This document shows, piece by piece, positions 1 to 64,000 of a stretch of DNA of 64,000 nucleotides. The stretch lies in NCBI RefSeq assembly GCF_001983955.1, contig NZ_CP019562.1:1426001-1490000 (forward strand). Direction: 5' to 3'. The stretch's first letter is position 1. The number at the start of each line of letters is the position of its first letter. A model generated the notes under the pieces. The model had not been told where the DNA came from. It did not search any database and saw only the letters and a program-made list of their open reading frames with translations. This stretch comes from Streptococcus oralis (lineage in GTDB: Bacteria > Bacillota > Bacilli > Lactobacillales > Streptococcaceae). The position numbers were made by a program, and so were the translations under genes.

Positions 1-480
1 AATTTCCTCTAGCATGAGCTTGGTGCGACCGTATGGATTGGTCACTGAAAGTGGGAAATCTTCTAGGATTGGAACTGTATGAGGATCTCCGTAAACTGTC
101 GCAGAAGAACTGAAGATGATGTTCTTACAGTTGTTCTCTTCCATGGCTTTTAAAAGGCTGACAGTTCCAGCGATATTGTTGTCATAGTAGGTAAGAGGGA
201 TACGTGTTGATTCGCCAACAGCCTTCAACCCAGCAAAGTGAATCACACCAGTCGGTTCTTCCTGCTTGAAAATATCTCTGAGAGTATCCGTGTCACGGAT
301 ATCTGCCTCATAAAAAGGAATCTCAACTCCTGTGATTCTTTCAACAACTTCTAAACTTTTACGATTGCTATTGACAAGATTATCCACCACAACCACTTGA
401 TGACCTGCTTGGATCAACTCAATAACAGTGTGGGTTCCGATAAATCCAGCACCACCAGTTACCAAAATCTTTTCTTGCAT
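1..480 (-). CDS. galE: UDP-glucose 4-epimerase, N-terminal part (cut by window edge)
   Basis: The frame is open from an ATG at 480 to the left edge and gives 160 residues. It begins MQEKILVTGGAGFIGTHT, the GxxGxxG NAD-binding loop of extended short-chain dehydrogenases, and keeps the catalytic Tyr and Lys in NPYGRTK just before the edge. The family is about 340 aa long, so roughly half is missing. GalE interconverts UDP-glucose and UDP-galactose in the cytoplasm, for the Leloir pathway and for capsule or teichoic acid precursors. A promoter lies just upstream at 514-542. The family call is firm; other sugar-nucleotide epimerases share the fold, but the N-terminus reads like streptococcal GalE. 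Confidence 0.9.
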   Translation of the reverse strand, partial: MQEKILVTGGAGFIGTHTVIELIQAGHQVVVVDNLVNSNRKSLEVVERITGVEIPFYEADIRDTDTLRDIFKQEEPTGVIHFAGLKAVGESTRIPLTYYDNNIAGTVSLLKAMEENNCKNIIFSSSATVYGDPHTVPILEDFPLSVTNPYGRTKLMLEEI

Positions 481-513
481 CTTTTTTCCTCGATTCTCGG
501 ATTATTTTTTCTT

Positions 514-542
514 ATTTTATCATTTTTGATAGGGAATGTCAT
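514..542 (-). promoter_or_regulatory. galE promoter with small inverted repeat
   Basis: On the minus strand ATGACA (537-542) and TAAAAT (514-519) are 17 bp apart, upstream of the galE ATG at 480. The perfect palindrome ATGTCA-TT-TGACAT (536-549) overlaps the -35 and could be an operator. The promoter is inferred from sequence only. Confidence 0.45.
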
Positions 543-581
543 TTGACATCCTAAACTACCTGCTAAAATTTCAGTAAAATC

Positions 582-1685
582 TTATTCGCTTTTTACTCGT
601 TTGACATAGTTTGCGATTGGGTAGTTTACTGGGTCCAAGGTCAACTCCTTGTCTTGGACCAGCTGGGCTAGATGGTAACCGATGATAGGACCCGTTGTGA
701 GACCTGATGAACCTAGTCCACTAGCCGCATAGACACCTGCCAATCCTGGTACCTGCCCAAAGAAAGGGGAGAAATCACTGGTGTAGGCACGAATTCCCAC
801 ACGATCACCCGATGATTTCGCTTCTGCCAAGGCTGGATAGTGAGGCAAGGCCGCATCCTCCATTTGTTGGAGCAAGGTTTCATCTACCGTCAAGTCAAAT
901 CCCATATCATTTTCGTGGGTAGCGCCCAAGGACAATTTCCCACCTGCAAAAGGGATCAAATCCCACTCCCCTTCTGGCATGACAACAGGGTATGATTCCA
1001 TGTCTTGGGCAAGCTGATAATCTCGGAGTTGCCCCTTTTGGGGACGAACATCTACCTCATATCCTAAAGGTTCCAAAATGTCCCCCAACCAAGCTCCCGT
1101 CGCTAGAATAAGCTGATCAAACACCTCTTCGCCAATCTGATAGCCAGTTGCTAAAGGTGTCAGACTCACTTTTTCTTTGACCAGCTTGACTTGACTGGCT
1201 TCTAGCAAACGAGTCACTAATAGGTGACCATCCACCCGTGCCCCACCAGAAGCATAGAGCAGGCTGTCAAATCCCTGCAAACCAGGGAATAATTCATTTG
1301 CAGATGCTTGGTCTAAAATGGCTAATTGACCTATCAAGGGAGATTCTTCCCTACGCTGGAGTGCTAGTTCATAGAGTTCTTCTAACTTGGATTCATCCTT
1401 TTTCAAGAGAAAAACTCCCGAACGCTGGTAAAAATCAATTTCCTGACCAGACTTTTCTATATCAGCCAACAAATCCACATAAAAGTCAGCCCCCAAGCGC
1501 GCCATCTTATACCAGGCTTTATTGCGACGTTTGGAAAACCAAGGACTGATAATTCCCGCTGCAGCCTTGGTTGCTTGCCCCTTTCCATGGTCAAAAACGG
1601 TCACCTCTAAATCACTTTCTTTAGAGAGGTAGTAGGCAGCAGTTGCCCCTACAATCCCTGCTCCAATAATGGCAACTTTTTTCAT
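582..1685 (-). CDS. DAO-family FAD-dependent oxidoreductase
   Basis: A 367-aa flavoprotein starting MKKVAIIGAGIVGATAAYYL, the Rossmann GxGxxG dinucleotide-binding loop. The C-terminal part carries GVYAASGLGSSGLTTGP, typical of the D-amino-acid oxidase / glycine oxidase (DadA/ThiO) family. It probably oxidises an amine or amino acid in the cytoplasm; the substrate cannot be read from the sequence. ATG 1685 is preferred because AGGAAG lies about 8 nt upstream, whereas the in-frame GTG at 1694 overlaps that ribosome binding site. It follows the Nif3 gene by 16 bp and is probably in the trmK-nif3-dao operon. No thi or dad genes are nearby. Confidence 0.85.
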   Translation of the reverse strand: MKKVAIIGAGIVGATAAYYLSKESDLEVTVFDHGKGQATKAAAGIISPWFSKRRNKAWYKMARLGADFYVDLLADIEKSGQEIDFYQRSGVFLLKKDESKLEELYELALQRREESPLIGQLAILDQASANELFPGLQGFDSLLYASGGARVDGHLLVTRLLEASQVKLVKEKVSLTPLATGYQIGEEVFDQLILATGAWLGDILEPLGYEVDVRPQKGQLRDYQLAQDMESYPVVMPEGEWDLIPFAGGKLSLGATHENDMGFDLTVDETLLQQMEDAALPHYPALAEAKSSGDRVGIRAYTSDFSPFFGQVPGLAGVYAASGLGSSGLTTGPIIGYHLAQLVQDKELTLDPVNYPIANYVKRVKSE

Positions 1686-1701
1686 TGTCTTCACTTCCTA
1701 A

Positions 1702-2499
1702 CTAGATATGGTGGAAAGGATTGGTCGATGCTTGACTAGGTACAATATCAATAGTCCAACCCTTTTCTTCCTTCCATTGAGTAAGGAGTGCAGCAATTTT
1801 TTCCACAAAAAGCACTTCGATATAGTGGCCCGGGTCCAATGCCAGCAAACCATCAGACAGCATATCCTGTGCTGTATGGTAGTAGATATCACCAGTTATA
1901 TAGACATCTGCTCCCTTTGCTAAAGCATCCTTATAAAAAGATTGCCCGCTGCCACCACAGATGGCCACTCTTGAAATGGGCTTCTGCAAATCACTCTCTT
2001 GATAATGCACCATTCGAAGACTATCTAGGCCAAAGACTTGTTTGACATGCTGGGCCAATTCCCCAAATGTCTGAGGCTGAATATTCCCAATCCGTCCAAT
2101 CCCACGTTCTGAGCCAGTTTCCTGCAGATAAGTCGTCTCCTCAATGCCTAGCATCTGGCAGAACCAGTCATTTAACCCGTTATCAACAATGTCAATATTG
2201 GTATGGCTGACATAAACTGCGATGTCATGCTTGATCAGGTCGATGTAAATCTGATTTTGCGGACGGTTGGCTACCAAGTCCTTGATGGGACGAAAGATAG
2301 GCGCGTGCTTAACGATAATCAAATCCACACCCTTTTCAATGGCCTCTGCCACCGTCTCTTCTCGAATATCGAGGGCAACCATGACCCTTTGGATATCCTT
2401 GTCTAGAGTACCGATTTGCAGGCCACGACTGTCTCCCTCCATGGAAAATTCCTGAGGGCAAAAGGTTTCATAGCGTTTAATGACTTCACTTGCTAGCAT
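1702..2499 (-). CDS. Nif3-like dinuclear metal centre protein (DUF34)
   Basis: A 265-aa protein of the Nif3/YqfO (DUF34) family. [13 protein letters not shown] and the later [14 protein letters not shown] and [12 protein letters not shown] are family hallmarks; the His residues in VKHAP and VSHTN and the Asp in TGDIYYH are the expected metal ligands. These proteins form hexameric rings with a two-metal site. Some act as GTP cyclohydrolase I type 2 or metal chaperones, but the role is unsettled. The start overlaps the trmK stop by 14 nt, so the two are translationally coupled, a pairing common in Firmicutes. Confidence 0.9.
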
Positions 2500-3163
2500 G
2501 GAGTACCTCCTTGATGGCTTGAATTTTATCTACTAAAACTTGACGTTCTTCCATATTTTTTTCTGGAATTTGATCAAGGGCAAACTCTAACTTAGCTGCT
2601 TCTTTTTGCCACTTTTGAACGAAGACTGGGTTGGTTTCTTTGGACAAGAAGGGACCAAAGCGAACATCACTGGCTGATAGCTTCATTTGTCCCGCTTCTA
2701 CAACTAGAATTTCATAAAACTTGCCTGCTTCTTCTAGGATGCTTTCTGCCACAATCTGAAAACCATTGTCTTGCAACCAAATGCGCAAGTCGTCTTCACG
2801 ATTATTGGGTTGGAGGATTAAACGCTCTACATTAGCCAGCTTGTCCAAGCCTTCTTGCAATATGGTCGCAATCAAACGGCCACCCATACCAGCAATGGTG
2901 ATAATAGAAACTTGGTCAGCCTCTTCAAATGCCGCTAAGCCATTGGCTAAACGGACTTGGATTTTCTCCTTTAGACCGTGAGCCTCAACATTTTTAACCG
3001 CAGACTGGTAAGGACCTTCCACCACTTCCCCTGCAATGGCGCTTTTGATTTGGCCTCTCTCAACCAAGTCAATCGGCAGATAAGCATGGTCACTCCCTAC
3101 ATCTAGTAAAATGGCACCTTGTGGCACAAAGGACGCTACCAATTCTAATCTCTTTGAAATCAT
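2486..3163 (-). CDS. trmK: tRNA (adenine(22)-N1)-methyltransferase
   Basis: A 225-aa class I SAM methyltransferase. [16 protein letters not shown] is the SAM-binding motif I (GSDHA is typical of TrmK), and TIAGMGG with LQPNN follows at motifs III-IV. A charged helical tail (about residues 165-225) matches the coiled-coil C-terminus of the family. It makes m1A at position 22 of tRNA. First gene of a compact three-gene operon with nif3 and the DAO oxidoreductase; length and neighbours fit TrmK. Confidence 0.92.
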
Positions 3164-3230
3164 CTTCTCTCACTTTCCAAAACTCTGTTACCTCTTATTA
3201 TACCATATTTCAGCTAGCAATCTTGCACCT

Positions 3231-3264
3231 AAAAAGACCACAATCCACAGATTGCAGTCTTTCT
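3231..3264 (-). terminator. terminator of the P-type ATPase gene
   Basis: On the minus strand AAAGACTGCAATC pairs with GATTGTGGTCTTT across a TGTG loop, then TTT, right after the ATPase stop. The pairing includes G-U pairs. Confidence 0.7.
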
Positions 3265-5601
3265 TTATTTTCTAGCTTGGTAACGACTGGTTAGAATGAA
3301 AAGCACCGTAAATACCAGCATCATGGCCCCATAAACAGGTAACGTTTGTCCAGTTAAGGTCGAAATTTCAAGCAGTTTCTGGATTCTTGGGAAGAGAGCT
3401 GTGGCTAGGAAGCCTCCTACTGACCAAACAATCAAGAGGACACGCCAGAGGGTAAATGGCATGCAGGCTCTAAATACGGATAAGAAACCGATAGACCCAA
3501 GGAGATAATAAAGTAGGGTTGAGATTTCTAACTCTGACCAACCTTGACTACTTCCAAGTATTTTGACAAAGAGAACGCTGAAGACGACCATGAGAGCACT
3601 TGGTAGGGCACGAAGCATGGATCTTCTGAGGAAATTTGGTTCAACAGGTTTGATATTTCGCTCAAAAGTCAGAACGAATGGTGGGAAACCTTCCACGAAT
3701 TGGTCGATCATGGTAATCTGGATTGGAATGAAGGGGAAAATCAAAATCCACTCAGACCGTCCTAGAAGAGCACTGGCGATACAGATGACAGCGAGCAAGA
3801 AGGAATAGATTGTCTTTATCAAGAAAATCGGTGCAATATGGGCAATGTTATTGACCACACGACGACCTTCAAAGAGAATCTCAGGAACATCATTAAAGTC
3901 AGAGTTCAAGAGAACCAGATTAGCAATCTGACGAGTCGCAGGATCTCCTTCAGCCATAACGATAGAACAATCTGCTTCGCGGAGAGCTAGGATATCATTG
4001 ACACCATCCCCTGTCATAGCCGTTGTATGCCCTGCTTTTTTCAGGGTTTGGATGATGAGTTTCTTTTGATGAGGGGAAACACGACCAAAAATTGCTGTCT
4101 CTTCAGCCATAGCAACCAATTCCTCATCCGTTATTTTTGAACAGTCTACATAGCTGTGATAGTCGGCAAAACCAGCTTTCTGGGCAATGCTGGATACAGT
4201 GACCGGATTGTCACCAGAGATAATCTTGAGACCCACTTCCTGGGAACGGAGATAGTCTAGTGTCTCAGCTGCTCCTTCTCGAATGGGGTCCAAGATTTCC
4301 AGCAAGGCCAGGGCTTGAATGTCAGACGGTTTCTGTGGTTTGTGATAGTCTAGTTTTTCCTGACTGAGGGCTAAGACCAAGACACGTGACCCTCTCTCCA
4401 AGGCCTCTCTGGCTTCTGGAACTTCAGAGTCCAGCAACATCTCAGGTGCACCTAAGAAAACTGTCCCCAAGCCTTCCAATTCCATAGCTCCCCACTTGCG
4501 GTCGCTTGAGAAAGGAAGATTCGAGATCGCAGGATAGGCAACCTGTCCTTGGAAACGCTGGCGAATGGCTTGAGCTGTTGGATTTTTATCCTCACTATGA
4601 GCGATATAGCTAGTCAAAATTCTGGCAATAGCCTCATCACCATAAGTTTCCGTCAGAGGAAGAACAGCCTCCACCTGCATCTTTCCTTGGGTGATGGTGC
4701 CTGTCTTGTCCAGACAGAGCATATCCACGCGCGCCAAGGTTTCGACAGAGTACATCTCCTGCACCAAGACCTTTTTCAAGCCCAGCTTGATCACCGCAGT
4801 CAAGAGCGAAGTTATGGTCAAAAGGGCGATTCCCTTGGGCAACATACCCAAAAGGGCTGTTGACGAATTTACAACAGATGACTTGAGGGGTAAGCCTTTT
4901 AAAATCAAGGCTTCTAACAAGAGAGCTAGACCAAAGGGAATGATAATCTTCCCAGTAAAACCAGCTAGCTTGTCCAGCGATTTCATGATACGGGAATTGA
5001 TCGGTTTCACAGTCTTAGCTTCCAGCATGAGTTTGGAAGCATAGTTGTCTGCCCCGACATGGTGAACTTGAGCCAAAACTGCGCCACTGGCTAGGAAACT
5101 CCCTGATAAAAGCAAGGCATCCACTTCTTTTTGCACCAAATCACTCTCACCCGTCAACATGGCTTCATTGACTTCCGCAAATCCTTCCAGAACCAGAGCA
5201 TCACTAGGGATTTGCTCTCCAGCAGACAGACGAATGACATCTCCTAGAACCAACTCTTCTGGATCGAGAGCAACTTCTTGACCATCACGGATGGTTTTGA
5301 CCTTTTCCTTGGTCATGAGATTGAGCTTGTCCACCATATGTTTGGCCCGTAGCTCAGTCACAATCCCAGAAAAAGCGTTAAAGCAGATAACGGCAAAGAA
5401 GACCAGATTGCTCCAAGCCTGCACAAAGGCCAGCGCTAGGGCAATAACAAAGTTTAATGCGTTAAAAAGTGTAAAAACATTTCGTTTGAAGATTTGCCAA
5501 GTACTGGTACTGGCCGACGCGGTAAAGTCATTGACCAAACCTTGAGCCTGTCTTTCCTTGACTTCTCTTTGGGTTAATCCCATAATCTTTTTTTTATCCA
5601 T
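3265..5601 (-). CDS. P-type cation-transporting ATPase
   Basis: A P-type ATPase of about 778 aa. The actuator loop MLTGESD, phosphorylation motif CLDKTGTITQG (Asp about residue 298) and hinge motif MTGDGVNDILAL are all present, with paired membrane segments before, between and after them. There is no N-terminal metal-binding domain and no CPC motif, so heavy-metal CPx type is unlikely. It resembles the CtpE-like ATPases linked to calcium or magnesium; the ion is inferred. Start uncertain: ATGs at 5613, 5601 and 5583, none with a strong ribosome site; 5601 is chosen. Divergent from plsC. Confidence 0.88.
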   Translation of the reverse strand: MDKKKIMGLTQREVKERQAQGLVNDFTASASTSTWQIFKRNVFTLFNALNFVIALALAFVQAWSNLVFFAVICFNAFSGIVTELRAKHMVDKLNLMTKEKVKTIRDGQEVALDPEELVLGDVIRLSAGEQIPSDALVLEGFAEVNEAMLTGESDLVQKEVDALLLSGSFLASGAVLAQVHHVGADNYASKLMLEAKTVKPINSRIMKSLDKLAGFTGKIIIPFGLALLLEALILKGLPLKSSVVNSSTALLGMLPKGIALLTITSLLTAVIKLGLKKVLVQEMYSVETLARVDMLCLDKTGTITQGKMQVEAVLPLTETYGDEAIARILTSYIAHSEDKNPTAQAIRQRFQGQVAYPAISNLPFSSDRKWGAMELEGLGTVFLGAPEMLLDSEVPEAREALERGSRVLVLALSQEKLDYHKPQKPSDIQALALLEILDPIREGAAETLDYLRSQEVGLKIISGDNPVTVSSIAQKAGFADYHSYVDCSKITDEELVAMAEETAIFGRVSPHQKKLIIQTLKKAGHTTAMTGDGVNDILALREADCSIVMAEGDPATRQIANLVLLNSDFNDVPEILFEGRRVVNNIAHIAPIFLIKTIYSFLLAVICIASALLGRSEWILIFPFIPIQITMIDQFVEGFPPFVLTFERNIKPVEPNFLRRSMLRALPSALMVVFSVLFVKILGSSQGWSELEISTLLYYLLGSIGFLSVFRACMPFTLWRVLLIVWSVGGFLATALFPRIQKLLEISTLTGQTLPVYGAMMLVFTVLFILTSRYQARK

Positions 5602-5674
5602 AAATTCTATCATATCATTTTTTTTAAAAGAATTCTAATCCCATCTAAAACTGTTGGCTGATAACTGAAAAAGT

Positions 5675-5703
5675 TTGCCAGCAGTCTTTTGATAAGGTAT
5701 AAT
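5675..5703 (+). promoter_or_regulatory. plsC promoter
   Basis: TTGCCA (5675-5680) and TATAAT (5698-5703) are 17 bp apart. The AGAAGGAG ribosome binding site and ATG 5734 follow. Because the -10 lies downstream of an in-frame start at 5689, it rules that upstream start out. Confidence 0.75.
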
Positions 5704-5733
5704 AATAAAAGCAATACAATAGAAGGAGATCTC

Positions 5734-6483
5734 ATGTTTTATACTTATTTACGTGGACTAGTCATGCTGATCTTGTGGTCCATCAATGGCAATGCCCACT
5801 ATCACAATACTGATAAAATCCCTAGCCGGGACGAAAACTATATCCTCGTCGCACCTCACCGTACCTGGTGGGATCCTGTTTACATGGCCTTTGCGACCAA
5901 GCCAAAACAGTTCATCTTTATGGCCAAAAAAGAGCTGTTTAACAACCGTATCTTTGGCTGGTGGATCCGTATGTGTGGTGCTTTCCCTATCGACCGGGAA
6001 AATCCTAGCGCTTCTGCCATCAAGTTCCCTATCAATGTCCTCAAAAAAAGCGATCGCTCTCTCATCATGTTCCCAAGTGGGAGCCGTCATTCAAACGATG
6101 TCAAGGGTGGAGTTGCCTTGATTGCTAAAATGGCCAAGGTCCGTATCATGCCGGTTACCTACACAGGTCCTATGACCTTGAAGGGATTGGTCAGCCGTGA
6201 ACGTGTCGATATGAACTTTGGAAATCCAATCGATATCTCAGATATCAAGAAAATGAATGATGAAGGAATCGAAATGGTTGCAGACCGCATCCAAGCTGAA
6301 TTCCAACGTTTAGACGAAGAAACCAAGCAATGGCACAATGATAAAAAACCAAACCCACTCTGGTGGTTTGTCCGCATCCCAGCCCTCATCCTTGCTGTGA
6401 TTGTTGGTATCCTAACGATTATCTTTACCTTCATTGCAAGCTTTATCTGGAATCCAGATAAGAAGAGAGAGGCTCTTGGTTAA
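5734..6483 (+). CDS. plsC: 1-acyl-sn-glycerol-3-phosphate acyltransferase
   Basis: A 249-aa membrane-associated acyltransferase that converts lysophosphatidic acid to phosphatidic acid in phospholipid synthesis. APHRTWWDPV contains the catalytic HX4D box, GAFPIDRE is motif II, MFPSGSRH motif III and MPVTYTGP motif IV. An N-terminal hydrophobic stretch and a strong C-terminal membrane segment (about residues 208-240) anchor it. The start is set by the ribosome site AGAAGGAG just before ATG 5734. It is the only plus-strand gene in the left half of the window and has its own promoter and terminator. Confidence 0.92.
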   Translation: MFYTYLRGLVMLILWSINGNAHYHNTDKIPSRDENYILVAPHRTWWDPVYMAFATKPKQFIFMAKKELFNNRIFGWWIRMCGAFPIDRENPSASAIKFPINVLKKSDRSLIMFPSGSRHSNDVKGGVALIAKMAKVRIMPVTYTGPMTLKGLVSRERVDMNFGNPIDISDIKKMNDEGIEMVADRIQAEFQRLDEETKQWHNDKKPNPLWWFVRIPALILAVIVGILTIIFTFIASFIWNPDKKREALG

Positions 6484-6492
6484 AAAATACAA

Positions 6493-6521
6493 ATATCCCT
6501 TGGCTTTTGCCAAGGGATATT
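6493..6521. terminator. bidirectional terminator between plsC and esterase
   Basis: ATATCCCTTGGC-TTTT-GCCAAGGGATAT is a perfect 12-bp stem, followed by a T-rich run on plus and preceded by an A-rich run. It serves the convergent plsC and esterase genes. Confidence 0.85.
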
Positions 6522-6525
6522 TCTT

Positions 6526-7218
6526 TTATTCGATTTTCCACTTTTGGGCCAACCAGTTGGAAAAGGCTAGAAAGCGCTCAGCCACTTGCTCATGATGCCC
6601 ATAAGGATCAAAGACAAACTGACCAGTCGGATAACGTTTCTGAAGACTGGTATGGATCTGCTCAGCATAGGCTGGTGCCTGAGCCAGACGATTGGTATGA
6701 TGAACTCCTTCTGTTTGACCATTCTGTAAATACAGTAAACAATCTAAATTTTTCACCCTTTCATCCTTGCAATAAGTCGTAAAATCAGGATACCAAAAGG
6801 AACCGCAGATAGAGAAGATACAGGAGACCTTGTCAAAGCTGAATAGACTGTAGACTGCCGCCAGTCCACCTAATGAGTATCCTCCATAGGCAAGGCGATC
6901 TTCGTCCAGGCGATAAAGAGACCGCAACTTATCTAAAAGACCTCCAAATAAATGACCATGATAGGCATTTGCCTGACCGCCAAAATTTGGAGCTCCATAT
7001 CTCAGAGCAGATGCCTTCCAGGGAGTGTAGTCGTTTAGGCGATTTTTAGAGGTCAAGCCCACTAAAATCACAGATTCTGAAAGGGAAGATAGGAAATCCA
7101 AGTTTCCATCATTCAAGAGAATAACTGGATAGGTTTGATTGGGATCATAGGTCGAAGGAAGACTGATCTTGACTTGGATCCCTTCCCAATCAAACTCATT
7201 ATTTATTGATAAAGTCAT
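6526..7218 (-). CDS. alpha/beta-hydrolase, putative siderophore esterase
   Basis: A 230-aa alpha/beta hydrolase of the esterase D (PF00756) family. GGYSLGGLAAVY holds the nucleophile elbow Ser (G-x-S-x-G), VILLNDGN is the oxyanion-loop region, and DPYGHHEQVAERF supplies a catalytic His. The gene overlaps the 3' end of the substrate-binding protein gene by 20 nt (ATG 7218), so it is the last gene of the iron ABC operon. Related enzymes beside siderophore importers (Fes, IroE, BesA) hydrolyse catecholate trilactones to free iron inside the cell; that role is inferred from context. No strong ribosome site is seen, so translation is probably coupled. Confidence 0.72.
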   Translation of the reverse strand: MTLSINNEFDWEGIQVKISLPSTYDPNQTYPVILLNDGNLDFLSSLSESVILVGLTSKNRLNDYTPWKASALRYGAPNFGGQANAYHGHLFGGLLDKLRSLYRLDEDRLAYGGYSLGGLAAVYSLFSFDKVSCIFSICGSFWYPDFTTYCKDERVKNLDCLLYLQNGQTEGVHHTNRLAQAPAYAEQIHTSLQKRYPTGQFVFDPYGHHEQVAERFLAFSNWLAQKWKIE

Positions 7219-8209
7219 TGATTTTCTCAAGGGAATCAATCACTGCTGGACCATAGTCCATCAACTCATCGTAAGAAATGGTCATGATTTTTTGATTCTT
7301 AATTGCAGGAACGTTTTCTAAAACTTCATTTGCCTTCATCAACTCTACTGCGTTGGTATCCAATTTTTTATTGCGGTCACTGGTTACATAGATAATCAAC
7401 TCAGGATCCATTGACACGAGATTTTCCAAGGTCAATCCTGATGTTCCCGTTGCAACGTTGGTATAACCAAGTTGATTCAACAAACTTTCTTGCAAAGCAG
7501 ACTTGTAAGCACCGAAGGTTTCGTCGTTATATGCAACCATAATCAAAGCCTTTTTCTTCTCACCTTGGCTTTCTGGGTTTGCTTTCTTAACAGCGTCAAT
7601 TTTAGCTTGTAATTGAGCTGCGTATTCGTTAGCCTTGTCCTGAACATTAAAAATCATTCCCAGATTTTTGACATCTTCTACAATATTCCCCAAATCTTGC
7701 TGAATCGTTGAGAGAGAAGCTTTTTGCGTATAGACTGGGATTTTATTTTCATTCCAAGTGCTAACTGTCCCCAAGGATTTTTCAGAAAACATCATGTTTC
7801 GACCCATCACAGCATCTGGCTCATAAGAAAGGACTGTCTCTTGTGAGACTGTTTTTTTATCCCCAATTTGAGGAATCGTCGCAATCGCATCCTTGTATTT
7901 GTCAGTCACGGCATTATCAGGGTTAAGCATGCCAGCAATTTTATCCTTCAAGCCTAACTCCAATAAGATTTCAGTGGTTGAAAGATTGTTGGTGATAACT
8001 TTTTCAGGTGCCTTATCAAAGACTTGTTCGACTTCATTTCCCTTAGCATCATAGGTTTTGACCGTAAGTGGATAAGTCGTCTCTGTGCTGGCCTTTTGAC
8101 TTGTTTCTGTACTAGACTGTGTGGTAGTTTTTTCTGTAGTAGTATTGCCACAAGCTGTCATAGTTAGGGTAGCTACTGTTACGAGTAAAATGCTTAGTGT
8201 TTTTTTCAT
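7199..8209 (-). CDS. iron-siderophore ABC transporter, substrate-binding lipoprotein
   Basis: A 336-aa lipoprotein: MKKTLSILLVTVATLTMTAC is a lipoprotein signal ending in the lipobox Cys (residue 20), followed by a Thr/Ser-rich linker. The rest is a periplasmic-binding type 2/FecB-like fold: KVITNNLSTTEILLELG, then a long helix rich in Lys and Gln near residues 190-225, typical of class III binding proteins for siderophores, haem or cobalamin. It hands substrate to the FecCD permease encoded upstream. The neighbouring esterase favours a ferric siderophore over haem or B12. Confidence 0.85.
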   Translation of the reverse strand: MKKTLSILLVTVATLTMTACGNTTTEKTTTQSSTETSQKASTETTYPLTVKTYDAKGNEVEQVFDKAPEKVITNNLSTTEILLELGLKDKIAGMLNPDNAVTDKYKDAIATIPQIGDKKTVSQETVLSYEPDAVMGRNMMFSEKSLGTVSTWNENKIPVYTQKASLSTIQQDLGNIVEDVKNLGMIFNVQDKANEYAAQLQAKIDAVKKANPESQGEKKKALIMVAYNDETFGAYKSALQESLLNQLGYTNVATGTSGLTLENLVSMDPELIIYVTSDRNKKLDTNAVELMKANEVLENVPAIKNQKIMTISYDELMDYGPAVIDSLEKINDFINK

Positions 8210-8228
8210 CTTGTTTTCCTTTTCTTTC

Positions 8229-8984
8229 TTATAAATAGTGAATCATGGCTTGCTGATCCTCGGTCCAAGTAACCTGACTTTGAACTCCGTATACAGTTTG
8301 CAATGACTCAGGGGTGATGGTCTCCTTTGGAATACCTTGGTAAAGGATTTCCCCCTCCTTCATCAGATAGAGATAATCCGAATAGCGACAAGCAAGTTGA
8401 ATGTCATGTAGGACAGCTAGAACATTGACCTTGAGATTCTTCACAATGGCCAACAAGTCTAACTGGTACTTGATATCCAGGTGATTGGTAGGTTCGTCCA
8501 GGAGCAAGAGAGTCGGTTCTTGCGCCAAGGCGCGGGCTAATAAGACTCGTTGTTTCTCCCCCCCTGACAGAGACGAATAGAGACGAGTTTTCTTCTCAAG
8601 CATATCCACCTTGACGAGAGCATCTTGAACGAGGGCATAATCTCTTTCCTTTTCCTTCTGTAAAAAAGACAGGTGGGGCGTTCTTCCCAGCAAGACAATT
8701 TCCTCAACTGTACAATCAAACTGCAATTGATTAAACTGGGTTACAACTGCCATTTGCTTGGCTGTTTCTTTGAGTGACCAATGCTCCAGTGGCTTTTCAT
8801 CTAGTCTTATCAAGCCTTTGTCCGCCTTTTCCTGACGATAGAGAAGTTTAAGCAGGCTGGTCTTTCCACTTCCATTTGGTCCTAGTATCGTGTGAAATTG
8901 ATGCCCCTCAACCTTAAGAGAAACTCCTTTGAGGATTTTTTTCTCTCCTAGTCCAAAGTGGACATCCTGACAAATCAAGTCCAT
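8229..8984 (-). CDS. iron-siderophore ABC transporter, ATP-binding protein
   Basis: A 251-aa ABC ATPase of the FepC/FhuC type. Walker A is GPNGSGKTS, the signature LSGGEKQRV, Walker B LLLLDEPTNHLD, and the switch His is in VLHDIQLACRYSD. It sits between the permease and binding-protein genes with only 1 bp after the permease stop. It energises import through the single FecCD permease, presumably as a homodimer on a permease homodimer. Confidence 0.92.
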   Translation of the reverse strand: MDLICQDVHFGLGEKKILKGVSLKVEGHQFHTILGPNGSGKTSLLKLLYRQEKADKGLIRLDEKPLEHWSLKETAKQMAVVTQFNQLQFDCTVEEIVLLGRTPHLSFLQKEKERDYALVQDALVKVDMLEKKTRLYSSLSGGEKQRVLLARALAQEPTLLLLDEPTNHLDIKYQLDLLAIVKNLKVNVLAVLHDIQLACRYSDYLYLMKEGEILYQGIPKETITPESLQTVYGVQSQVTWTEDQQAMIHYL

Positions 8985-8985
8985 A

Positions 8986-10032
8986 TCAGGCCCTCACCTC
9001 CCTTCGCCTACCTCCAACAATGTAGATAAAGAAGGGAGCACCTACCAAGGCTGTGAAAATACCAATCGGCAACTCAGCGTTTGGAATGATGATACGGGAG
9101 AGTACATCTGCCCAGATGACAAAGAGGGCACCCAGCAAGGTCGCAACAGGAAAAAGTCTCCTGTAATTCGTTCCTACTAACCCTCGAGCTAAGTGAGGAG
9201 TAATCAGACCAACAAATCCAATAATCCCACAAGTTGCCACCAAGACAGCTGTCAGCACAGCCACCACGGTCACGTAAAGATACCAATAGAAGCGTAAGGG
9301 AATTCCCAAAGTTAAAGCAGCCTCATCTCCCATCATCATCGCATTAAAAACACGATACTGAGTAGAGAAAAATAGAAAGGCCATTCCTACTACTATAGTT
9401 GGCAGGACTAAGTCAGACCAGGTAGTCCCGGCAAGCGAGCCCATGGTCCAAAACTTAATGGTCATCACACTGTCCGCATTAGCGCCAACTGAGATAATAA
9501 AGTTGGAAAATGCCAGAAAGAGAGCATTGACAACCGTTCCTGATAAGATCAGACTGGAAGTCGTCATCCTGCCCTGCATAGAGGCAATGATAAGGACAGC
9601 AATTGTTGCCAAAATAGCTCCTAAAAAAGCTCCAAGGCTAATCACCAATTTTAAACCAAGAATGATGCTTAAGGTTGCTCCTAGAGTTGCACCCGCAGAG
9701 ATTCCTAAGACATAAGGCTCTGCGATGGGATTGTTCACTGTAGACTGCATCACGCTACCACACATAGAAAGACCAGCCCCTACTATCAGACCCAGCAACA
9801 CTCGGGGGAATCTCATGTTCCATACAATGGCAAGAGTGGACTTGGAAACCTCTCCTATCTCAAGAGGAAAACCCAACCTGCTCAAAATAATCCGATAGGT
9901 ATCGCCTAAATTAATCGCAACGGATCCCATAGAAACTGCTAGAAAGAGGGAAATCCCTAAAACAGCTAGCAAAATACCTAAAAGTAACAAAAATTGCAGG
10001 TCCCGTCGGCTTCCAGAAAATTTGGAAAGCAT
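8986..10032 (-). CDS. iron-siderophore ABC transporter, FecCD permease
   Basis: A 348-aa, multi-spanning (about 9-10 helices) permease. NPIAEPYVLGISAGA and the C-terminal GLITPHLARGLVG (the EAA-like loop that contacts the ATPase) are hallmarks of the FecCD/BtuC family. Only one permease gene is present, so the membrane part is probably a homodimer. First gene of permease-ATPase-binding protein-esterase, behind a good promoter at 10082-10110 and an AAAGGAGG ribosome site. Confidence 0.92.
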   Translation of the reverse strand: MLSKFSGSRRDLQFLLLLGILLAVLGISLFLAVSMGSVAINLGDTYRIILSRLGFPLEIGEVSKSTLAIVWNMRFPRVLLGLIVGAGLSMCGSVMQSTVNNPIAEPYVLGISAGATLGATLSIILGLKLVISLGAFLGAILATIAVLIIASMQGRMTTSSLILSGTVVNALFLAFSNFIISVGANADSVMTIKFWTMGSLAGTTWSDLVLPTIVVGMAFLFFSTQYRVFNAMMMGDEAALTLGIPLRFYWYLYVTVVAVLTAVLVATCGIIGFVGLITPHLARGLVGTNYRRLFPVATLLGALFVIWADVLSRIIIPNAELPIGIFTALVGAPFFIYIVGGRRREVRA

Positions 10033-10081
10033 GCAAACCTCCTTTGATAGAATCTTAAAAATTTAGAAAATTCTCATGAAA

Positions 10082-10110
10082 AGTATACCATATTTCTATT
10101 AGATGAACAA
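10082..10110 (-). promoter_or_regulatory. promoter of the iron-uptake operon
   Basis: On the minus strand TTGTTC (10105-10110) and TATACT (10082-10087) are 17 bp apart, about 50 bp upstream of the permease ATG. The leader just downstream is AT-rich. No convincing Fur or PerR box was recognised. Confidence 0.65.
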
Positions 10111-10128
10111 GGATGGAAATATATATAG

Positions 10129-10186
10129 AAAAAGCCCTCTGAAATCTGAGAGCTGATTTGAACTAGAGCCAGAATCCTAGTGAAAC
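10129..10186. repeat. terminator-bearing direct repeat, copy 1 (after cadD)
   Basis: This 58-bp segment matches 11731-11787 closely. On the minus strand it forms the cadD terminator: GCTCTCAGA-TT-TCAGAGGGC then TTTTT. Its right end (TAGTGAAAC then A-run and TCT) also matches 11928-11946 beyond the CRISPR array. The copies bracket cadD and the array, which points to duplication or recombination around this segment. Confidence 0.75.
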
Positions 10187-10194
10187 AAAAAAAT

Positions 10195-10806
10195 CTACAC
10201 GATCAGAAAAGTCTCTATCGTGCCATTTTCATACATGATGTATAGTCCAAGTAGAATGAATACTATGGGCACAATGATTCGCTCGTATTTTTCAATTGTC
10301 TCGAATATTAACGGAATAGAGGATAACATCCGACTAATCTCGCAAAAGATAATTATGCCGATTACAAACACAAGCAACGCCACGAGGGTCTGTGACCAAT
10401 CTAACGAAGCAAAATAAGGTATATAGATACCTAAATTATCTCCGCCAGACGCAATTGTCAGCAATGTAACTGTCCAAAACAGTTGATTTGCCTTGCTTTG
10501 TTCTAATCTTTCAATAATTTCTTCCTCTTCTTCCTCACCTTCTCCAACAATTGCAAAGCGAATCCCTAAATAGATAGGGATTAAACCAAGCAATCCAACC
10601 ATCCATTCTTCAGGCACGAAATTAACGACATAAGCAGCAACTAAACTCGCCCCTACAAGTAAGCCTGTTCCTAGATATTGCCCCGCATAAATATGCCATT
10701 TCTGTTTATTCTGTGATAGCTGTGCAAATAAAATAATTAAAATAATTAAATAATCGATACTGGTGGAAATATAAACACCAATAGCAGATATGATTGTCTG
10801 TCCCAT
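10195..10806 (-). CDS. cadD: CadD-family cadmium resistance transporter
   Basis: A 203-aa membrane protein with about six helices, starting MGQTIISAIGVYISTSIDYLII. The pattern of ASGGDNLGIYIPYFASL and an acidic cytoplasmic loop of consecutive Glu residues (about residues 89-97) fits the CadD family (PF03596), which gives cadmium and sometimes zinc resistance by efflux. ATG 10806 follows an AGGAGG site. No cadC/cadX regulator is adjacent; instead a Cys-rich small ORF and an operator-like repeat lie upstream. The specific metal is inferred from the family. Confidence 0.85.
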   Translation of the reverse strand: MGQTIISAIGVYISTSIDYLIILIILFAQLSQNKQKWHIYAGQYLGTGLLVGASLVAAYVVNFVPEEWMVGLLGLIPIYLGIRFAIVGEGEEEEEEIIERLEQSKANQLFWTVTLLTIASGGDNLGIYIPYFASLDWSQTLVALLVFVIGIIIFCEISRMLSSIPLIFETIEKYERIIVPIVFILLGLYIMYENGTIETFLIV

Positions 10807-10835
10807 AAAAACCTCCTGTATTAGTTAGTAATAAA

Positions 10836-10910
10836 TCAGCAGATTTTAGGAGAGCACAGACACATTAATTTTGCTATCGCTAGTGGGTAATGTCGAACGT
10901 AGGAAAGCAT
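10836..10910 (-). CDS. 24-aa Cys-rich leader ORF upstream of cadD
   Basis: ATG at 10910 follows a very strong ribosome site (GAGGAGGAG, 10915-10923) and encodes 24 residues ending LMCLCSPKIC before TGA, 29 nt upstream of the cadD ATG. Three of the last eight residues are Cys (C-x-C then C five residues on), a plausible soft-metal ligand set. The strength of the ribosome site and the position make a regulatory leader peptide more likely than chance. It is an inference; no homologue is known to me. Confidence 0.5.
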   Translation of the reverse strand: MLSYVRHYPLAIAKLMCLCSPKIC

Positions 10911-10974
10911 TTTACTCCTCCTCAAAACGTAGTTACAAAGTAATTTCTAACTGGAATTCGGTGACTACTTCCAT

Positions 10975-11010
10975 GTAAAGTATAACATACTATACTTTAC
11001 TTCGTAAAGT
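10975..11010. promoter_or_regulatory. operator-like inverted repeats at the cadD promoter
   Basis: GTAAAGTATA-ACATAC-TATACTTTAC (10975-11000) is a perfect 10-bp inverted repeat, and CTTTAC-TTC-GTAAAG overlaps it on the right, giving three GTAAAG/CTTTAC half-sites. On the minus strand the left arm includes TATACT (10979-10984 region), a likely -10 for the cadD transcript. A dimeric repressor binding here is inferred. Confidence 0.5.
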
Positions 11011-11026
11011 GTGGGCTCTCCGAGGG

Positions 11027-11067
11027 GGCTTGCAGACAGCTACTCGACTTTTCAAGCCGAGTAGCTG
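11027..11067. promoter_or_regulatory. strong hairpin with an alternative pairing, between cadD leader and CRISPR array
   Basis: CAGCTACTCG (11037-11046) pairs perfectly with CGAGTAGCTG (11058-11067). GGCTTG (11027-11032) can instead pair with CAAGCC (11053-11058), which sits in the loop and base of the first stem. On the minus strand it could fold in the cadD leader RNA; on plus it lies in the presumed CRISPR leader. There is no T-run typical of a simple terminator. Confidence 0.5.
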
Positions 11068-11103
11068 CGCACCTTTATGGTGTAATTAGCTGATACCATT
11101 TGA

Positions 11104-11723
11104 GTTTTTGTAGTCTCCAAAATTGTGACCGATAAAACAAAAGATCTATAATTTGTCTATATTTTCCTGTTTTTGTAGTCTCCAAAATTGTGACCGATAA
11201 AACGCAGTTCGGCGTTCAAACAAATTAAACTGTGTTTTTGTAGTCTCCAAAATTGTGACCGATAAAACTCTAAACAGTTTGTGGCAGATAACCGAAGAGT
11301 TTTTGTAGTCTCCAAAATTGTGACCGATAAAACCCTTCGCCCTATCACCATCGAGTTTGAAGCGTTTTTGTAGTCTCCAAAATTGTGACCGATAAAACAA
11401 TGTTGGAGCTGCAACAGCCAAGATCATTGTTTTTGTAGTCTCCAAAATTGTGACCGATAAAACAAAAGAATGAATTTGACAACGTTGAAGTTGGTTTTTG
11501 TAGTCTCCAAAATTGTGACCGATAAAACCAATCTCAGCTCCTGTTACTTTTTCTTTAGGTTTTTGTAGTCTCCAAAATTGTGACCGATAAAACTACGGAA
11601 ACCATGTATACACTAGCGACTATGTTTTTATAGTCTCCAAAATTGTGACCGATAAAACTCAATGCGCTTCGAGGTACTGAGAATGATTGTTTTTATAGTC
11701 TCCAAAATTGTGACCGATAAAAC
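11104..11723 (+). CRISPR. CRISPR array, 10 repeats and 9 spacers, no cas genes in the window
   Basis: Ten 35-nt repeats begin GTTTTTGTAGTCTCC and end GACCGATAAAAC, at 11104, 11169, 11234, 11299, 11364, 11429, 11494, 11559, 11624 and 11689. The period is exactly 65 bp, so all nine spacers are 30 nt, and all differ. The last two repeats carry the same G-to-A change at repeat position 7, which marks the right side as the old (trailer) end and the left as the leader end. The repeat start resembles the S. thermophilus type II-A CRISPR1 repeat, which suggests plus-strand crRNA orientation. No cas gene or tracrRNA anti-repeat was seen nearby. Confidence 0.95.
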
Positions 11724-11730
11724 CTCAATA

Positions 11731-11787
11731 AAAAAGCCCTCTGAATATCAGAGAGCTGATTTGAGCTTGGGCTAAAATCCTAGTGAA
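11731..11787. repeat. terminator-bearing direct repeat, copy 2 (after the CRISPR array)
   Basis: Near-copy of 10129-10186. On the minus strand it forms GCTCTCTGA-TAT-TCAGAGGGC followed by T6, a good Rho-independent terminator. Here it would stop minus-strand transcripts before they enter the CRISPR array antisense. Confidence 0.75.
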
Positions 11788-11927
11788 AAAGATAAAACTC
11801 CTTGTGTTCATCGAACACTGTGTCCTTTCCCTATTTTCATACTGATTTTTAACGCCCTTAGCATCATGATTCTTGCTGGATAAAACGTTTATAGACTAAG
11901 CGGCAAGCCGAAGATTGTACAAAAATG
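11788..11927. other. intergenic stretch with no recognised gene
   Basis: No credible ORF on either strand. It contains scattered GATAAAAC/GGATAAAAC strings like the CRISPR repeat end, but no further repeat-length match, and a CGGC-AA-GCCG mini-hairpin. Possibly the decayed remainder of a gene that once preceded the second terminator copy. Confidence 0.4.
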
Positions 11928-11942
11928 TTAGTGAAACAAAAA

Positions 11943-11966
11943 ATCTCCCCGAAGGGAGATGATCTG
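11943..11966 (-). terminator. rpsO terminator
   Basis: On the minus strand ATCTCCC-TTCG-GGGAGAT is followed by T6. It lies about 100 bp past the rpsO stop. Confidence 0.8.
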
Positions 11967-11971
11967 GTTTA

Positions 11972-12050
11972 TTTTACCTTACAGTGCTAGGAACCGTAAC
12001 CGAAGATTATACTTGAGTATATCGAGGTAAGGTGACAACGCAATGTAAGT
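11972..12050. repeat. BOX-like repeat element (low confidence)
   Basis: The stretch TACTTGAGTA, GGTAAGGTGAC and TGTAAGTGG in this order on plus recalls the pneumococcal boxA core (ACTTGAGTACGG.AAGGCGAC..TGACGTGG). ACCTTAC and GTAAGGT form an inverted repeat around it. The match is imperfect; it may be a decayed BOX or simply the rpsO 3' untranslated region. Confidence 0.35.
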
Positions 12051-12065
12051 GGAAAATAAAGCAGA

Positions 12066-12335
12066 TTAGCGACGAAGTCCTAGAGAGTTGATCAACTCAC
12101 GGTAACGGTTAACGTCGTTTTTACGCAAGTATGCAAGCAAGTTACGACGGCGACCGATTTTCTTCATCAATCCACGGTAAGTAGCGTGGTCTTTTTTGTG
12201 TTGTTTGATGTGTTCGTTAAGGTGGTTGATTTCCCAAGTAAGGACAGCAACTTGAACCTCTACTGAACCTGTATCACCTTCGTGACGTGCATATTGTGCG
12301 ATGATTTCATTTTTTTTCTCTTTTGAGATTGCCAT
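12066..12335 (-). CDS. rpsO: 30S ribosomal protein S15
   Basis: An 89-aa protein, the standard length for bacterial S15, starting [20 protein letters not shown] and ending [31 protein letters not shown] is the 16S rRNA-binding region. It binds the central domain of 16S rRNA early in 30S assembly. Single gene with a good AAGGAGA ribosome site; a leader of about 100 nt upstream could hold autoregulatory structure, but I could not identify one. Confidence 0.98.
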
Positions 12336-12590
12336 GATGTTTCTCCTTTTTATTTGGCTTCATCCGAGTGACAGGTTGGCATGCCTGTAACCAAGAAGAA
12401 GTTATTTGTCTTTACGACAGTTCTTATTCTACCAAGAAGCAGAGACTTTGTCAACTGATTTACTGTTCAAGACCGTGAATTACTCTACTGATTTCAGGGC
12501 TTCGAGCATATCTACCTTTCTTACAATCAAGTCACTCCTTACTATCATTATAACGCTTTTTCAACTAGTTGAAAACTAGGAGCAAACACA

Positions 12591-12618
12591 AGAAAGCCTA
12601 GGAATTCCTAGGCTTTCT
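12591..12618. terminator. gpmA terminator (bidirectional)
   Basis: AGAAAGCCTAGGAATTCCTAGGCTTTCT is a perfect palindrome just past the gpmA stop. Confidence 0.8.
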
Positions 12619-12627
12619 GTTTATAGA

Positions 12628-13320
12628 TTATTTTCCAAGGTAGTATTCAGAAACTACATTCAATTTTTCGTCGAATTCGAATACCAATGGTGGGAAGTTA
12701 GGGATTTCCACGTCCATGATTTCGTCGTCTGACAAGCGTTTGATGTGTTTTACAAGGGCACGGATTGAGTTACCGTGAGCTCCTACGAATACGTTTTTAC
12801 CATCTTTAAGTGCTGGAGCGATTTTGTCTTCCCAGAATGGAAGGGCACGTTCCAAAGTCACTTTCAAGTTTTCAGCATCTGGGATAACTGAGTCGTCAAG
12901 TGAAGCGTAACGACGGTCAGTGTGAGCTGAATGCTCATCATCACGGTCCATGTTTGGAGGCAATACATCGTATGAACGACGCCAGATGTGAACTTGCTCA
13001 TCACCAAATTGTTCAGCAGCTTCAGCCTTGTTTTTACCAGTCAAACCACCGTAGTGACGTTCGTTCAAGCGCCATGATTTTTCAACTGGAACCCACAATT
13101 GGTCAGAAGCTTCAAGAGCCAAGTTTGTTGTTTTGATCGCACGTTTCAATACTGAAGTGTAAGCTTGGTCAAATTCGATACCAGCTTCTTTGATCAATTT
13201 ACCAGCGTCAATCGCTTGTTGTGTACCTTTTTCAGACAAATCAACATCAGCCCAACCAGTGAAAAGGTTAGCTTTGTTCCATTCAGACTCACCGTGGCGA
13301 GCAAAAACCAATTTTACCAT
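12628..13320 (-). CDS. gpmA: 2,3-bisphosphoglycerate-dependent phosphoglycerate mutase
   Basis: A 230-aa enzyme, the usual length. [19 protein letters not shown] holds the phospho-accepting His in [17 protein letters not shown] and [14 protein letters not shown] supply the remaining active-site residues (second catalytic His in GAHGNS). It interconverts 3- and 2-phosphoglycerate in glycolysis. Monocistronic, with an AAAAGGAGAA ribosome site and its own terminator. Confidence 0.97.
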
Positions 13321-13416
13321 TAGATGGATTCTCCTTTTATTTTTCGAGGTTGTCCTCGTTTATCTATTCTATTTTACACAATTTTTCACAAAAAAGCTAG
13401 TTAAAATCAACTACAA

Positions 13417-13445
13417 AGAGAAGAGTCTCAACATGACTCTTCTCT
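13417..13445. other. perfect hairpin between gpmA and the small membrane protein gene
   Basis: AGAGAAGAGTC-TCAACAT-GACTCTTCTCT, an 11-bp perfect stem. It lies between the gpmA promoter region and the terminator at 13482-13507. The T-run is weak on either strand, so its role is unclear. Confidence 0.5.
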
Positions 13446-13481
13446 CAGCAATCTACTTTTAAAAATTGTTTTTGAAACACA

Positions 13482-13507
13482 AAAACAACCCTTCCTAGGG
13501 TTGTTTT
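13482..13507. terminator. terminator after the small membrane protein gene
   Basis: AAAACAACCC-TTCCTA-GGGTTGTTTT, a perfect stem with A/T tails on both strands. Confidence 0.8.
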
Positions 13508-13517
13508 CACTAGACTA

Positions 13518-13898
13518 TCAGACAAGTCCATAGACTTCTTTCAAAAATTTAGAAAAAGAAACAGCTCCTTTAATGATTAGCAATCCACCTATCCACTCGG
13601 TCGCTGAAAGAAAGCCCAGCACGCCACCAATGATAAATAAAATAGATGGCAGCATTCGAAGTTGTTGATCCTCTTCGAAATAGATTAGCATAAAGGTTCC
13701 TAATGCAATCATCAAAATCTTAAAAAATGTCAGGAGCAGGGAAAAGGCAACCGTGACAACCAGCATTTTTGAAGGCTCTTTATAGATGATGGCCCCAGTA
13801 TAGGATAGCAAAAATCGTAGAACAGGTCCCAAAAGCAAGGTTATACCTGCCAGCATGCCCAGTCTCCAATTGAGTCGAACCAATCTATCTCTCTCCAT
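13518..13898 (-). CDS. small four-helix membrane protein, paralogue of 19791-20171
   Basis: A 126-aa protein with about four membrane helices. The C-terminal half (PSILFIIGGVLGF, then WIGGLLIIKG) aligns with PSVLFIVGGSVGL and WVGGILTIIGG of the protein at 19791-20171, and the EEDQQLRMLPS loop aligns with KDDERVTPAPS. It looks like a DUF4064-type membrane protein; function unknown. It lies directly downstream of the iga protease gene, as its paralogue lies downstream of the next protease gene. Confidence 0.7.
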   Translation of the reverse strand: MERDRLVRLNWRLGMLAGITLLLGPVLRFLLSYTGAIIYKEPSKMLVVTVAFSLLLTFFKILMIALGTFMLIYFEEDQQLRMLPSILFIIGGVLGFLSATEWIGGLLIIKGAVSFSKFLKEVYGLV

Positions 13899-14006
13899 AA
13901 AAACCTCCTTCTATCGTAGCTATCATTCTACCATATTTGCTCCAGAAACAAAAGACCTTCTCCGTCACAAACAAATCGCCTACCAGCTTTCAGACATCCG
14001 AACATA

Positions 14007-14036
14007 AAAAGAGAAGATCTGTCGATCCTCCCTTTT
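14007..14036 (-). terminator. iga terminator
   Basis: On the minus strand GGAGGATC-GACA-GATCTTCTC followed by T5, just after the iga stop. Confidence 0.7.
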
Positions 14037-14049
14037 CATTTTCCAACCC

Positions 14050-17000
14050 TTATTTCTTAAAAATAGAGGTTCTGAAGTCGTTTGTTTGGTCAAGATAAGC
14101 TTTAAAGATTGCTCTCTTCAACTTATGAACTGCACTGTCAATCTCTGGCTTATAGTCACTCCAACGAGGAGCCACTGCATCCTGTAGCACAGCTTGGTCC
14201 ATAAGGGCCTGCAATTCACTCACACGATTGATGGTCTTGGTCGCATAGCTTGGCCATGGTTTTGTCGGATCTTTAAAGGTCACTTGTTTCAAGTTTTCAA
14301 ACTGATCCACACGTTCTTTATACATGGCTTTCTTAAAGGCAGCCCAAGATGCATACTTGCCTTCAAATACCTTGTCCAATACAAGATCATCTGTCACCAA
14401 TCCGCGTTCTTTACCATAGAGATTGATGGTTTTACCTTTTTGTTTGGCAGCTTCTTCATATTGGTTGGAGATATAAGGTACCATTCCATCCTTAAAGCCT
14501 TTGGCAGCCAAAAGTTCGTAAGCAATCCTACGCCCCATAAGGTCCCCTGGCGTGCCTTTCTCACTGCTGAGAGCTGAAAAGATTGGGGCAAAGAGTTTAA
14601 TGGTATAGTAGCCATTTCGTTCATAGTCGCCAGTCTGGTACTCACGAGATGATAAGATGTTGTGGTCAATCAAACTTTCAAAACTATTCAAGTTTTGGGC
14701 CTCTGCTTCTGTCAATTCTTTGACTACGTTAGTGGCGTAAACCTCATTTCCATCTGCTGGATCTTTCACATACTTGTTCTCAATTTTTCTGAGAGCCGCC
14801 ATTTTCTGGTAAACATTCAGTTTGTTGACGATTGATTGTCCTTCGAGATATTCTAGCATGTAGATAATGTCAAACATGTTGTGGACATAGTTCTGAAGAT
14901 CTGCTGCGTTTTGGAATCTCTCTGTCGGATCTAAGACTTGCAGACGGGAGCCTTCTGTACTATCTGATTTTGAGTGTTTCAAGATAGAATTGATGGTAAT
15001 GGTTGCGTCACTTGGTTGGTCAGGCGCTTGCAATAAACCTTTTGCAAAGAACTCTGGTCCCAAGCCGCTTCTTCGACCATAGCCGCCAAGGTAAATATCC
15101 TGATCCGAATCATGGGTCATCTCATGGGTATATGTAATGGCTCCATCCTTGTCCAGCATACGGTAAGACATATAGTAGACGCCATCCCCTGTAGCGTAGG
15201 CTCCATGCTGGTTGTGAACTACCTTATTGCCAACTGGTCCAAAGAAATTCTTCATGGCTGGATTGGAACTATCAAACTTAGCCTCCAATGTAGCTTTTCC
15301 TGAGGTTGTGTCATCACCAAACTTATAAGCATCATAAATCAAGATGGTACGATAGAGTTTTTCACGTGATTGTTCATCTAAAATACGATACCAATAATCG
15401 TAGTGATCTCGCTGGCGTTTGGCTGTTTCACGCGCATTTTCTTCAACAAAATCATTGAGATTCTTGCCCGCTTTATGCTCACTATTGCGGTAGCGATCAT
15501 AGGCTCCAAATCCTAGGCTAGACATGGTCGAGATGACAAAGACTGATTTTTCTGGCAAGGTTAGGAGAGGCAAGACCATATTGCGGTATTTCCATGTGGC
15601 ACTTGTGATGCGATCATAAACACCGATAGAATACTTGGTGCCAACTAGTCCTTGTTTCGCTTTTACCTCTTTGATAGTGGATTTTTCTTCGACGATGTAG
15701 GCCTTAGTCTCTGATTTAAACCAGTCATTGTTGCTTTTCTCTGGTAGAAAGACTTTTCGGTAATGTTCTAAAGTGCTAAACAAATCTGTCGTTCCATGTT
15801 GACTGGCAAGACTGATACCATAAGTATCGACATTATTCTTAGCTAGAAGGTTGTTAAAGCCAGATTTACCTAACTCAATCAGAGTATCTAGTGGTGAAGC
15901 ATTCCCCTTACCAAAGAAGTCCAGATGGTACAGAACCAGGTCTTTGACGTTTACCTGACCATAACTGAAGTTATACCAACGTTCTAGATAGGTCAAGCCA
16001 AGTAGCAAGGCTTCTTTGTTGCGCTTGATTTTATCTACAAGATAGCCCTTGGTAACTGAGTTATCACCAGCCAGTCCAGCATCTGCTGACAAGAGTTTCT
16101 TCAAACTGTCTTCCAGATGTTCCTTTGTTTTGGCGAACTGATCTTCTAGGTAGAGCTCAGTCTGCTCGACTTTTGGAGAAATACCGAGTGTCTTTCTGAT
16201 TGTTTCTGAGCGGTAGTCAACCTTTTGTAAGTCATGTAAGACTTGTTTGATGATAGAGCTTTGGTCATACAGGAATTGGTTTGGTGTATAGAGAAGACCC
16301 GTATTTCCTAGACTATATTCCGCTAATTTGGCGAAATCAGCCTGGTACTGGAGATTGAGCTTCTCAGATGAATGGTCCTTGTAGTGAAGCAAGAGTTTGT
16401 TTGCAGTCTGTTTGTTAGAAATAATATCTGTGATGACTTGGTCATCCTTCATCATGACTGCTGACAAGAGTTCTTTTTGATATAAAAGACTGTTCTCATT
16501 GACCAGATTTCCGTATTTGACGATGGTTGCCTTGTTGTAGAAAGGTAGCAATTTTTCAATATTTTTATAAGCCAAGGCGCGCTTAGCTTGATAATGAGCC
16601 ACCTTAGAAAAATCACTGTCTTTTTTGCCACTTGTTGAGAGGGGCTCCACTGTTGGTAGAGTGAGAGGATTAATGGCTACTTTTTTGCTTTCGATTTGAG
16701 AAGCATCTAGCATTGTTCCTCTTTCTTCAAAGGATTCCTTGCTGACGACCTCATCCTTGACTAAGGTGACATTGTAGACTCTGTTGGCCTTACTGCTAAA
16801 TGTGTCCTTCACCTTCATTTCATTATAGTGGTAACCGGTAATGGCATTCCCGTTGGTTACATTGACATCACTGAGAACATTGGTCAATCTTCCAGCATGC
16901 TGTTCCTCATTAGTTTTTCGATCCCACAAATAGCCTGCTACTCCCGCGACTCTACCAAAGTGCTTGGCATTGTTAATATCGCCTTCAGCATAGCTATCTT

Positions 17001-19557
17001 GGATTTGTGCATCCTGATCTACTAGACCTGCAAGACCACCCACTGTCTGATCTGAACTATTTGTGTTGGACGAAATGGCTACTGTCGCTTTTGACTTAGT
17101 AAGTAAAGCCTTGTCACCTGTCAAATGACCGACCAGACCACCGATATTATAGGCAGCAGTCGTCTCATACGTGTTGATAATTCTTCCCTTGAAACTGCTC
17201 TCTGTGATGCTTGATTGATCAGCCTTAGCCAGCAAACCACCGATACCACGTTCACCTGCTAGAACACCATCGACATGAACTTGTTTAATCTTTGTGCCAT
17301 TCCGAGCTTCATAGGCCAGTGAACCGATGTCATCTTTCCCTGAAATGGAGACATTTTTTAGGCTCAGCTTTTCTACTGTGGCGCCATTCAAAGTTTCAAA
17401 CAGTGGTTTTTTCAAGTTGTAAATAGCATACTGCTTGCCATCTTTTTCACCGATCAACTGACCAGTAAAGATGCCCTTGATGTAGGATTTAGCTTCAGGC
17501 TCCAACTCCACTTCGTTGGCATTCAAACTAGCTGCTAAATGATAGGTTCCAGAGAGATTCTGGTTGATAGCTTTGACTAGGTTGCTAAAGGAAGTAAAGG
17601 TTGTCGTTTCCTCTCTAGCTTTCTTAGCTAGGTAGAAGGTGAAATTATCAACATATTTATTTTCTAGCTCTTGCTGGAGTTTCTCAGCCTTGGCTGTGAT
17701 TTTATAAACTGGCTGACCATCTTTCGTTTCTGCCGTTATTGAAGTGACTGGTAGATAGACATCTTTAAACGACGAAGATTTAACCTTGACAAAGTAAGTG
17801 TCTGGATTACTTGGGACACCGTCTAAAGAAACGTGTTGTTTGTAAGTACCATTGGTCTGACTATACAACTCCAGATCCGAAACGTTTCTTAGCTCAAGCG
17901 TCTTCTCTGGGTCTTTTTCTTTTGGTTTTTCTGTCGGAGTTTCCGGTTTTACTTGCTCGGTATTGCCAGTATATTCTGGAAGAGGAGCGACTTGTTCCGG
18001 TTCAACGATGGCTCCTGCTTGCTCACCTTTATATTCTGGTAAGGAAGATTGAGTCTCAGGTTCAACAATGGCACCTGATTGAGTGCCTGTATACTCTGGT
18101 TTTTCAGCTGTTTCAGGAGCTACAATCGCTCCAGCTTGAGTTCCTGTATACTCTTGTGTCGATGGTACCTTTTCAGGCTCTACGATTGCTCCAGACTGCT
18201 CACCTGTATAGGCTGGTTTGTCAGTCGTTTCTGGTTCCACCAAAGCCCCAGACTGGACACCCCCAACCTCTGGCTCAACTTTTTCCGGTTCAACGATGGC
18301 ACCAGCTTGAGTTCCCTGATACTCAGGTAGTGGAGCGACTTGCTCGGGTTCAACGACTGCTCTTGCTTGGGTGCCTGTATATTCTGGTCTTTCAGCTGTT
18401 TCTGGGGCTACAACCGCTCCCGCTTGCTCGCCTGTATATTCTGGTAATGGAGCCTGAGTCTCAGGCTCTCCTTTTCTTGCAGACTGAGGTGCTTCACTCG
18501 GAGCAACTGCCTTCTTAGTCCCTTTCTCTACTATACGTGGCAATGCTTCTTCTACTTTAGTTGAGAGAACTTCCCTAGAAATTTCTTGGTTTTCAACCGT
18601 GAAAATGCGAACAAGCTCAATCTTCTTCCCAGCACGACCTTCTTGTTTGACATGGATGGTTCCCTCTGCTAGATCTGGATTTTCTTGAACCACTTCTGGA
18701 ACATCTAGTTTAGTTTCAATTTCTTGCTCTTTGTATCGGAGTTCTGGTTTGTTCACGCGACCAGCCAAGACTTCATCCTGAGGATCCACACTCGCAAGAC
18801 CAGACGGATTTTGATTGGATGAATCTTGAGAAGGGATTGGTTTTTCAGCAGGGAGTGTAGGAGATGGAGCTTTCTGCTCATCTCCTGCCCTTTGCCCACC
18901 TTCGTTTGCTTGGAAATGAGGTTGAACAGTATAGTCAAGTTTCTGATCCCTAGCAGCAGTTTCTAGCAGACTAGCGTCCTTGTCTTGCTTAATATAGCCT
19001 AGGTAGGTATAACCCGATAAGGCGCGTGGCAAGGGCAGACTATCTCCTTGGGATAATTGGTATTCCTGATTATACTGGAGTAAAAGTTGATTTTCGATAG
19101 CCTGAACTGAAGAAGCCAAACCACTGCTCATCCCCGTTACCAAAATCACATTCAAGAGAGCTTTCTTTTTGCCTTTCTTTTTCGATACAACAAAAATAAG
19201 AAGGCCAATCGAAGCCAAGGCTCCACCAGTTAAAACACTAGTAAGGCTATTCTGCCCACCTGTATTGGGCAACTGACCTAGTTGGGCTTTCTCATCCATA
19301 CGGTAGACTAGATAATAGGTGCTCTCACTATCTTCCGCAATTTTAGGAATGTCCTTTACAATCAAGTCCTTCTCTTGACTACTTAGCTCTGTATCCGTCA
19401 CATATTTGTAGTGAACAGCTGCATTTTCTTGAGCAAATACGGTTCCACTACTCGCAATGGACACAAAAAATAGGCTTGAAATCGAAGCTGATACAAGTCC
19501 AATTGCTAATTTTCGTAAGGAGAAACGATGCTGCTTCTCTCCAAAAAACTTTTTCAT
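14050..19557 (-). CDS. iga: IgA1-specific zinc metalloprotease (M26), ZmpA
   Basis: A 1835-aa cell-wall metalloprotease that cuts human IgA1 in its hinge. The N-terminus has a YSIRK-like signal (HRFSLRKLAIGLVS) and an LPNTG sortase motif at about residue 96 followed by two hydrophobic segments: the N-terminal LPxTG layout of streptococcal M26 proteases. A G5-like region, then eight full copies plus a partial of a 20-aa Pro/Glu repeat (EYTGTQAGAIVEPE), GLUG motifs, and the catalytic YTHEMTHDSD (HExxH at about 1478) with Glu in LGPEFFAKG follow. From memory the C-terminal two-thirds match pneumococcal Iga almost throughout. ATG 19557 follows GAGAGGA; the in-frame TTG at 19572 overlaps that site. 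Confidence 0.93.
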   Translation of the reverse strand: MKKFFGEKQHRFSLRKLAIGLVSASISSLFFVSIASSGTVFAQENAAVHYKYVTDTELSSQEKDLIVKDIPKIAEDSESTYYLVYRMDEKAQLGQLPNTGGQNSLTSVLTGGALASIGLLIFVVSKKKGKKKALLNVILVTGMSSGLASSVQAIENQLLLQYNQEYQLSQGDSLPLPRALSGYTYLGYIKQDKDASLLETAARDQKLDYTVQPHFQANEGGQRAGDEQKAPSPTLPAEKPIPSQDSSNQNPSGLASVDPQDEVLAGRVNKPELRYKEQEIETKLDVPEVVQENPDLAEGTIHVKQEGRAGKKIELVRIFTVENQEISREVLSTKVEEALPRIVEKGTKKAVAPSEAPQSARKGEPETQAPLPEYTGEQAGAVVAPETAERPEYTGTQARAVVEPEQVAPLPEYQGTQAGAIVEPEKVEPEVGGVQSGALVEPETTDKPAYTGEQSGAIVEPEKVPSTQEYTGTQAGAIVAPETAEKPEYTGTQSGAIVEPETQSSLPEYKGEQAGAIVEPEQVAPLPEYTGNTEQVKPETPTEKPKEKDPEKTLELRNVSDLELYSQTNGTYKQHVSLDGVPSNPDTYFVKVKSSSFKDVYLPVTSITAETKDGQPVYKITAKAEKLQQELENKYVDNFTFYLAKKAREETTTFTSFSNLVKAINQNLSGTYHLAASLNANEVELEPEAKSYIKGIFTGQLIGEKDGKQYAIYNLKKPLFETLNGATVEKLSLKNVSISGKDDIGSLAYEARNGTKIKQVHVDGVLAGERGIGGLLAKADQSSITESSFKGRIINTYETTAAYNIGGLVGHLTGDKALLTKSKATVAISSNTNSSDQTVGGLAGLVDQDAQIQDSYAEGDINNAKHFGRVAGVAGYLWDRKTNEEQHAGRLTNVLSDVNVTNGNAITGYHYNEMKVKDTFSSKANRVYNVTLVKDEVVSKESFEERGTMLDASQIESKKVAINPLTLPTVEPLSTSGKKDSDFSKVAHYQAKRALAYKNIEKLLPFYNKATIVKYGNLVNENSLLYQKELLSAVMMKDDQVITDIISNKQTANKLLLHYKDHSSEKLNLQYQADFAKLAEYSLGNTGLLYTPNQFLYDQSSIIKQVLHDLQKVDYRSETIRKTLGISPKVEQTELYLEDQFAKTKEHLEDSLKKLLSADAGLAGDNSVTKGYLVDKIKRNKEALLLGLTYLERWYNFSYGQVNVKDLVLYHLDFFGKGNASPLDTLIELGKSGFNNLLAKNNVDTYGISLASQHGTTDLFSTLEHYRKVFLPEKSNNDWFKSETKAYIVEEKSTIKEVKAKQGLVGTKYSIGVYDRITSATWKYRNMVLPLLTLPEKSVFVISTMSSLGFGAYDRYRNSEHKAGKNLNDFVEENARETAKRQRDHYDYWYRILDEQSREKLYRTILIYDAYKFGDDTTSGKATLEAKFDSSNPAMKNFFGPVGNKVVHNQHGAYATGDGVYYMSYRMLDKDGAITYTHEMTHDSDQDIYLGGYGRRSGLGPEFFAKGLLQAPDQPSDATITINSILKHSKSDSTEGSRLQVLDPTERFQNAADLQNYVHNMFDIIYMLEYLEGQSIVNKLNVYQKMAALRKIENKYVKDPADGNEVYATNVVKELTEAEAQNLNSFESLIDHNILSSREYQTGDYERNGYYTIKLFAPIFSALSSEKGTPGDLMGRRIAYELLAAKGFKDGMVPYISNQYEEAAKQKGKTINLYGKERGLVTDDLVLDKVFEGKYASWAAFKKAMYKERVDQFENLKQVTFKDPTKPWPSYATKTINRVSELQALMDQAVLQDAVAPRWSDYKPEIDSAVHKLKRAIFKAYLDQTNDFRTSIFKK
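17960..18460 (-). repeat. Pro/Glu-rich 20-aa repeats in iga
   Basis: Eight full and one partial coding repeat of the form PEYTG-x-QxGAIVxPE. Unit sequences differ at the DNA level. The plus strand also stays open across it, which is an artefact of the repeat. Confidence 0.85.
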
Positions 19558-19730
19558 TCTAAATCCTCTCAACTTTTACCTTCTATCAAAAAAATAACTA
19601 GCATTATATTTTGATATAGGTATTTCACATCCACCATTATACTATAAAAATACTTCCTTGTCTCAAATAAATACTTTGAATTTTATGAATGTAAAAGCTT
19701 ATTTATCCTGTCAAATTTACCCCTGGTTGA

Positions 19731-19762
19731 TGACAAAAAAAGAAGGCTAAGCGCCTTCTCTT
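19731..19762 (-). terminator. terminator after the second small membrane protein gene
   Basis: On the minus strand GAAGGCG-CTTA... GCCTTC forms a short stem followed by T7. Confidence 0.7.
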
Positions 19763-19790
19763 ATTTGAAAATATTCCTAACAAAAAGTCA

Positions 19791-20171
19791 TTATTCTTGA
19801 ATCTCGAACTTTTTCAAAAGTCCAAAATAGAGGGATCCACCAATGATTGTCAGAATTCCTCCTACCCAGCCCAAGAATGGGATCAATCCAACAGAACCAC
19901 CTACGATAAACAAAACAGACGGTGCTGGCGTCACACGTTCATCGTCCTTGTAATAGACAATAGACACAATTCCTAAAACCAAGACAGCAATTTTTACCAA
20001 TGCCAAAATGATTGAAAAAATCGTCAATATACCAACTGTTGCATCAGAGTCCTCCGTCGCCGCAGCAGCCCCGACAGCTATCATAAACATAACAAGAGGT
20101 GCCAACAGCAAAACGATACCTGAAATAAGACCAAAAATCGCATTTACGCGAGCAAGTGTTTTTGTTTTCAT
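19791..20171 (-). CDS. small four-helix membrane protein (DUF4064-like)
   Basis: A 126-aa protein with about four hydrophobic helices and a KDDERVTPAPS loop between the third and fourth, paralogous to the protein at 13518-13898 and of identical length. It lies between the ZmpB-like gene (20403-26828) and iga, so each of two protease genes is followed by one such gene. Function unknown; a role in membrane handling of the large proteases is possible but only suggested by this pairing. Confidence 0.7.
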   Translation of the reverse strand: MKTKTLARVNAIFGLISGIVLLLAPLVMFMIAVGAAAATEDSDATVGILTIFSIILALVKIAVLVLGIVSIVYYKDDERVTPAPSVLFIVGGSVGLIPFLGWVGGILTIIGGSLYFGLLKKFEIQE

Positions 20172-20365
20172 CCGAATCTCCTTAAAAAATTTTTACAACT
20201 ATCATTTTATCATATTTTCATGAAAAACAAAAGAAATTTCAAAACGAGTATACTAGATGGTGAATGATTTCCAATTTCTATCCAGACATTTAGAGTAAGA
20301 ACTCTGTCATGTATCAATTTGTTTGTAAATTCATTCGTTTTTTGTAGTAAACAAGACGTTTCCCT

Positions 20366-20397
20366 AAAAAAAGAAGATCACTTGGATCTTCTTTTTT
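20366..20397. terminator. terminator of the second M26 protease gene
   Basis: AAAAAAAGAAGATC-ACTTG-GATCTTCTTTTTT, strong on both strands. Confidence 0.85.
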
Positions 20398-20402
20398 CGT
20401 GT

Positions 20403-23400
20403 CTATCTTTCAAAGATAGACTGTCTGAAGTCGTCTGTAGCACGTAGATAAGCGTTGAAAATACGATACTTGAGTTGGGCGACACTGCTCTTAGAGCTGT
20501 CTGATAAGGCACGATCAATGTTCTTAGCTGAGGCATCCGCTAGTACTGCTAAGTACATATAATCTTGCAATTCCTCATAAGAAGAAATCGTAATCTGTCG
20601 TTTGCTATCTAGTTTTCCTGCTTCAAACTCGATGGTGATAGGGCGAAGGAAGTTTTGAGCCTTGTTGTATCGCTCATTTAGCATAGCTTTCTTCAAATCC
20701 TTCCATGATTCATACTGACTACCGTAGAGGTTTTTAAGGATCCGATCATCTCCAACTACTCCGACATCTCCTCTGTTCCAGATTGAGTAGGTCTTGTCTC
20801 CTTCTTTGAGAGCTTGGCCAGCGTATTGGCCAGAGACATATGGGACGAATCCTTGCTGGTAACCTTTGTCTCCGAGCAATTCATAGGCTCTACGGCAGAA
20901 CATAAGCCCACCAGGTGCACCAGTTGGATTGTCCAGAGCTGCATAGAAGGAAGCAAACATATTGATGACATAGTAGCCATTTCGTCCAAAGCTAGCTCTA
21001 TCCCAACCATCGCGACGACCAATGATATTATGATCAACCAGAGCATCAACAGATTTTAGTTTGGCAGCTTCTTCGGCAGTTATAGGGACAATTCGATCAT
21101 CAGCGTGAGCTTGTTTACCATAAGAAGTTTTTTCAAAGTTATAATTTTCAGCCTTGCGGTACCATTTCATTTTCTGTTGATCAGTTAGAACACCAGTAAC
21201 AATATCCCCTTCTACATAATCCAGAAGGTTCAGTACGTCAAAGACTCCATGCATGTAGTCGCGAAGAGCATCTGCTGAGGAGAATCGGGCAACAGGATCA
21301 TAGGTATGGTAACGTGTGGTCGAATCTTTATCTCCTTGATAGAAGCTATTAAGTACGAGACCTTTTTCGCTAACATTGGTTACAGATTCTAACATCCCTG
21401 TAGCAAAGCTCTCAGGTCCTTCACCCTCACGACGACCATGTCCTTCAAAATAGATAGAACCATCCGAGTTGTGGGTCATTTCATGGGTATAGACCATGGT
21501 TCCAGAAGCTCCCAGCATCTGGTCATAGACGTAGAAGACTTCATAACCATTGGCAAAGGCCCCTAGTCCATTGTCTCCGTGATACTTGCCAGCAGGGCCA
21601 AAGAAATTGTACATAGCAACAGAGGTCTTATCATTACGCGGAGCCCAATATTGCTGGCCTTTATCATTATAAAGAAAGAAACCGTCTGTAACAATCACCC
21701 GTCTGAATAGAGTGTCTTTCCTGTTTGGACTTAAAATGTTGTACCACATGTCATAGTGGTTTCGTTGCCATTCAGCTGATTGATCCACAAGTTTTTCAAC
21801 GTGTCGATGGAGTTCCTCGCCTGAGAGAATTCTGCCACCTTCTTTCCTGTAGCCTCCAAAGCTACCAAAGGCAATAGTCGACATATTGCTGATGATATAG
21901 ACATCTCTTTCAGGTAAGGTCAGAAGTTGGAGGACCATTTGCTTGAAGCCCCAATCTCCCTGAGTCAGTCTATCGTAGACCTTAATTGTATACTTACTCT
22001 TACGATCCGCATTGTCTTGCTTAGCCTGAATTTCTGGCAGACTTGAACGAGCCTCTACGATATAAGCCTTAGTATTTTCCTTGAACCACTCACTGTTGGT
22101 TTTATTTGGCAAGAAGAGTTCACGCAGACTCTCTAAGTAAGCAAAGAGGTCCCCTTTGCCTTTTTCCTTGGCTAGGGATTGTCGGTAAGCATTGAAGTTG
22201 TTTTGCGCTCGAAGATTGCCCATTCCAGAGTTCCCGAGAGCGATGATAGTATCCAGTGTCGAAGCTGATTGATTGCCAAAGAAATCAAACTTATAGGCAT
22301 TAAGATCCTTGGTATTGAACGTTCCATAGTTGACATTGTACCAGCGGTTGAGATAGGTCAGACCAAGCATGAAGGCCTCTTTGTTCTGCAGAATCTTTTG
22401 GCTAATCGCATCCGCTACGGCAGGGCCTAGGGTGTTAATCGACTTGTCAACTGAAAGCACCTTGAGGAGCTCCTGACCTAATTCAGCCTTGGTTTGTTCA
22501 AAGGCTTTTTCCAGATAAAGATCATCTAAGGAAGCTGTTTCACCAATTCCCAGTACCTTACGCACTGCAGTTGAGTCATAAGTCACAGCTTTGAGTTCAT
22601 CCAAGACACTCTCTTTAATGGACTGGTAGTCAGATAAGAAGGCCTCTGGTGTATAGAGTAAATTCTTATCAGCGATGCTATATTCTGCAATCTGGCCATT
22701 GGCAAAATCACCCTTGTAGGTCAGATCAAGATAAGAGATTGTCTTATCTGCATAATGCAGCATCAGTCTATTGATTTCACCCTTATGGCTGTTGACATCC
22801 GTTATCAGCGTCTCATCTTTCATCGGAACCACATCTAGCAGGGCTACTTTGTTGAGTTTATCATCTTCATCTAATTGGTTGGCTGTATGAACGATGAAGT
22901 CTTTGTTGTAGAATTGTAATAGTTTTTCTACATTTTCGTAGGCTTGCTTTCTGGACTCCTGAGCTCCCCTCACTCGACTATAGTCTGTCTGATGCTGGTA
23001 AGATTGCTGCAATGGATCTTGGTCCGTCAAGTTCGAAGTGATTCCAAAAGACTGACGTTTGGCTTGCGCATCGGCCTCTGAAATAGAACGGACAAAACGT
23101 TCATCTTTTCGATTTGCTGTAGTTCCTTCAAGAACATAAGAGTCCCGAACAGAAGCCTCAGGATAGGGATCTCCTGTCATCGCATGACCATTTTGAACCT
23201 TGACACTGGTCAAAACATTTCGGACCTGTCCATTGTTCCAAGTAGATCCGATCGCTCCACCGACTTGGCCAGAATGACCTCCATTCTGGATAGAACCACT
23301 CACATAAGAAGTTTCTAATCTAGCTCCATTTTGCAAGCGACCAATCAAGCCTCCAACACGCTGGTCTCCATTTCGACCTGTTACTTGGATAGATACATCT

Positions 23401-26400
23401 GCTTGGCTCTTCTGCGCCAGTGATTGGTTGCCGTGGAAACTACCGACCAGGCCACCAACATTGTACTCCTGCCCTCCTTCTTGGGTGCTGGTGATGGACC
23501 CTTTAAAGGCAACATTGGTTAGTTTTGTGTTTTGGGCAACTCCTACGAGTCCACCGATATGCTTGTTCCCAGATAGACTACCACTTACAGAAACATCCGT
23601 AATCGTTGCATTCTGAGCATTGCTAGCCAAGGCCCCGATAGAGTCCTTACCTGTAACCGCAGCCGATTTCAAGGTCAGTTGCTGGATGGTGGCATTTTTC
23701 AAGGTTGCAAAGAGTGGTTTTGCCAAGTTGTAGATGGTATAATCTTTGCCATCCACTCGGCTAGTTAGGCTACCTGAAAATTCTTCTGGAACATAGCTTG
23801 TCGCAGACTGTTCCAACTGGAATTCATCTGCTGAAACATCCGCTCCTAATGTGAAGTTTCCAGTCGGGTTTGACTTCATGGCCTCTACGAGCGCTTTGAA
23901 GGACGTATAGACACCTTCTTGGCTAAGAGGCGTTTTCGGCAGTTCAAAAGAGTAATCTGGACGATAATGGTCCCCTTCTCCCTCGACGAGCTGATTAGCT
24001 GATACCGTTACGGAGTAGGCATTTCCCTTATCTGTAATCTTAGAAACGGGTAAGAGCATATCCTTGAACTTGTCTGACTGAATGCGGACATAGTAGTTGT
24101 CCAAATCAGACGGCACTTCCGACAGAGATAGGTAACGTCGGTAGTGACTGCCATCTTTACCGTACAGTTCGATGCGGTCGATGTCTTTGATTTCAACCTT
24201 CTTATAATCTAGCTGAACTAGGCGTTGATCCTCTATACTAGTTTGTTCCCCTTGACCCAGATCATATTTCATGACAGTTTTGAGGGTATAAGGAGTATAG
24301 TAGTCCAAGTCATCAAGTGTCAATTTTTGAGCGAGGTCCACAAGGTCGACTTCCTTGATCAGCGTTTCGCCCTTGTATAGCTGCACTTTGGCTGATTGAT
24401 AGCTAGCTGTAGCATCCGTCAAATGATAGCTAAGAGAAACTTGGCGTTTGTCTTCTTCCTTCTCGACACGGACTAGAGAGAGGGTTGGTTTTCTCTTGAC
24501 ACCATCCAGAGCTTGACGAGCTGCCTCGAGATCCGTCCGAACTTGATCGACCAAGGCTTGATTGGCGAAAGGATTGTCCAAAACGAGCTTGGCCTGATCT
24601 AGAGCACGACGATAGCGGAGTTTGGCTTGTTCATCAGCATACTGGTAAGCAACTGTAGACTGAGTCACATCCTTCATGTCAAATTCAACTCCAAGAGTTT
24701 TCTTATCAACAGGTTGGCCGTCTAGATTATTCTTAGCAGTTTCAAGGGCTTTTTTCAAAGAATCAACCTGTTCTTGACTGGCATGAGATGTCTCAAAGAG
24801 AGCTTGGGCATTTGCAACTGCCTGTTTATAAGACTCTTGATCTGCAGTGGTATCATTGAAATACTGATGCGTTTTCTGAATGCTATCGGCCTCTTCCACT
24901 AATTGGTGTAAGGGTTCGAGGTCGAGAGTTCCTTTTTCTGGTTCCACAGGAGCGTGATCCGCATTTGTAGAAATTGGTTTTATACCGACTTTGATAATCT
25001 GAGGAACTGCTTCTTTTGTGACAGTGTTAGAGATTTCCTCTGTATTTTCGACTTTTCCATCTACTAAATACTGACGAGTCACAATCGTACGCACGCCATC
25101 TTGACCTGCTTGACTAACTTCTCTTTGCCCCAATGGCAGGTCTGCACTTTCCACTTCCTTGGTTGGATAGGGTTCGGCCACTGTTGTGGTAACGTCCTTT
25201 TCTTCGACGTTTAAGCTTGGAACTTCATTTACAGGAGCGTCTGTTGGTTTCTCGCTAACAGGGCCTGTTCCAACTGTTACGATCTCTGATACCGCTGGAG
25301 TCGTCACTTCGTTGGAGATTTCCTGGCTTCTCTCTACTTTGCCATCTACTATGTACTGACGGGTGACGATTGTGCGCACTCCATCTTGACCAGCTTGGGT
25401 TATCTTGGTCTGGCCAACTGGTAAGCTATCACTCTCTACTCGTTCTCGAGTGTAGGGTTCTGCTACCGTCGTGGTAACATCTTTTTCTTCAACGTTTAAG
25501 CTTAGAACTTCATTTATTGGGGCGTCTGTTGGTTTCTCGCTAACAGGGCCTGTTCCAACTGTTACGATTTCTGATACTGCTGGAGTTGTCACTTCGTTAG
25601 AGAGTTCCTGGCTTCTCTCTACTTTTCCATCTACCATGTACTGACGGGTAACGATTGTACGCACGCCATCTTGACCAGCTTGGGTTATCTTGGTCTGGCC
25701 AACTGGCAAGCTATCACTCTCAACTCGTTCTCGAGTGTAGGGTTCTGCTACCGTCGTAGTAACATCCTTTTCCTCAACGTTTAAGCTTGGAACTTCATTT
25801 ACAGGAGCGTCTGTTGGTTTTTCACTAACGGACTCCCCTGGGCTTGGTTTTGTAGGAGAAAGGACCTTGCTTCCGACTTTTCTAATCTCAGAAGTCGGCT
25901 CAGTCGTTACCTGATTGGAAACCTCCTCTGTATGGATCACCTGACCATTTAAAATGTAGCTGCGGGTCACGATGGTACGACTACCATTTTTCCCTGCCTG
26001 AATCACCTCAGTTTGACCTTGCGGCAAATCAGCTGCCTCTACTTCCTCCACTTGGAAAGGAATGATCTCTGTACGACTCGTATCTTTACTTTCAACCTTT
26101 AACTCTGGTTGTTCAAATACAGGAGCATCACTTGGTTTCTGAGCACGGTACTCTTCCTGCGCTTGGCTTCCGTTTGAAGTTTGAACTGGAGTATCAATAG
26201 GAGCCGAATGATTCAACTCTTTCTTGCCATCAACTGGAGAGTTTACTTCTTTTTGAGATTTCAAATACCCTACATATTGGTAGCCTTCAATCGTAAGTGG
26301 GGATTGCAATGTTTCCCCGACCTGTACAGTCAATTCCTGATTATAGTCTGCCAGCATTTGATTTGTTAAAGCCAAGGAAGTTGGCGCAATTAGCTGACTT

Positions 26401-26828
26401 CCTAGACTGGTCAAGAGCATGAAAGAAGCGAGTTTCTTGCGATCATCTCTGCCCAGTTTAATCGCTACGACCAGTAGCACTATGCCTGCCCCCGCTGCAA
26501 TTGAGCTAATGAGTTGGCTGTGACCAGTTGCAGGCAACTGTCTCGTTGGACGGTAAATCAAATAGTATGTATCATCTGTTTCCTCAGCAAACTGTGGCAA
26601 TTCTTTGACTACCAACTGCTTTTCTTGGTCCGTGAGTTCACTCTCTGTCACGTACTTATAGTGAATCTGTTTTGTGACGGATGGCGTCTGTTCACTAGCT
26701 GCTACACTAGCAAGGGAACCTCCTCCACTAAAAAGGTAGAAAACCCCTACCAGAGCAGAAACTAGACCAACCGAAACTTTTCTAAATGAAAAACGCTGGT
26801 GCTTTTCTCCTAAATAATTTCTTTTCAT
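20403..26828 (-). CDS. ZmpB-like M26 zinc metalloprotease (second of three)
   Basis: A 2141-aa surface protease. N-terminus: YSIRK-like signal (QRFSFRKVSVGLVSA) and LPATG at about residue 98 followed by membrane segments. Then four G5 domains (each with QAGxxGxRTIVTR), three of them nearly identical at the DNA level, a FIVAR-like helical pair (about 24500-24930), GLUG motifs (VGGLVG, VGGLIG), and catalytic YTHEMTHNSD (HExxH about residue 1782) with Glu in EGPESFATG. ATG 26828 is chosen because a promoter with its -10 at 26866-26871 excludes longer starts, and AAGGAAAG lies 7 nt upstream. The substrate is unknown; it is less similar to Iga than to ZmpB/ZmpD-type paralogues. Confidence 0.85.
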   Translation of the reverse strand: MKRNYLGEKHQRFSFRKVSVGLVSALVGVFYLFSGGGSLASVAASEQTPSVTKQIHYKYVTESELTDQEKQLVVKELPQFAEETDDTYYLIYRPTRQLPATGHSQLISSIAAGAGIVLLVVAIKLGRDDRKKLASFMLLTSLGSQLIAPTSLALTNQMLADYNQELTVQVGETLQSPLTIEGYQYVGYLKSQKEVNSPVDGKKELNHSAPIDTPVQTSNGSQAQEEYRAQKPSDAPVFEQPELKVESKDTSRTEIIPFQVEEVEAADLPQGQTEVIQAGKNGSRTIVTRSYILNGQVIHTEEVSNQVTTEPTSEIRKVGSKVLSPTKPSPGESVSEKPTDAPVNEVPSLNVEEKDVTTTVAEPYTRERVESDSLPVGQTKITQAGQDGVRTIVTRQYMVDGKVERSQELSNEVTTPAVSEIVTVGTGPVSEKPTDAPINEVLSLNVEEKDVTTTVAEPYTRERVESDSLPVGQTKITQAGQDGVRTIVTRQYIVDGKVERSQEISNEVTTPAVSEIVTVGTGPVSEKPTDAPVNEVPSLNVEEKDVTTTVAEPYPTKEVESADLPLGQREVSQAGQDGVRTIVTRQYLVDGKVENTEEISNTVTKEAVPQIIKVGIKPISTNADHAPVEPEKGTLDLEPLHQLVEEADSIQKTHQYFNDTTADQESYKQAVANAQALFETSHASQEQVDSLKKALETAKNNLDGQPVDKKTLGVEFDMKDVTQSTVAYQYADEQAKLRYRRALDQAKLVLDNPFANQALVDQVRTDLEAARQALDGVKRKPTLSLVRVEKEEDKRQVSLSYHLTDATASYQSAKVQLYKGETLIKEVDLVDLAQKLTLDDLDYYTPYTLKTVMKYDLGQGEQTSIEDQRLVQLDYKKVEIKDIDRIELYGKDGSHYRRYLSLSEVPSDLDNYYVRIQSDKFKDMLLPVSKITDKGNAYSVTVSANQLVEGEGDHYRPDYSFELPKTPLSQEGVYTSFKALVEAMKSNPTGNFTLGADVSADEFQLEQSATSYVPEEFSGSLTSRVDGKDYTIYNLAKPLFATLKNATIQQLTLKSAAVTGKDSIGALASNAQNATITDVSVSGSLSGNKHIGGLVGVAQNTKLTNVAFKGSITSTQEGGQEYNVGGLVGSFHGNQSLAQKSQADVSIQVTGRNGDQRVGGLIGRLQNGARLETSYVSGSIQNGGHSGQVGGAIGSTWNNGQVRNVLTSVKVQNGHAMTGDPYPEASVRDSYVLEGTTANRKDERFVRSISEADAQAKRQSFGITSNLTDQDPLQQSYQHQTDYSRVRGAQESRKQAYENVEKLLQFYNKDFIVHTANQLDEDDKLNKVALLDVVPMKDETLITDVNSHKGEINRLMLHYADKTISYLDLTYKGDFANGQIAEYSIADKNLLYTPEAFLSDYQSIKESVLDELKAVTYDSTAVRKVLGIGETASLDDLYLEKAFEQTKAELGQELLKVLSVDKSINTLGPAVADAISQKILQNKEAFMLGLTYLNRWYNVNYGTFNTKDLNAYKFDFFGNQSASTLDTIIALGNSGMGNLRAQNNFNAYRQSLAKEKGKGDLFAYLESLRELFLPNKTNSEWFKENTKAYIVEARSSLPEIQAKQDNADRKSKYTIKVYDRLTQGDWGFKQMVLQLLTLPERDVYIISNMSTIAFGSFGGYRKEGGRILSGEELHRHVEKLVDQSAEWQRNHYDMWYNILSPNRKDTLFRRVIVTDGFFLYNDKGQQYWAPRNDKTSVAMYNFFGPAGKYHGDNGLGAFANGYEVFYVYDQMLGASGTMVYTHEMTHNSDGSIYFEGHGRREGEGPESFATGMLESVTNVSEKGLVLNSFYQGDKDSTTRYHTYDPVARFSSADALRDYMHGVFDVLNLLDYVEGDIVTGVLTDQQKMKWYRKAENYNFEKTSYGKQAHADDRIVPITAEEAAKLKSVDALVDHNIIGRRDGWDRASFGRNGYYVINMFASFYAALDNPTGAPGGLMFCRRAYELLGDKGYQQGFVPYVSGQYAGQALKEGDKTYSIWNRGDVGVVGDDRILKNLYGSQYESWKDLKKAMLNERYNKAQNFLRPITIEFEAGKLDSKRQITISSYEELQDYMYLAVLADASAKNIDRALSDSSKSSVAQLKYRIFNAYLRATDDFRQSIFER

Positions 26829-26865
26829 TCCTAATCTTTCCTTTATCATGATTTGAATCCCCTCT

Positions 26866-26894
26866 ATTCTACCGAAATTTACTAGATTATTCAA
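26866..26894 (-). promoter_or_regulatory. promoter of the second M26 protease gene
   Basis: TTGAAT (26889-26894), 17 bp, TAGAAT (26866-26871) on the minus strand. The surrounding 40 bp closely match the promoter of the third protease gene at 35251-35279. Confidence 0.7.
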
Positions 26895-27012
26895 TTTATT
26901 TGCTAGAAATAGTAACAACCAAACAATACTAATCTTTTCAGTTCATTTGCGATTTAAAAATCCTTATCTTGTCAGATCTTGAATGCGCAAATAATATCAT
27001 GGAGAATCACAG

Positions 27013-27050
27013 AAAAAATTCCTAGGTAGCCTTAAACCTAGGAATTTTTT
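27013..27050. terminator. terminator of the third M26 protease gene
   Basis: AAAAAATTCCTAGGT-AGCCTTAA-ACCTAGGAATTTTTT, strong bidirectional stem. Confidence 0.85.
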
Positions 27051-27077
27051 AAATTTTGATTGAACAGAGTATTTTCC

Positions 27078-30000
27078 TTATTTCTTGAAAATAGACTGTC
27101 TGAAGTCGTCTGTCTCACGAAGATAAGCGTTGTAAATCTTCTTCTTGAGTAGGTTAACCCAGCTAGCTTCGACACGGCTAGTAGCACTGGTAATGTTGCG
27201 TACATCCTCTGCCACGGCTGCATCCATCAACTGCTGCATCTCTGCATAAGAACGAATGGTTACTTTCTTGGTACTGTTTGGATTTTTAAGCTCGTACTCA
27301 ATGGTAATTGGCTTCAGCTTGGTCAGCTGATCAATTCGCTCCTTATACATGGCCTTCTTGAAGGCTGCCCAAGAGGTGTATTCACCTTTAAATACATTTC
27401 CCAAGACTTTCTGGTCTGTCACGAGACCAACATCTCTTCCGGACCATCCATCCCACGTTTTCTTCCCTTCATCAAAGGCTTCCTGAGAGTACTGACCAGA
27501 AACATAAGGGACAAATCCATCATGGTACCCTTTGGCGGCTAGTAATTCAAAGGCTGTGCGACGGAACATGACATCACCTGGCGCTCCATTTGGATTGCTC
27601 AAGGCTGAGTAGATTGGTGAGAAGAGGCTGAGACTGAGGTAGCCATTTCGACCATATTTCCCACTTTCCTTATTCTCCCGACGAGTGATCACATCATTTT
27701 CAATCAGGGAGTCAAAGGTCTTTAATTGCTTGATTTCTTCAGCAGTGAAGCTTCGCGTCTGGTTACCTGCGTGGGTCTCCTTACCATACTTATCTGTAAT
27801 ATAGTAATTCTCCATCTTCCTGAACCACTGTAACTTGGCAGCATCGCTCTGCTTCAACATAGAAGTACCTTCTAGATAGTCCAAGGTGTAGATCATGTCA
27901 AACATACCATGGACATAGTGTTGTAGGTCTGCTTCATTTTGAACACGTTCCTTGAAATTATAGGTATGCATACGTGTCTTAGAATCCTTGTCCACCTTGA
28001 AGAGAGTATTGAGCGTAATGGTTGATTCATCTGCGCTCGGCGAAGATTGCAAGAGTCCGCGAGCATAGAGTTCCGCGCCTAGTCCCTCACGACGACCATA
28101 ACCTTCAAAGTAAATAGCACCGTCAGAGTTATGGGTCATCTCATGCGTGTAGACTGAGTTACCATAGTCTTCCAACAATTTAGCAGCATCAAAGTGAGTT
28201 ACACTACCCGTAGCATAGGCATTATAGCCCTTGCTTGGATACCACTTGCCAGCTGGTCCAAAGAATTCCTGCATAGCCTGTGATTTTTTGTCATTAGCTG
28301 GAGCCCAATATCTTTGACCATTCTTGTCAACCAATGAGAATCCATCATAAACCAGAACCGAACGGAAGAGCTTGTCCTTGCTTTCCGGATTCAGAATCTT
28401 GTACCAGAAATCATAATGGTCGCGCTGGTATTCAGCTGTTTTTCTCACTCGGTCTTCGACATACTCGGCTAGTTCAGCGTCTGTGCGCACTCTGTTATTG
28501 GCATCCAGGCGGTAACGATCATAAGCTCCCATAGAGAGGGTAGACATATTAGAGATAGCATAGACACCTTTCTCCGTCATGGTCAAGAGTGGTAGGAGCA
28601 TGCCCTTGTGTTCCCAATTATCTGCTGTAATCTTGTCATAAACACCGACAGAGTACTTGCTCTTGCCCTCGGCTGCGTCCTGAAGCTGTCTCGCTTCTGC
28701 TACATCGGATTTAGCCTCAACGATGTAGGCTTTTGTATTGGTCTTGAGCCATTCATTATTGGTCTTGTATGGCAGGAAGAGCTGACGGTAACCTTCAAGA
28801 TAATTGAAGAGTCCTCGCTTGCCAGTTGCTTCAGAGAGCGAATTATCATACGCTGTATAGTTGTTCTTAGCCTTGAGATTCTCAAGCCCTGATTTTCCTA
28901 AAGCAATGATTGTATCAAGAACCGAAACCTCATTCTTACCATAGAAATCCATCTTGTAAGCCGATAGGTCCTTAACATTAAAGTTGTCATAGTTGATATT
29001 ATACCAACGGTTAAGGTAAGTCAAACCTAATAGGAAAGCTTCTTTATCAGCAAGAATCTTCTTAACAAGATAATCCTTAACTACTTCTCCTTCAGTATTG
29101 ATAGCCTTATCCATAGCCAGCACTTTGCGAAGCTCACCTGATAGCTTACTTTTCACTTGCGTAAATGCAGTGTCTAAGTATAGTTCATCCAAAGAAGTAT
29201 CTGCTGCTACTCCGAGAGCTGTTCGCATAGCTGGCGAATCAAGAACGACCTTGTTTAACTCTGGCAACACTTGATTTAGAATGCTAGTATAATCTGATAC
29301 AAAGGCTTCTGGAGTATACAAAAGGTCTAATCCCTTCATCCTATACTCAGCAATACCTTGGTTGACGAAATCTCCCTGATAAGATAATTCTAGGTAATCA
29401 ATGGTATTGTCCATGTAGTGCAGCATCAAACGATTGATTCCAGTTTTATTGCTATGAATATCAGTGATAACCTGGTCGCCCTTCATCGGAACAACATCCA
29501 GTAGGTACTCCTTGTTCAACTTATGCTCTTTCGGAATCTTGTTCGCAAACGAAACAATGGTTTCTTTATTGTAGAAAGGAAGCAGTTTCTCCATATTTGC
29601 GTAAGAATATCCGCGGTCAAATTGAGCATTGTTTACCTCACCATAGTCGACAAAACGCATATTTAGATTCGTGTCATCTAGGCTAGTCGTGATGTCCATA
29701 GCAGTCAGTTTTTCTTCCATTTCTTCTTGAGTAATAGTAGAAGTAACAAACTGATCGTTTTTCAAGGTTTCACTCTTGGCAACTTTATACGCTTGCGTAA
29801 TACGGTCGTTTTTGTAGCCCTGATCCCCAGAAATACTGTAAACGTTTGTACCACTAACATTACTGATCACATTATCAACTAAACCATTAAAGTAGTTCGA
29901 GCCGACCACTCCACCGATTTGACCGTTAGTGGTTGAATTATATAGTTTTCCTGTCACATACGATTTGGTGATTCGAGCGTTGTTTTCTAGACGTCCAACC

Positions 30001-33000
30001 AAACCACCGATACGTTGTTCATTTGATCGTGCACCACTAATAATCGTTACGTCTGCTTTACTTTGGCTAAGAAGAGATTCTCCTCCTTTAAGGCTTGCAA
30101 CCAAACCACCTACATTATAAGCTTTGATGTGTTGACTGTTAGATAGGATAGTTCCCGTAAAGGAACTATTTGTAATTTTCGTATTGGTTCCATTAACTAC
30201 TAGACCCGCCACGTTAGAAGCATTTCCTACTACAGATACTCTCCCCTGAACAGAAACATCTGTGATTCGCACATTCTCCGCATTGCGTGCCAGCGCAGCC
30301 GAGTCATAGGTACCCACGATATTCACATCTTTAAAGTCGATATTTGAAATGGCAGATCCACTCTTGAGGTTTTCAAATAAAGGTTTGGCTAGATTGTAAA
30401 TCGCATATTGCTTGCCATTTTGACTACCTGTCAGACTACCGGTGAAGTTCCCTTTGAGGTAGACATAATCCGCAGGAGCTAGGTTGACCTCGCTCGCATC
30501 CAAATCAGCTCCCAACACATAGTTTCCTGCCATATTTCGCTTCATAGCGTCTACCAATCCAGCAAAGCTAGTGTAGACATTTTGCTGACTTGGGATCGCC
30601 TTACTGATGTAGAAATCGTGCCCAGACTTATAGCCCGCTTCACTTTCTTGGACGAGTTCAGGAAGGGTTACATTAACCTTATAGACTGCCTTGCCATCTT
30701 TCTCTGCTTCAGAAATGCTGTGAACTGGTAGGAGAATTTCCTTGGATTCGCTTGATTTAATCTTGACGAAGTAAGTAGACAGATCCGTAGGCATAGAGCT
30801 CATCGACACAAAGCGCTTGTATTGGTCGTTTTCTTTATGATAAAACTCAACGGAATCAATATCACGGAAGGCAATCTTCTTGTATTCTAACTCAAAGTTA
30901 CGACTGTCTGTTTCAAACTCAGTAAAGCTGCCATTATCCAGTTCATAAGTCAACTTGGTTTTTAGAGTGTAGCCTGTGTAGTAGTCTAGGTCGCCAATTT
31001 TCAAGTTGCCAGCGAAGTTGGTAATTGGAAGAGTGCGAATCAGCTGGTCTCCCTGATACAATTCTGCAGTCGCTGAACGGAAGGACTTGGTCTGGTCTTC
31101 CAATCTATATTGGACCGTAACCGACTTATCATCGGCATTCTCAGTCAGACTTAAAATCGAAACAGTCGGCTTGACTTTAGGCACTCCATTTAGTGCTTCT
31201 TTGGCTGCTGTCAGGCTAGCAAGAACTTGATTGACCTGTACTTGTGTAGCAGTTTGATTGTTCAAAACTTTGTCTGCCTTGGTCAATTCGTCAGTATAAG
31301 CTGTCTGCTTTTCTGAATCCGCATTCTTATATTTAACCGAAGTTTTAACCATTGGATTTAAATCGTACTCAGTCTGAAGAGCCGTTTTAACAACTTCAAG
31401 TCCACTTAATTGCGCCTTGGCTTGATTGATTTGTTCCACCAGTTGGTTGACTTCTGCTTGGCTAGCTTGGGATTGGCTCAGAATCGCTTGACCAGCCGTC
31501 AAAGCAGCATCATAGTTAGCTTGATGACTCTGACTATCGTTGAAATAACGGGTCTGAGCTTTAATCTGATCTGCTTCTGCCAAGAGATTATGCAGTGAAA
31601 TTAAATCGAACTCTTCTAACGCGTCTGCTTTCGGAGCTTCATTCGGTACCATAGTTGGCTTAGCCGTGCCGACTTTGACAATTTGCGTTACTGGAGCCAG
31701 AGTTTCCTCGTTAGACAACTCTTGGCGGTCGATTTCCTGACCGTTAGAGCTGTAAACACGAGTCTTAATCGTACGCTCACCCTCAACACCTGGAGTTGTG
31801 ATTTGGCGGGCATCACGAACCAAGTCAACCGTTTCTTCTTCACGAATGCTAAAGTTGATTTTTTCAACGCGCGTTTCATCTGTATAAGTCAGTGGATACT
31901 CTGGCAGAGCCTCTGTTTTCGGCGCTTCACTCGGTACCATGGTTGGCTTAGCCGTGCCGACCTTGACCACTTGCGTTACAGGAGCCAAGGTTTCCTCATT
32001 AGACAACTCTTGGCGGTCGATTTCCTGACCATTGGAACTGTAGACACGAGTCTTAATCGTGCGCTCACCTTGTACTCCCGGAGTTGTGATTTGGCGGGCA
32101 TCTCGAACAAGCTCATCGGTATATTGCTCCTCGATGTTGAAGGGTATTTTCTCAACCCGAGTTTCGTCGGTATAAGTCAGCGGATACTCTGGTAAAGCGT
32201 CTGCTTTCGGCGCTTCATTTGGTACCATGGTTGGTTTAGCCGTGCCGACTTTGACAATTTGAGTTACAGGAGCTAGGGTTTCCTCATTGGACAACTCTTG
32301 ACGATCGATTTCCTGACCGTTGGAACTATAGACACGAGTCTTGATGGTTCGTTCGCCTTGGACACCTGGAGTTGCAATTTGGTGGGCATCACGAACCAAT
32401 TCATCCGTTTCTTCTTCACGAATGCTAAAGTTGATTTTTTCTACGCGCGTTTCATCTGTATAAGTCAGTGGATACTCTGGCAGAGCGTCTGCTTTCGGAG
32501 CTTCATTCGGTACCATGGTTGGCTTAGCAGTTCCGACTTTGACAATTTGAGTTACAGGAGCTAGGGTTTCCTCATTGGACAACTCTTGACGGTCAACCTC
32601 TTGACCGTTAGAACTGTAGACACGAGTCTTAATCGTACGCTCACCTTGGACTCCTGGAGTTGTGATTTGGCGGGCATCTTGAACAAGCTCATCCGTATAT
32701 TGCTCTTCGATATTAAAGGCGATTTTCTCTACGCGCGTTTCATCTGTATAAGTCAGTGGATACTCTGGCAGAGCGTCTGCTTTCGGAGCTTCATTCGGTA
32801 CCATGGTTGGCTTAGCAGTTCCGACTTTGACAATTTGAGTTACAGGAGCTAGGGTTTCCTCATTGGACAACTCTTGACGGTCAACCTCTTGACCGTTAGA
32901 ACTGTAGACACGAGTCTTAATCGTACGCTCACCTTGGACTCCTGGAGTTGTGATTTGGCGGGCATCACGAACCAATTCATCCGTTTCTTCTTCACGAATG

Positions 33001-35210
33001 CTAAAGTTGATTTTTTCTACGCGCGTTTCGTCAGTATAAGTCAACGGATACTCTGGCAGGGCGTCTACTTGCGGTGGATCGTTCGGTACCATGCTTGGTT
33101 TAGCAGTGCCGACCTTGACAATTTGTGTTACGGGAGCTAGGGTTTCCTCATTAGACAATTCTTGGCGATCGATTTCCTGACCATTGGAACTGTAGACACG
33201 AGTCTTAATCGTACGCTCACCCTCAACACCTGGTGTTGCGATCTGGCGGGCATCTTGAACCAATTCGTCCGTATGTTGCTCCTCGATGTTGAAGGCTATT
33301 TTCTCTACACGAATTTCGTCAGTATAAGTCAACGGATATTCTGACAGAATATCTGCTTTTGGTGCTTCATTTGGCACCATGCTTGGTTTAGCCGTCCCGA
33401 CTTTGACAATTTGCGTTACTGGAGCCAAGGTTTCTTCATTAGACAACTCTTGACGGTCAACCACTTGACCGTTAGAGCTGTAAACACGAGTCTTGATGGT
33501 CCGCTCACCTTGGACACCTGGAGTTGTAATCTGACGACTTCCTTCTGGAATCTCATCTGTATATTGCTCGTCAATAGAAAAATCAATCTTTTCTATTCTA
33601 ACCTCATCATTTGTAGTCAATTCCAACTCAGAATTCTCATGAATAGGAGCTGTATCAGGATTTGTCCCATATTCCGTCAGTTCTGGAATCTCTTGAACTG
33701 GAGGCGTATCAGAACTGGTGCCATACTCTGCCAATTCTGGAACTTCGTGAACAGGAGCTGTATCAGGATTTGTCCCATATTCCGTCAGTTCTGGAATCTC
33801 TTGAACTGGAGTTGTCTCAGGACTGGTGCCATACTCTGTCAATTCTGGAACTTCGTGAACTGGCGCTGTTTCTGGAGTTGTGCCGTACTCTGTTAATTCT
33901 GAAACTTCATGAACAGGCGCTGTCTCTGGAGTTGTACCATACTCTGCTAATTCTGGAACTTCGTGAACAGGAGCTGTATCAGGAGTTGTGCCATATTCTG
34001 CCAATTCTGGAACTTCGTGAACTGGCGCTATTTCAGGAGTTGTACCGTATTCCGTCAGTTCTGGAACTTCGTGAACTGGCGCTGTCTCAGCACTTGTGCC
34101 ATATTCTGCCAATTCTGGAACTTCGTGAACTGGAGTTTCTTTTGGTATCGAGTTAGTTGGAGCTGTTCCAACTAAAATAATTTCAGAAACAGGTTCAACC
34201 GTCACTTGATCAGAGATCATTTCGCTTTTCACGATTTCTTGATCCTTACGAAAATGACGAGTCACTACTGTACGTTGACCTCGAACACCAGATTGTATAA
34301 CTTTTGATTGCCCTTGAGCCAATTCATCGGAATATTGGTATTTTGTCTGATAAGGAAGTTCTTGAACTGACTCCTGCTCACTAATTTTTAGTTCTGGCAA
34401 GTCATAAACGGTGCTTAGACGAGCAGACTCTCTCTCCTTAGCAGCTATAGCTTCTCTTTCTCCCTCAGTTAAAGCATCACCCTTATCCGAAACAATCTCT
34501 TTCATATCAGGATTTGTTTCACTCGGCTTAAGTTCACTTCCCTTCTCTTTCTCTAAATCAAGTGTCAGATTTTCCTTCAGAGCAGAATGAGCTAAATGAC
34601 TATCATTTTGTTCTTTATTCTTTAAGTAACCGATATAGTCATAACCGTCAATTTTCAATGGTGCTGGAAGGGATTCTCCGAGACCCAAGTTAAGACTTTG
34701 ATTATATGCTGCAAGTTCGATATTCGTCACTGCTAAGACTGTTGGAGATAGAAGTATAGATCCCATCCCAGTTACCAACAAGATCGAAGATAAATACCTC
34801 TTCCCATTTCTGCCTCTAACAACTACAAGCACTAGTAATGCAAGACCCATCGCTGTAAAAGTTGATTCCCAAAGGCCAGAGTGACCTGTCTTAGGCAATA
34901 CTCCAGATGAATCCCCTTGAGTAGTCGGACGATAAACTAAGTAATAGGTCTCTGAAGCATCCTCAACATGCTTTGGAATCTCCCTGATCAAGGCACTCTT
35001 CTCTGCCTCCGTCAATTCAGACTCCACTACGTAGTGGTATTTGACCTGAGCAGACTGCTGACTTTGAATTTCTGCTGCCTTCACAGAAGTCAAGCCCTCA
35101 GCCATTTGCCCATTCAAAAAGAAGCTTCCAATAGTAGCCGAAACGAGCCCAACGGACAACTTCCGGAAAGAAAAGCGCTGTCGTTTTTCTCCATAAAACT
35201 GATGTTTCAT
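27078..35210 (-). CDS. giant ZmpB-like M26 zinc metalloprotease (third of three)
   Basis: A 2710-aa surface protease, first in transcription order of the three. YSIRK-like signal (QRFSFRKLSVGLVSA), LPKTG at about residue 105 and membrane helices, one G5 domain, nine 18-aa repeats of HEVPELxEYGT type, seven tandem 96-aa G5 units, a FIVAR-like pair (about 31210-31600), GLUG motifs, then YTHEMTHNSD (HExxH about residue 2356) with Glu in GLGAELYARG. The protease domain is more like the second protein than Iga. ATG 35210 is chosen; an in-frame TTG at 35216 has closer spacing to GAGGAA and cannot be excluded. The long repeat stalk would push the catalytic part far from the wall. Confidence 0.87.
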   Translation of the reverse strand: MKHQFYGEKRQRFSFRKLSVGLVSATIGSFFLNGQMAEGLTSVKAAEIQSQQSAQVKYHYVVESELTEAEKSALIREIPKHVEDASETYYLVYRPTTQGDSSGVLPKTGHSGLWESTFTAMGLALLVLVVVRGRNGKRYLSSILLVTGMGSILLSPTVLAVTNIELAAYNQSLNLGLGESLPAPLKIDGYDYIGYLKNKEQNDSHLAHSALKENLTLDLEKEKGSELKPSETNPDMKEIVSDKGDALTEGEREAIAAKERESARLSTVYDLPELKISEQESVQELPYQTKYQYSDELAQGQSKVIQSGVRGQRTVVTRHFRKDQEIVKSEMISDQVTVEPVSEIILVGTAPTNSIPKETPVHEVPELAEYGTSAETAPVHEVPELTEYGTTPEIAPVHEVPELAEYGTTPDTAPVHEVPELAEYGTTPETAPVHEVSELTEYGTTPETAPVHEVPELTEYGTSPETTPVQEIPELTEYGTNPDTAPVHEVPELAEYGTSSDTPPVQEIPELTEYGTNPDTAPIHENSELELTTNDEVRIEKIDFSIDEQYTDEIPEGSRQITTPGVQGERTIKTRVYSSNGQVVDRQELSNEETLAPVTQIVKVGTAKPSMVPNEAPKADILSEYPLTYTDEIRVEKIAFNIEEQHTDELVQDARQIATPGVEGERTIKTRVYSSNGQEIDRQELSNEETLAPVTQIVKVGTAKPSMVPNDPPQVDALPEYPLTYTDETRVEKINFSIREEETDELVRDARQITTPGVQGERTIKTRVYSSNGQEVDRQELSNEETLAPVTQIVKVGTAKPTMVPNEAPKADALPEYPLTYTDETRVEKIAFNIEEQYTDELVQDARQITTPGVQGERTIKTRVYSSNGQEVDRQELSNEETLAPVTQIVKVGTAKPTMVPNEAPKADALPEYPLTYTDETRVEKINFSIREEETDELVRDAHQIATPGVQGERTIKTRVYSSNGQEIDRQELSNEETLAPVTQIVKVGTAKPTMVPNEAPKADALPEYPLTYTDETRVEKIPFNIEEQYTDELVRDARQITTPGVQGERTIKTRVYSSNGQEIDRQELSNEETLAPVTQVVKVGTAKPTMVPSEAPKTEALPEYPLTYTDETRVEKINFSIREEETVDLVRDARQITTPGVEGERTIKTRVYSSNGQEIDRQELSNEETLAPVTQIVKVGTAKPTMVPNEAPKADALEEFDLISLHNLLAEADQIKAQTRYFNDSQSHQANYDAALTAGQAILSQSQASQAEVNQLVEQINQAKAQLSGLEVVKTALQTEYDLNPMVKTSVKYKNADSEKQTAYTDELTKADKVLNNQTATQVQVNQVLASLTAAKEALNGVPKVKPTVSILSLTENADDKSVTVQYRLEDQTKSFRSATAELYQGDQLIRTLPITNFAGNLKIGDLDYYTGYTLKTKLTYELDNGSFTEFETDSRNFELEYKKIAFRDIDSVEFYHKENDQYKRFVSMSSMPTDLSTYFVKIKSSESKEILLPVHSISEAEKDGKAVYKVNVTLPELVQESEAGYKSGHDFYISKAIPSQQNVYTSFAGLVDAMKRNMAGNYVLGADLDASEVNLAPADYVYLKGNFTGSLTGSQNGKQYAIYNLAKPLFENLKSGSAISNIDFKDVNIVGTYDSAALARNAENVRITDVSVQGRVSVVGNASNVAGLVVNGTNTKITNSSFTGTILSNSQHIKAYNVGGLVASLKGGESLLSQSKADVTIISGARSNEQRIGGLVGRLENNARITKSYVTGKLYNSTTNGQIGGVVGSNYFNGLVDNVISNVSGTNVYSISGDQGYKNDRITQAYKVAKSETLKNDQFVTSTITQEEMEEKLTAMDITTSLDDTNLNMRFVDYGEVNNAQFDRGYSYANMEKLLPFYNKETIVSFANKIPKEHKLNKEYLLDVVPMKGDQVITDIHSNKTGINRLMLHYMDNTIDYLELSYQGDFVNQGIAEYRMKGLDLLYTPEAFVSDYTSILNQVLPELNKVVLDSPAMRTALGVAADTSLDELYLDTAFTQVKSKLSGELRKVLAMDKAINTEGEVVKDYLVKKILADKEAFLLGLTYLNRWYNINYDNFNVKDLSAYKMDFYGKNEVSVLDTIIALGKSGLENLKAKNNYTAYDNSLSEATGKRGLFNYLEGYRQLFLPYKTNNEWLKTNTKAYIVEAKSDVAEARQLQDAAEGKSKYSVGVYDKITADNWEHKGMLLPLLTMTEKGVYAISNMSTLSMGAYDRYRLDANNRVRTDAELAEYVEDRVRKTAEYQRDHYDFWYKILNPESKDKLFRSVLVYDGFSLVDKNGQRYWAPANDKKSQAMQEFFGPAGKWYPSKGYNAYATGSVTHFDAAKLLEDYGNSVYTHEMTHNSDGAIYFEGYGRREGLGAELYARGLLQSSPSADESTITLNTLFKVDKDSKTRMHTYNFKERVQNEADLQHYVHGMFDMIYTLDYLEGTSMLKQSDAAKLQWFRKMENYYITDKYGKETHAGNQTRSFTAEEIKQLKTFDSLIENDVITRRENKESGKYGRNGYLSLSLFSPIYSALSNPNGAPGDVMFRRTAFELLAAKGYHDGFVPYVSGQYSQEAFDEGKKTWDGWSGRDVGLVTDQKVLGNVFKGEYTSWAAFKKAMYKERIDQLTKLKPITIEYELKNPNSTKKVTIRSYAEMQQLMDAAVAEDVRNITSATSRVEASWVNLLKKKIYNAYLRETDDFRQSIFKK
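31640..33600 (-). repeat. seven tandem 288-bp G5-domain repeats, alternating two types
   Basis: Each unit encodes about 96 aa ending in RTIKTRVYSSNGQ and VKVGTAKP. In gene order the units after the first alternate between an FNIEEQ type and an FSIREEE type, three pairs in all. The DNA is nearly identical between units of the same type, so the array probably grew by duplication of a two-unit block of about 576 bp. Confidence 0.85.
33640..34140 (-). repeat. nine 54-bp repeats encoding PVHEVPELxEYGT
   Basis: Nine consecutive 18-aa units (for example APVHEVPELTEYGTTPET), with variant PVQEIPEL units toward the C-terminal end. They form a Pro/Glu-rich spacer between the first G5 domain and the G5 array. 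Confidence 0.85.
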
Positions 35211-35250
35211 TCTCAAAATTTCCTCTTCAATATATTATTCAATCCTTTCT

Positions 35251-35279
35251 ATTCTACCCGATTTCACTTGATTATTCAA
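35251..35279 (-). promoter_or_regulatory. promoter of the third M26 protease gene
   Basis: TTGAAT (35274-35279), 17 bp, TAGAAT (35251-35256) on the minus strand, nearly the same as at 26866-26894. Confidence 0.7.
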
Positions 35280-35427
35280 ATTATTTGTCGCGATTTTTAG
35301 AAGCAACACAAGCTTTTGAAAAGTACCAAAAAACGATCTCTCTTTTTAAAAGAATCTCAAAAAATCAACTTAAAACTTTCCCTAAAAATGTTGAATTTCT
35401 ACATCTTTGTCCTAAGCTTTTACCAGC

Positions 35428-35458
35428 AAAAAAAGAGAGAAATGACTTTCTCTCTTTT
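35428..35458. terminator. ileS terminator
   Basis: AAAAGAGAGAAA-TGAC-TTTCTCTCTTTT with A/T tails, just past the ileS stop. Confidence 0.85.
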
Positions 35459-35505
35459 ACCTTTCCTCTCATCTTAAACTATGAGAAGACATATTTCTAA
35501 TCTGA

Positions 35506-38298
35506 TTATTTCGCTTCAAATCCTTCTGCGACAGCGTCTGCAAAGTTTTCTTCTACGATGCTTGCACAGTGATCACAGATGACTGCATGGTAGCTGCGTT
35601 CTGCTGTTGTTGGGTCGATACGACGGCAACGGTCACAAACTTCACCTGCAGCGCGTTCAACTGTAAAGGCAACATCCTCAAAGCTAACTGCGCCTTCTGG
35701 AGCTGTACCTTCAGCGATGGTCAATTCTGACACGATCAAAAGTTGAGCTACATTGCTATCCACTGCTCCAAGAAGAGTTTTCACCACTTCGTTTGGATAA
35801 ACTGTCAAGTGTGCTTCGAGTGATTTCCCGATAACTTTGGCATTACGTGCTTCTTCCAAGGCTTTTTGAGCTTGTCCACGGAAGTCCATGAAAGCTGCCC
35901 AAGTATCCAAGATTTCTTCTTGGTTGGCAAAAGTTTCAGCTTCTGGTAATTCAGACAATTGAACAAATTCTTCAGCTTCAAACTCAAGATATGACCAGAT
36001 TTCCTCTGCTGTGTGAGGAAGGATTGGTGTCAAGAGTTTAGTGATTTTGACAAGAATGTCATAGAAGACAGTCTGCATTTGACGGCGTTCGAGTGATTTG
36101 GCACCCTCGATGTAAACAACGTCTTTCGCAAAATCAAGGTAGAAGGCTGACAAATCAACGTTGATGAAGTTCACCAAGGCCTTGTAGATTGTCAAGAATT
36201 CAAAGTTTGCATAAGCATCACGAATCGTTTTCACAAGCTGGTTAAAGCGAATGGTCATGTACTTGTCAACAGAACGAAGCTCATCGTAAGCTACTGCGTC
36301 TTGAGCTGGGTTAAAGTCAGATGTATTGGCAATCAAGAAGCGAAGTGTGTTCCGGATCTTACGGTAAGTTTCAGAGACTTGGCTCAAGATATCCATAGAG
36401 ATACGCACGTCGTTGCTTGAGTCAACACTTGTTACCCAGAGACGCAAGATTTCCGCACCAAATTGTTTTTCAACATCGCTTGGAGCAATGGTGTTCCCAA
36501 GAGATTTAGACATCTTTTCACCTTTACCATCAAGGGCAAATCCTTGTGACAAGATTTGTTTGTAAGGAGCAACGCCATGGTTGGCAACAGATGTGATAAG
36601 TGATGAGTTGAACCAACCACGGTATTGGTCAGAACCTTCTAGGTAGAGGTCTGCTGGGTATTTGAGTTCTGGACGGTTGACCACCACTCCATTCCATGAC
36701 GAACCTGAGTCAAACCATACGTCCATGATGTCTGTTTCTTTTTTGAACTCGCCATTTGGTGAACCTGGATGAGTAAATCCTTCTGGCAAGAGGTCCTTAG
36801 CATCACGTTCCCACCAGATGATAGAACCGTGTTCCTCAAAGAGTTGAGCTACATGTTCAATAGTCTCAGCAGTCATGATTGGCGTTCCGTCTTCAGCATA
36901 GAAGATAGGAAGGGGAACTCCCCAAGCACGTTGACGAGAGATAACCCAGTCTCCACGGTCACGAATCATATTGTAGAGACGAACTTTACCCCATTCTGAG
37001 TGGAACTTCACTTTTTCAATTTCATCCAAGATTTCTTGGCGGAATTTAGATACAGAGGCAAACCATTGTGGAACAGCTCGCCAGATGATTGGTTTCTTGG
37101 TACGCCAGTCAAATGGATATGAGTGGGAGATTTCTTCTTGAGCAAGGAGTAAATCACCCAGTTTTTCGATAACAGTCGGCACAACCTTGTCATAGAACTG
37201 ACTCGCAAATTCAGGACCAGCATTTTCCATCATAATACCGCGTTCGTTAACTGTTACAGCAACTTCAAGGCCGTTGGCAACACCAACATTGTAGTCGTCC
37301 TCACCAAAACCAGGGGCTGTATGGACAATACCAGTACCAGAGTCAGTCGTAACGTGGTCACCAAGGATTACCAACTCATCTACAGCCGTATCCCATGGGT
37401 GGACTGTCACAATGTGGTTCAATTCTTGACCACGGTAGGTCGCCAAGACTTGCACATCCGCCCAGCCAAATTTCTCAGACAAGCTATTCAACAATTCTGA
37501 GGCAACTACAAACTTACGAGATTCACCAGCTGGTTGTACCAATACATAATCAATATCTGCTCCAACTGTCAAACCACGAGAGGCCGTAATGGTAAATGGC
37601 GTAGTTGTCCACACAACGATGTAAGTATCTGTATCGAGCACACCTTTTCCGTCTTTGACGCGGTTAGCATAGTAAAGGGAAGTTGAAAGCAAGTCATGGT
37701 ACTCAATTTCCGCTTCAGCAAGAGCTGATTCAGATGACCAAGACCAGTAAACTGGCTTGGCACCACGGTAGATGTAGCCTTTCTTAGCCATTTCTCCGAA
37801 GACACGGATCTGAGCCGCTTCATAGTCCGGAGTCAAGGTCACATAAGGATTTTCCCAGTCACCAGAAACACCCAATCGTTTAAAGTCTTCACGTTGTTTA
37901 TCTACTTGAGAAAGAGCGTACTCGCGGCAAAGTTTCAAGTACTCAACCAAGTCCATTTCTTTGCGTTTAACGCCCTGTTTTGCCAAGACTTGCTCGATTG
38001 GCAATCCATGTGTATCCCAACCTGGAATATAAGGGGCGTAAAAACCTGACATAGACTTAGAACGAACAATAATATCTTTAGAAATCTTGTTCATGGCATG
38101 TCCAACGTGGATATTTCCGTTTGCATACGGAGGTCCATCATGCAAGGTGAAATGAGGTTTTCCTTGGTTCAATTCTTGACGACGTTGGTAAAGTTTTGCT
38201 TCTTCCCATTCTTTTTGCCAAACTGGTTCTTTGGTTGGAAGACCAGCACGCATTGGAAAGTCTGTTTTCCCTAGATTGAGGGTTTCTTTAAGTTTCAT
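35506..38298 (-). CDS. ileS: isoleucyl-tRNA synthetase
   Basis: A 930-aa class I synthetase that charges tRNA-Ile. [12 protein letters not shown] carries the HIGH-type motif (HVGH) and [10 protein letters not shown] the KMSKS loop. The C-terminal CDRCRRIDP and CDHC provide the four Cys of the zinc finger, and the editing domain (CP1) lies between. Length and zinc finger match the bacterial mupirocin-sensitive type. An upstream T-box leader (38331-38540) controls it. Confidence 0.97.
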
Positions 38299-38330
38299 TG
38301 TTACTCCTTTAATTTAAATTGACAAAATAA

Positions 38331-38540
38331 AAACCACGATTCGCAAAAAGGACGAAAATCGTGGTACCACCTTTGTTCGAAAAAAGACAGGGTCTCTTTT
38401 CCTCTTTTCCCGTAACGTGGGGGACGTCTAGTCTTACTGTTTTCGGACTGGATTGCTTGAGAGGATAATCTAACCACTAGGGATTGCAGGACTCTCACCA
38501 TCTCCCGCTCGCTGAAAATATAGTTGGTTGGATCTTGTTC
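38331..38540 (-). promoter_or_regulatory. T-box riboswitch leader of ileS
   Basis: On the minus strand the leader contains the T-box sequence AAAGGTGGTACCACG (about 38359-38373) followed by a terminator stem CCACGATTTTCG...CGAATCGTGG and a T-run (38333-38362). This is the standard Firmicute arrangement in which uncharged tRNA-Ile stabilises the antiterminator. The upstream specifier stem was not resolved base by base. Confidence 0.88.
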
Positions 38541-38549
38541 TCACATTTT

Positions 38550-39344
38550 TTATAGGATAAGAACAGATTCTTTATTTGCATCGTTCTCAGTTGCCGCAGT
38601 AGCTTCTACTTCAACTGACTCTTCATGCTGGTCACTTTCTTCTGTCTGTTGGTTTTGTTGAGCTTCAAACTCAGCTAATTCTTTGTTACCAGCCTCGATA
38701 CGAGCTTGTAATTCAGCAACCTCTTCTGGTGTGAATTGACGAGTCATATCAATAGGCTCTTCCTCTGGTTGTAAAGATACAGTTTCACCAAGAACTTCAC
38801 CCACCACTTCTTTAAAGGCTTCATCACTTGTCTGAAGGTAAGTAGCTGTTGGGCGAAGAATATCTTCCCAATCAGATGACTCGACAATAGCCAATTGACT
38901 TTCAATCGTAGACTTGAGGCGTTGATGGAATACACGGCTCTTATTCTTCAACTCTTCTGTCTCAACAGCCACTCTCTTCGCATTATCTGTAGCCTGACGG
39001 AGAATTTCATTTGCCTTGTATTTCGCTTCTTCAAGCAAACGCTGAGCATCTTGTTCAGCTTGTTGAATAATATTGTTTGAACGTTCTTGAGCAGCTTGTT
39101 TAACACGCTCCGCTGTATCTTGAGCAATCAAAACTGACTGACTCAAGGAATCCTTCATCTCATCAAAGTAAGACAAACGTTCTTCCAAACTCTTGATGTG
39201 TGTCTCTTTATCGTGATTGCTACGAACCAAGTCTTCGTAGTCACGAACAACGATATCCAGAAACTCGTCTACTTCTTCTGGATCAAAACCTCTAAATCTT
39301 GTACCAAAGGTTTTATCTTTAATTTCTAACGATGTAATTGGCAT
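38550..39344 (-). CDS. divIVA: cell-division / polar-growth protein DivIVA
   Basis: A 264-aa coiled-coil protein. MPITSLEIKDKTFGTRFRGF and the following EEVDEFLD form the conserved N-terminal membrane-curvature-binding domain, followed by long coiled coils (about residues 30-160) and an acidic Gln/Glu-rich tail. It localises at septum and poles and recruits division proteins. Last gene of the ylm-fts cluster before the ileS leader. The start ATG 39344 follows GTGAGGAAAAGT; the in-frame GTG upstream is part of that site. Confidence 0.95.
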   Translation of the reverse strand: MPITSLEIKDKTFGTRFRGFDPEEVDEFLDIVVRDYEDLVRSNHDKETHIKSLEERLSYFDEMKDSLSQSVLIAQDTAERVKQAAQERSNNIIQQAEQDAQRLLEEAKYKANEILRQATDNAKRVAVETEELKNKSRVFHQRLKSTIESQLAIVESSDWEDILRPTATYLQTSDEAFKEVVGEVLGETVSLQPEEEPIDMTRQFTPEEVAELQARIEAGNKELAEFEAQQNQQTEESDQHEESVEVEATAATENDANKESVLIL

Positions 39345-39360
39345 ACTTTTCCTCACTTAC

Positions 39361-39615
39361 TTAATAAAAAATAGAATCATTAATTGCTTCTGGTTCTTGC
39401 TCGCTTGTTACTGTTCTCTTAGGAATATCATTCGTATAATAGGAAAGACGTTCTTCTAGTTTTTTGATATAGAGTTCAGTTTCATCTTTGTATCGAATCA
39501 TCTCCTCTAATTCAAAGTAAATCTTATCTAGAAATAGGTCAACTTCTTCCTGATTGTAGCCTCTGAATGTTCTTGAGAAAGCTTTATCACTTATTTCTTG
39601 TGGTGTAATCGACAT
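39361..39615 (-). CDS. mini-DivIVA: short DivIVA N-domain paralogue
   Basis: An 84-aa protein starting MSITPQEISDKAFSRTFRGY, then NQEEVDLFLDKI, a short coiled coil ending LEERLSYY, and a 21-aa non-helical tail. It aligns with DivIVA residues 1-62 (MPITSLEIKDKTF..FRGF, EEVDEFLD, LEERLSYF) but lacks the remaining coiled coil and acidic tail. It lies 16 bp upstream of divIVA and just after ylmH, and its start context (AAGTGAGAAAAAATATG) resembles that of divIVA, so it probably arose by tandem duplication. It is closer to DivIVA than to GpsB. Function unknown; it could bind membrane and modulate DivIVA oligomers. Confidence 0.75.
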   Translation of the reverse strand: MSITPQEISDKAFSRTFRGYNQEEVDLFLDKIYFELEEMIRYKDETELYIKKLEERLSYYTNDIPKRTVTSEQEPEAINDSIFY

Positions 39616-39623
39616 ATTTTTTC

Positions 39624-40415
39624 TCACTTGCTTAAAAGTAGCCTGACTGTTAGTTTTTTCTTATCCTTTTTGGTCTGACCATTGTCTTTGACAACTTTCA
39701 AACGACCAAACTTTCTCACACTGATCAAATCCCCAACTGCAACCTGGTAATCAGATTTTTCAACCACATGATAATTTACCTGGACAGATTTTTTCTCTAT
39801 CAGTTGACTAGCTTGGTTTCTAGATAATTTCAAGGCACTTGATAAGAGGGCATCCAATCGAAAACTCGAAACTAAAATTTCTCGTTCTCTATAATCAATT
39901 TTAGACAAAATCCTATCGGTAAAAGGACGTTCCTCCAGCGATACAGGAAGTCTGCCAATCTTTCTTATTCCATCCTGAAAAAGAGGAATGAAATCACGAT
40001 TGACAAAAATCTGTGCTCTCTTTTCATCTACCAAGATATCACCAAATAATTTACGGTCAATTCCTAGTTGGTTGATAATTGTTCCCAATATTTTTCCATG
40101 ACTCAGTTGCTCAAACTTACTCGGATAGCAAATTTCCAACAAGGCCATTTCAAAGTCTGATATCTCCGGTTCAAAGTAATCTGGATAGAGAAGAACTCGA
40201 ACCGACTCTGTCGGAAGAAAATCACCACTACTTTGGCAACCCAGTCCATATGTCCCAGCTAGTACCCTCAAAATCTGTTCCTGATGGGGATTGATAAAAG
40301 GAGTAAGTACCGGTGCATAGGTATCTTCTACCCGCTTGATCCACTCTAACCCCTTATCAATAAAGGGAATATCATCTTGGGAAAAATGCTGATAAATGGC
40401 TCGATTTGCTGTCAT
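39624..40415 (-). CDS. ylmH: YlmH, S4-domain RNA-binding protein
   Basis: A 263-aa protein. The C-terminal part SSALKLSRNQASQLIEKKSV is an S4 RNA-binding domain; the N-terminal three-quarters match the YlmH family found in the division clusters of Gram-positive bacteria, implicated in ribosome rescue. ATG 40415 overlaps the ylmG stop as ATGA, which sets the start and excludes the longer frame that would run through ylmG. Confidence 0.93.
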   Translation of the reverse strand: MTANRAIYQHFSQDDIPFIDKGLEWIKRVEDTYAPVLTPFINPHQEQILRVLAGTYGLGCQSSGDFLPTESVRVLLYPDYFEPEISDFEMALLEICYPSKFEQLSHGKILGTIINQLGIDRKLFGDILVDEKRAQIFVNRDFIPLFQDGIRKIGRLPVSLEERPFTDRILSKIDYREREILVSSFRLDALLSSALKLSRNQASQLIEKKSVQVNYHVVEKSDYQVAVGDLISVRKFGRLKVVKDNGQTKKDKKKLTVRLLLSK

Positions 40416-40672
40416 AGTAATAAGACTAGTCGTGTTAAGAGATTTCCAACAAACTGAATCAGAATCAGCGCTGCCCAAACCGTAAAATCAAGACCAGCAA
40501 ATTGTAGATTGAGCTTACGAAGGGGCTCAATAACTGGGCGAGCAAGTCTGATAACTAAGCGACCTAACTGGCTTTCATAGGCATTTGGAAACCATGAAAG
40601 AAGAGCAAATGCAACGAGAATGATGGAATAAATGCTAACCGCATTTTGGATTAAACGGATTAAGAAAATCAT
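40412..40672 (-). CDS. ylmG: YggT family membrane protein YlmG
   Basis: An 86-aa protein with two membrane helices; FALLSWFPNAYESQLGRLV and PVIEPLRKL are the YggT family pattern. It takes part in division or membrane shaping in cocci and plastids; the mechanism is unknown. Start and stop overlap sepF (TAATG) and ylmH (ATGA), a sign of tight translational coupling. Confidence 0.93.
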   Translation of the reverse strand: MIFLIRLIQNAVSIYSIILVAFALLSWFPNAYESQLGRLVIRLARPVIEPLRKLNLQFAGLDFTVWAALILIQFVGNLLTRLVLLL

Positions 40673-41202
40673 TATCTTGCTCTATTTCGTTTAATATCAA
40701 AACCAAACTCAGCGCTTTGTGATTCATCTGGAAGTTTGATATCTTCAATATTCACGACAACGTTGACAGGCGTCAATAGATACATCGTACTCGCAACTTT
40801 TTTCATATTCCCAGCTAAGACATGGCGGGCTCCGTCCAAGTAATCAAGGCAACGACGGGCTTGAACCTCTGTCATGTATTGGAAATCAATCAAAATACTT
40901 TCATTTCCAGCCAACAAATCTACAATCTCAGTTGCATCTTCATATTTTCTTGGATAGCGAACGTCAATTGTCACTTTCTCATCTGAACGATGGCTTTGCA
41001 TTGCCAATTCTTGCTGACGCGCATGAAGACGAGTAATATTTGCATCTTTTGCTGATCCTGACTGAGCAGGTGCTGGTAATTCTTTAGAAGATGAGATGGC
41101 TGGGCTAACTGTTTCCTCTTGTTGAGTCTGGTAGTTAGTCGTTTCTTCTCCGTCTTCTGTAAAATAATCTATAAATTTATCGAATCTATCTTTTAAAGAC
41201 AT
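40672..41202 (-). CDS. sepF: cell division protein SepF
   Basis: A 176-aa protein starting [17 protein letters not shown], a short amphipathic membrane-binding helix, then a Ser/Gln-rich linker and the SepF core ([37 protein letters not shown]). SepF forms rings that bundle FtsZ filaments and tether them to the membrane. Length and position after ylmE match the family. Confidence 0.96.
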
Positions 41203-41211
41203 AGCTCTCTC

Positions 41212-41883
41212 CTATTTAAAAAATGCTGTACCGATTCGAACAAAGGTTGAGCCGAACTGAATCGCTTCTTTAAAATCACGACTCATTCCCATGCTTAGCT
41301 CTGTCATCGGCATATTAGGGATTTGTTTTTCTCTAATTTCTGCTTGCAGAGCCTGCGTATCCTTGAAAATTTCTTTCAATTCTTCACTGTCTGCCTCAAA
41401 AGGAGCCATGGTCATTAAACCAACATACTCAATCTGATCTAACTCAGCCAATTCTGGCAAAAGTTCTAGCAATTCTTCTTTTGAAAACCCATGCTTGCTT
41501 TCTTCCCCAGAAATATTGACCTGCAAGAAACACTTGATAACATGATCTGTTCTCTTTTGAATTTCCTGGGCTAACTTTAAGGAGTCTAAAGCATGAAAGT
41601 AATCCACATATGGGATTACTTCTTTCACTTTCCGTCTCTGTAGTGTTCCTATTAAATGCCAAGTAACTGGGTAATCTTTCAAGGCCTGATATTTTTCTAA
41701 AAATTTATCGACTCGATTTTCACCTATATGACGGACACCAAGCGGAAGCAAGGCTTCCGCCGTTTGTACATCTACATACTTTGTCACTGCGATTACTGAA
41801 ACAGCATCTAGAGCACGGTTGGCTTCTTGACTAGCATCAGCTATTTGCTGAAAAACTAATTCAGTATTTTTTTTCAAATTCAT
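41212..41883 (-). CDS. ylmE: YggS/YlmE family PLP-binding protein
   Basis: A 223-aa pyridoxal-phosphate homeostasis protein. VSVIAVTKYVD holds the PLP Lys, HLIGTLQRRKV the HxIGxLQxxK motif, and MTELSMGMSRDFKEAIQFGST the phosphate-binding C-terminal loop. Cytoplasmic. It starts 3 bp after the ftsZ stop. Confidence 0.94.
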   Translation of the reverse strand: MNLKKNTELVFQQIADASQEANRALDAVSVIAVTKYVDVQTAEALLPLGVRHIGENRVDKFLEKYQALKDYPVTWHLIGTLQRRKVKEVIPYVDYFHALDSLKLAQEIQKRTDHVIKCFLQVNISGEESKHGFSKEELLELLPELAELDQIEYVGLMTMAPFEADSEELKEIFKDTQALQAEIREKQIPNMPMTELSMGMSRDFKEAIQFGSTFVRIGTAFFK

Positions 41884-41886
41884 TGA

Positions 41887-43149
<1,263 letters not shown>

Positions 43150-43159
43150 TTATCCTCTT

Positions 43160-44530
43160 TTATTCATCAAACATGCTTCCGATCAAACCACGGAAACGTT
43201 CTGTTAGCTTCGGTTTACTTTGAGAACTTGCTTGGAATTCTTCCTTGGGAGCAACTGGAGTTTCCTGCACAGTTTCAGCTGGAGCTGTTTGTGCTGGACT
43301 TGGTTGCGCTACTGGATTCAAACGTTGATTTGGAATACCAAAGTTGATTGGTTTTTGACGAAGGAATTCATCTCCTTTAACTGCTTTTTGAGCAAGAAGA
43401 TTGACTTCAGTCAATTTACCAGCAAACTCAGACAAGCTAATCACGTGCGCAAATGCAGGGTTGCGAATTCCAACTTGATTTGGTACATAGAGTTTTACGC
43501 GAACACCAAATACTTCTTGGGCTAATTCAACAATTCCTGGTAAAATTGCATTTCCACCGATAAGGACGATACCTCCTGGCAAATCCAACAAGTGTCTTCT
43601 TTCCAACTCTTGTTTGATTTTGTCAAAGATATGTTTGATGCGTGCTGAGATAATTTCTGCCAAATAGCTTTCTGTTACTTCAACAGGTTCTACTTCACCA
43701 ATTACTTCAACTTGGAAAGTTTCGTTACTTGCAAGTGGAACGTAAGCTTCACCATAGTTCAGTTTCAAACTTTCTGCAATTTTTTGAGATGTTTTCAAGA
43801 CTTTAGAAATGTCTTTAGTAACGTAGTCTCCACCTTCTTGGTAGATGTTAGTGAACTGCAATTCTTGGTTACGGATAGTCGCTACAGTAGTCTGACCTCC
43901 ACCCATGTCAATGACAGTCGCACCAAATTCACGTTCGCCTTCATTGAGAACGGAGTTCACGATTGCCAAAGGTGAAATAATCACATTATCAACATGAATG
44001 CCTACACGCTCAACCGTCTTGCGAAGATTGTGTAGAATCGTACGAGGACCTGTGTAAAGCAGACCACGCATTTCCAAGCGGACACCCATCATACCACGAG
44101 GGTCACGAATTCCTTGGAAACCATCCACAATGAATTCTTCTGGAATAAAGGTAATCACTTCACGGTCAGGAGTCATGCTCTTTGTCAAAGCTGATTTGAC
44201 AACATTTTCAACATCTTGATCTGTGATTTCTTTGGTATCTGAAGTGACAGGAATCATTCCTTGTGTTGGTTCAACCTGCAAGAGGTTTGCTGGAAGGCCA
44301 ACGTTGACAGATTTAATAGAAATACCAGCTTTCTCTTCTGCCTGTGTGATTGCAGATTTGATTGCTGAAGCAGCTGCTTCAATATCAACAATAATTCCGT
44401 CTTTTACACCTTTACTTTTGGCATTACTAACACCAATTACATTTACTTCGCCATCTCTATGCTCAGCTACTAGCACTTTAATCGAGCTAGTTCCGATATC
44501 TAAGCCTGTAAAAAAACCATCTCTAGTCAT
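43160..44530 (-). CDS. ftsA: cell division protein FtsA
   Basis: A 456-aa actin-fold ATPase starting MTRDGFFTGLDIGTSSIKVL (phosphate-1 motif); ATVIDMGGGQTTV is phosphate-2 and GIVLIGGNAILPGI the adenosine motif. The C-terminal LTERFRGLIGSMFDE is the amphipathic membrane anchor. It tethers FtsZ to the membrane and recruits the divisome. First gene of the cluster running to divIVA. Confidence 0.98.
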   Translation of the reverse strand: MTRDGFFTGLDIGTSSIKVLVAEHRDGEVNVIGVSNAKSKGVKDGIIVDIEAAASAIKSAITQAEEKAGISIKSVNVGLPANLLQVEPTQGMIPVTSDTKEITDQDVENVVKSALTKSMTPDREVITFIPEEFIVDGFQGIRDPRGMMGVRLEMRGLLYTGPRTILHNLRKTVERVGIHVDNVIISPLAIVNSVLNEGEREFGATVIDMGGGQTTVATIRNQELQFTNIYQEGGDYVTKDISKVLKTSQKIAESLKLNYGEAYVPLASNETFQVEVIGEVEPVEVTESYLAEIISARIKHIFDKIKQELERRHLLDLPGGIVLIGGNAILPGIVELAQEVFGVRVKLYVPNQVGIRNPAFAHVISLSEFAGKLTEVNLLAQKAVKGDEFLRQKPINFGIPNQRLNPVAQPSPAQTAPAETVQETPVAPKEEFQASSQSKPKLTERFRGLIGSMFDE

Positions 44531-44607
44531 TACATCGCATCCTCTCTGTCTTCCAAGTTTCTCACTTCTATTTAATAACTATGTTTGGGCATAGCTATTC
44601 AAAGAAT

Positions 44608-44613
44608 ATTATA
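44608..44613 (-). promoter_or_regulatory. probable extended -10 of the ftsA promoter
   Basis: TATAAT on the minus strand inside TGTGTTATAAT, about 80 bp upstream of the ftsA ATG in a very AT-rich region. No good -35 was found. Confidence 0.45.
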
Positions 44614-44725
44614 ACACAAAAAATCTTATTGTGCTTAGATTTTGATAAATTTCCTAGTCATTTTTCACTTTTTATTTCTATTTTTTTATCTTAGCAGCCT
44701 TACTTTAAAAAAGTATCGTTTTTTA

Positions 44726-44757
44726 CAAAAAAAGAAAGCTTATACTTAAGCTTTCTT
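44726..44757 (-). terminator. terminator of the TIGR02206 gene
   Basis: On the minus strand GAAGAAAGCTTAAGTATAAGCTTTCTTT is followed by more T residues; it overlaps the end of the coding region. Confidence 0.8.
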
Positions 44758-45450
44758 CACAAGTATTTTTTCTGCTTTCTGCTCTAAAAAAACTTCTAAT
44801 ACTTTCTTGGTCAAACTAATGGCTGTAGCTAATACCAGCGACACAATCAGATAATTAGCCACTAAGCCATGATCACCAACCAATGGTGGCTTTGTCAAGA
44901 ACCCATAATCTCCTCCAGTCACTAAATTAACCACAAAAATCAGAGCATTAAGTGAGAAGGTTAATAAAACAATCCCCTTAACATCCAATAATCGAGGGTC
45001 ATAGTGTCTAAATAAATAAACCAAAGAATTTCCTAGAAGAGCTAGGTGACCAAAAATGAAAGACAGGATGGCTATGTGGGGAAAAGGATAGGCATCGGGT
45101 ACTGGATACACAAAAGCCGCAAGCGTTCCAAAGATTCCAAGTAGAGAAAAATATTGCTTGTATTTTGACTTACCAGGAAGTAATAGCACTACAAACATCG
45201 CCATACGACAATGATAAAATGGTAAACTTTCTGACAACGGCATGTGATTTCCCCAGTACCAACTATAGAGAAGAATCAACTGGACAGCTTGTAAAATTTG
45301 GAAAAAACGTTGATAGACTTTTTTATCGTAATAGCGATAAGAAGCATAGAAGGTCAAAGCTAATAAAGTAAATAAACTTACATACCAGACAAGATCAAAT
45401 TGGGGTGGTTCTGTAGCTTTCGTCGTAAAGAAAATATCCCATAAATTCAT
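44746..45450 (-). CDS. TIGR02206-family integral membrane protein
   Basis: A 234-aa protein with about six or seven membrane helices. SLPFYHCRMAMFVVLLL and GDYGFLTKPP are typical of the YwaF/TIGR02206 family of unknown function. It is separated from ftsA by about 215 bp with its own terminator, so it is not part of the division operon. Confidence 0.8.
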   Translation of the reverse strand: MNLWDIFFTTKATEPPQFDLVWYVSLFTLLALTFYASYRYYDKKVYQRFFQILQAVQLILLYSWYWGNHMPLSESLPFYHCRMAMFVVLLLPGKSKYKQYFSLLGIFGTLAAFVYPVPDAYPFPHIAILSFIFGHLALLGNSLVYLFRHYDPRLLDVKGIVLLTFSLNALIFVVNLVTGGDYGFLTKPPLVGDHGLVANYLIVSLVLATAISLTKKVLEVFLEQKAEKILVKKA

Positions 45451-45538
45451 TTAATATTCCTCATTATTTCAAAATCTTCTCACATATTATACCATGTCAA
45501 TCGAAAAAAATGAATTCAGAAATACGATAATAATCTTC

Positions 45539-46150
45539 TCAGTCAAGATATTGGTCTCTTTGTCCTTGATGAATCTGCCAAAGAATCTCCATTTGTTCTT
45601 TTGTGATGCGTTTTTCAGATAAGACTGGCAATTGGTCAATGGCAAAAAATTGAAGGTCCGCAATTTCTTGATTCTCTTGAAATTGTCCGTCAAGAAGTTG
45701 GCATTCAAAGACAAACTTTGCATATTGTTTGCTCTGTAGTTGGAAACGATTGGTGTCAAAAACTGCAAGTAACCTTTTAGCTTTTGCTGTAAAGCCGGTT
45801 TCTTCTTCAATTTCCTTAAGAATATTTTCGGTTGGAGAATAGCCAACTTCACCAAAACCACCTGGCAAAGCCCAACTATCCTCCCCTTTTCCTCTAACTA
45901 AACAGACTTTTTCATCCTCAACAATCCAAGCACGGACGTCCATCAGAGGAGTTGCATAAGCGGAAGTTGGTTTCATGACTTCTGCAACTTCTTCTGCATC
46001 GAGGTCTGATACCTGATTCAACATTTCAGATAACAGGCTTCGCAAGTCCTCGTAGCGCTCACGGTCGAAAGGATCTTTTGTAAAGGTTAATCCAGTATCC
46101 GTAATGGCTAGCATTCTTTGCAGATACTTGGCAAAATCACTTGCATTCAT
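45539..46150 (-). CDS. NUDIX hydrolase with N-terminal NUDIX-associated domain
   Basis: A 203-aa protein. Residues 1-60 match the helical N-terminal domain (PF12535) found before some NUDIX folds. The NUDIX box is GGFGEVGYSPTENI then KEIEEETGF: the core EIxEExG is intact, but the first Glu of GX5E is Tyr and the usual Arg is Lys. It probably hydrolyses a nucleoside diphosphate derivative; ADP-ribose-like substrates are common in this subfamily. The start overlaps the murF stop by 14 nt. Confidence 0.88.
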   Translation of the reverse strand: MNASDFAKYLQRMLAITDTGLTFTKDPFDRERYEDLRSLLSEMLNQVSDLDAEEVAEVMKPTSAYATPLMDVRAWIVEDEKVCLVRGKGEDSWALPGGFGEVGYSPTENILKEIEEETGFTAKAKRLLAVFDTNRFQLQSKQYAKFVFECQLLDGQFQENQEIADLQFFAIDQLPVLSEKRITKEQMEILWQIHQGQRDQYLD

Positions 46151-47510
46151 TTTCTAAACTTTCTACCAACTTGGCTAGATTCATGGAGTTCGAGCCTTTG
46201 AGCAAAATTTGGTCATTGGCGCCGAGGCTTTCCTTGACCTGCTTGACTAGGTCTTCAAATTGATCCTCGTCGGCTGTTTTTTTAAAGTAGAAAACATGAC
46301 CGATTGGGAACATTTGACTGGCAAGTTGAGCCAATTCCGCAATATCTTCTCCGTAGAAAATAACGGTATCCAGCACATCTGGTGATAGGCTTAAAATCAT
46401 CTGGTTATGGAGTTGGACTGACTGGTCGCCGAGTTCCTTCATGTCTGCCAAGACAGCGATTTTCTTGCCTCCTTCGTTAGCTGGGATGGCAGAGAATGTC
46501 TCCAAAATCAACTTCATAGCAGTTGGATTGGCATTGTATACGTCAGACAGAATATCTGCTCCATTGGCTGCTTTCTTCCACTCAGTACGGTTACGCGTCA
46601 ATTCCAGATTTTGGAAGGCCTGATGAATTTGCTCCTCTGACACTCCTTCTTGAAGAGCCACATAAGCAGCAATCATAGCATTGGTGGCATTGTACTTACC
46701 TGTCACTGGCAAATCGAGGGCTTGTCCCAAAAAATTAGCCTTAAAGGTCAGACTATCCTTGCGCTCAACCAAGTCTGTGATTTCTAACTCAGCTCCTTGC
46801 CCAAAACGGACCACTTTTTTATCTGTAGGCAAGTAGTCCTTGACAATCGGATCGACTGGTGCTAAGAGAACAGAACCCGGAGCCATGCCATCTGCAATCT
46901 GCATTTTTCCTTTGGCGATTTCCGAACGGTCTTTGAAAAAGGCCAAATGAGCTTCTCCAACCAAGGTCACGATGGCTGTTTTTGGATGAGCCAATTCAGA
47001 CAAGAGATGGATATCTCCCAAGTGATCCTGCCCCATCTCCAAGACCAACTTTTCAGTATCATCAGGCATATGAAGAACTGTATAAGGAAGTCCGATCTCG
47101 TTATTGTAGTTCCCTTGTGTTTTGTAGGTCTTGTAGGTTGTTGACAGTAAATGCGCCAACATATCTTTGGTCGTTGTCTTCCCATTTGAACCTGTAACAG
47201 CAAAGACATCTACTCCTGTCTTTTGAAGGTAATAAGCTGCAAGAGCTTGAAAGGCTGTCAAAACATCCTCTACTAAAATGTAAGGATGACCTGCTACTTC
47301 CTTCTCTGACAGGGTTACAGTAGCGCCGTTTTCAAAAGCCGTCTCGATAAAGTCATGACCATCACGCGCCCCCTTGAGTGGCACAAATAAATCACCAGGT
47401 CCAATCAAACGACTATCAAACTCTGCCTTGACTAGTGGGCTGTCCACATAGCTTGTCACATCATTTTTTGCACCGACAACACGCGCAACTTCGTGAATCG
47501 TAAGTTTCAT
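46137..47510 (-). CDS. murF: UDP-MurNAc-tripeptide D-Ala-D-Ala ligase
   Basis: A 457-aa Mur ligase. FAVTGSNGKTTTKDML is the ATP P-loop, NYNNEIGLPYT and LEMGQDHLGDI are the family's substrate-binding segments, and NANPTAMK is in the C-terminal domain. It adds D-Ala-D-Ala to UDP-MurNAc-tripeptide. It follows ddl by about 50 bp, so the dipeptide-making and dipeptide-adding enzymes are neighbours. Confidence 0.97.
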   Translation of the reverse strand: MKLTIHEVARVVGAKNDVTSYVDSPLVKAEFDSRLIGPGDLFVPLKGARDGHDFIETAFENGATVTLSEKEVAGHPYILVEDVLTAFQALAAYYLQKTGVDVFAVTGSNGKTTTKDMLAHLLSTTYKTYKTQGNYNNEIGLPYTVLHMPDDTEKLVLEMGQDHLGDIHLLSELAHPKTAIVTLVGEAHLAFFKDRSEIAKGKMQIADGMAPGSVLLAPVDPIVKDYLPTDKKVVRFGQGAELEITDLVERKDSLTFKANFLGQALDLPVTGKYNATNAMIAAYVALQEGVSEEQIHQAFQNLELTRNRTEWKKAANGADILSDVYNANPTAMKLILETFSAIPANEGGKKIAVLADMKELGDQSVQLHNQMILSLSPDVLDTVIFYGEDIAELAQLASQMFPIGHVFYFKKTADEDQFEDLVKQVKESLGANDQILLKGSNSMNLAKLVESLENECK

Positions 47511-47563
47511 GTTTACTCCTTTAAAAAGGGGCAGGGAGTCTTGCCCCGCCCTTATAGCTATCT

Positions 47564-48607
47564 TTATAATAGATGCGCTTCACGCTTGTTAAAGCTTTCT
47601 TTAGCAAGCTCAACCAAACGCTCGATTAGTTCTGGATAGCTAATCCCCATATTGTCCCAGAGCAAGGGATACATAGACCACTGGGTAAATCCTGGCATGG
47701 TATTGAGCTCATTTAGGAAAACTTCTCCCTTATCTGTATAGAAGAAATCACAACGTGAGAGACCAAGCCCGCCAATAGCACGGAAGGCAGTTTCTGCATT
47801 CTGACGCATGACAGCTACCACATCATCACTGATTTTAGCTGGGATATCCATGGTAATCTTGTTGTCAATATACTTGGCATCGTAGTCATAAAAGGCAACA
47901 TCCTTGACTACTTCCCCTGGAAGCGTGCTTTTGACATCGTAGTTGCCCAAGAGACCAACCTCGATTTCACGGGCATTAACCCCTTGCTCAACCAAGACAC
48001 GGCTGTCATATTGGAAGGCAAGTTTCAAAGCTTGACGGAGTTCTTCTTGATTTTCAGACTTAGAAATACCGACACTTGAACCCATGTTTGATGGTTTTGT
48101 GAAGACTGGATAAGTCAATTTTTCTTCAACTTCGGTGATTTTAGAAGTCACATCATCGCCTTCAACGATGGCCACATAAGGAACTTGGGCAATCCCGACA
48201 GATTCTAAGACACGCTTGGTCGTGATTTTATCCATGGCAAGACTAGATGACAAGATGTTACAACCGACGTAAGGCATTTTCAAAACTTCAAGGAATCCTT
48301 GAACAGAGCCATCCTCTCCCATCGGACCATGAAGAACTGGAAAGACCACCGCACCTTCTTCGTAGATAGCACTTGGAGCAACTTTCTTATCCCAATCGAT
48401 TGTTTCATTGGTCATAAGACGGTCCTCTTGACCTGGAGTATGGCTAAATTCTTGCGTTTTGATAAAGTCACCTGACTGACTGATAAAGAAAGTCTTAACT
48501 ATGAAACGGTCGTAATTGACCGCACGCATGACACTTTCCGCTGAAAGGACAGAGACTTCGCGTTCCGCACTCCGTCCACCGTATAAAAGAATAATCGTTT
48601 GTTTCAT
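47564..48607 (-). CDS. ddl: D-alanine-D-alanine ligase
   Basis: A 347-aa ATP-grasp enzyme starting [50 protein letters not shown] and [12 protein letters not shown] are the three family signatures. The Tyr in the omega loop appears to be conserved (D-Ala-D-Ala rather than D-Lac specificity). ATG 48607 gives the expected length; the longer in-frame extension has no homology and a poor ribosome site. Confidence 0.96.
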
Positions 48608-48708
48608 ATTATTTGTTCCAATTCTAATAGAATACTCGCTCTTTAGTATATCATATTTGCTTGTTTTTTTAAAACTTGAACCTGACACTACTCATCACAC
48701 TATACAAA

Positions 48709-48750
48709 AAGAGGCCAATATGAACAATTTTCAGCCTCTTTGATTTTTTT
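48709..48750. terminator. terminator between recR and ddl
   Basis: AAAGAGGC and GCCTCTTT arms with T-rich tails on both strands; a longer loop than usual. Confidence 0.65.
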
Positions 48751-48783
48751 ATAAATGAATGGAGTTCGTAAATTTGTCCACAC

Positions 48784-49380
48784 TTACAACTCTGTTCGAT
48801 TTTCAATAGCCCGTAAGAGGGTCACTTCGTCCGCATACTCGATATCTGCTCCGACAGCGAGGCCTCGTGCCAGACGAGTAACCTTGATCCCAGCTGGCTT
48901 GAGTAAACGGGAAAGATACATGGAAGTCGCTTCCCCATCTGCTGTAGCATTAGTCGCCACAATCACTTCTGAAACTTCACTATCCATCAGACGAGTCATA
49001 AGGCTCTTGAGATTGATGTCGTCTGGACTGATACCATTCATGGGAGAAATGAGGCCATGCAGGACATGATAGAGTCCATGGTATTCTTGGATATTCTCCA
49101 TGGCTGCCACATCACGACTATCCTCAAGAACTAAAATCGTTGTCTGGTCACGACTTGGATCGGTACAAATGGAGCAAGGATTGTCATCAGTCAAACGACC
49201 ACAGATGGAACAATAGGTCAGCTCTCTCTTAGCAGAAAGGAGATTTTTTGCAAATTCATTGACATCGTCATCAGACATCCCAATCGTATAAAAGGCCAGA
49301 CGCGTGGCCGTCTTAATCCCGATACCTGGTAACTTAGAATAACTGTCAATCAACTTAGCAATAGGTGTTGGATAAAGCAT
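48784..49380 (-). CDS. recR: recombination protein RecR
   Basis: A 198-aa protein: helix-hairpin-helix [15 protein letters not shown], a four-Cys zinc finger ([16 protein letters not shown]), a Toprim domain ([14 protein letters not shown]) and the C-terminal Walker-like segment. With RecO it loads RecA at gaps. It sits 10 bp after pbp2b, as in pneumococcus. Confidence 0.97.
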
Positions 49381-49390
49381 GGCTTCCTTT

Positions 49391-51433
49391 CTAATTCATT
49401 GGATGGTGTTGGTTATATAAATTGATAATGTCGCGAGCAATTGCTGGCCCAACATTTTTGGTTAAATTGGTATTATGAGGAAAGACTACTGCAACTGCAA
49501 TTTGAGGATTTTCTGTTGGAGCATAGGCCACGGCATTGGTATTATTAGCTTCTTGACCACCAGCTACATAGCTTTCACCTGTACCGGTCTTACCACTGAT
49601 AGAAACAGTGGCGCCATCTGAAAACGCCCGTCCTGTCGTAAGGGGACTAGTTCCATGCGATACTTGGTAAAATCCTTGGTGCAAGATACTCATATCGGAG
49701 TCGGATATATTGACCTTATTCATCTCTGTCGGTTGCAGTTGCTGAATCAAGTCACCCAGTCCTCCCTTATCATTATTACCATAAATGCCTTCAACAATAC
49801 GAGGAGCCACACGAACACCATCATTTGCAATAGTTGCTACATACTGAGCCAACTGCATGGGCGTATAGTTATCAAACTGCCCAAAGGAATTGGTGATGTA
49901 ATTAGCAAAGCTATACTCTTTGGGAACAAATCCAGTAGATTCATCTGGTAGGTCAATTCCGGTCGCAGCCCCCAAGCCATATTCGCCAAAGGTCGCACGA
50001 AGTTTTCCCATAGCTGTTTCCAAATTGCTGGTTCCAACAAACATATTTGGTTGATAGGTCTGGCCCATGATTCCAAGAGCGGTTTGAACCATGTAAGCAT
50101 TGGATGAATACTCCAAGGCTTCCACAGCTGTAATAGGAAAAGATCCATATGCCAATTTATACCAAGAATAAATTGGAGCTGAACCTTGGAAAACAATAGG
50201 CTGATCTGTTAAGGTTTGGTTTCCTGATAAAACACCATTTTCCCAACCTGAGCTGATGGTAGCGGCCTTAACAACCGAACCTGGGACAAAGACATTGGTT
50301 ACCGTTCCCAAGGAATCAGGAGTCAACTCTCCCGTTTTCAGGTCATGTTTGAGTCCTGACATAGACAAAACAGCACCTGTTTTGGGGTTAAGGGCGACTG
50401 CATACACACCCTCTGAATACCTAGCTCCACCATTTGCAAGTTCTGAGTTGAAATAACTCTTCAAGAGGTTGTCTACGCTATCTTGGAAGGCCAAATCAAT
50501 GGTCAATTTGATATTTTTACCCTTGCTTCCTTCTTCGATATTTTCTACACTCTCCATGTCTCCGTGCTTATCCAAATGGATTTCCTTGACGGTACGTTTT
50601 CCTTGCAAGACTTCTTCGTATTGCTTTTCAAGATAGGAAGTCCCAACGCGGTCATTGAGTGAGTAACCTTTTTTCAAATAAGCGTCCACTTCTTCTGCTG
50701 GAAGTCCTGACTTCTCATTTGAAACGCTACCGACGATTGTTGATAAAGATGTATCCAGTACTTTACGATCCCATGAGGTTGAAATGCTGATACCTGGTAA
50801 TTCCTTGGACGCTGATGCAACGAGAGCAACTTGGGTATCATCTAAGGCATCCGTAGAAATGGTACCCGTTGCAAAATTTTCAACAGCATTGAGCTGACTA
50901 AAGAGATAGATTTCCTTTTTCTGGTCATCTGTATAATTAAGTTGACTCACGTCAATGCTTTCAACCGCATTATTGTAAAGTGTCGCTTCTGATAAACGAT
51001 TTCCATCTGAATCCAGGCGTTTATCACTTGGCAAGGATTCGACTGTTTTTTTGTAAATATCCTGGTCGGCCAGGTAATAATCTGCAATCTGTCGATCAGT
51101 CAGATCAGGGGAGGTTACATTTACATATGTGAGGAGTTTCTTGGCTGTCTCCTTCAATTCAGCTGCCGTCATTTTATTGTTTCGTGTGAAAGAAACAACC
51201 TGCTTGACAGTATTTTCTACCAAGGGTTTCCCTGCCGCATCATAGATCTGTCCACGAGCTGAACTGGTTGTTACCCTTGTTTGGCTGGCTGAGGCCAATT
51301 TTGTTTCATAAAAATCTTTATTGAGCACCTGCATGTATAACAAACGACCAATAATGGCCATAAAGAGCAGGATGACAATCGCAAATAGTAAATTAAGCCG
51401 AATCGGAATCGAATGGCTATTAAATTTTCTCAT
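49391..51433 (-). CDS. pbp2B: penicillin-binding protein 2B (class B transpeptidase)
   Basis: A 680-aa septal and peripheral transpeptidase with one N-terminal membrane helix ([20 protein letters not shown]). Catalytic motifs fall at the pneumococcal positions: SVVK with Ser386, SSN at 443-445 and KTG at 615-617. Ala446, Gly476, Ala489 and Gly619 replace the Thr, Glu, Thr and Ala of the susceptible S. pneumoniae R6 protein as I remember it, the set seen in low-affinity mosaic alleles. First gene of pbp2b-recR, divergent from the RpiR gene. Confidence 0.97.
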
Positions 51434-51524
51434 ACAACTAAGACTCTTTTCTAGAAAAATTCCCGATTTCCACCTTTATTTTCCCTAAAATAATAGAGCA
51501 AACAGGTGAAGCTCAGTACATTTC

Positions 51525-51530
51525 ATTGTA
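51525..51530 (-). promoter_or_regulatory. probable -10 of pbp2b
   Basis: TACAAT in the extended form TGGTACAAT on the minus strand, about 90 bp upstream of the pbp2b ATG. The -35 is poor. Confidence 0.45.
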
Positions 51531-51601
51531 CCATATTTTACGGAGAAACTCTTGGAAAAGTCGAAGCATTTTTTGACTTTTAACTGAAAATGCCTTTTTA
51601 T

Positions 51602-51657
51602 TTGGTTATCCTATTTTCTATGATATAATGATAGTAATAGTTAGGAAAGCGTTAACC
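51602..51657 (+). promoter_or_regulatory. promoter and cre-like site of the RpiR gene
   Basis: TTGGTT (51602-51607), 16 bp, TATAAT (51624-51629). Just downstream AGGAAAGCGTTAACC (51643-51657) keeps the cre core AAAGCGTTAAC with two mismatches, so carbon catabolite repression by CcpA as a roadblock is possible. Confidence 0.55.
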
Positions 51658-51688
51658 TTTAAGACTTTGACTCATAAAAAGGAGCCTC

Positions 51689-52540
51689 ATGAACAAGCCA
51701 GATATCGCAACCATAATCGACCTCCATTTTGAAGAATTAACCGAGCTCGAGCAAGAAATCGCTCGCTATTTTTTGCAAGCTGAAACGATCCAAGATGATC
51801 TCTCTTCTCAGCAAGTTACCCAGAAATTACATATCTCCCAAGCAGCCTTAACCCGCTTTGCCAAAAAGTGTGGTTTTACAGGCTACCGAGAATTCGTCTT
51901 TCAATACCAGCATCAGGCTAGTAAACCGGACACTCATTCGCACAAACACAGTCCTTTGACCAAACGTGTTTTACGAAGCTACAGTATCATGCGAGAACAA
52001 ACACAGGATTTGATTGACGAAGAACAACTGGAACGAGTTGCCCAATTAATCGATGACGCAGAACGAGTTTACTTTTTTGGGACGGGAAGTTCTGGTCTGA
52101 TTGCCCGTGAGATGAAACTGCGCTTTATGCGATTAGGTGTGGTCTGTGAAGCTTTGACCGATCAGGATGGCTTTGCTTGGACGACTAGTATCATGGATGA
52201 AAATTGTCTGGTACTTGGCTTTTCTCTATCAGGCACTACTCAATCCGTCCTCGATAGTTTGTTGGATGCTAAGGAAATGGGGGCCAAGACCATTCTCTTT
52301 ACCAGCGCTCCAAACAAAAACAGTCAGGCCTATACCGAAACAGTCCTTGTGGCAAGCCATAGTCAATCTTCTTACATCCAGCGTATTTCCGCTCAACTCC
52401 CTATGCTCATTTTAATAGATTTGATTTATGCCTACTTTTTAGAAATTAATCGCGAGAGCAAAGAAAAAATCTTTAACAGCTATTGGGAAAATAAAAAACT
52501 CAATGGCTATCGTAGACAAAAACGCGTTAGAAAATCCTAG
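51689..52540 (+). CDS. nanR: RpiR-family regulator of the sialic-acid locus
   Basis: A 283-aa protein with an N-terminal HTH_6 domain (SSQQVTQKLHISQAALTRFA, about residues 38-57) and a C-terminal SIS sugar-isomerase domain (VYFFGTGSSGLIAREM, GFSLSGTTQS) that senses phosphosugars. The position at the end of the nan cluster matches pneumococcal NanR, described as an activator of the nan genes. Divergent from pbp2b, with its own promoter and GAGCCTC-type ribosome site (AAAAGGAGCC). Confidence 0.85.
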   Translation: MNKPDIATIIDLHFEELTELEQEIARYFLQAETIQDDLSSQQVTQKLHISQAALTRFAKKCGFTGYREFVFQYQHQASKPDTHSHKHSPLTKRVLRSYSIMREQTQDLIDEEQLERVAQLIDDAERVYFFGTGSSGLIAREMKLRFMRLGVVCEALTDQDGFAWTTSIMDENCLVLGFSLSGTTQSVLDSLLDAKEMGAKTILFTSAPNKNSQAYTETVLVASHSQSSYIQRISAQLPMLILIDLIYAYFLEINRESKEKIFNSYWENKKLNGYRRQKRVRKS

Positions 52541-52560
52541 TTTGGTTGAACCAAACTAGG
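52533..52560. terminator. terminator after the RpiR gene
   Basis: CCTAGTTTGGTT-GA-ACCAAACTAGG, a perfect palindrome followed by a T-rich run on plus. Its right half is repeated at 53943-53952 next to the ROK gene, where the left half is missing. Confidence 0.85.
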
Positions 52561-52640
52561 ATTGTTTTGTTTTGAAATGATAGTAGGCTCCCAACATCCC
52601 TGCTGTATTTTGGTGATGGGCAAATTCTAATCGTGTTTTT
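52551..52640 (-). pseudogene. duplicated 3' end of the ROK kinase gene
   Basis: A 90-bp segment that matches 53943-54032 (the true 3' end of the ROK gene) with six differences. Translated on the minus strand it gives TRLEFAHHQNTAGMLGAYY and HFKTKQS then TAG, identical in protein to the intact gene's C-terminus. It and the intact copy flank the methyltransferase segment, so the insertion duplicated or imported this end. Confidence 0.88.
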
Positions 52641-52740
52641 CAATTCTTCCATAAATCTTCCATTCCATTTTTGAATGTTTGACAACAAAAAGGAAGTAGC
52701 GACTATGTGCTGCTTTTACTTCCTCTCTAATTTTATTTAA

Positions 52741-52818
52741 TTATTTTGCTTCGACAAAGTGAGTTTTAGATTTTAACCCTTCAGGAACATAAAATGAGCT
52801 ATTCTCCTGAAGTATGTT
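52741..52818 (-). pseudogene. possible C-terminal gene fragment
   Basis: A short open stretch on the minus strand (NILQENSSFYVPEGLKSKTH, then FVEAK and TAA) lies 8 bp after the methyltransferase stop with no start codon. It reads like a protein C-terminus. It may be a remnant of a gene lost when the segment was assembled; I do not recognise it. Confidence 0.35.
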
Positions 52819-52826
52819 CTATAAGT

Positions 52827-53591
52827 TTATAGTTTAATGCAGAGTGTAGCGATATAATCATTTCCATACCGTGATAATCGATGTCTTTTATCACACGATT
52901 CATAAAAATCAATCATGGCGAGACCATTCTTCAGTTGTCCTCTAATCTGACTTTCTAAGGTATGGCTAAATTCATATCCATATTCTGGATCTATGGTTAT
53001 TTTGCCTTCCGCTTCAAGCTCTCTTGAATTAAAAGGTAGTGAAAACTTTAACAGTAATTCCTCATCAGGTTGGTCCCATACAATGTCCGCATCATAAATG
53101 TAGATCCAAGGGTTCATAAATCCAACCATTAACAAACCGCCCTTTTTCAATACGCGAGAGGCTTCTTTATACATGTTTTCTAAATCCTCTATATATACAT
53201 TTGAAACCGGATTAAAAATAATATCAAAGGTTTCATCTTCAAATGGAAATGGTTTTGTCATATCGCCTTGAACGGTATTGATTTTTAAGCCTTCTCTTTT
53301 AGCAACCAACTCATCTCTTTGTAATTGTGATTTAGAAAAATCCATGATGGTGACATCATAACCTTTTAGAGCAAAAACTGGACCCTGCTGGCCACCACCA
53401 CAAGCTAACCCTAATATCTTTTTCCCCTTGGCTTTTTCAAACCATTCTTCCGGAACTTTTTTCCCAACAGTTAAGGCAACAGCAATTGGATGTTTTCTAA
53501 CTTCTTCTAATTCTTCATGTGTCAATGGCTCAGTATAGTCATTTTTTACATTATTCCATCTATCTTGATTACATTTTATATAATTGTTCAT
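52827..53591 (-). CDS. class I SAM-dependent methyltransferase on an inserted segment
   Basis: A 254-aa methyltransferase: KILGLACGGGQQGPVFALKG is motif I, TIMDFSKSQL motif II, NTVQGDMTKPFPFEDETFD motif III/post I, and RVLKKGGLLMVGFMNPW motif V. It belongs to the broad Methyltransf_11/UbiE-like group; the substrate cannot be told. It lies between two copies of the ROK gene 3' end and beside a broken serine recombinase, and the segment looks more AT-rich than its neighbours, so horizontal transfer is likely. Strong GAGGAG ribosome site. Confidence 0.82.
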   Translation of the reverse strand: MNNYIKCNQDRWNNVKNDYTEPLTHEELEEVRKHPIAVALTVGKKVPEEWFEKAKGKKILGLACGGGQQGPVFALKGYDVTIMDFSKSQLQRDELVAKREGLKINTVQGDMTKPFPFEDETFDIIFNPVSNVYIEDLENMYKEASRVLKKGGLLMVGFMNPWIYIYDADIVWDQPDEELLLKFSLPFNSRELEAEGKITIDPEYGYEFSHTLESQIRGQLKNGLAMIDFYESCDKRHRLSRYGNDYIATLCIKL

Positions 53592-53742
53592 CTGATAATC
53601 TCCTCGTAATGTTATACTATTCGATTTAAGTTGGATGAGCTGCCATTACATATTACATTTTTCTCACCGCTACAACTTCTAATTTGTCAAATAATCGTCC
53701 ATCTCATTATATCATTTTTCCACATTTTCCCATTTACTCAAG
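53592..53742. other. AT-rich stretch upstream of the methyltransferase gene
   Basis: No ORF recognised. TATAAC-like and ATATAAT-like strings on the minus strand could serve as the methyltransferase promoter; no clear -35. Confidence 0.3.
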
Positions 53743-53844
53743 CTAAATATCAATTAAATGGATGATAGAATTGCTCTCGCCTTGTAGTTCTTCATCTCGG
53801 CTTAACCTTTCATACAAGGTGGTTATTTTCTCCTAGTTTCTCAC
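53743..53844 (-). pseudogene. broken N-terminus of a large serine recombinase
   Basis: After a strong AAAGGAGG site, GTG 53844 starts a frame that hits TAG at the fourth codon and then reads KITTLYERLSRDEELQGESN and SI before losing homology and stopping at 53743. The YERLSRDxELQGESNSI block is the hallmark start of the large serine recombinases of integrative elements (TnpX/TndX type), including the catalytic-domain Arg and the Ser-Asn-Ser segment. Only about 25 codons remain, so an element has been excised or deleted here. Confidence 0.8.
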
Positions 53845-53872
53845 GACTACCTCCTTTAGCTCAAATTTTTCA

Positions 53873-53941
53873 ATAAAAAAAGAATTAAGCAAAACATTTG
53901 TCACTCAAGTAGTGATTAAGTGTTTTTCTTAATTCTATAGT
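53873..53941. repeat. imperfect palindrome at the right edge of the inserted segment
   Basis: AGAATTAAG and CTTAATTCT arms enclose AAAACA..TGTTTT and CACT-CAAGT-AGTG, giving a nested imperfect hairpin of about 65 bp that abuts the ROK gene 3' end. It could be a decayed terminator or the end of a small mobile repeat. Confidence 0.45.
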
Positions 53942-53947
53942 TCCAAA

Positions 53948-54832
53948 CTAGGATTGTTTTGTTTTAAAGTGATAGTAAGCACCCAGCATCCCTGCTGTAT
54001 TTTGGTGATGGGCAAATTCCAATCGTGTTTTTTCAGCTAGGCTTGGCACCAAGGACGCCTTCAAGGCTGTGCGGATCTTTGGTTTGAGAATAGCCTCTTG
54101 CCCCATGATGCCACCACCGAGAATGACTACTTCTGGATTGGCAACGTAGCAAATATTTGCCAGACCTTTCCCAAGGTAATCTACCATGCGGTCAATGCCA
54201 GCCATACAGATCTTGTTTCCTTCGGTAGCTTCCTTGAAAATGCGTCGGCCATTCCACTGATCAACTGGATCACCATGAGCTGCTGCCACATATTCTACCA
54301 AGGCTGTCGTAGAAGCCAAGTCTTGGAAAGCTCCATCCTGCATATGCATATAGCCAACTTCACAAGCTGAATTGCTAAATCCATGGAAGACTTTCCCATC
54401 CATAATCAAGCAACCACCGATACCTGTTCCAATGGTCAAGCAAAGTGTCACACTTGCTCCCTTTCCTGAACCAGATACTGCCTCAGCCAGACCTGCACAA
54501 TTGACATCATTTTCAATTTCACAAGGAATAGCAAAGCTAGTCTCGATTTCCTTTTTGAACTGAGTTCCTGCGTAGTTAGGAATTTGAGGACCAGCATAGA
54601 AGATTTCACCCTTGTCAGGATCCACCATCCCAGCAGAAGAAATGGCAACACCTGCCACTGGGCCTTTTTCTAAATAGCTGGAAACGATATCTTTTGTCTT
54701 TTGTAAGATATGGGGTCCACCCTTTTGCGCCTCAGTTGGCATTTCATGCGATTCAACAAGTTGGCCTTCTTGGTCAATCAAACCATATTTGATGTTGGTT
54801 CCGCCAATATCAATTGCAACATAGTGTGTCAT
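53948..54832 (-). CDS. nanK: ROK-family sugar kinase, probable N-acetylmannosamine kinase
   Basis: A 294-aa kinase starting MTHYVAIDIGGTNIKYGLID (phosphate-1 with DxGGT). GVAISSAGMVD and the signature CLTIGTGIGGCLIMDGKVFH follow, with the catalytic Asp in EIENDVNCAGLAE. The typical Cys-rich ROK zinc motif is reduced (EVGYMHMQ instead of CxCGxxGC), as in some sialic-acid locus kinases. It is 17 bp after the lyase gene, so ManNAc from the lyase is its likely substrate. Its 3' end is duplicated at 52551-52640. Confidence 0.87.
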   Translation of the reverse strand: MTHYVAIDIGGTNIKYGLIDQEGQLVESHEMPTEAQKGGPHILQKTKDIVSSYLEKGPVAGVAISSAGMVDPDKGEIFYAGPQIPNYAGTQFKKEIETSFAIPCEIENDVNCAGLAEAVSGSGKGASVTLCLTIGTGIGGCLIMDGKVFHGFSNSACEVGYMHMQDGAFQDLASTTALVEYVAAAHGDPVDQWNGRRIFKEATEGNKICMAGIDRMVDYLGKGLANICYVANPEVVILGGGIMGQEAILKPKIRTALKASLVPSLAEKTRLEFAHHQNTAGMLGAYYHFKTKQS

Positions 54833-54849
54833 AAATACCTCCTTATGGA

Positions 54850-55767
54850 TTAGAGGAAGCGCTCCTTGGTTTCACGAATCAATTGCGCTGCTGCTTCTAC
54901 AACTGGACGATCTTCTTCGGTTACTGGTGTCAATGGTGAACGAACTGAACCAATGTTCAAACCTTCATTGATTTTCAAAACTTCTTTGATGACACAGTAC
55001 ATATTTCCATGTGCAGCAGTCAATTTACCAATGATTGCATTGATAGCGTATTGCAATTCACGAGCTGTTTCCAAGTCTTTCTCAGCAATCAACTCATTGA
55101 GTTTCAAGAAGAGTTCTGGCATAGCACCATATGTACCACCGATACCAGCTTTAGCACCCATGAGCCGTCCTCCTAGGAACTGTTCATCTGGACCGTTAAA
55201 GACGATGTGGTCTTCTCCACCAAGGCTGACAAAGGTTTGGATATCTTGAACTGGCATTGAAGAGTTCTTAACACCGATAACACGTGGGTTTTTCAACATT
55301 TCTGTGTAGAGGCTTGGAGTCAAAGCAACACCTGCTAACTGAGGAATGTTATAAATCACGTAATCTGTGTTTGGAGCTGCAGCACTGATATCGTTCCAGT
55401 ATCTGGCAACTGAGTATTCTGGCAAGCGGAAGTAAATAGGTGGGATTGTTGCGATAGCATCTACTCCCAAGCTTTCCGCATGGCGAGCAAGTTCAATACT
55501 GTCTTTAGTATTATTACAAGCTACGTGAGCGATAATAGTCAATTTACCTTTAGCAACTGCCATGACTTCTTCCAAAATCAACTTGCGGTCCTCTACGCTT
55601 TGGTAGATACATTCACCAGAAGAACCGTTGACATAGAGACCTTGAACTCCCTTATCAATGAAGTATTGAACCAAGGCGCGCGTACGCTCTGGACTGACTT
55701 CTCCTTGATCATCATAACATGCGTAGAAGGCTGGAATGACACCTTCGTATTTTTTCAAATCTGACAT
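54850..55767 (-). CDS. nanA (npl): N-acetylneuraminate lyase
   Basis: A 305-aa DapA-superfamily aldolase that splits sialic acid into ManNAc and pyruvate. YVNGSSGECIYQS is the carboxylate-binding loop, YVIYNIPQLAGVALT carries the catalytic Tyr and RVIGVKNSS the Schiff-base Lys. First gene of lyase-kinase, behind a promoter at 55826-55854 with a cre-like site and two conserved upstream blocks. Not the sialidase, which shares the name nanA in pneumococcus. Confidence 0.93.
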   Translation of the reverse strand: MSDLKKYEGVIPAFYACYDDQGEVSPERTRALVQYFIDKGVQGLYVNGSSGECIYQSVEDRKLILEEVMAVAKGKLTIIAHVACNNTKDSIELARHAESLGVDAIATIPPIYFRLPEYSVARYWNDISAAAPNTDYVIYNIPQLAGVALTPSLYTEMLKNPRVIGVKNSSMPVQDIQTFVSLGGEDHIVFNGPDEQFLGGRLMGAKAGIGGTYGAMPELFLKLNELIAEKDLETARELQYAINAIIGKLTAAHGNMYCVIKEVLKINEGLNIGSVRSPLTPVTEEDRPVVEAAAQLIRETKERFL

Positions 55768-55825
55768 AGATTTTCTCCTAAGATTTCTTTTTTTCTGCTG
55801 AGAGCAGTTCTATTTTTACAAGTTT

Positions 55826-55924
55826 AGTATACACCTTGTGAAAATCGCTTTCAATATCTTGTATACACTTAGATTTTAGTTTCTACTTGTATTTTAGAAA
55901 CTGTAACGATTGAAAGTAGTTTCA
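55826..55924 (-). promoter_or_regulatory. promoter, cre-like site and activator blocks of the lyase gene
   Basis: TTGAAA (55849-55854), 17 bp, TATACT (55826-55831). The imperfect palindrome TGAAAATCGCTTTCA (55839-55853) overlaps the -35. Upstream lie TAGATTTTAGTTTC (55870-55883, plus-strand reading) and TGAAAGTAGTTTCA (55911-55924). The same blocks at the same distances stand upstream of nanE. Confidence 0.8.
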
Positions 55925-55937
55925 GAAACACCTCATC

Positions 55938-56582
55938 CTACTGGTATTTGGCGAAAATTTTCTCCATCAATCCTGCTTGGAGAAAGACCAGCAAACCAAA
56001 ACCAAAGAGGATAAAGGCTGACCCACCCAAAAGGAGAGTGAAGGCGGATAGATAAAGAACCATCACTATGAGAAAGAGAATAGCTAACATGAGGAAGAAC
56101 CATGGAAAGTTAAAACTTGCCAAGATAAGCCCTTTTTGCAGCACTTCTTTCCAAGATAAATCATAGCGCGCAGCGATGGGATAACTAGCCAACATCACGA
56201 GAGTGAGGAAGATGAGAATCCCCAAACAAATTGCTTTCACAATCTGGAAAGGTAAAGCTGTCTGGCCCCAGAAGAGATAGAGGTCTAGAAGGCTTAATGA
56301 CACAATGCCCAACTCTAGCAAACCTAACTGAAGCCCCAGTTTCAGATTTTGCTTGAAAGCTCTTAGATAGGTTCTGAAAACTGGAACTCGTCTGCTTCTC
56401 TTAATCTCAAACATGGTCTCGTAAAGGCTGATTTTCGCCACTCCAATCGTCACAATGGGCAAACAAGAGACGACAAAAAGAAGATTGACTGTGACGATAT
56501 CCAAGACCTTCTCACTGAAACGCATGAGAAAGTTATCTGTGTCAAATGCTGCCTTAATAAGGCTTACTCCTTTTTGTGCCAT
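55938..56582 (-). CDS. YesL-family (DUF624) membrane protein
   Basis: A 214-aa protein with about five membrane helices. LDIVTVNLLFVVSCLPIVTI is the N-terminal DUF624 pattern. Such proteins accompany carbohydrate ABC transporters in Firmicutes, where an accessory transport or sensing role is suspected. It follows yhcH by 20 bp in the nan locus. Confidence 0.85.
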   Translation of the reverse strand: MAQKGVSLIKAAFDTDNFLMRFSEKVLDIVTVNLLFVVSCLPIVTIGVAKISLYETMFEIKRSRRVPVFRTYLRAFKQNLKLGLQLGLLELGIVSLSLLDLYLFWGQTALPFQIVKAICLGILIFLTLVMLASYPIAARYDLSWKEVLQKGLILASFNFPWFFLMLAILFLIVMVLYLSAFTLLLGGSAFILFGFGLLVFLQAGLMEKIFAKYQ

Positions 56583-56602
56583 GTTTGCTCCTCCTGATTC
56601 TT

Positions 56603-57055
56603 TTAATCAATCAAAATTTTAAAGAGATATTTGCGAACCTTCTCTTCCATACCTGCATAGCCATTTGGCTGGTGCGGTTCTCCTGGGAAGAAAATCGCAA
56701 AATTGTGATAACCCAACAAGAGTGGGTAGCGTTCATGACAATGGACAAAGCCAATGTCACTCGCTTCATCGAATGCTACCGCTTCGTCTTTGATACGTGA
56801 ACCGTAGCTCGAATATTCATGTCCTTCTACCAGCAAATGCAAGTCTGCATAGTTCTTATGATGCTCAAATTGATCATTTTCAGCTTGGTTGAGGACATTT
56901 TCCTGAACAACTAGAAAGACCTTGTCCCCGTCAATCTCATACTTACCGAGTTCAAAAGAATCCTTACGGTGCTGATAGAGATAGTCGATAGCCTTGTCTA
57001 GATTGGGATGGATTCCCTTGTAAAAGGCGATGTTTTTCAAATCGTCAAAAATCAT
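56603..57055 (-). CDS. YhcH/YjgK/YiaL family protein
   Basis: A 150-aa cupin-like beta-barrel protein. LHLLVEGHEYSSYG, with GYHNFAIFFPGEPHQPNG near the end, is the family signature with conserved His and Glu residues that bind a metal. E. coli YhcH lies in the nan operon and is suggested to act on sialic-acid anomers or related sugars. The nan setting here supports the same pathway role. Confidence 0.88.
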   Translation of the reverse strand: MIFDDLKNIAFYKGIHPNLDKAIDYLYQHRKDSFELGKYEIDGDKVFLVVQENVLNQAENDQFEHHKNYADLHLLVEGHEYSSYGSRIKDEAVAFDEASDIGFVHCHERYPLLLGYHNFAIFFPGEPHQPNGYAGMEEKVRKYLFKILID

Positions 57056-57444
57056 ACTGTTTCCTTCGTTTCTGATAGTTACTATTTTTCAGTTTCGAAT
57101 TATCCTTTCTCTATTTCCCTGTAATAGTGCGGACGGAAGCAAATTCCTTCGGAATTTCATTCCTAATTTTTGAGCCTTTCACTCCTTCATCGTCAGTCTC
57201 AAAAATTCCGTCTAAGATAAGCGTAAGATACTTGTCTTAGATACCACTAAAGCGGGAAATAGCTACCATAAAACGAACCTACTCTAACTAGTATCATGAA
57301 AAGAGTTCATTCTTAAGTTTATAAGTGTCTGACAAAACTTCACGAAGTAACTGCATACTCTCCATTTTGTAGACACTTATAACTCTATATTTCCATGGCA
57401 TGTCAAGACCACTTCTGCAATCTTGATACACTAATTTACTTTTC
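57056..57444. other. 389-bp gap with large palindromes between satC and yhcH
   Basis: No credible gene. AAATTCC-TTC-GGAATTT (57141-57157) is a perfect hairpin next to an AATTTTTGAG/CTCAAAAATT inverted repeat (about 57166-57206). A second long stem pairs TTATAAGTGTCTGACAAAA (57319-57337) with TTTTGTAGACACTTATAA (57365-57382). The right part reads as a short open frame on minus, which I take as an artefact of the stem. The whole looks like small repeat elements inserted in the operon, and might act as processing or attenuation sites. Confidence 0.6.
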
Positions 57445-58284
57445 TTAACCTTTGACCGCTCCCATAGTAATACCCTGAGTGAAGGATTTTTGGAAGACAA
57501 GGAAGACCGTTACGATTGGCACGGCTGCAAGAGCTGCACCCGCCATGATCAAACCATAGTTGGTTGCCATTTCGGCCTGCATGGTCGCAACCCCGAGTGA
57601 GATAGTCAAGTTTTGACGTGAAGTCAACATAACCAACTGCATAAAGTAGTCGTTCCAAGTATTGATGAAGGTAAAGATTGCAAGGGCTGCAAATCCTGGT
57701 TTCACGATAGGGAAGGCTACGCTCCAGAAGGTACGAATCTCACCACAACCGTCGATTTTAGCTGATTCAAGCAATTCTGTAGGGATGTTTTCGCTGAACT
57801 GTTTCATAAGGAAGACCCCAAATGGCCATCCAATCAAAGGCAAGATAACTGCCCAAAGAGTATCGTGAATTCCCATGAAGTTGACGATACGTACCAATGG
57901 TACAAGGACAACTTGTTTTGGAAGAGCCATGGCAGCGATAAAGACTGCAAAGAGAATGCGCTGACCATAGAAACGTTTTTTAGCCAAGACATAACCTGCT
58001 AGAGAAGAGGTTGCACAGACTAAGAACATGGTTACCAGTGAGATAAATACAGAGTTCCACATCCACTGCATAGCAGGGTTTTGCACCATGAGTTGTTGGA
58101 AGTTCTCCATGGTTGGCATTTTAGGGAACCACTGTGGTGGAATCATAATGGTATCAGGCTGTGATTTGAAGGCCCCTGTCAAGATCCAGTAGAATGGAAA
58201 GATGAACAGTACGGTCAACAAGAGCAAGATAATCGTTGAAATAACAGTGAAAGCTGTTAAAGGTTTCTTTTGTGTAGGTTGCAT
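57445..58284 (-). CDS. sialic-acid ABC transporter permease (SatC-like)
   Basis: A 279-aa MalG-type permease with six helices; the EAA loop is LLESAKIDGCGEIRTFWSVAFPIVKP. It ends about 16 bp from its partner permease gene and forms a heterodimer with it. The order binding protein, permease, permease and the nan context match pneumococcal SatABC, the main sialic-acid importer. No ATPase is encoded; a shared ATPase such as MsmK elsewhere is expected. Confidence 0.88.
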   Translation of the reverse strand: MQPTQKKPLTAFTVISTIILLLLTVLFIFPFYWILTGAFKSQPDTIMIPPQWFPKMPTMENFQQLMVQNPAMQWMWNSVFISLVTMFLVCATSSLAGYVLAKKRFYGQRILFAVFIAAMALPKQVVLVPLVRIVNFMGIHDTLWAVILPLIGWPFGVFLMKQFSENIPTELLESAKIDGCGEIRTFWSVAFPIVKPGFAALAIFTFINTWNDYFMQLVMLTSRQNLTISLGVATMQAEMATNYGLIMAGAALAAVPIVTVFLVFQKSFTQGITMGAVKG

Positions 58285-58299
58285 AACTGTCTCCTTTCT

Positions 58300-59196
58300 T
58301 TAGTATTCTACGTCGTTTCCGAGGATCTTGAATTGAGCAAAGCTGACAATGGCAATCATCACTGCCAAGAAGACACCGATGGTATTTGCATAGCCGTACT
58401 CTGTCAATTGGAAGGCTTTTTCGTAAAGGTAGTACATCAAGGTACTTGTTGAATAGTTTGGACCACCAGAAGTCAACAACTGAATCAAGGCGAAACACTG
58501 GAATGAGTTGATAGTCGTAATGATTGCGATGTAAAGAGTTGTTGGAAGAAGGCTAGGCCATTTGATCTTCCAGAACACTTGGAACTCAGTCGCACCGTCA
58601 ACACGCGCCGCTTCAACAAGTGAGTTGTCAATATTTCCCATAGCAGCGATATAAAGGATAATCGGTTGACCAACAGATGTTGTCAAAAGGATAATCATAA
58701 TCGCTAGCAAAGCCCAGTTTTTGTCACCCAGCCAAGAAATGTTTTGGCTGATAATGTGGCTTGACTTAAGAACAAAGTTTAGAATCCCTGATAGGGGGTC
58801 ATAGATCCATTTCCATACAACCGTTACGGCAACACTACCTGTAACTACAGGAAGGAAGAAGACGAAACGATAGAAAGAACGGGCAATGGCGTTTTGATGA
58901 TAGGTTTGAGATGCTACAAAGAGCGAGAAGAGAACCACAATCGGAACAGATCCAATAACCAGGATAACGGTATTGATCAAAGACTTCACAAAGACAGGGT
59001 CTTTAAACATACGAATGTAGTTGTCCAAGCCCACAAACTCAAATTTAGTCATGGAGTAGTTGAAGAAACTTGTAATGAATCCCATAATCATAGGAGCCAA
59101 GACAAAGATCACAAAGAAGAATAACACTGGTGCTAGGAAAGCGTAGGAAATCACTGTTTCCCGCATACGAATTTTATTGACTTTCACAGTCGGCAC
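58300..59196 (-). CDS. sialic-acid ABC transporter permease (SatB-like)
   Basis: A 298-aa MalF-type permease with six helices, starting MPTVKVNKIRMRETVISYAF. The EAA loop is SLVEAARVDGATEFQVFWKI. It pairs with the permease encoded just downstream. Located after an intercistronic hairpin that separates it from the binding-protein gene. Confidence 0.88.
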   Translation of the reverse strand: MPTVKVNKIRMRETVISYAFLAPVLFFFVIFVLAPMIMGFITSFFNYSMTKFEFVGLDNYIRMFKDPVFVKSLINTVILVIGSVPIVVLFSLFVASQTYHQNAIARSFYRFVFFLPVVTGSVAVTVVWKWIYDPLSGILNFVLKSSHIISQNISWLGDKNWALLAIMIILLTTSVGQPIILYIAAMGNIDNSLVEAARVDGATEFQVFWKIKWPSLLPTTLYIAIITTINSFQCFALIQLLTSGGPNYSTSTLMYYLYEKAFQLTEYGYANTIGVFLAVMIAIVSFAQFKILGNDVEY

Positions 59197-59326
59197 CTCT
59201 CTTTCAAATAGAATAGTTTTTGATTTTCTTGAACTGTTTTAAAACCAAAATGAAATTTTTTAAGATTCGCTTATGTAAGAACTTCATTTTAATTTCGTGA
59301 CAGTTCCTACCATTTCAAACAAAAGT

Positions 59327-59365
59327 CCCCCTTTTCTTACACCATAGTGCACAGGGAAAAGGGGG
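59327..59365 (-). terminator. intercistronic hairpin between satA- and satB-like genes
   Basis: CCCCCTTTTC pairs perfectly with GAAAAGGGGG; on minus it is followed by ACTTTTG. A partial terminator or RNA-stabilising hairpin here would keep binding-protein mRNA in excess over permease mRNA. Confidence 0.75.
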
Positions 59366-59385
59366 GAATCAATCTGACTTAGTGC

Positions 59386-60762
<1,377 letters not shown>

Positions 60763-60769
60763 TTATATT

Positions 60770-60784
60770 TGTATACGTTTTCAT
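60770..60784 (-). promoter_or_regulatory. cre site upstream of the satA-like gene
   Basis: On the minus strand ATGAAAACGTATACA fits the catabolite-responsive consensus WTGNAANCGNWNNCW at every fixed position. CcpA repression of the transporter is expected. Confidence 0.7.
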
Positions 60785-60827
60785 TTCATCCGACGCATCG
60801 ACCACTCTCCTCTTTTTTGAGATTGTG

Positions 60828-61526
60828 TTATTTAAGACCGGCAACAAAGCGCTCCGTAATCTCTTTTGGTCTAGTAATCGCACCACCAACAACGATACCT
60901 CGCACCCCATATTCAAGGATTTGTTTGGCTTGTTCTGGTGTATGAATTTTCCCTTCAGCGATGACATCCACTCCTGCTTCACACAGTTTTTTGATTAGTT
61001 CAAAGTCTGGACCATCTACTTTTGGACTATAAGAGGTGTAACCTGATAGGGTTGTTCCCACAAAATCAATCCCTGCTTCGACTGCTGCTAGCCCTTCTTC
61101 AAAAGTGCTAGTATCAGCCATTAAGAGTTGATGTGGATACTTTTCTTTGACTTGTCGGATGAAGTCCTGAATTTCCAAACCGTCGTAACGTTCACGTTTG
61201 GTACAATCCAGAGCAATAACCTCAATGTCTAGTTCAGCCAACTCATCAACTTCTTTCATAGTCGCTGTAATGAATGGCTCCTGTGGCGGATAGTCACGTT
61301 TGATGATCCCAATAATCGGGAGTTTCGTAACCTCCTTGATCTCCTTGATATCACGAACACTGTTTGCTCGGATACCGACTGCTCCACCTTGCTCAGCCGC
61401 TTTGACTAGCAAGGGGATAACCCCTCCCGCTTCTGTATAAAGCGGTTCGTGAGGAAGTGCCTGGCAAGAGACAATGATTCCATCTTTGATCTGTTCAATC
61501 AAGGCTTCTTTGCTGATCTGTGGCAT
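60828..61526 (-). CDS. nanE: N-acetylmannosamine-6-phosphate 2-epimerase
   Basis: A 232-aa TIM-barrel enzyme that turns ManNAc-6-P into GlcNAc-6-[12 protein letters not shown] and [19 protein letters not shown] carry the catalytic Lys/Asp region, and [19 protein letters not shown] with [11 protein letters not shown] the phosphate-binding loops. ATG 61526 is chosen: GGGAGG lies 7 nt upstream, and the -10 at 61560-61565 excludes the longer frame starting at 61571. Confidence 0.95.
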
Positions 61527-61559
61527 CCTCTTTCCTCCCTTTCTTTCTTCTATGAGCTT

Positions 61560-61658
61560 ATTATATATCATTTGTTAAGCGCTTTCAATAGATTGTGATA
61601 GAATAGATTTCAGTTTCAAAACTATTTTATAGAACAGACTATCCTGAAAGTAGTTTCA
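61560..61658 (-). promoter_or_regulatory. promoter, cre site and activator blocks of nanE
   Basis: TTGAAA (61583-61588), 17 bp, TATAAT (61560-61565). TGTTAAGCGCTTTCA (61573-61587) is a near-perfect cre site over the -35. Upstream lie TAGATTTCAGTTTC (61604-61617) and TGAAAGTAGTTTCA (61645-61658). Both blocks recur upstream of the lyase gene with identical distances to the -35. Confidence 0.85.
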
Positions 61659-61697
61659 GACTTCTTATGATTTTGAAGCAAGCTGAATTTAATAAAG

Positions 61698-61728
61698 AAA
61701 GATAGCAGGCTGAACAACCTGCTATCTC
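61698..61728 (-). terminator. sialidase gene terminator
   Basis: On the minus strand GATAGCAGG-TTGTTCAG-CCTGCTATC is followed by TTTCTTT, past the sialidase stop. Confidence 0.8.
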
Positions 61729-61756
61729 TTCTGAGACTTATTCAAATAGCTTTTGC

Positions 61757-64000
<2,244 letters not shown>

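Follow-up and report, generated by a model that had tools for sequence, protein, structure and literature searches.

The described systems closest to the locus studied here are found in Enterococcus faecalis and Streptococcus thermophilus. As described in PMC5491264, the orphan CRISPR2 of E. faecalis is a widespread type II array without cas genes at a fixed site, which often occurs in strains that lack cas genes and shares its PAM with the cas-linked CRISPR1; its repeats are identical to those of CRISPR1, a leader transcript has been mapped and interference in trans has been demonstrated. The CRISPR1 locus of S. thermophilus is a type II-A system with a short Cas9 and a leader that ends in ATTTGAG; according to PMC5382924, the leaders of group-1 type II-A loci share this ending, which CRISPR1 of S. 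thermophilus requires for adaptation. In CRISPR1 of S. thermophilus Uy02, the G at leader position -1 is missing, which has been proposed as the cause of spacer gain inside the array (PMC5338259). A cleavage-dead Cas9 (Wei 2015, described in PMC6990116) has further indicated that type II-A adaptation without cleavage no longer favours plasmid DNA over that of the host. The literature that we searched contained no description of the 35-nt repeat examined here or of orphan arrays in such streptococci.

The window that we analysed is a stretch of 64,000 nucleotides from Streptococcus oralis, corresponding to positions 1426001-1490000 of a genome (G000) that consists of a single contig of 1,966,910 bp. 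As reported in the initial annotation, it contains ten 35-nt repeats and nine 30-nt spacers, located at 11104-11723 on the forward strand, with a 65-bp period that is exact across the array. The nine spacers are all distinct and repeats 1 to 8 are identical, whereas the leader-distal repeats 9 and 10, which flank spacer 9 (11624-11723), have in common a single change, here identified as G to A at repeat position 7. The divergent left neighbour on the reverse strand (10195-10806), previously noted as a metal-efflux gene, is a cadmium-transporter gene of the Cad family (PF03596, E 4e-93), and the right neighbour is the rpsO gene for ribosomal protein S15 (12066-12335, reverse strand). A terminator-like hairpin (11735-11757, reverse strand) is located between the array and rpsO and faces transcripts from the rpsO side; 2 such hairpins were found, as compared to a mean of 0.5 in shuffled sequences. 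It was also noted that 2 adjacent, very large surface-protein genes are located at 14050-19572 and 20403-26918 on the reverse strand, the second of which contains M26 peptidase domains.

The regular repeats and unique spacers are those of a type II-A array, and the leader and intergenic region (10807-11103, forward strand) leads into ATTTGAG (11098-11104) before GTTT, the leader end given in PMC5382924, with the final G doubling as base 1 of repeat 1. The adjacent cas9-cas1-cas2-csn2 genes of a type II-A locus were not found, nor was a tracrRNA with a matching anti-repeat. Searches with the HNH_4 (Cas9) and Cas1 models gave no match within the window, in agreement with the earlier statement that no cas gene is located nearby, and an Rfam search of the window gave no match. 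The array resembles S. thermophilus CRISPR1 in its leader end, in the GTTTTTGTA start of the repeat and in an A-rich 3' PAM, and operons of the same kind with a 36-nt repeat are present in relatives; it differs in that its repeat is 35 nt long and shows little complementarity to the tracrRNA, and in that no cas genes adjoin it. As in Uy02, one G is missing at the junction, which reads ATTTGA/GTTTTT, but Uy02 gains spacers, including in the array interior (PMC5338259), whereas the cas genes are gone here. The likeness to E. faecalis CRISPR2 lies in the cas-less array at a fixed site with the PAM of a cas-linked array; in contrast to CRISPR2, the repeat has diverged from the cas-linked one (27/35 identical positions), a good leader promoter is absent and self-matching spacers are present.

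We identified the 35-nt repeat, with at most 3 mismatches, in 61 of 284 Streptococcus genomes, as a single copy in 41 and in 2 or more copies in 20, with a maximum of 13 copies per site as compared to 10 in our S. oralis genome. An exact repeat scan of the GTDB species genomes identified 26 stretches, all of them titled Streptococcus and mostly from mitis-group species by name. The chromosomal site is conserved: the start of the Cad gene was present at 60 of the 61 sites, 50 of which also showed rpsO; the other stretches mostly ended too early to include it. The junction consisted of ATTTGAG followed by the full repeat at 50 sites, was one G short in our genome and at 4 other sites, and showed other variants at 6. 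The conservation of the repeat itself (98.6% at 38 aligned solo sites, 4 sites having been excluded by name and others because their flanks were short) was set aside as evidence because the genomes had been selected by repeat match. One solo repeat, in G014:C9 near 172124, was broken in its 3' part and ran straight into the trailer.

A widespread leader and site would be expected if the array were the remnant of a cas operon of its own that once stood at this site. We consider this explanation very improbable, since none of the HNH_4 matches listed lay within 200 kb of the 35-nt repeat on the same contig in the 61 genomes, the PAM tracks the resident short Cas9 strain by strain (see below), and no dedicated anti-repeat recurred outside the arrays in 20 genomes searched with 2 mismatches. 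In the latter search, 6 scattered two-mismatch matches were found outside the arrays, in 5 genomes.

We read 8 loci encoding a short Cas9 in related genomes (G098, G106, G113, G115, G118, G119, G127 and G197). The short Cas9, a type known as St1Cas9, belongs to an operon linked to a CRISPR1-type array with the 36-nt repeat GTTTTTGTACTCTCAAGATTTAAGTAACTGTACAAC. This repeat agrees with the 35-nt repeat at 13 of the first 14 bases and at 27/35 positions overall, and the 2 arrays have in common ATTTGAG plus GTTTTTGTA[G/C]TCTC. In the G113 operon, models identified cas9 and cas1, while the names cas2 and csn2 (347 aa, without a match in NCBIfam) were assigned by position only. The differences between the Cas9 proteins are concentrated in the last four 100-residue windows, in which the identity falls to 57% to 58% between G098 and 5 others, as compared to 84% to 100% in the preceding windows. 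The 35-nt site was present in 6 of the 8 short-Cas9 genomes, always with 2 or more repeats, and such multiplied sites were found in 6/6 genomes with a short cas9 versus 14/55 without (Fisher p 7e-4, relatedness uncorrected). The 14 genomes with 2 or more repeats and no short Cas9 among the matches listed count against the explanation favoured below.

In our S. oralis genome, the genome-wide cas search, which used the HNH_4 and Cas1 models, gave no HNH_4 match anywhere, and a BLAST search using the G119 operon stretch returned the rplS side and one chance-like match of 35 bases only. A leader-repeat pattern search located a CRISPR1 junction at 728414, where rplS and tRNA-Arg are followed by a block of about 3.1 kb that contains HTH and DUF4145 genes, and then by the end of a csn2 frame, the leader and a single degenerate CRISPR1 repeat. 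The genome thus formerly had a CRISPR1-type operon, which is now lost. It was also noted that the HTH/DUF4145 block of about 3.1 kb behind tRNA-Arg (G000:C1:724500-736000) occupies the position that the cas operon has in the relatives. A CRISPR1-type junction with at most 1 mismatch was present in 37 genomes, counting a variant in G142, and the short Cas9 was absent, among the matches listed, only in our genome and in G142; the latter contains one variant CRISPR1-type repeat and leader (G142:C29 near 471). The suggestion in the initial annotation that the array is a stranded remnant therefore holds for this strain, which has lost its CRISPR1-type operon. No cas9 operon carrying the 35-nt repeat was found elsewhere in the genome; according to that annotation, such an operon would have made this an ordinary secondary array. 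The operon of the relatives has the related 36-nt repeat. CRISPR1-type repeats were also matched by KY705290.1 (671-772) and by another 18 S. thermophilus phage rows; in phage P9903, a perfect copy and a partial one are located between terS and terL, an arrangement that resembles the solitary repeats known from phages as RNA anti-CRISPRs.

The Cas1 model gave a single match in the S. oralis genome, a truncated cas1 at 1279 kb. This gene is part of a type III-A locus (G000:C1:1270000-1284000) that contains a cas2-like frame, an array with a 37-nt repeat, cas6 and csm-type genes. Only the last two thirds of the csm1 model and a quarter of cas1 were covered by the reading frames, and the locus may be decaying, since both are truncated. 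Given this type III-A locus and its associated array about 160 kb away, another effector might use the orphan array, be it this resident system or some further nuclease. However, the 37-nt repeat is unrelated to the 35-nt repeat, the csm1 and cas1 frames are truncated and the strict 3' PAM points to Cas9, which makes such a use extremely improbable; the unusual effector that had been proposed earlier found no evidence in these data.

For 7 of the 9 spacers in the S. oralis array, all on the forward strand, targets were located. Spacer 1 (11139-11168) matched phage MS1 at 30/30 positions with the 3' flank AAGAAAA, spacer 6 (11464-11493) matched phages Javan355 (28/30) and phiARI0468b-3 (26/30), both with AAGAAAA, and spacer 9 (11659-11688) matched the phage records CJLB-5 (28/30), SM1 and Javan266 (both 26/30) with GAGAAAA. 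Three spacers matched the S. oralis chromosome itself, all 8 candidate places having been scored: spacer 2 (11204-11233) at 29/30 positions in an ABC-transporter ATPase gene (G000:C1:682318-682347, flank TGGAAAA), spacer 4 (11334-11363) at 30/30 positions within the window (20620-20649, reverse strand, flank AGGAAAA) in the gene of the M26 IgA1-protease family at 20403-26918, and spacer 5 (11399-11428) at 30/30 positions in a transporter-permease gene (G000:C1:1836551-1836580, flank GGGAAAG). Spacer 7 (11529-11558) matched genes of G104 and G099 at 29/30 positions, with the flank TTGAAAA and no match in its own genome. No target was found for spacer 3 (11269-11298) or spacer 8 (11594-11623). 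Spacers 1, 8 and 9 were shared with G112 and spacer 5 with G120. Spacers 2 to 7 are located between spacers that are adjacent to each other in G112, which may reflect internal gain here or loss in G112.

Several of the spacers thus match phages, like those of a working array, which counts against the reading that the array is not used. Exact scans of IMG/VR with 19- to 20-nt 3' ends of spacers from the S. oralis array gave no match, and the arrays of G115, G126 and G169 likewise had no match among phages. One spacer of G112 had a 29-base match to 2 Acinetobacter phage records. MW057932.1 (17471-17502), labelled as a Campylobacter phage, matched spacer 9 of the S. oralis array in the same way as the streptococcal phages do, and its host label may therefore be wrong.

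All 7 located targets of the S. oralis array were followed by the PAM NNGAAA, that is GAAA at 3' flank positions 3-6, with a background frequency of 0.0079. Protospacers with a 3' PAM are a feature of type II-A systems. The PAM of St1Cas9 is NNAGAAW; strain variants of this PAM were not found in the literature searched. In the relatives, the flanks of the orphan-array targets could be compared with those of the linked CRISPR1 array within the same strain. In G098, AAAG was present at 5/5 located CRISPR1 targets and at 2/2 located orphan targets, and in G118 the one located CRISPR1 target was flanked by TGAAAGA and the orphan target by GGAAAGA, the G118 Cas9 being 90% to 99% like that of G098 in the last four 100-residue windows. 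In G115, the orphan targets followed NNAYRA at 9 of 11 located targets (10 if the mismatched base 31 of spacer s12 is read as flank) and the CRISPR1 targets at 3 of 5 (AAATAAC and, twice, CAATAAA), the misfits being the CRISPR1 spacers c14 (AGTAAAG) and c19 (GAAGTCA) and the orphan spacer s5. The orphan flank in G197 was GTGTAAG, and its Cas9 resembles that of G113, for which the 2 located CRISPR1 targets were flanked by GAGAAAA and CCGCAAA. The PAM of the orphan array thus agrees with that of the resident Cas9 directly in G098, G118 and G115, and in G197 through the likeness of its Cas9 to that of G113. This agreement within strains supports a link between the resident Cas9 and the orphan array, and the earlier idea of a cas operon that acts in trans from elsewhere holds to that extent for the relatives, but not for this strain, from which the operon is gone.

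Self-matching spacers were also identified in the orphan arrays of relatives. In G115, at least 7 of the 12 orphan spacers had a target on the chromosome of the same strain that differed at no more than 1 position and was followed by a flank that fits the PAM, which applies to s12 provided that it is read one base shorter. The targets lay in an RNase_T/DEAD-domain gene, in cas9, in rsgA, in genes for a dihydroorotate dehydrogenase subunit and an ftsW-type protein, and at 2 other places. Judging from its sequence, the cas9 gene of G115 appears intact, with the catalytic motifs present. In G118, the sole orphan spacer (1/1) matched a chloride-channel-family gene of the same genome. Among the places scored, no orphan self-matches were found in G098 (5 spacers), G119 (1), G197 (1) and G127 (2). 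Self targets with a PAM next to an intact-looking cas9, which we propose as the mark of an array used for adaptation only, were therefore found in G115 (at least 7/12) and G118 (1/1). The orphan counts in the relatives are lower bounds, as at most 16 candidate places were scored per genome, while all candidates were scored for the CRISPR1 spacers.

Across the 6 short-cas9 genomes, self-matches with at most 1 mismatch were observed for at least 8 of 22 orphan spacers versus 0 of the 115 CRISPR1 spacers in the stretches read, the G098 array extending past its stretch (Fisher p 1.3e-7; 8/20 versus 0/55 before a second control was added). However, 7 of these 8 self-matches came from G115 alone, and the contrast rests largely on this genome, since without G115 and G127 the numbers were 1/8 versus 0/59 (p 0.12); both tests overstate independence because the genomes are related. 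One CRISPR1 spacer had a self-match with 3 mismatches and no fitting PAM. It was also noted that 8 of 13 self-protospacers (from G115, G000, G118, G112 and G126) were located within 100 kb of CRISPR loci, and that self-protospacers were nearer to CRISPR loci than random places in a simulation (p 0.0009), a test that was chosen after looking at the data.

In a search across relatives, in which 2 candidate places were scored per genome and matches were taken within E-value limits, many orphan spacers matched genes that are found across many relatives. Functional spacers could have been acquired from transforming streptococcal DNA, so that the array serves as a barrier to gene exchange and the self-matches arose later, when recombination imported the targeted alleles. 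In the loci read, 7 of 55 CRISPR1 spacers also matched relatives, including chromosomal-looking genes. At least 2 of these, c10 and c19 of G115, matched such genes in relatives and not G115 at that identity, as this explanation would predict, and import after the loss of cas9 is possible in our S. oralis genome, as its own cas9 is gone. On the other hand, G115 keeps an intact-looking cas9 together with at least 7 orphan self-matches, and we regard the barrier as improbable. The self-matching spacers rather suggest that the array has been written but not used. The argument of the initial annotation from near-identical repeats to recent activity does not take these spacers into account.

Whether the orphan arrays are likely to be expressed was assessed from their leaders. 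In G113, the CRISPR1 leader contains an 11/12 promoter (TTGACG-17-TATAAT) ahead of the array, whereas the best promoter-like site in the orphan leaders was 8/12, in our genome and in 5 relatives, with none of 9/12 or more ahead of the first repeat in the S. oralis leader. A 10/12 promoter-like site inside repeat 1 and spacer 1 (11123-11152, forward strand) could be of chance origin, as 6 such sites were found in the stretch versus a mean of 2.9 in shuffles. The duplex energy with the CRISPR1 tracrRNA was -16.9 kcal/mol for the 35-nt repeat versus -36.3 kcal/mol for the 36-nt repeat, in a test that left out one stretch not reaching the tracrRNA, and shuffled repeats gave a mean of about -16 (sd 2.6 to 2.7). 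Of the pairing with the tracrRNA, the 35-nt repeat retains only the lower stem. The CRISPR1 tracrRNA was rejected as a pairing partner, since the pairing was no better than for shuffles. Pairing of the repeat with 2 flanks of the S. oralis array gave -19.3 and -18.9 kcal/mol, better than the tracrRNA and within noise. This pairing, the retained lower stem and the 10/12 site inside the array speak against silence.

These results bear on the explanation modelled on E. faecalis, in which the CRISPR1 Cas9 uses the orphan CRISPR2 (PMC5491264). By analogy, the array would be an ordinary secondary array that the CRISPR1-type Cas9 both writes and uses in trans, and that is inactive here through the loss of cas9. 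The PAM agreement, the spacers that match phages and the conserved lower stem would all fit, but the repeat has diverged from the linked one with tracrRNA pairing no better than shuffles, a good leader promoter is absent, and G115 and G118 carry self-matching spacers with a PAM beside an intact-looking cas9, one of them inside cas9 itself. We consider a secondary array of this type unlikely, and the self-matches argue against interference in trans by the orphan array, as far as can be judged from genome sequences. The promoter scan, the duplex energies and the tolerated self-matches together suggest that the array is silent, in the sense that crRNA would be neither made nor loaded.

The explanation that we favour, and consider probable, is that this is an orphan type II-A-like array that was written in trans, was not read out as immunity and was frozen in this strain after the loss of the cas genes. 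In the relatives, the CRISPR1-type Cas9-Cas1-Cas2-Csn2 proteins would integrate spacers in trans at the conserved chromosomal site, the junction of ATTTGAG and GTTTTTGTA that is common to both arrays being sufficient for integration by the CRISPR1 machinery, and the resident Cas9 would set the PAM of the spacers. With a poor leader promoter and most of the tracrRNA complementarity lost, the array is probably not read out, and spacers from the own chromosome would escape purging because the products of the orphan array are not used as guides. In our S. oralis strain, the cas operon would have been lost afterwards, and with the operon gone and the junction altered the array would represent a frozen record. 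We infer both the integration in trans and the lack of guide function.

More generally, and more tentatively, mitis-group streptococci may keep a conserved CRISPR site that is written only, where spacers integrated by the CRISPR1 machinery at a diverged junction never become guides. Such a site would hold an unselected record of sampling, self included, and might harmlessly divert autoimmune spacers away from the working array. Self-sampling by Cas9-guided adaptation is hard to see in nature, since cells that acquire self spacers should disappear; the loss of self discrimination described in PMC6990116 was obtained with an engineered Cas9, whereas the array proposed here is a natural one, unselected and next to a working array. 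Orphan arrays and self-matching spacers alone should not be taken as evidence for regulation or for anti-CRISPRs. If the interpretation is correct, an array that is written and not read preserves an unselected record in a cell that also holds a selected one sharing its PAM, and the self versus non-self bias of natural spacer acquisition could be counted from genomes.
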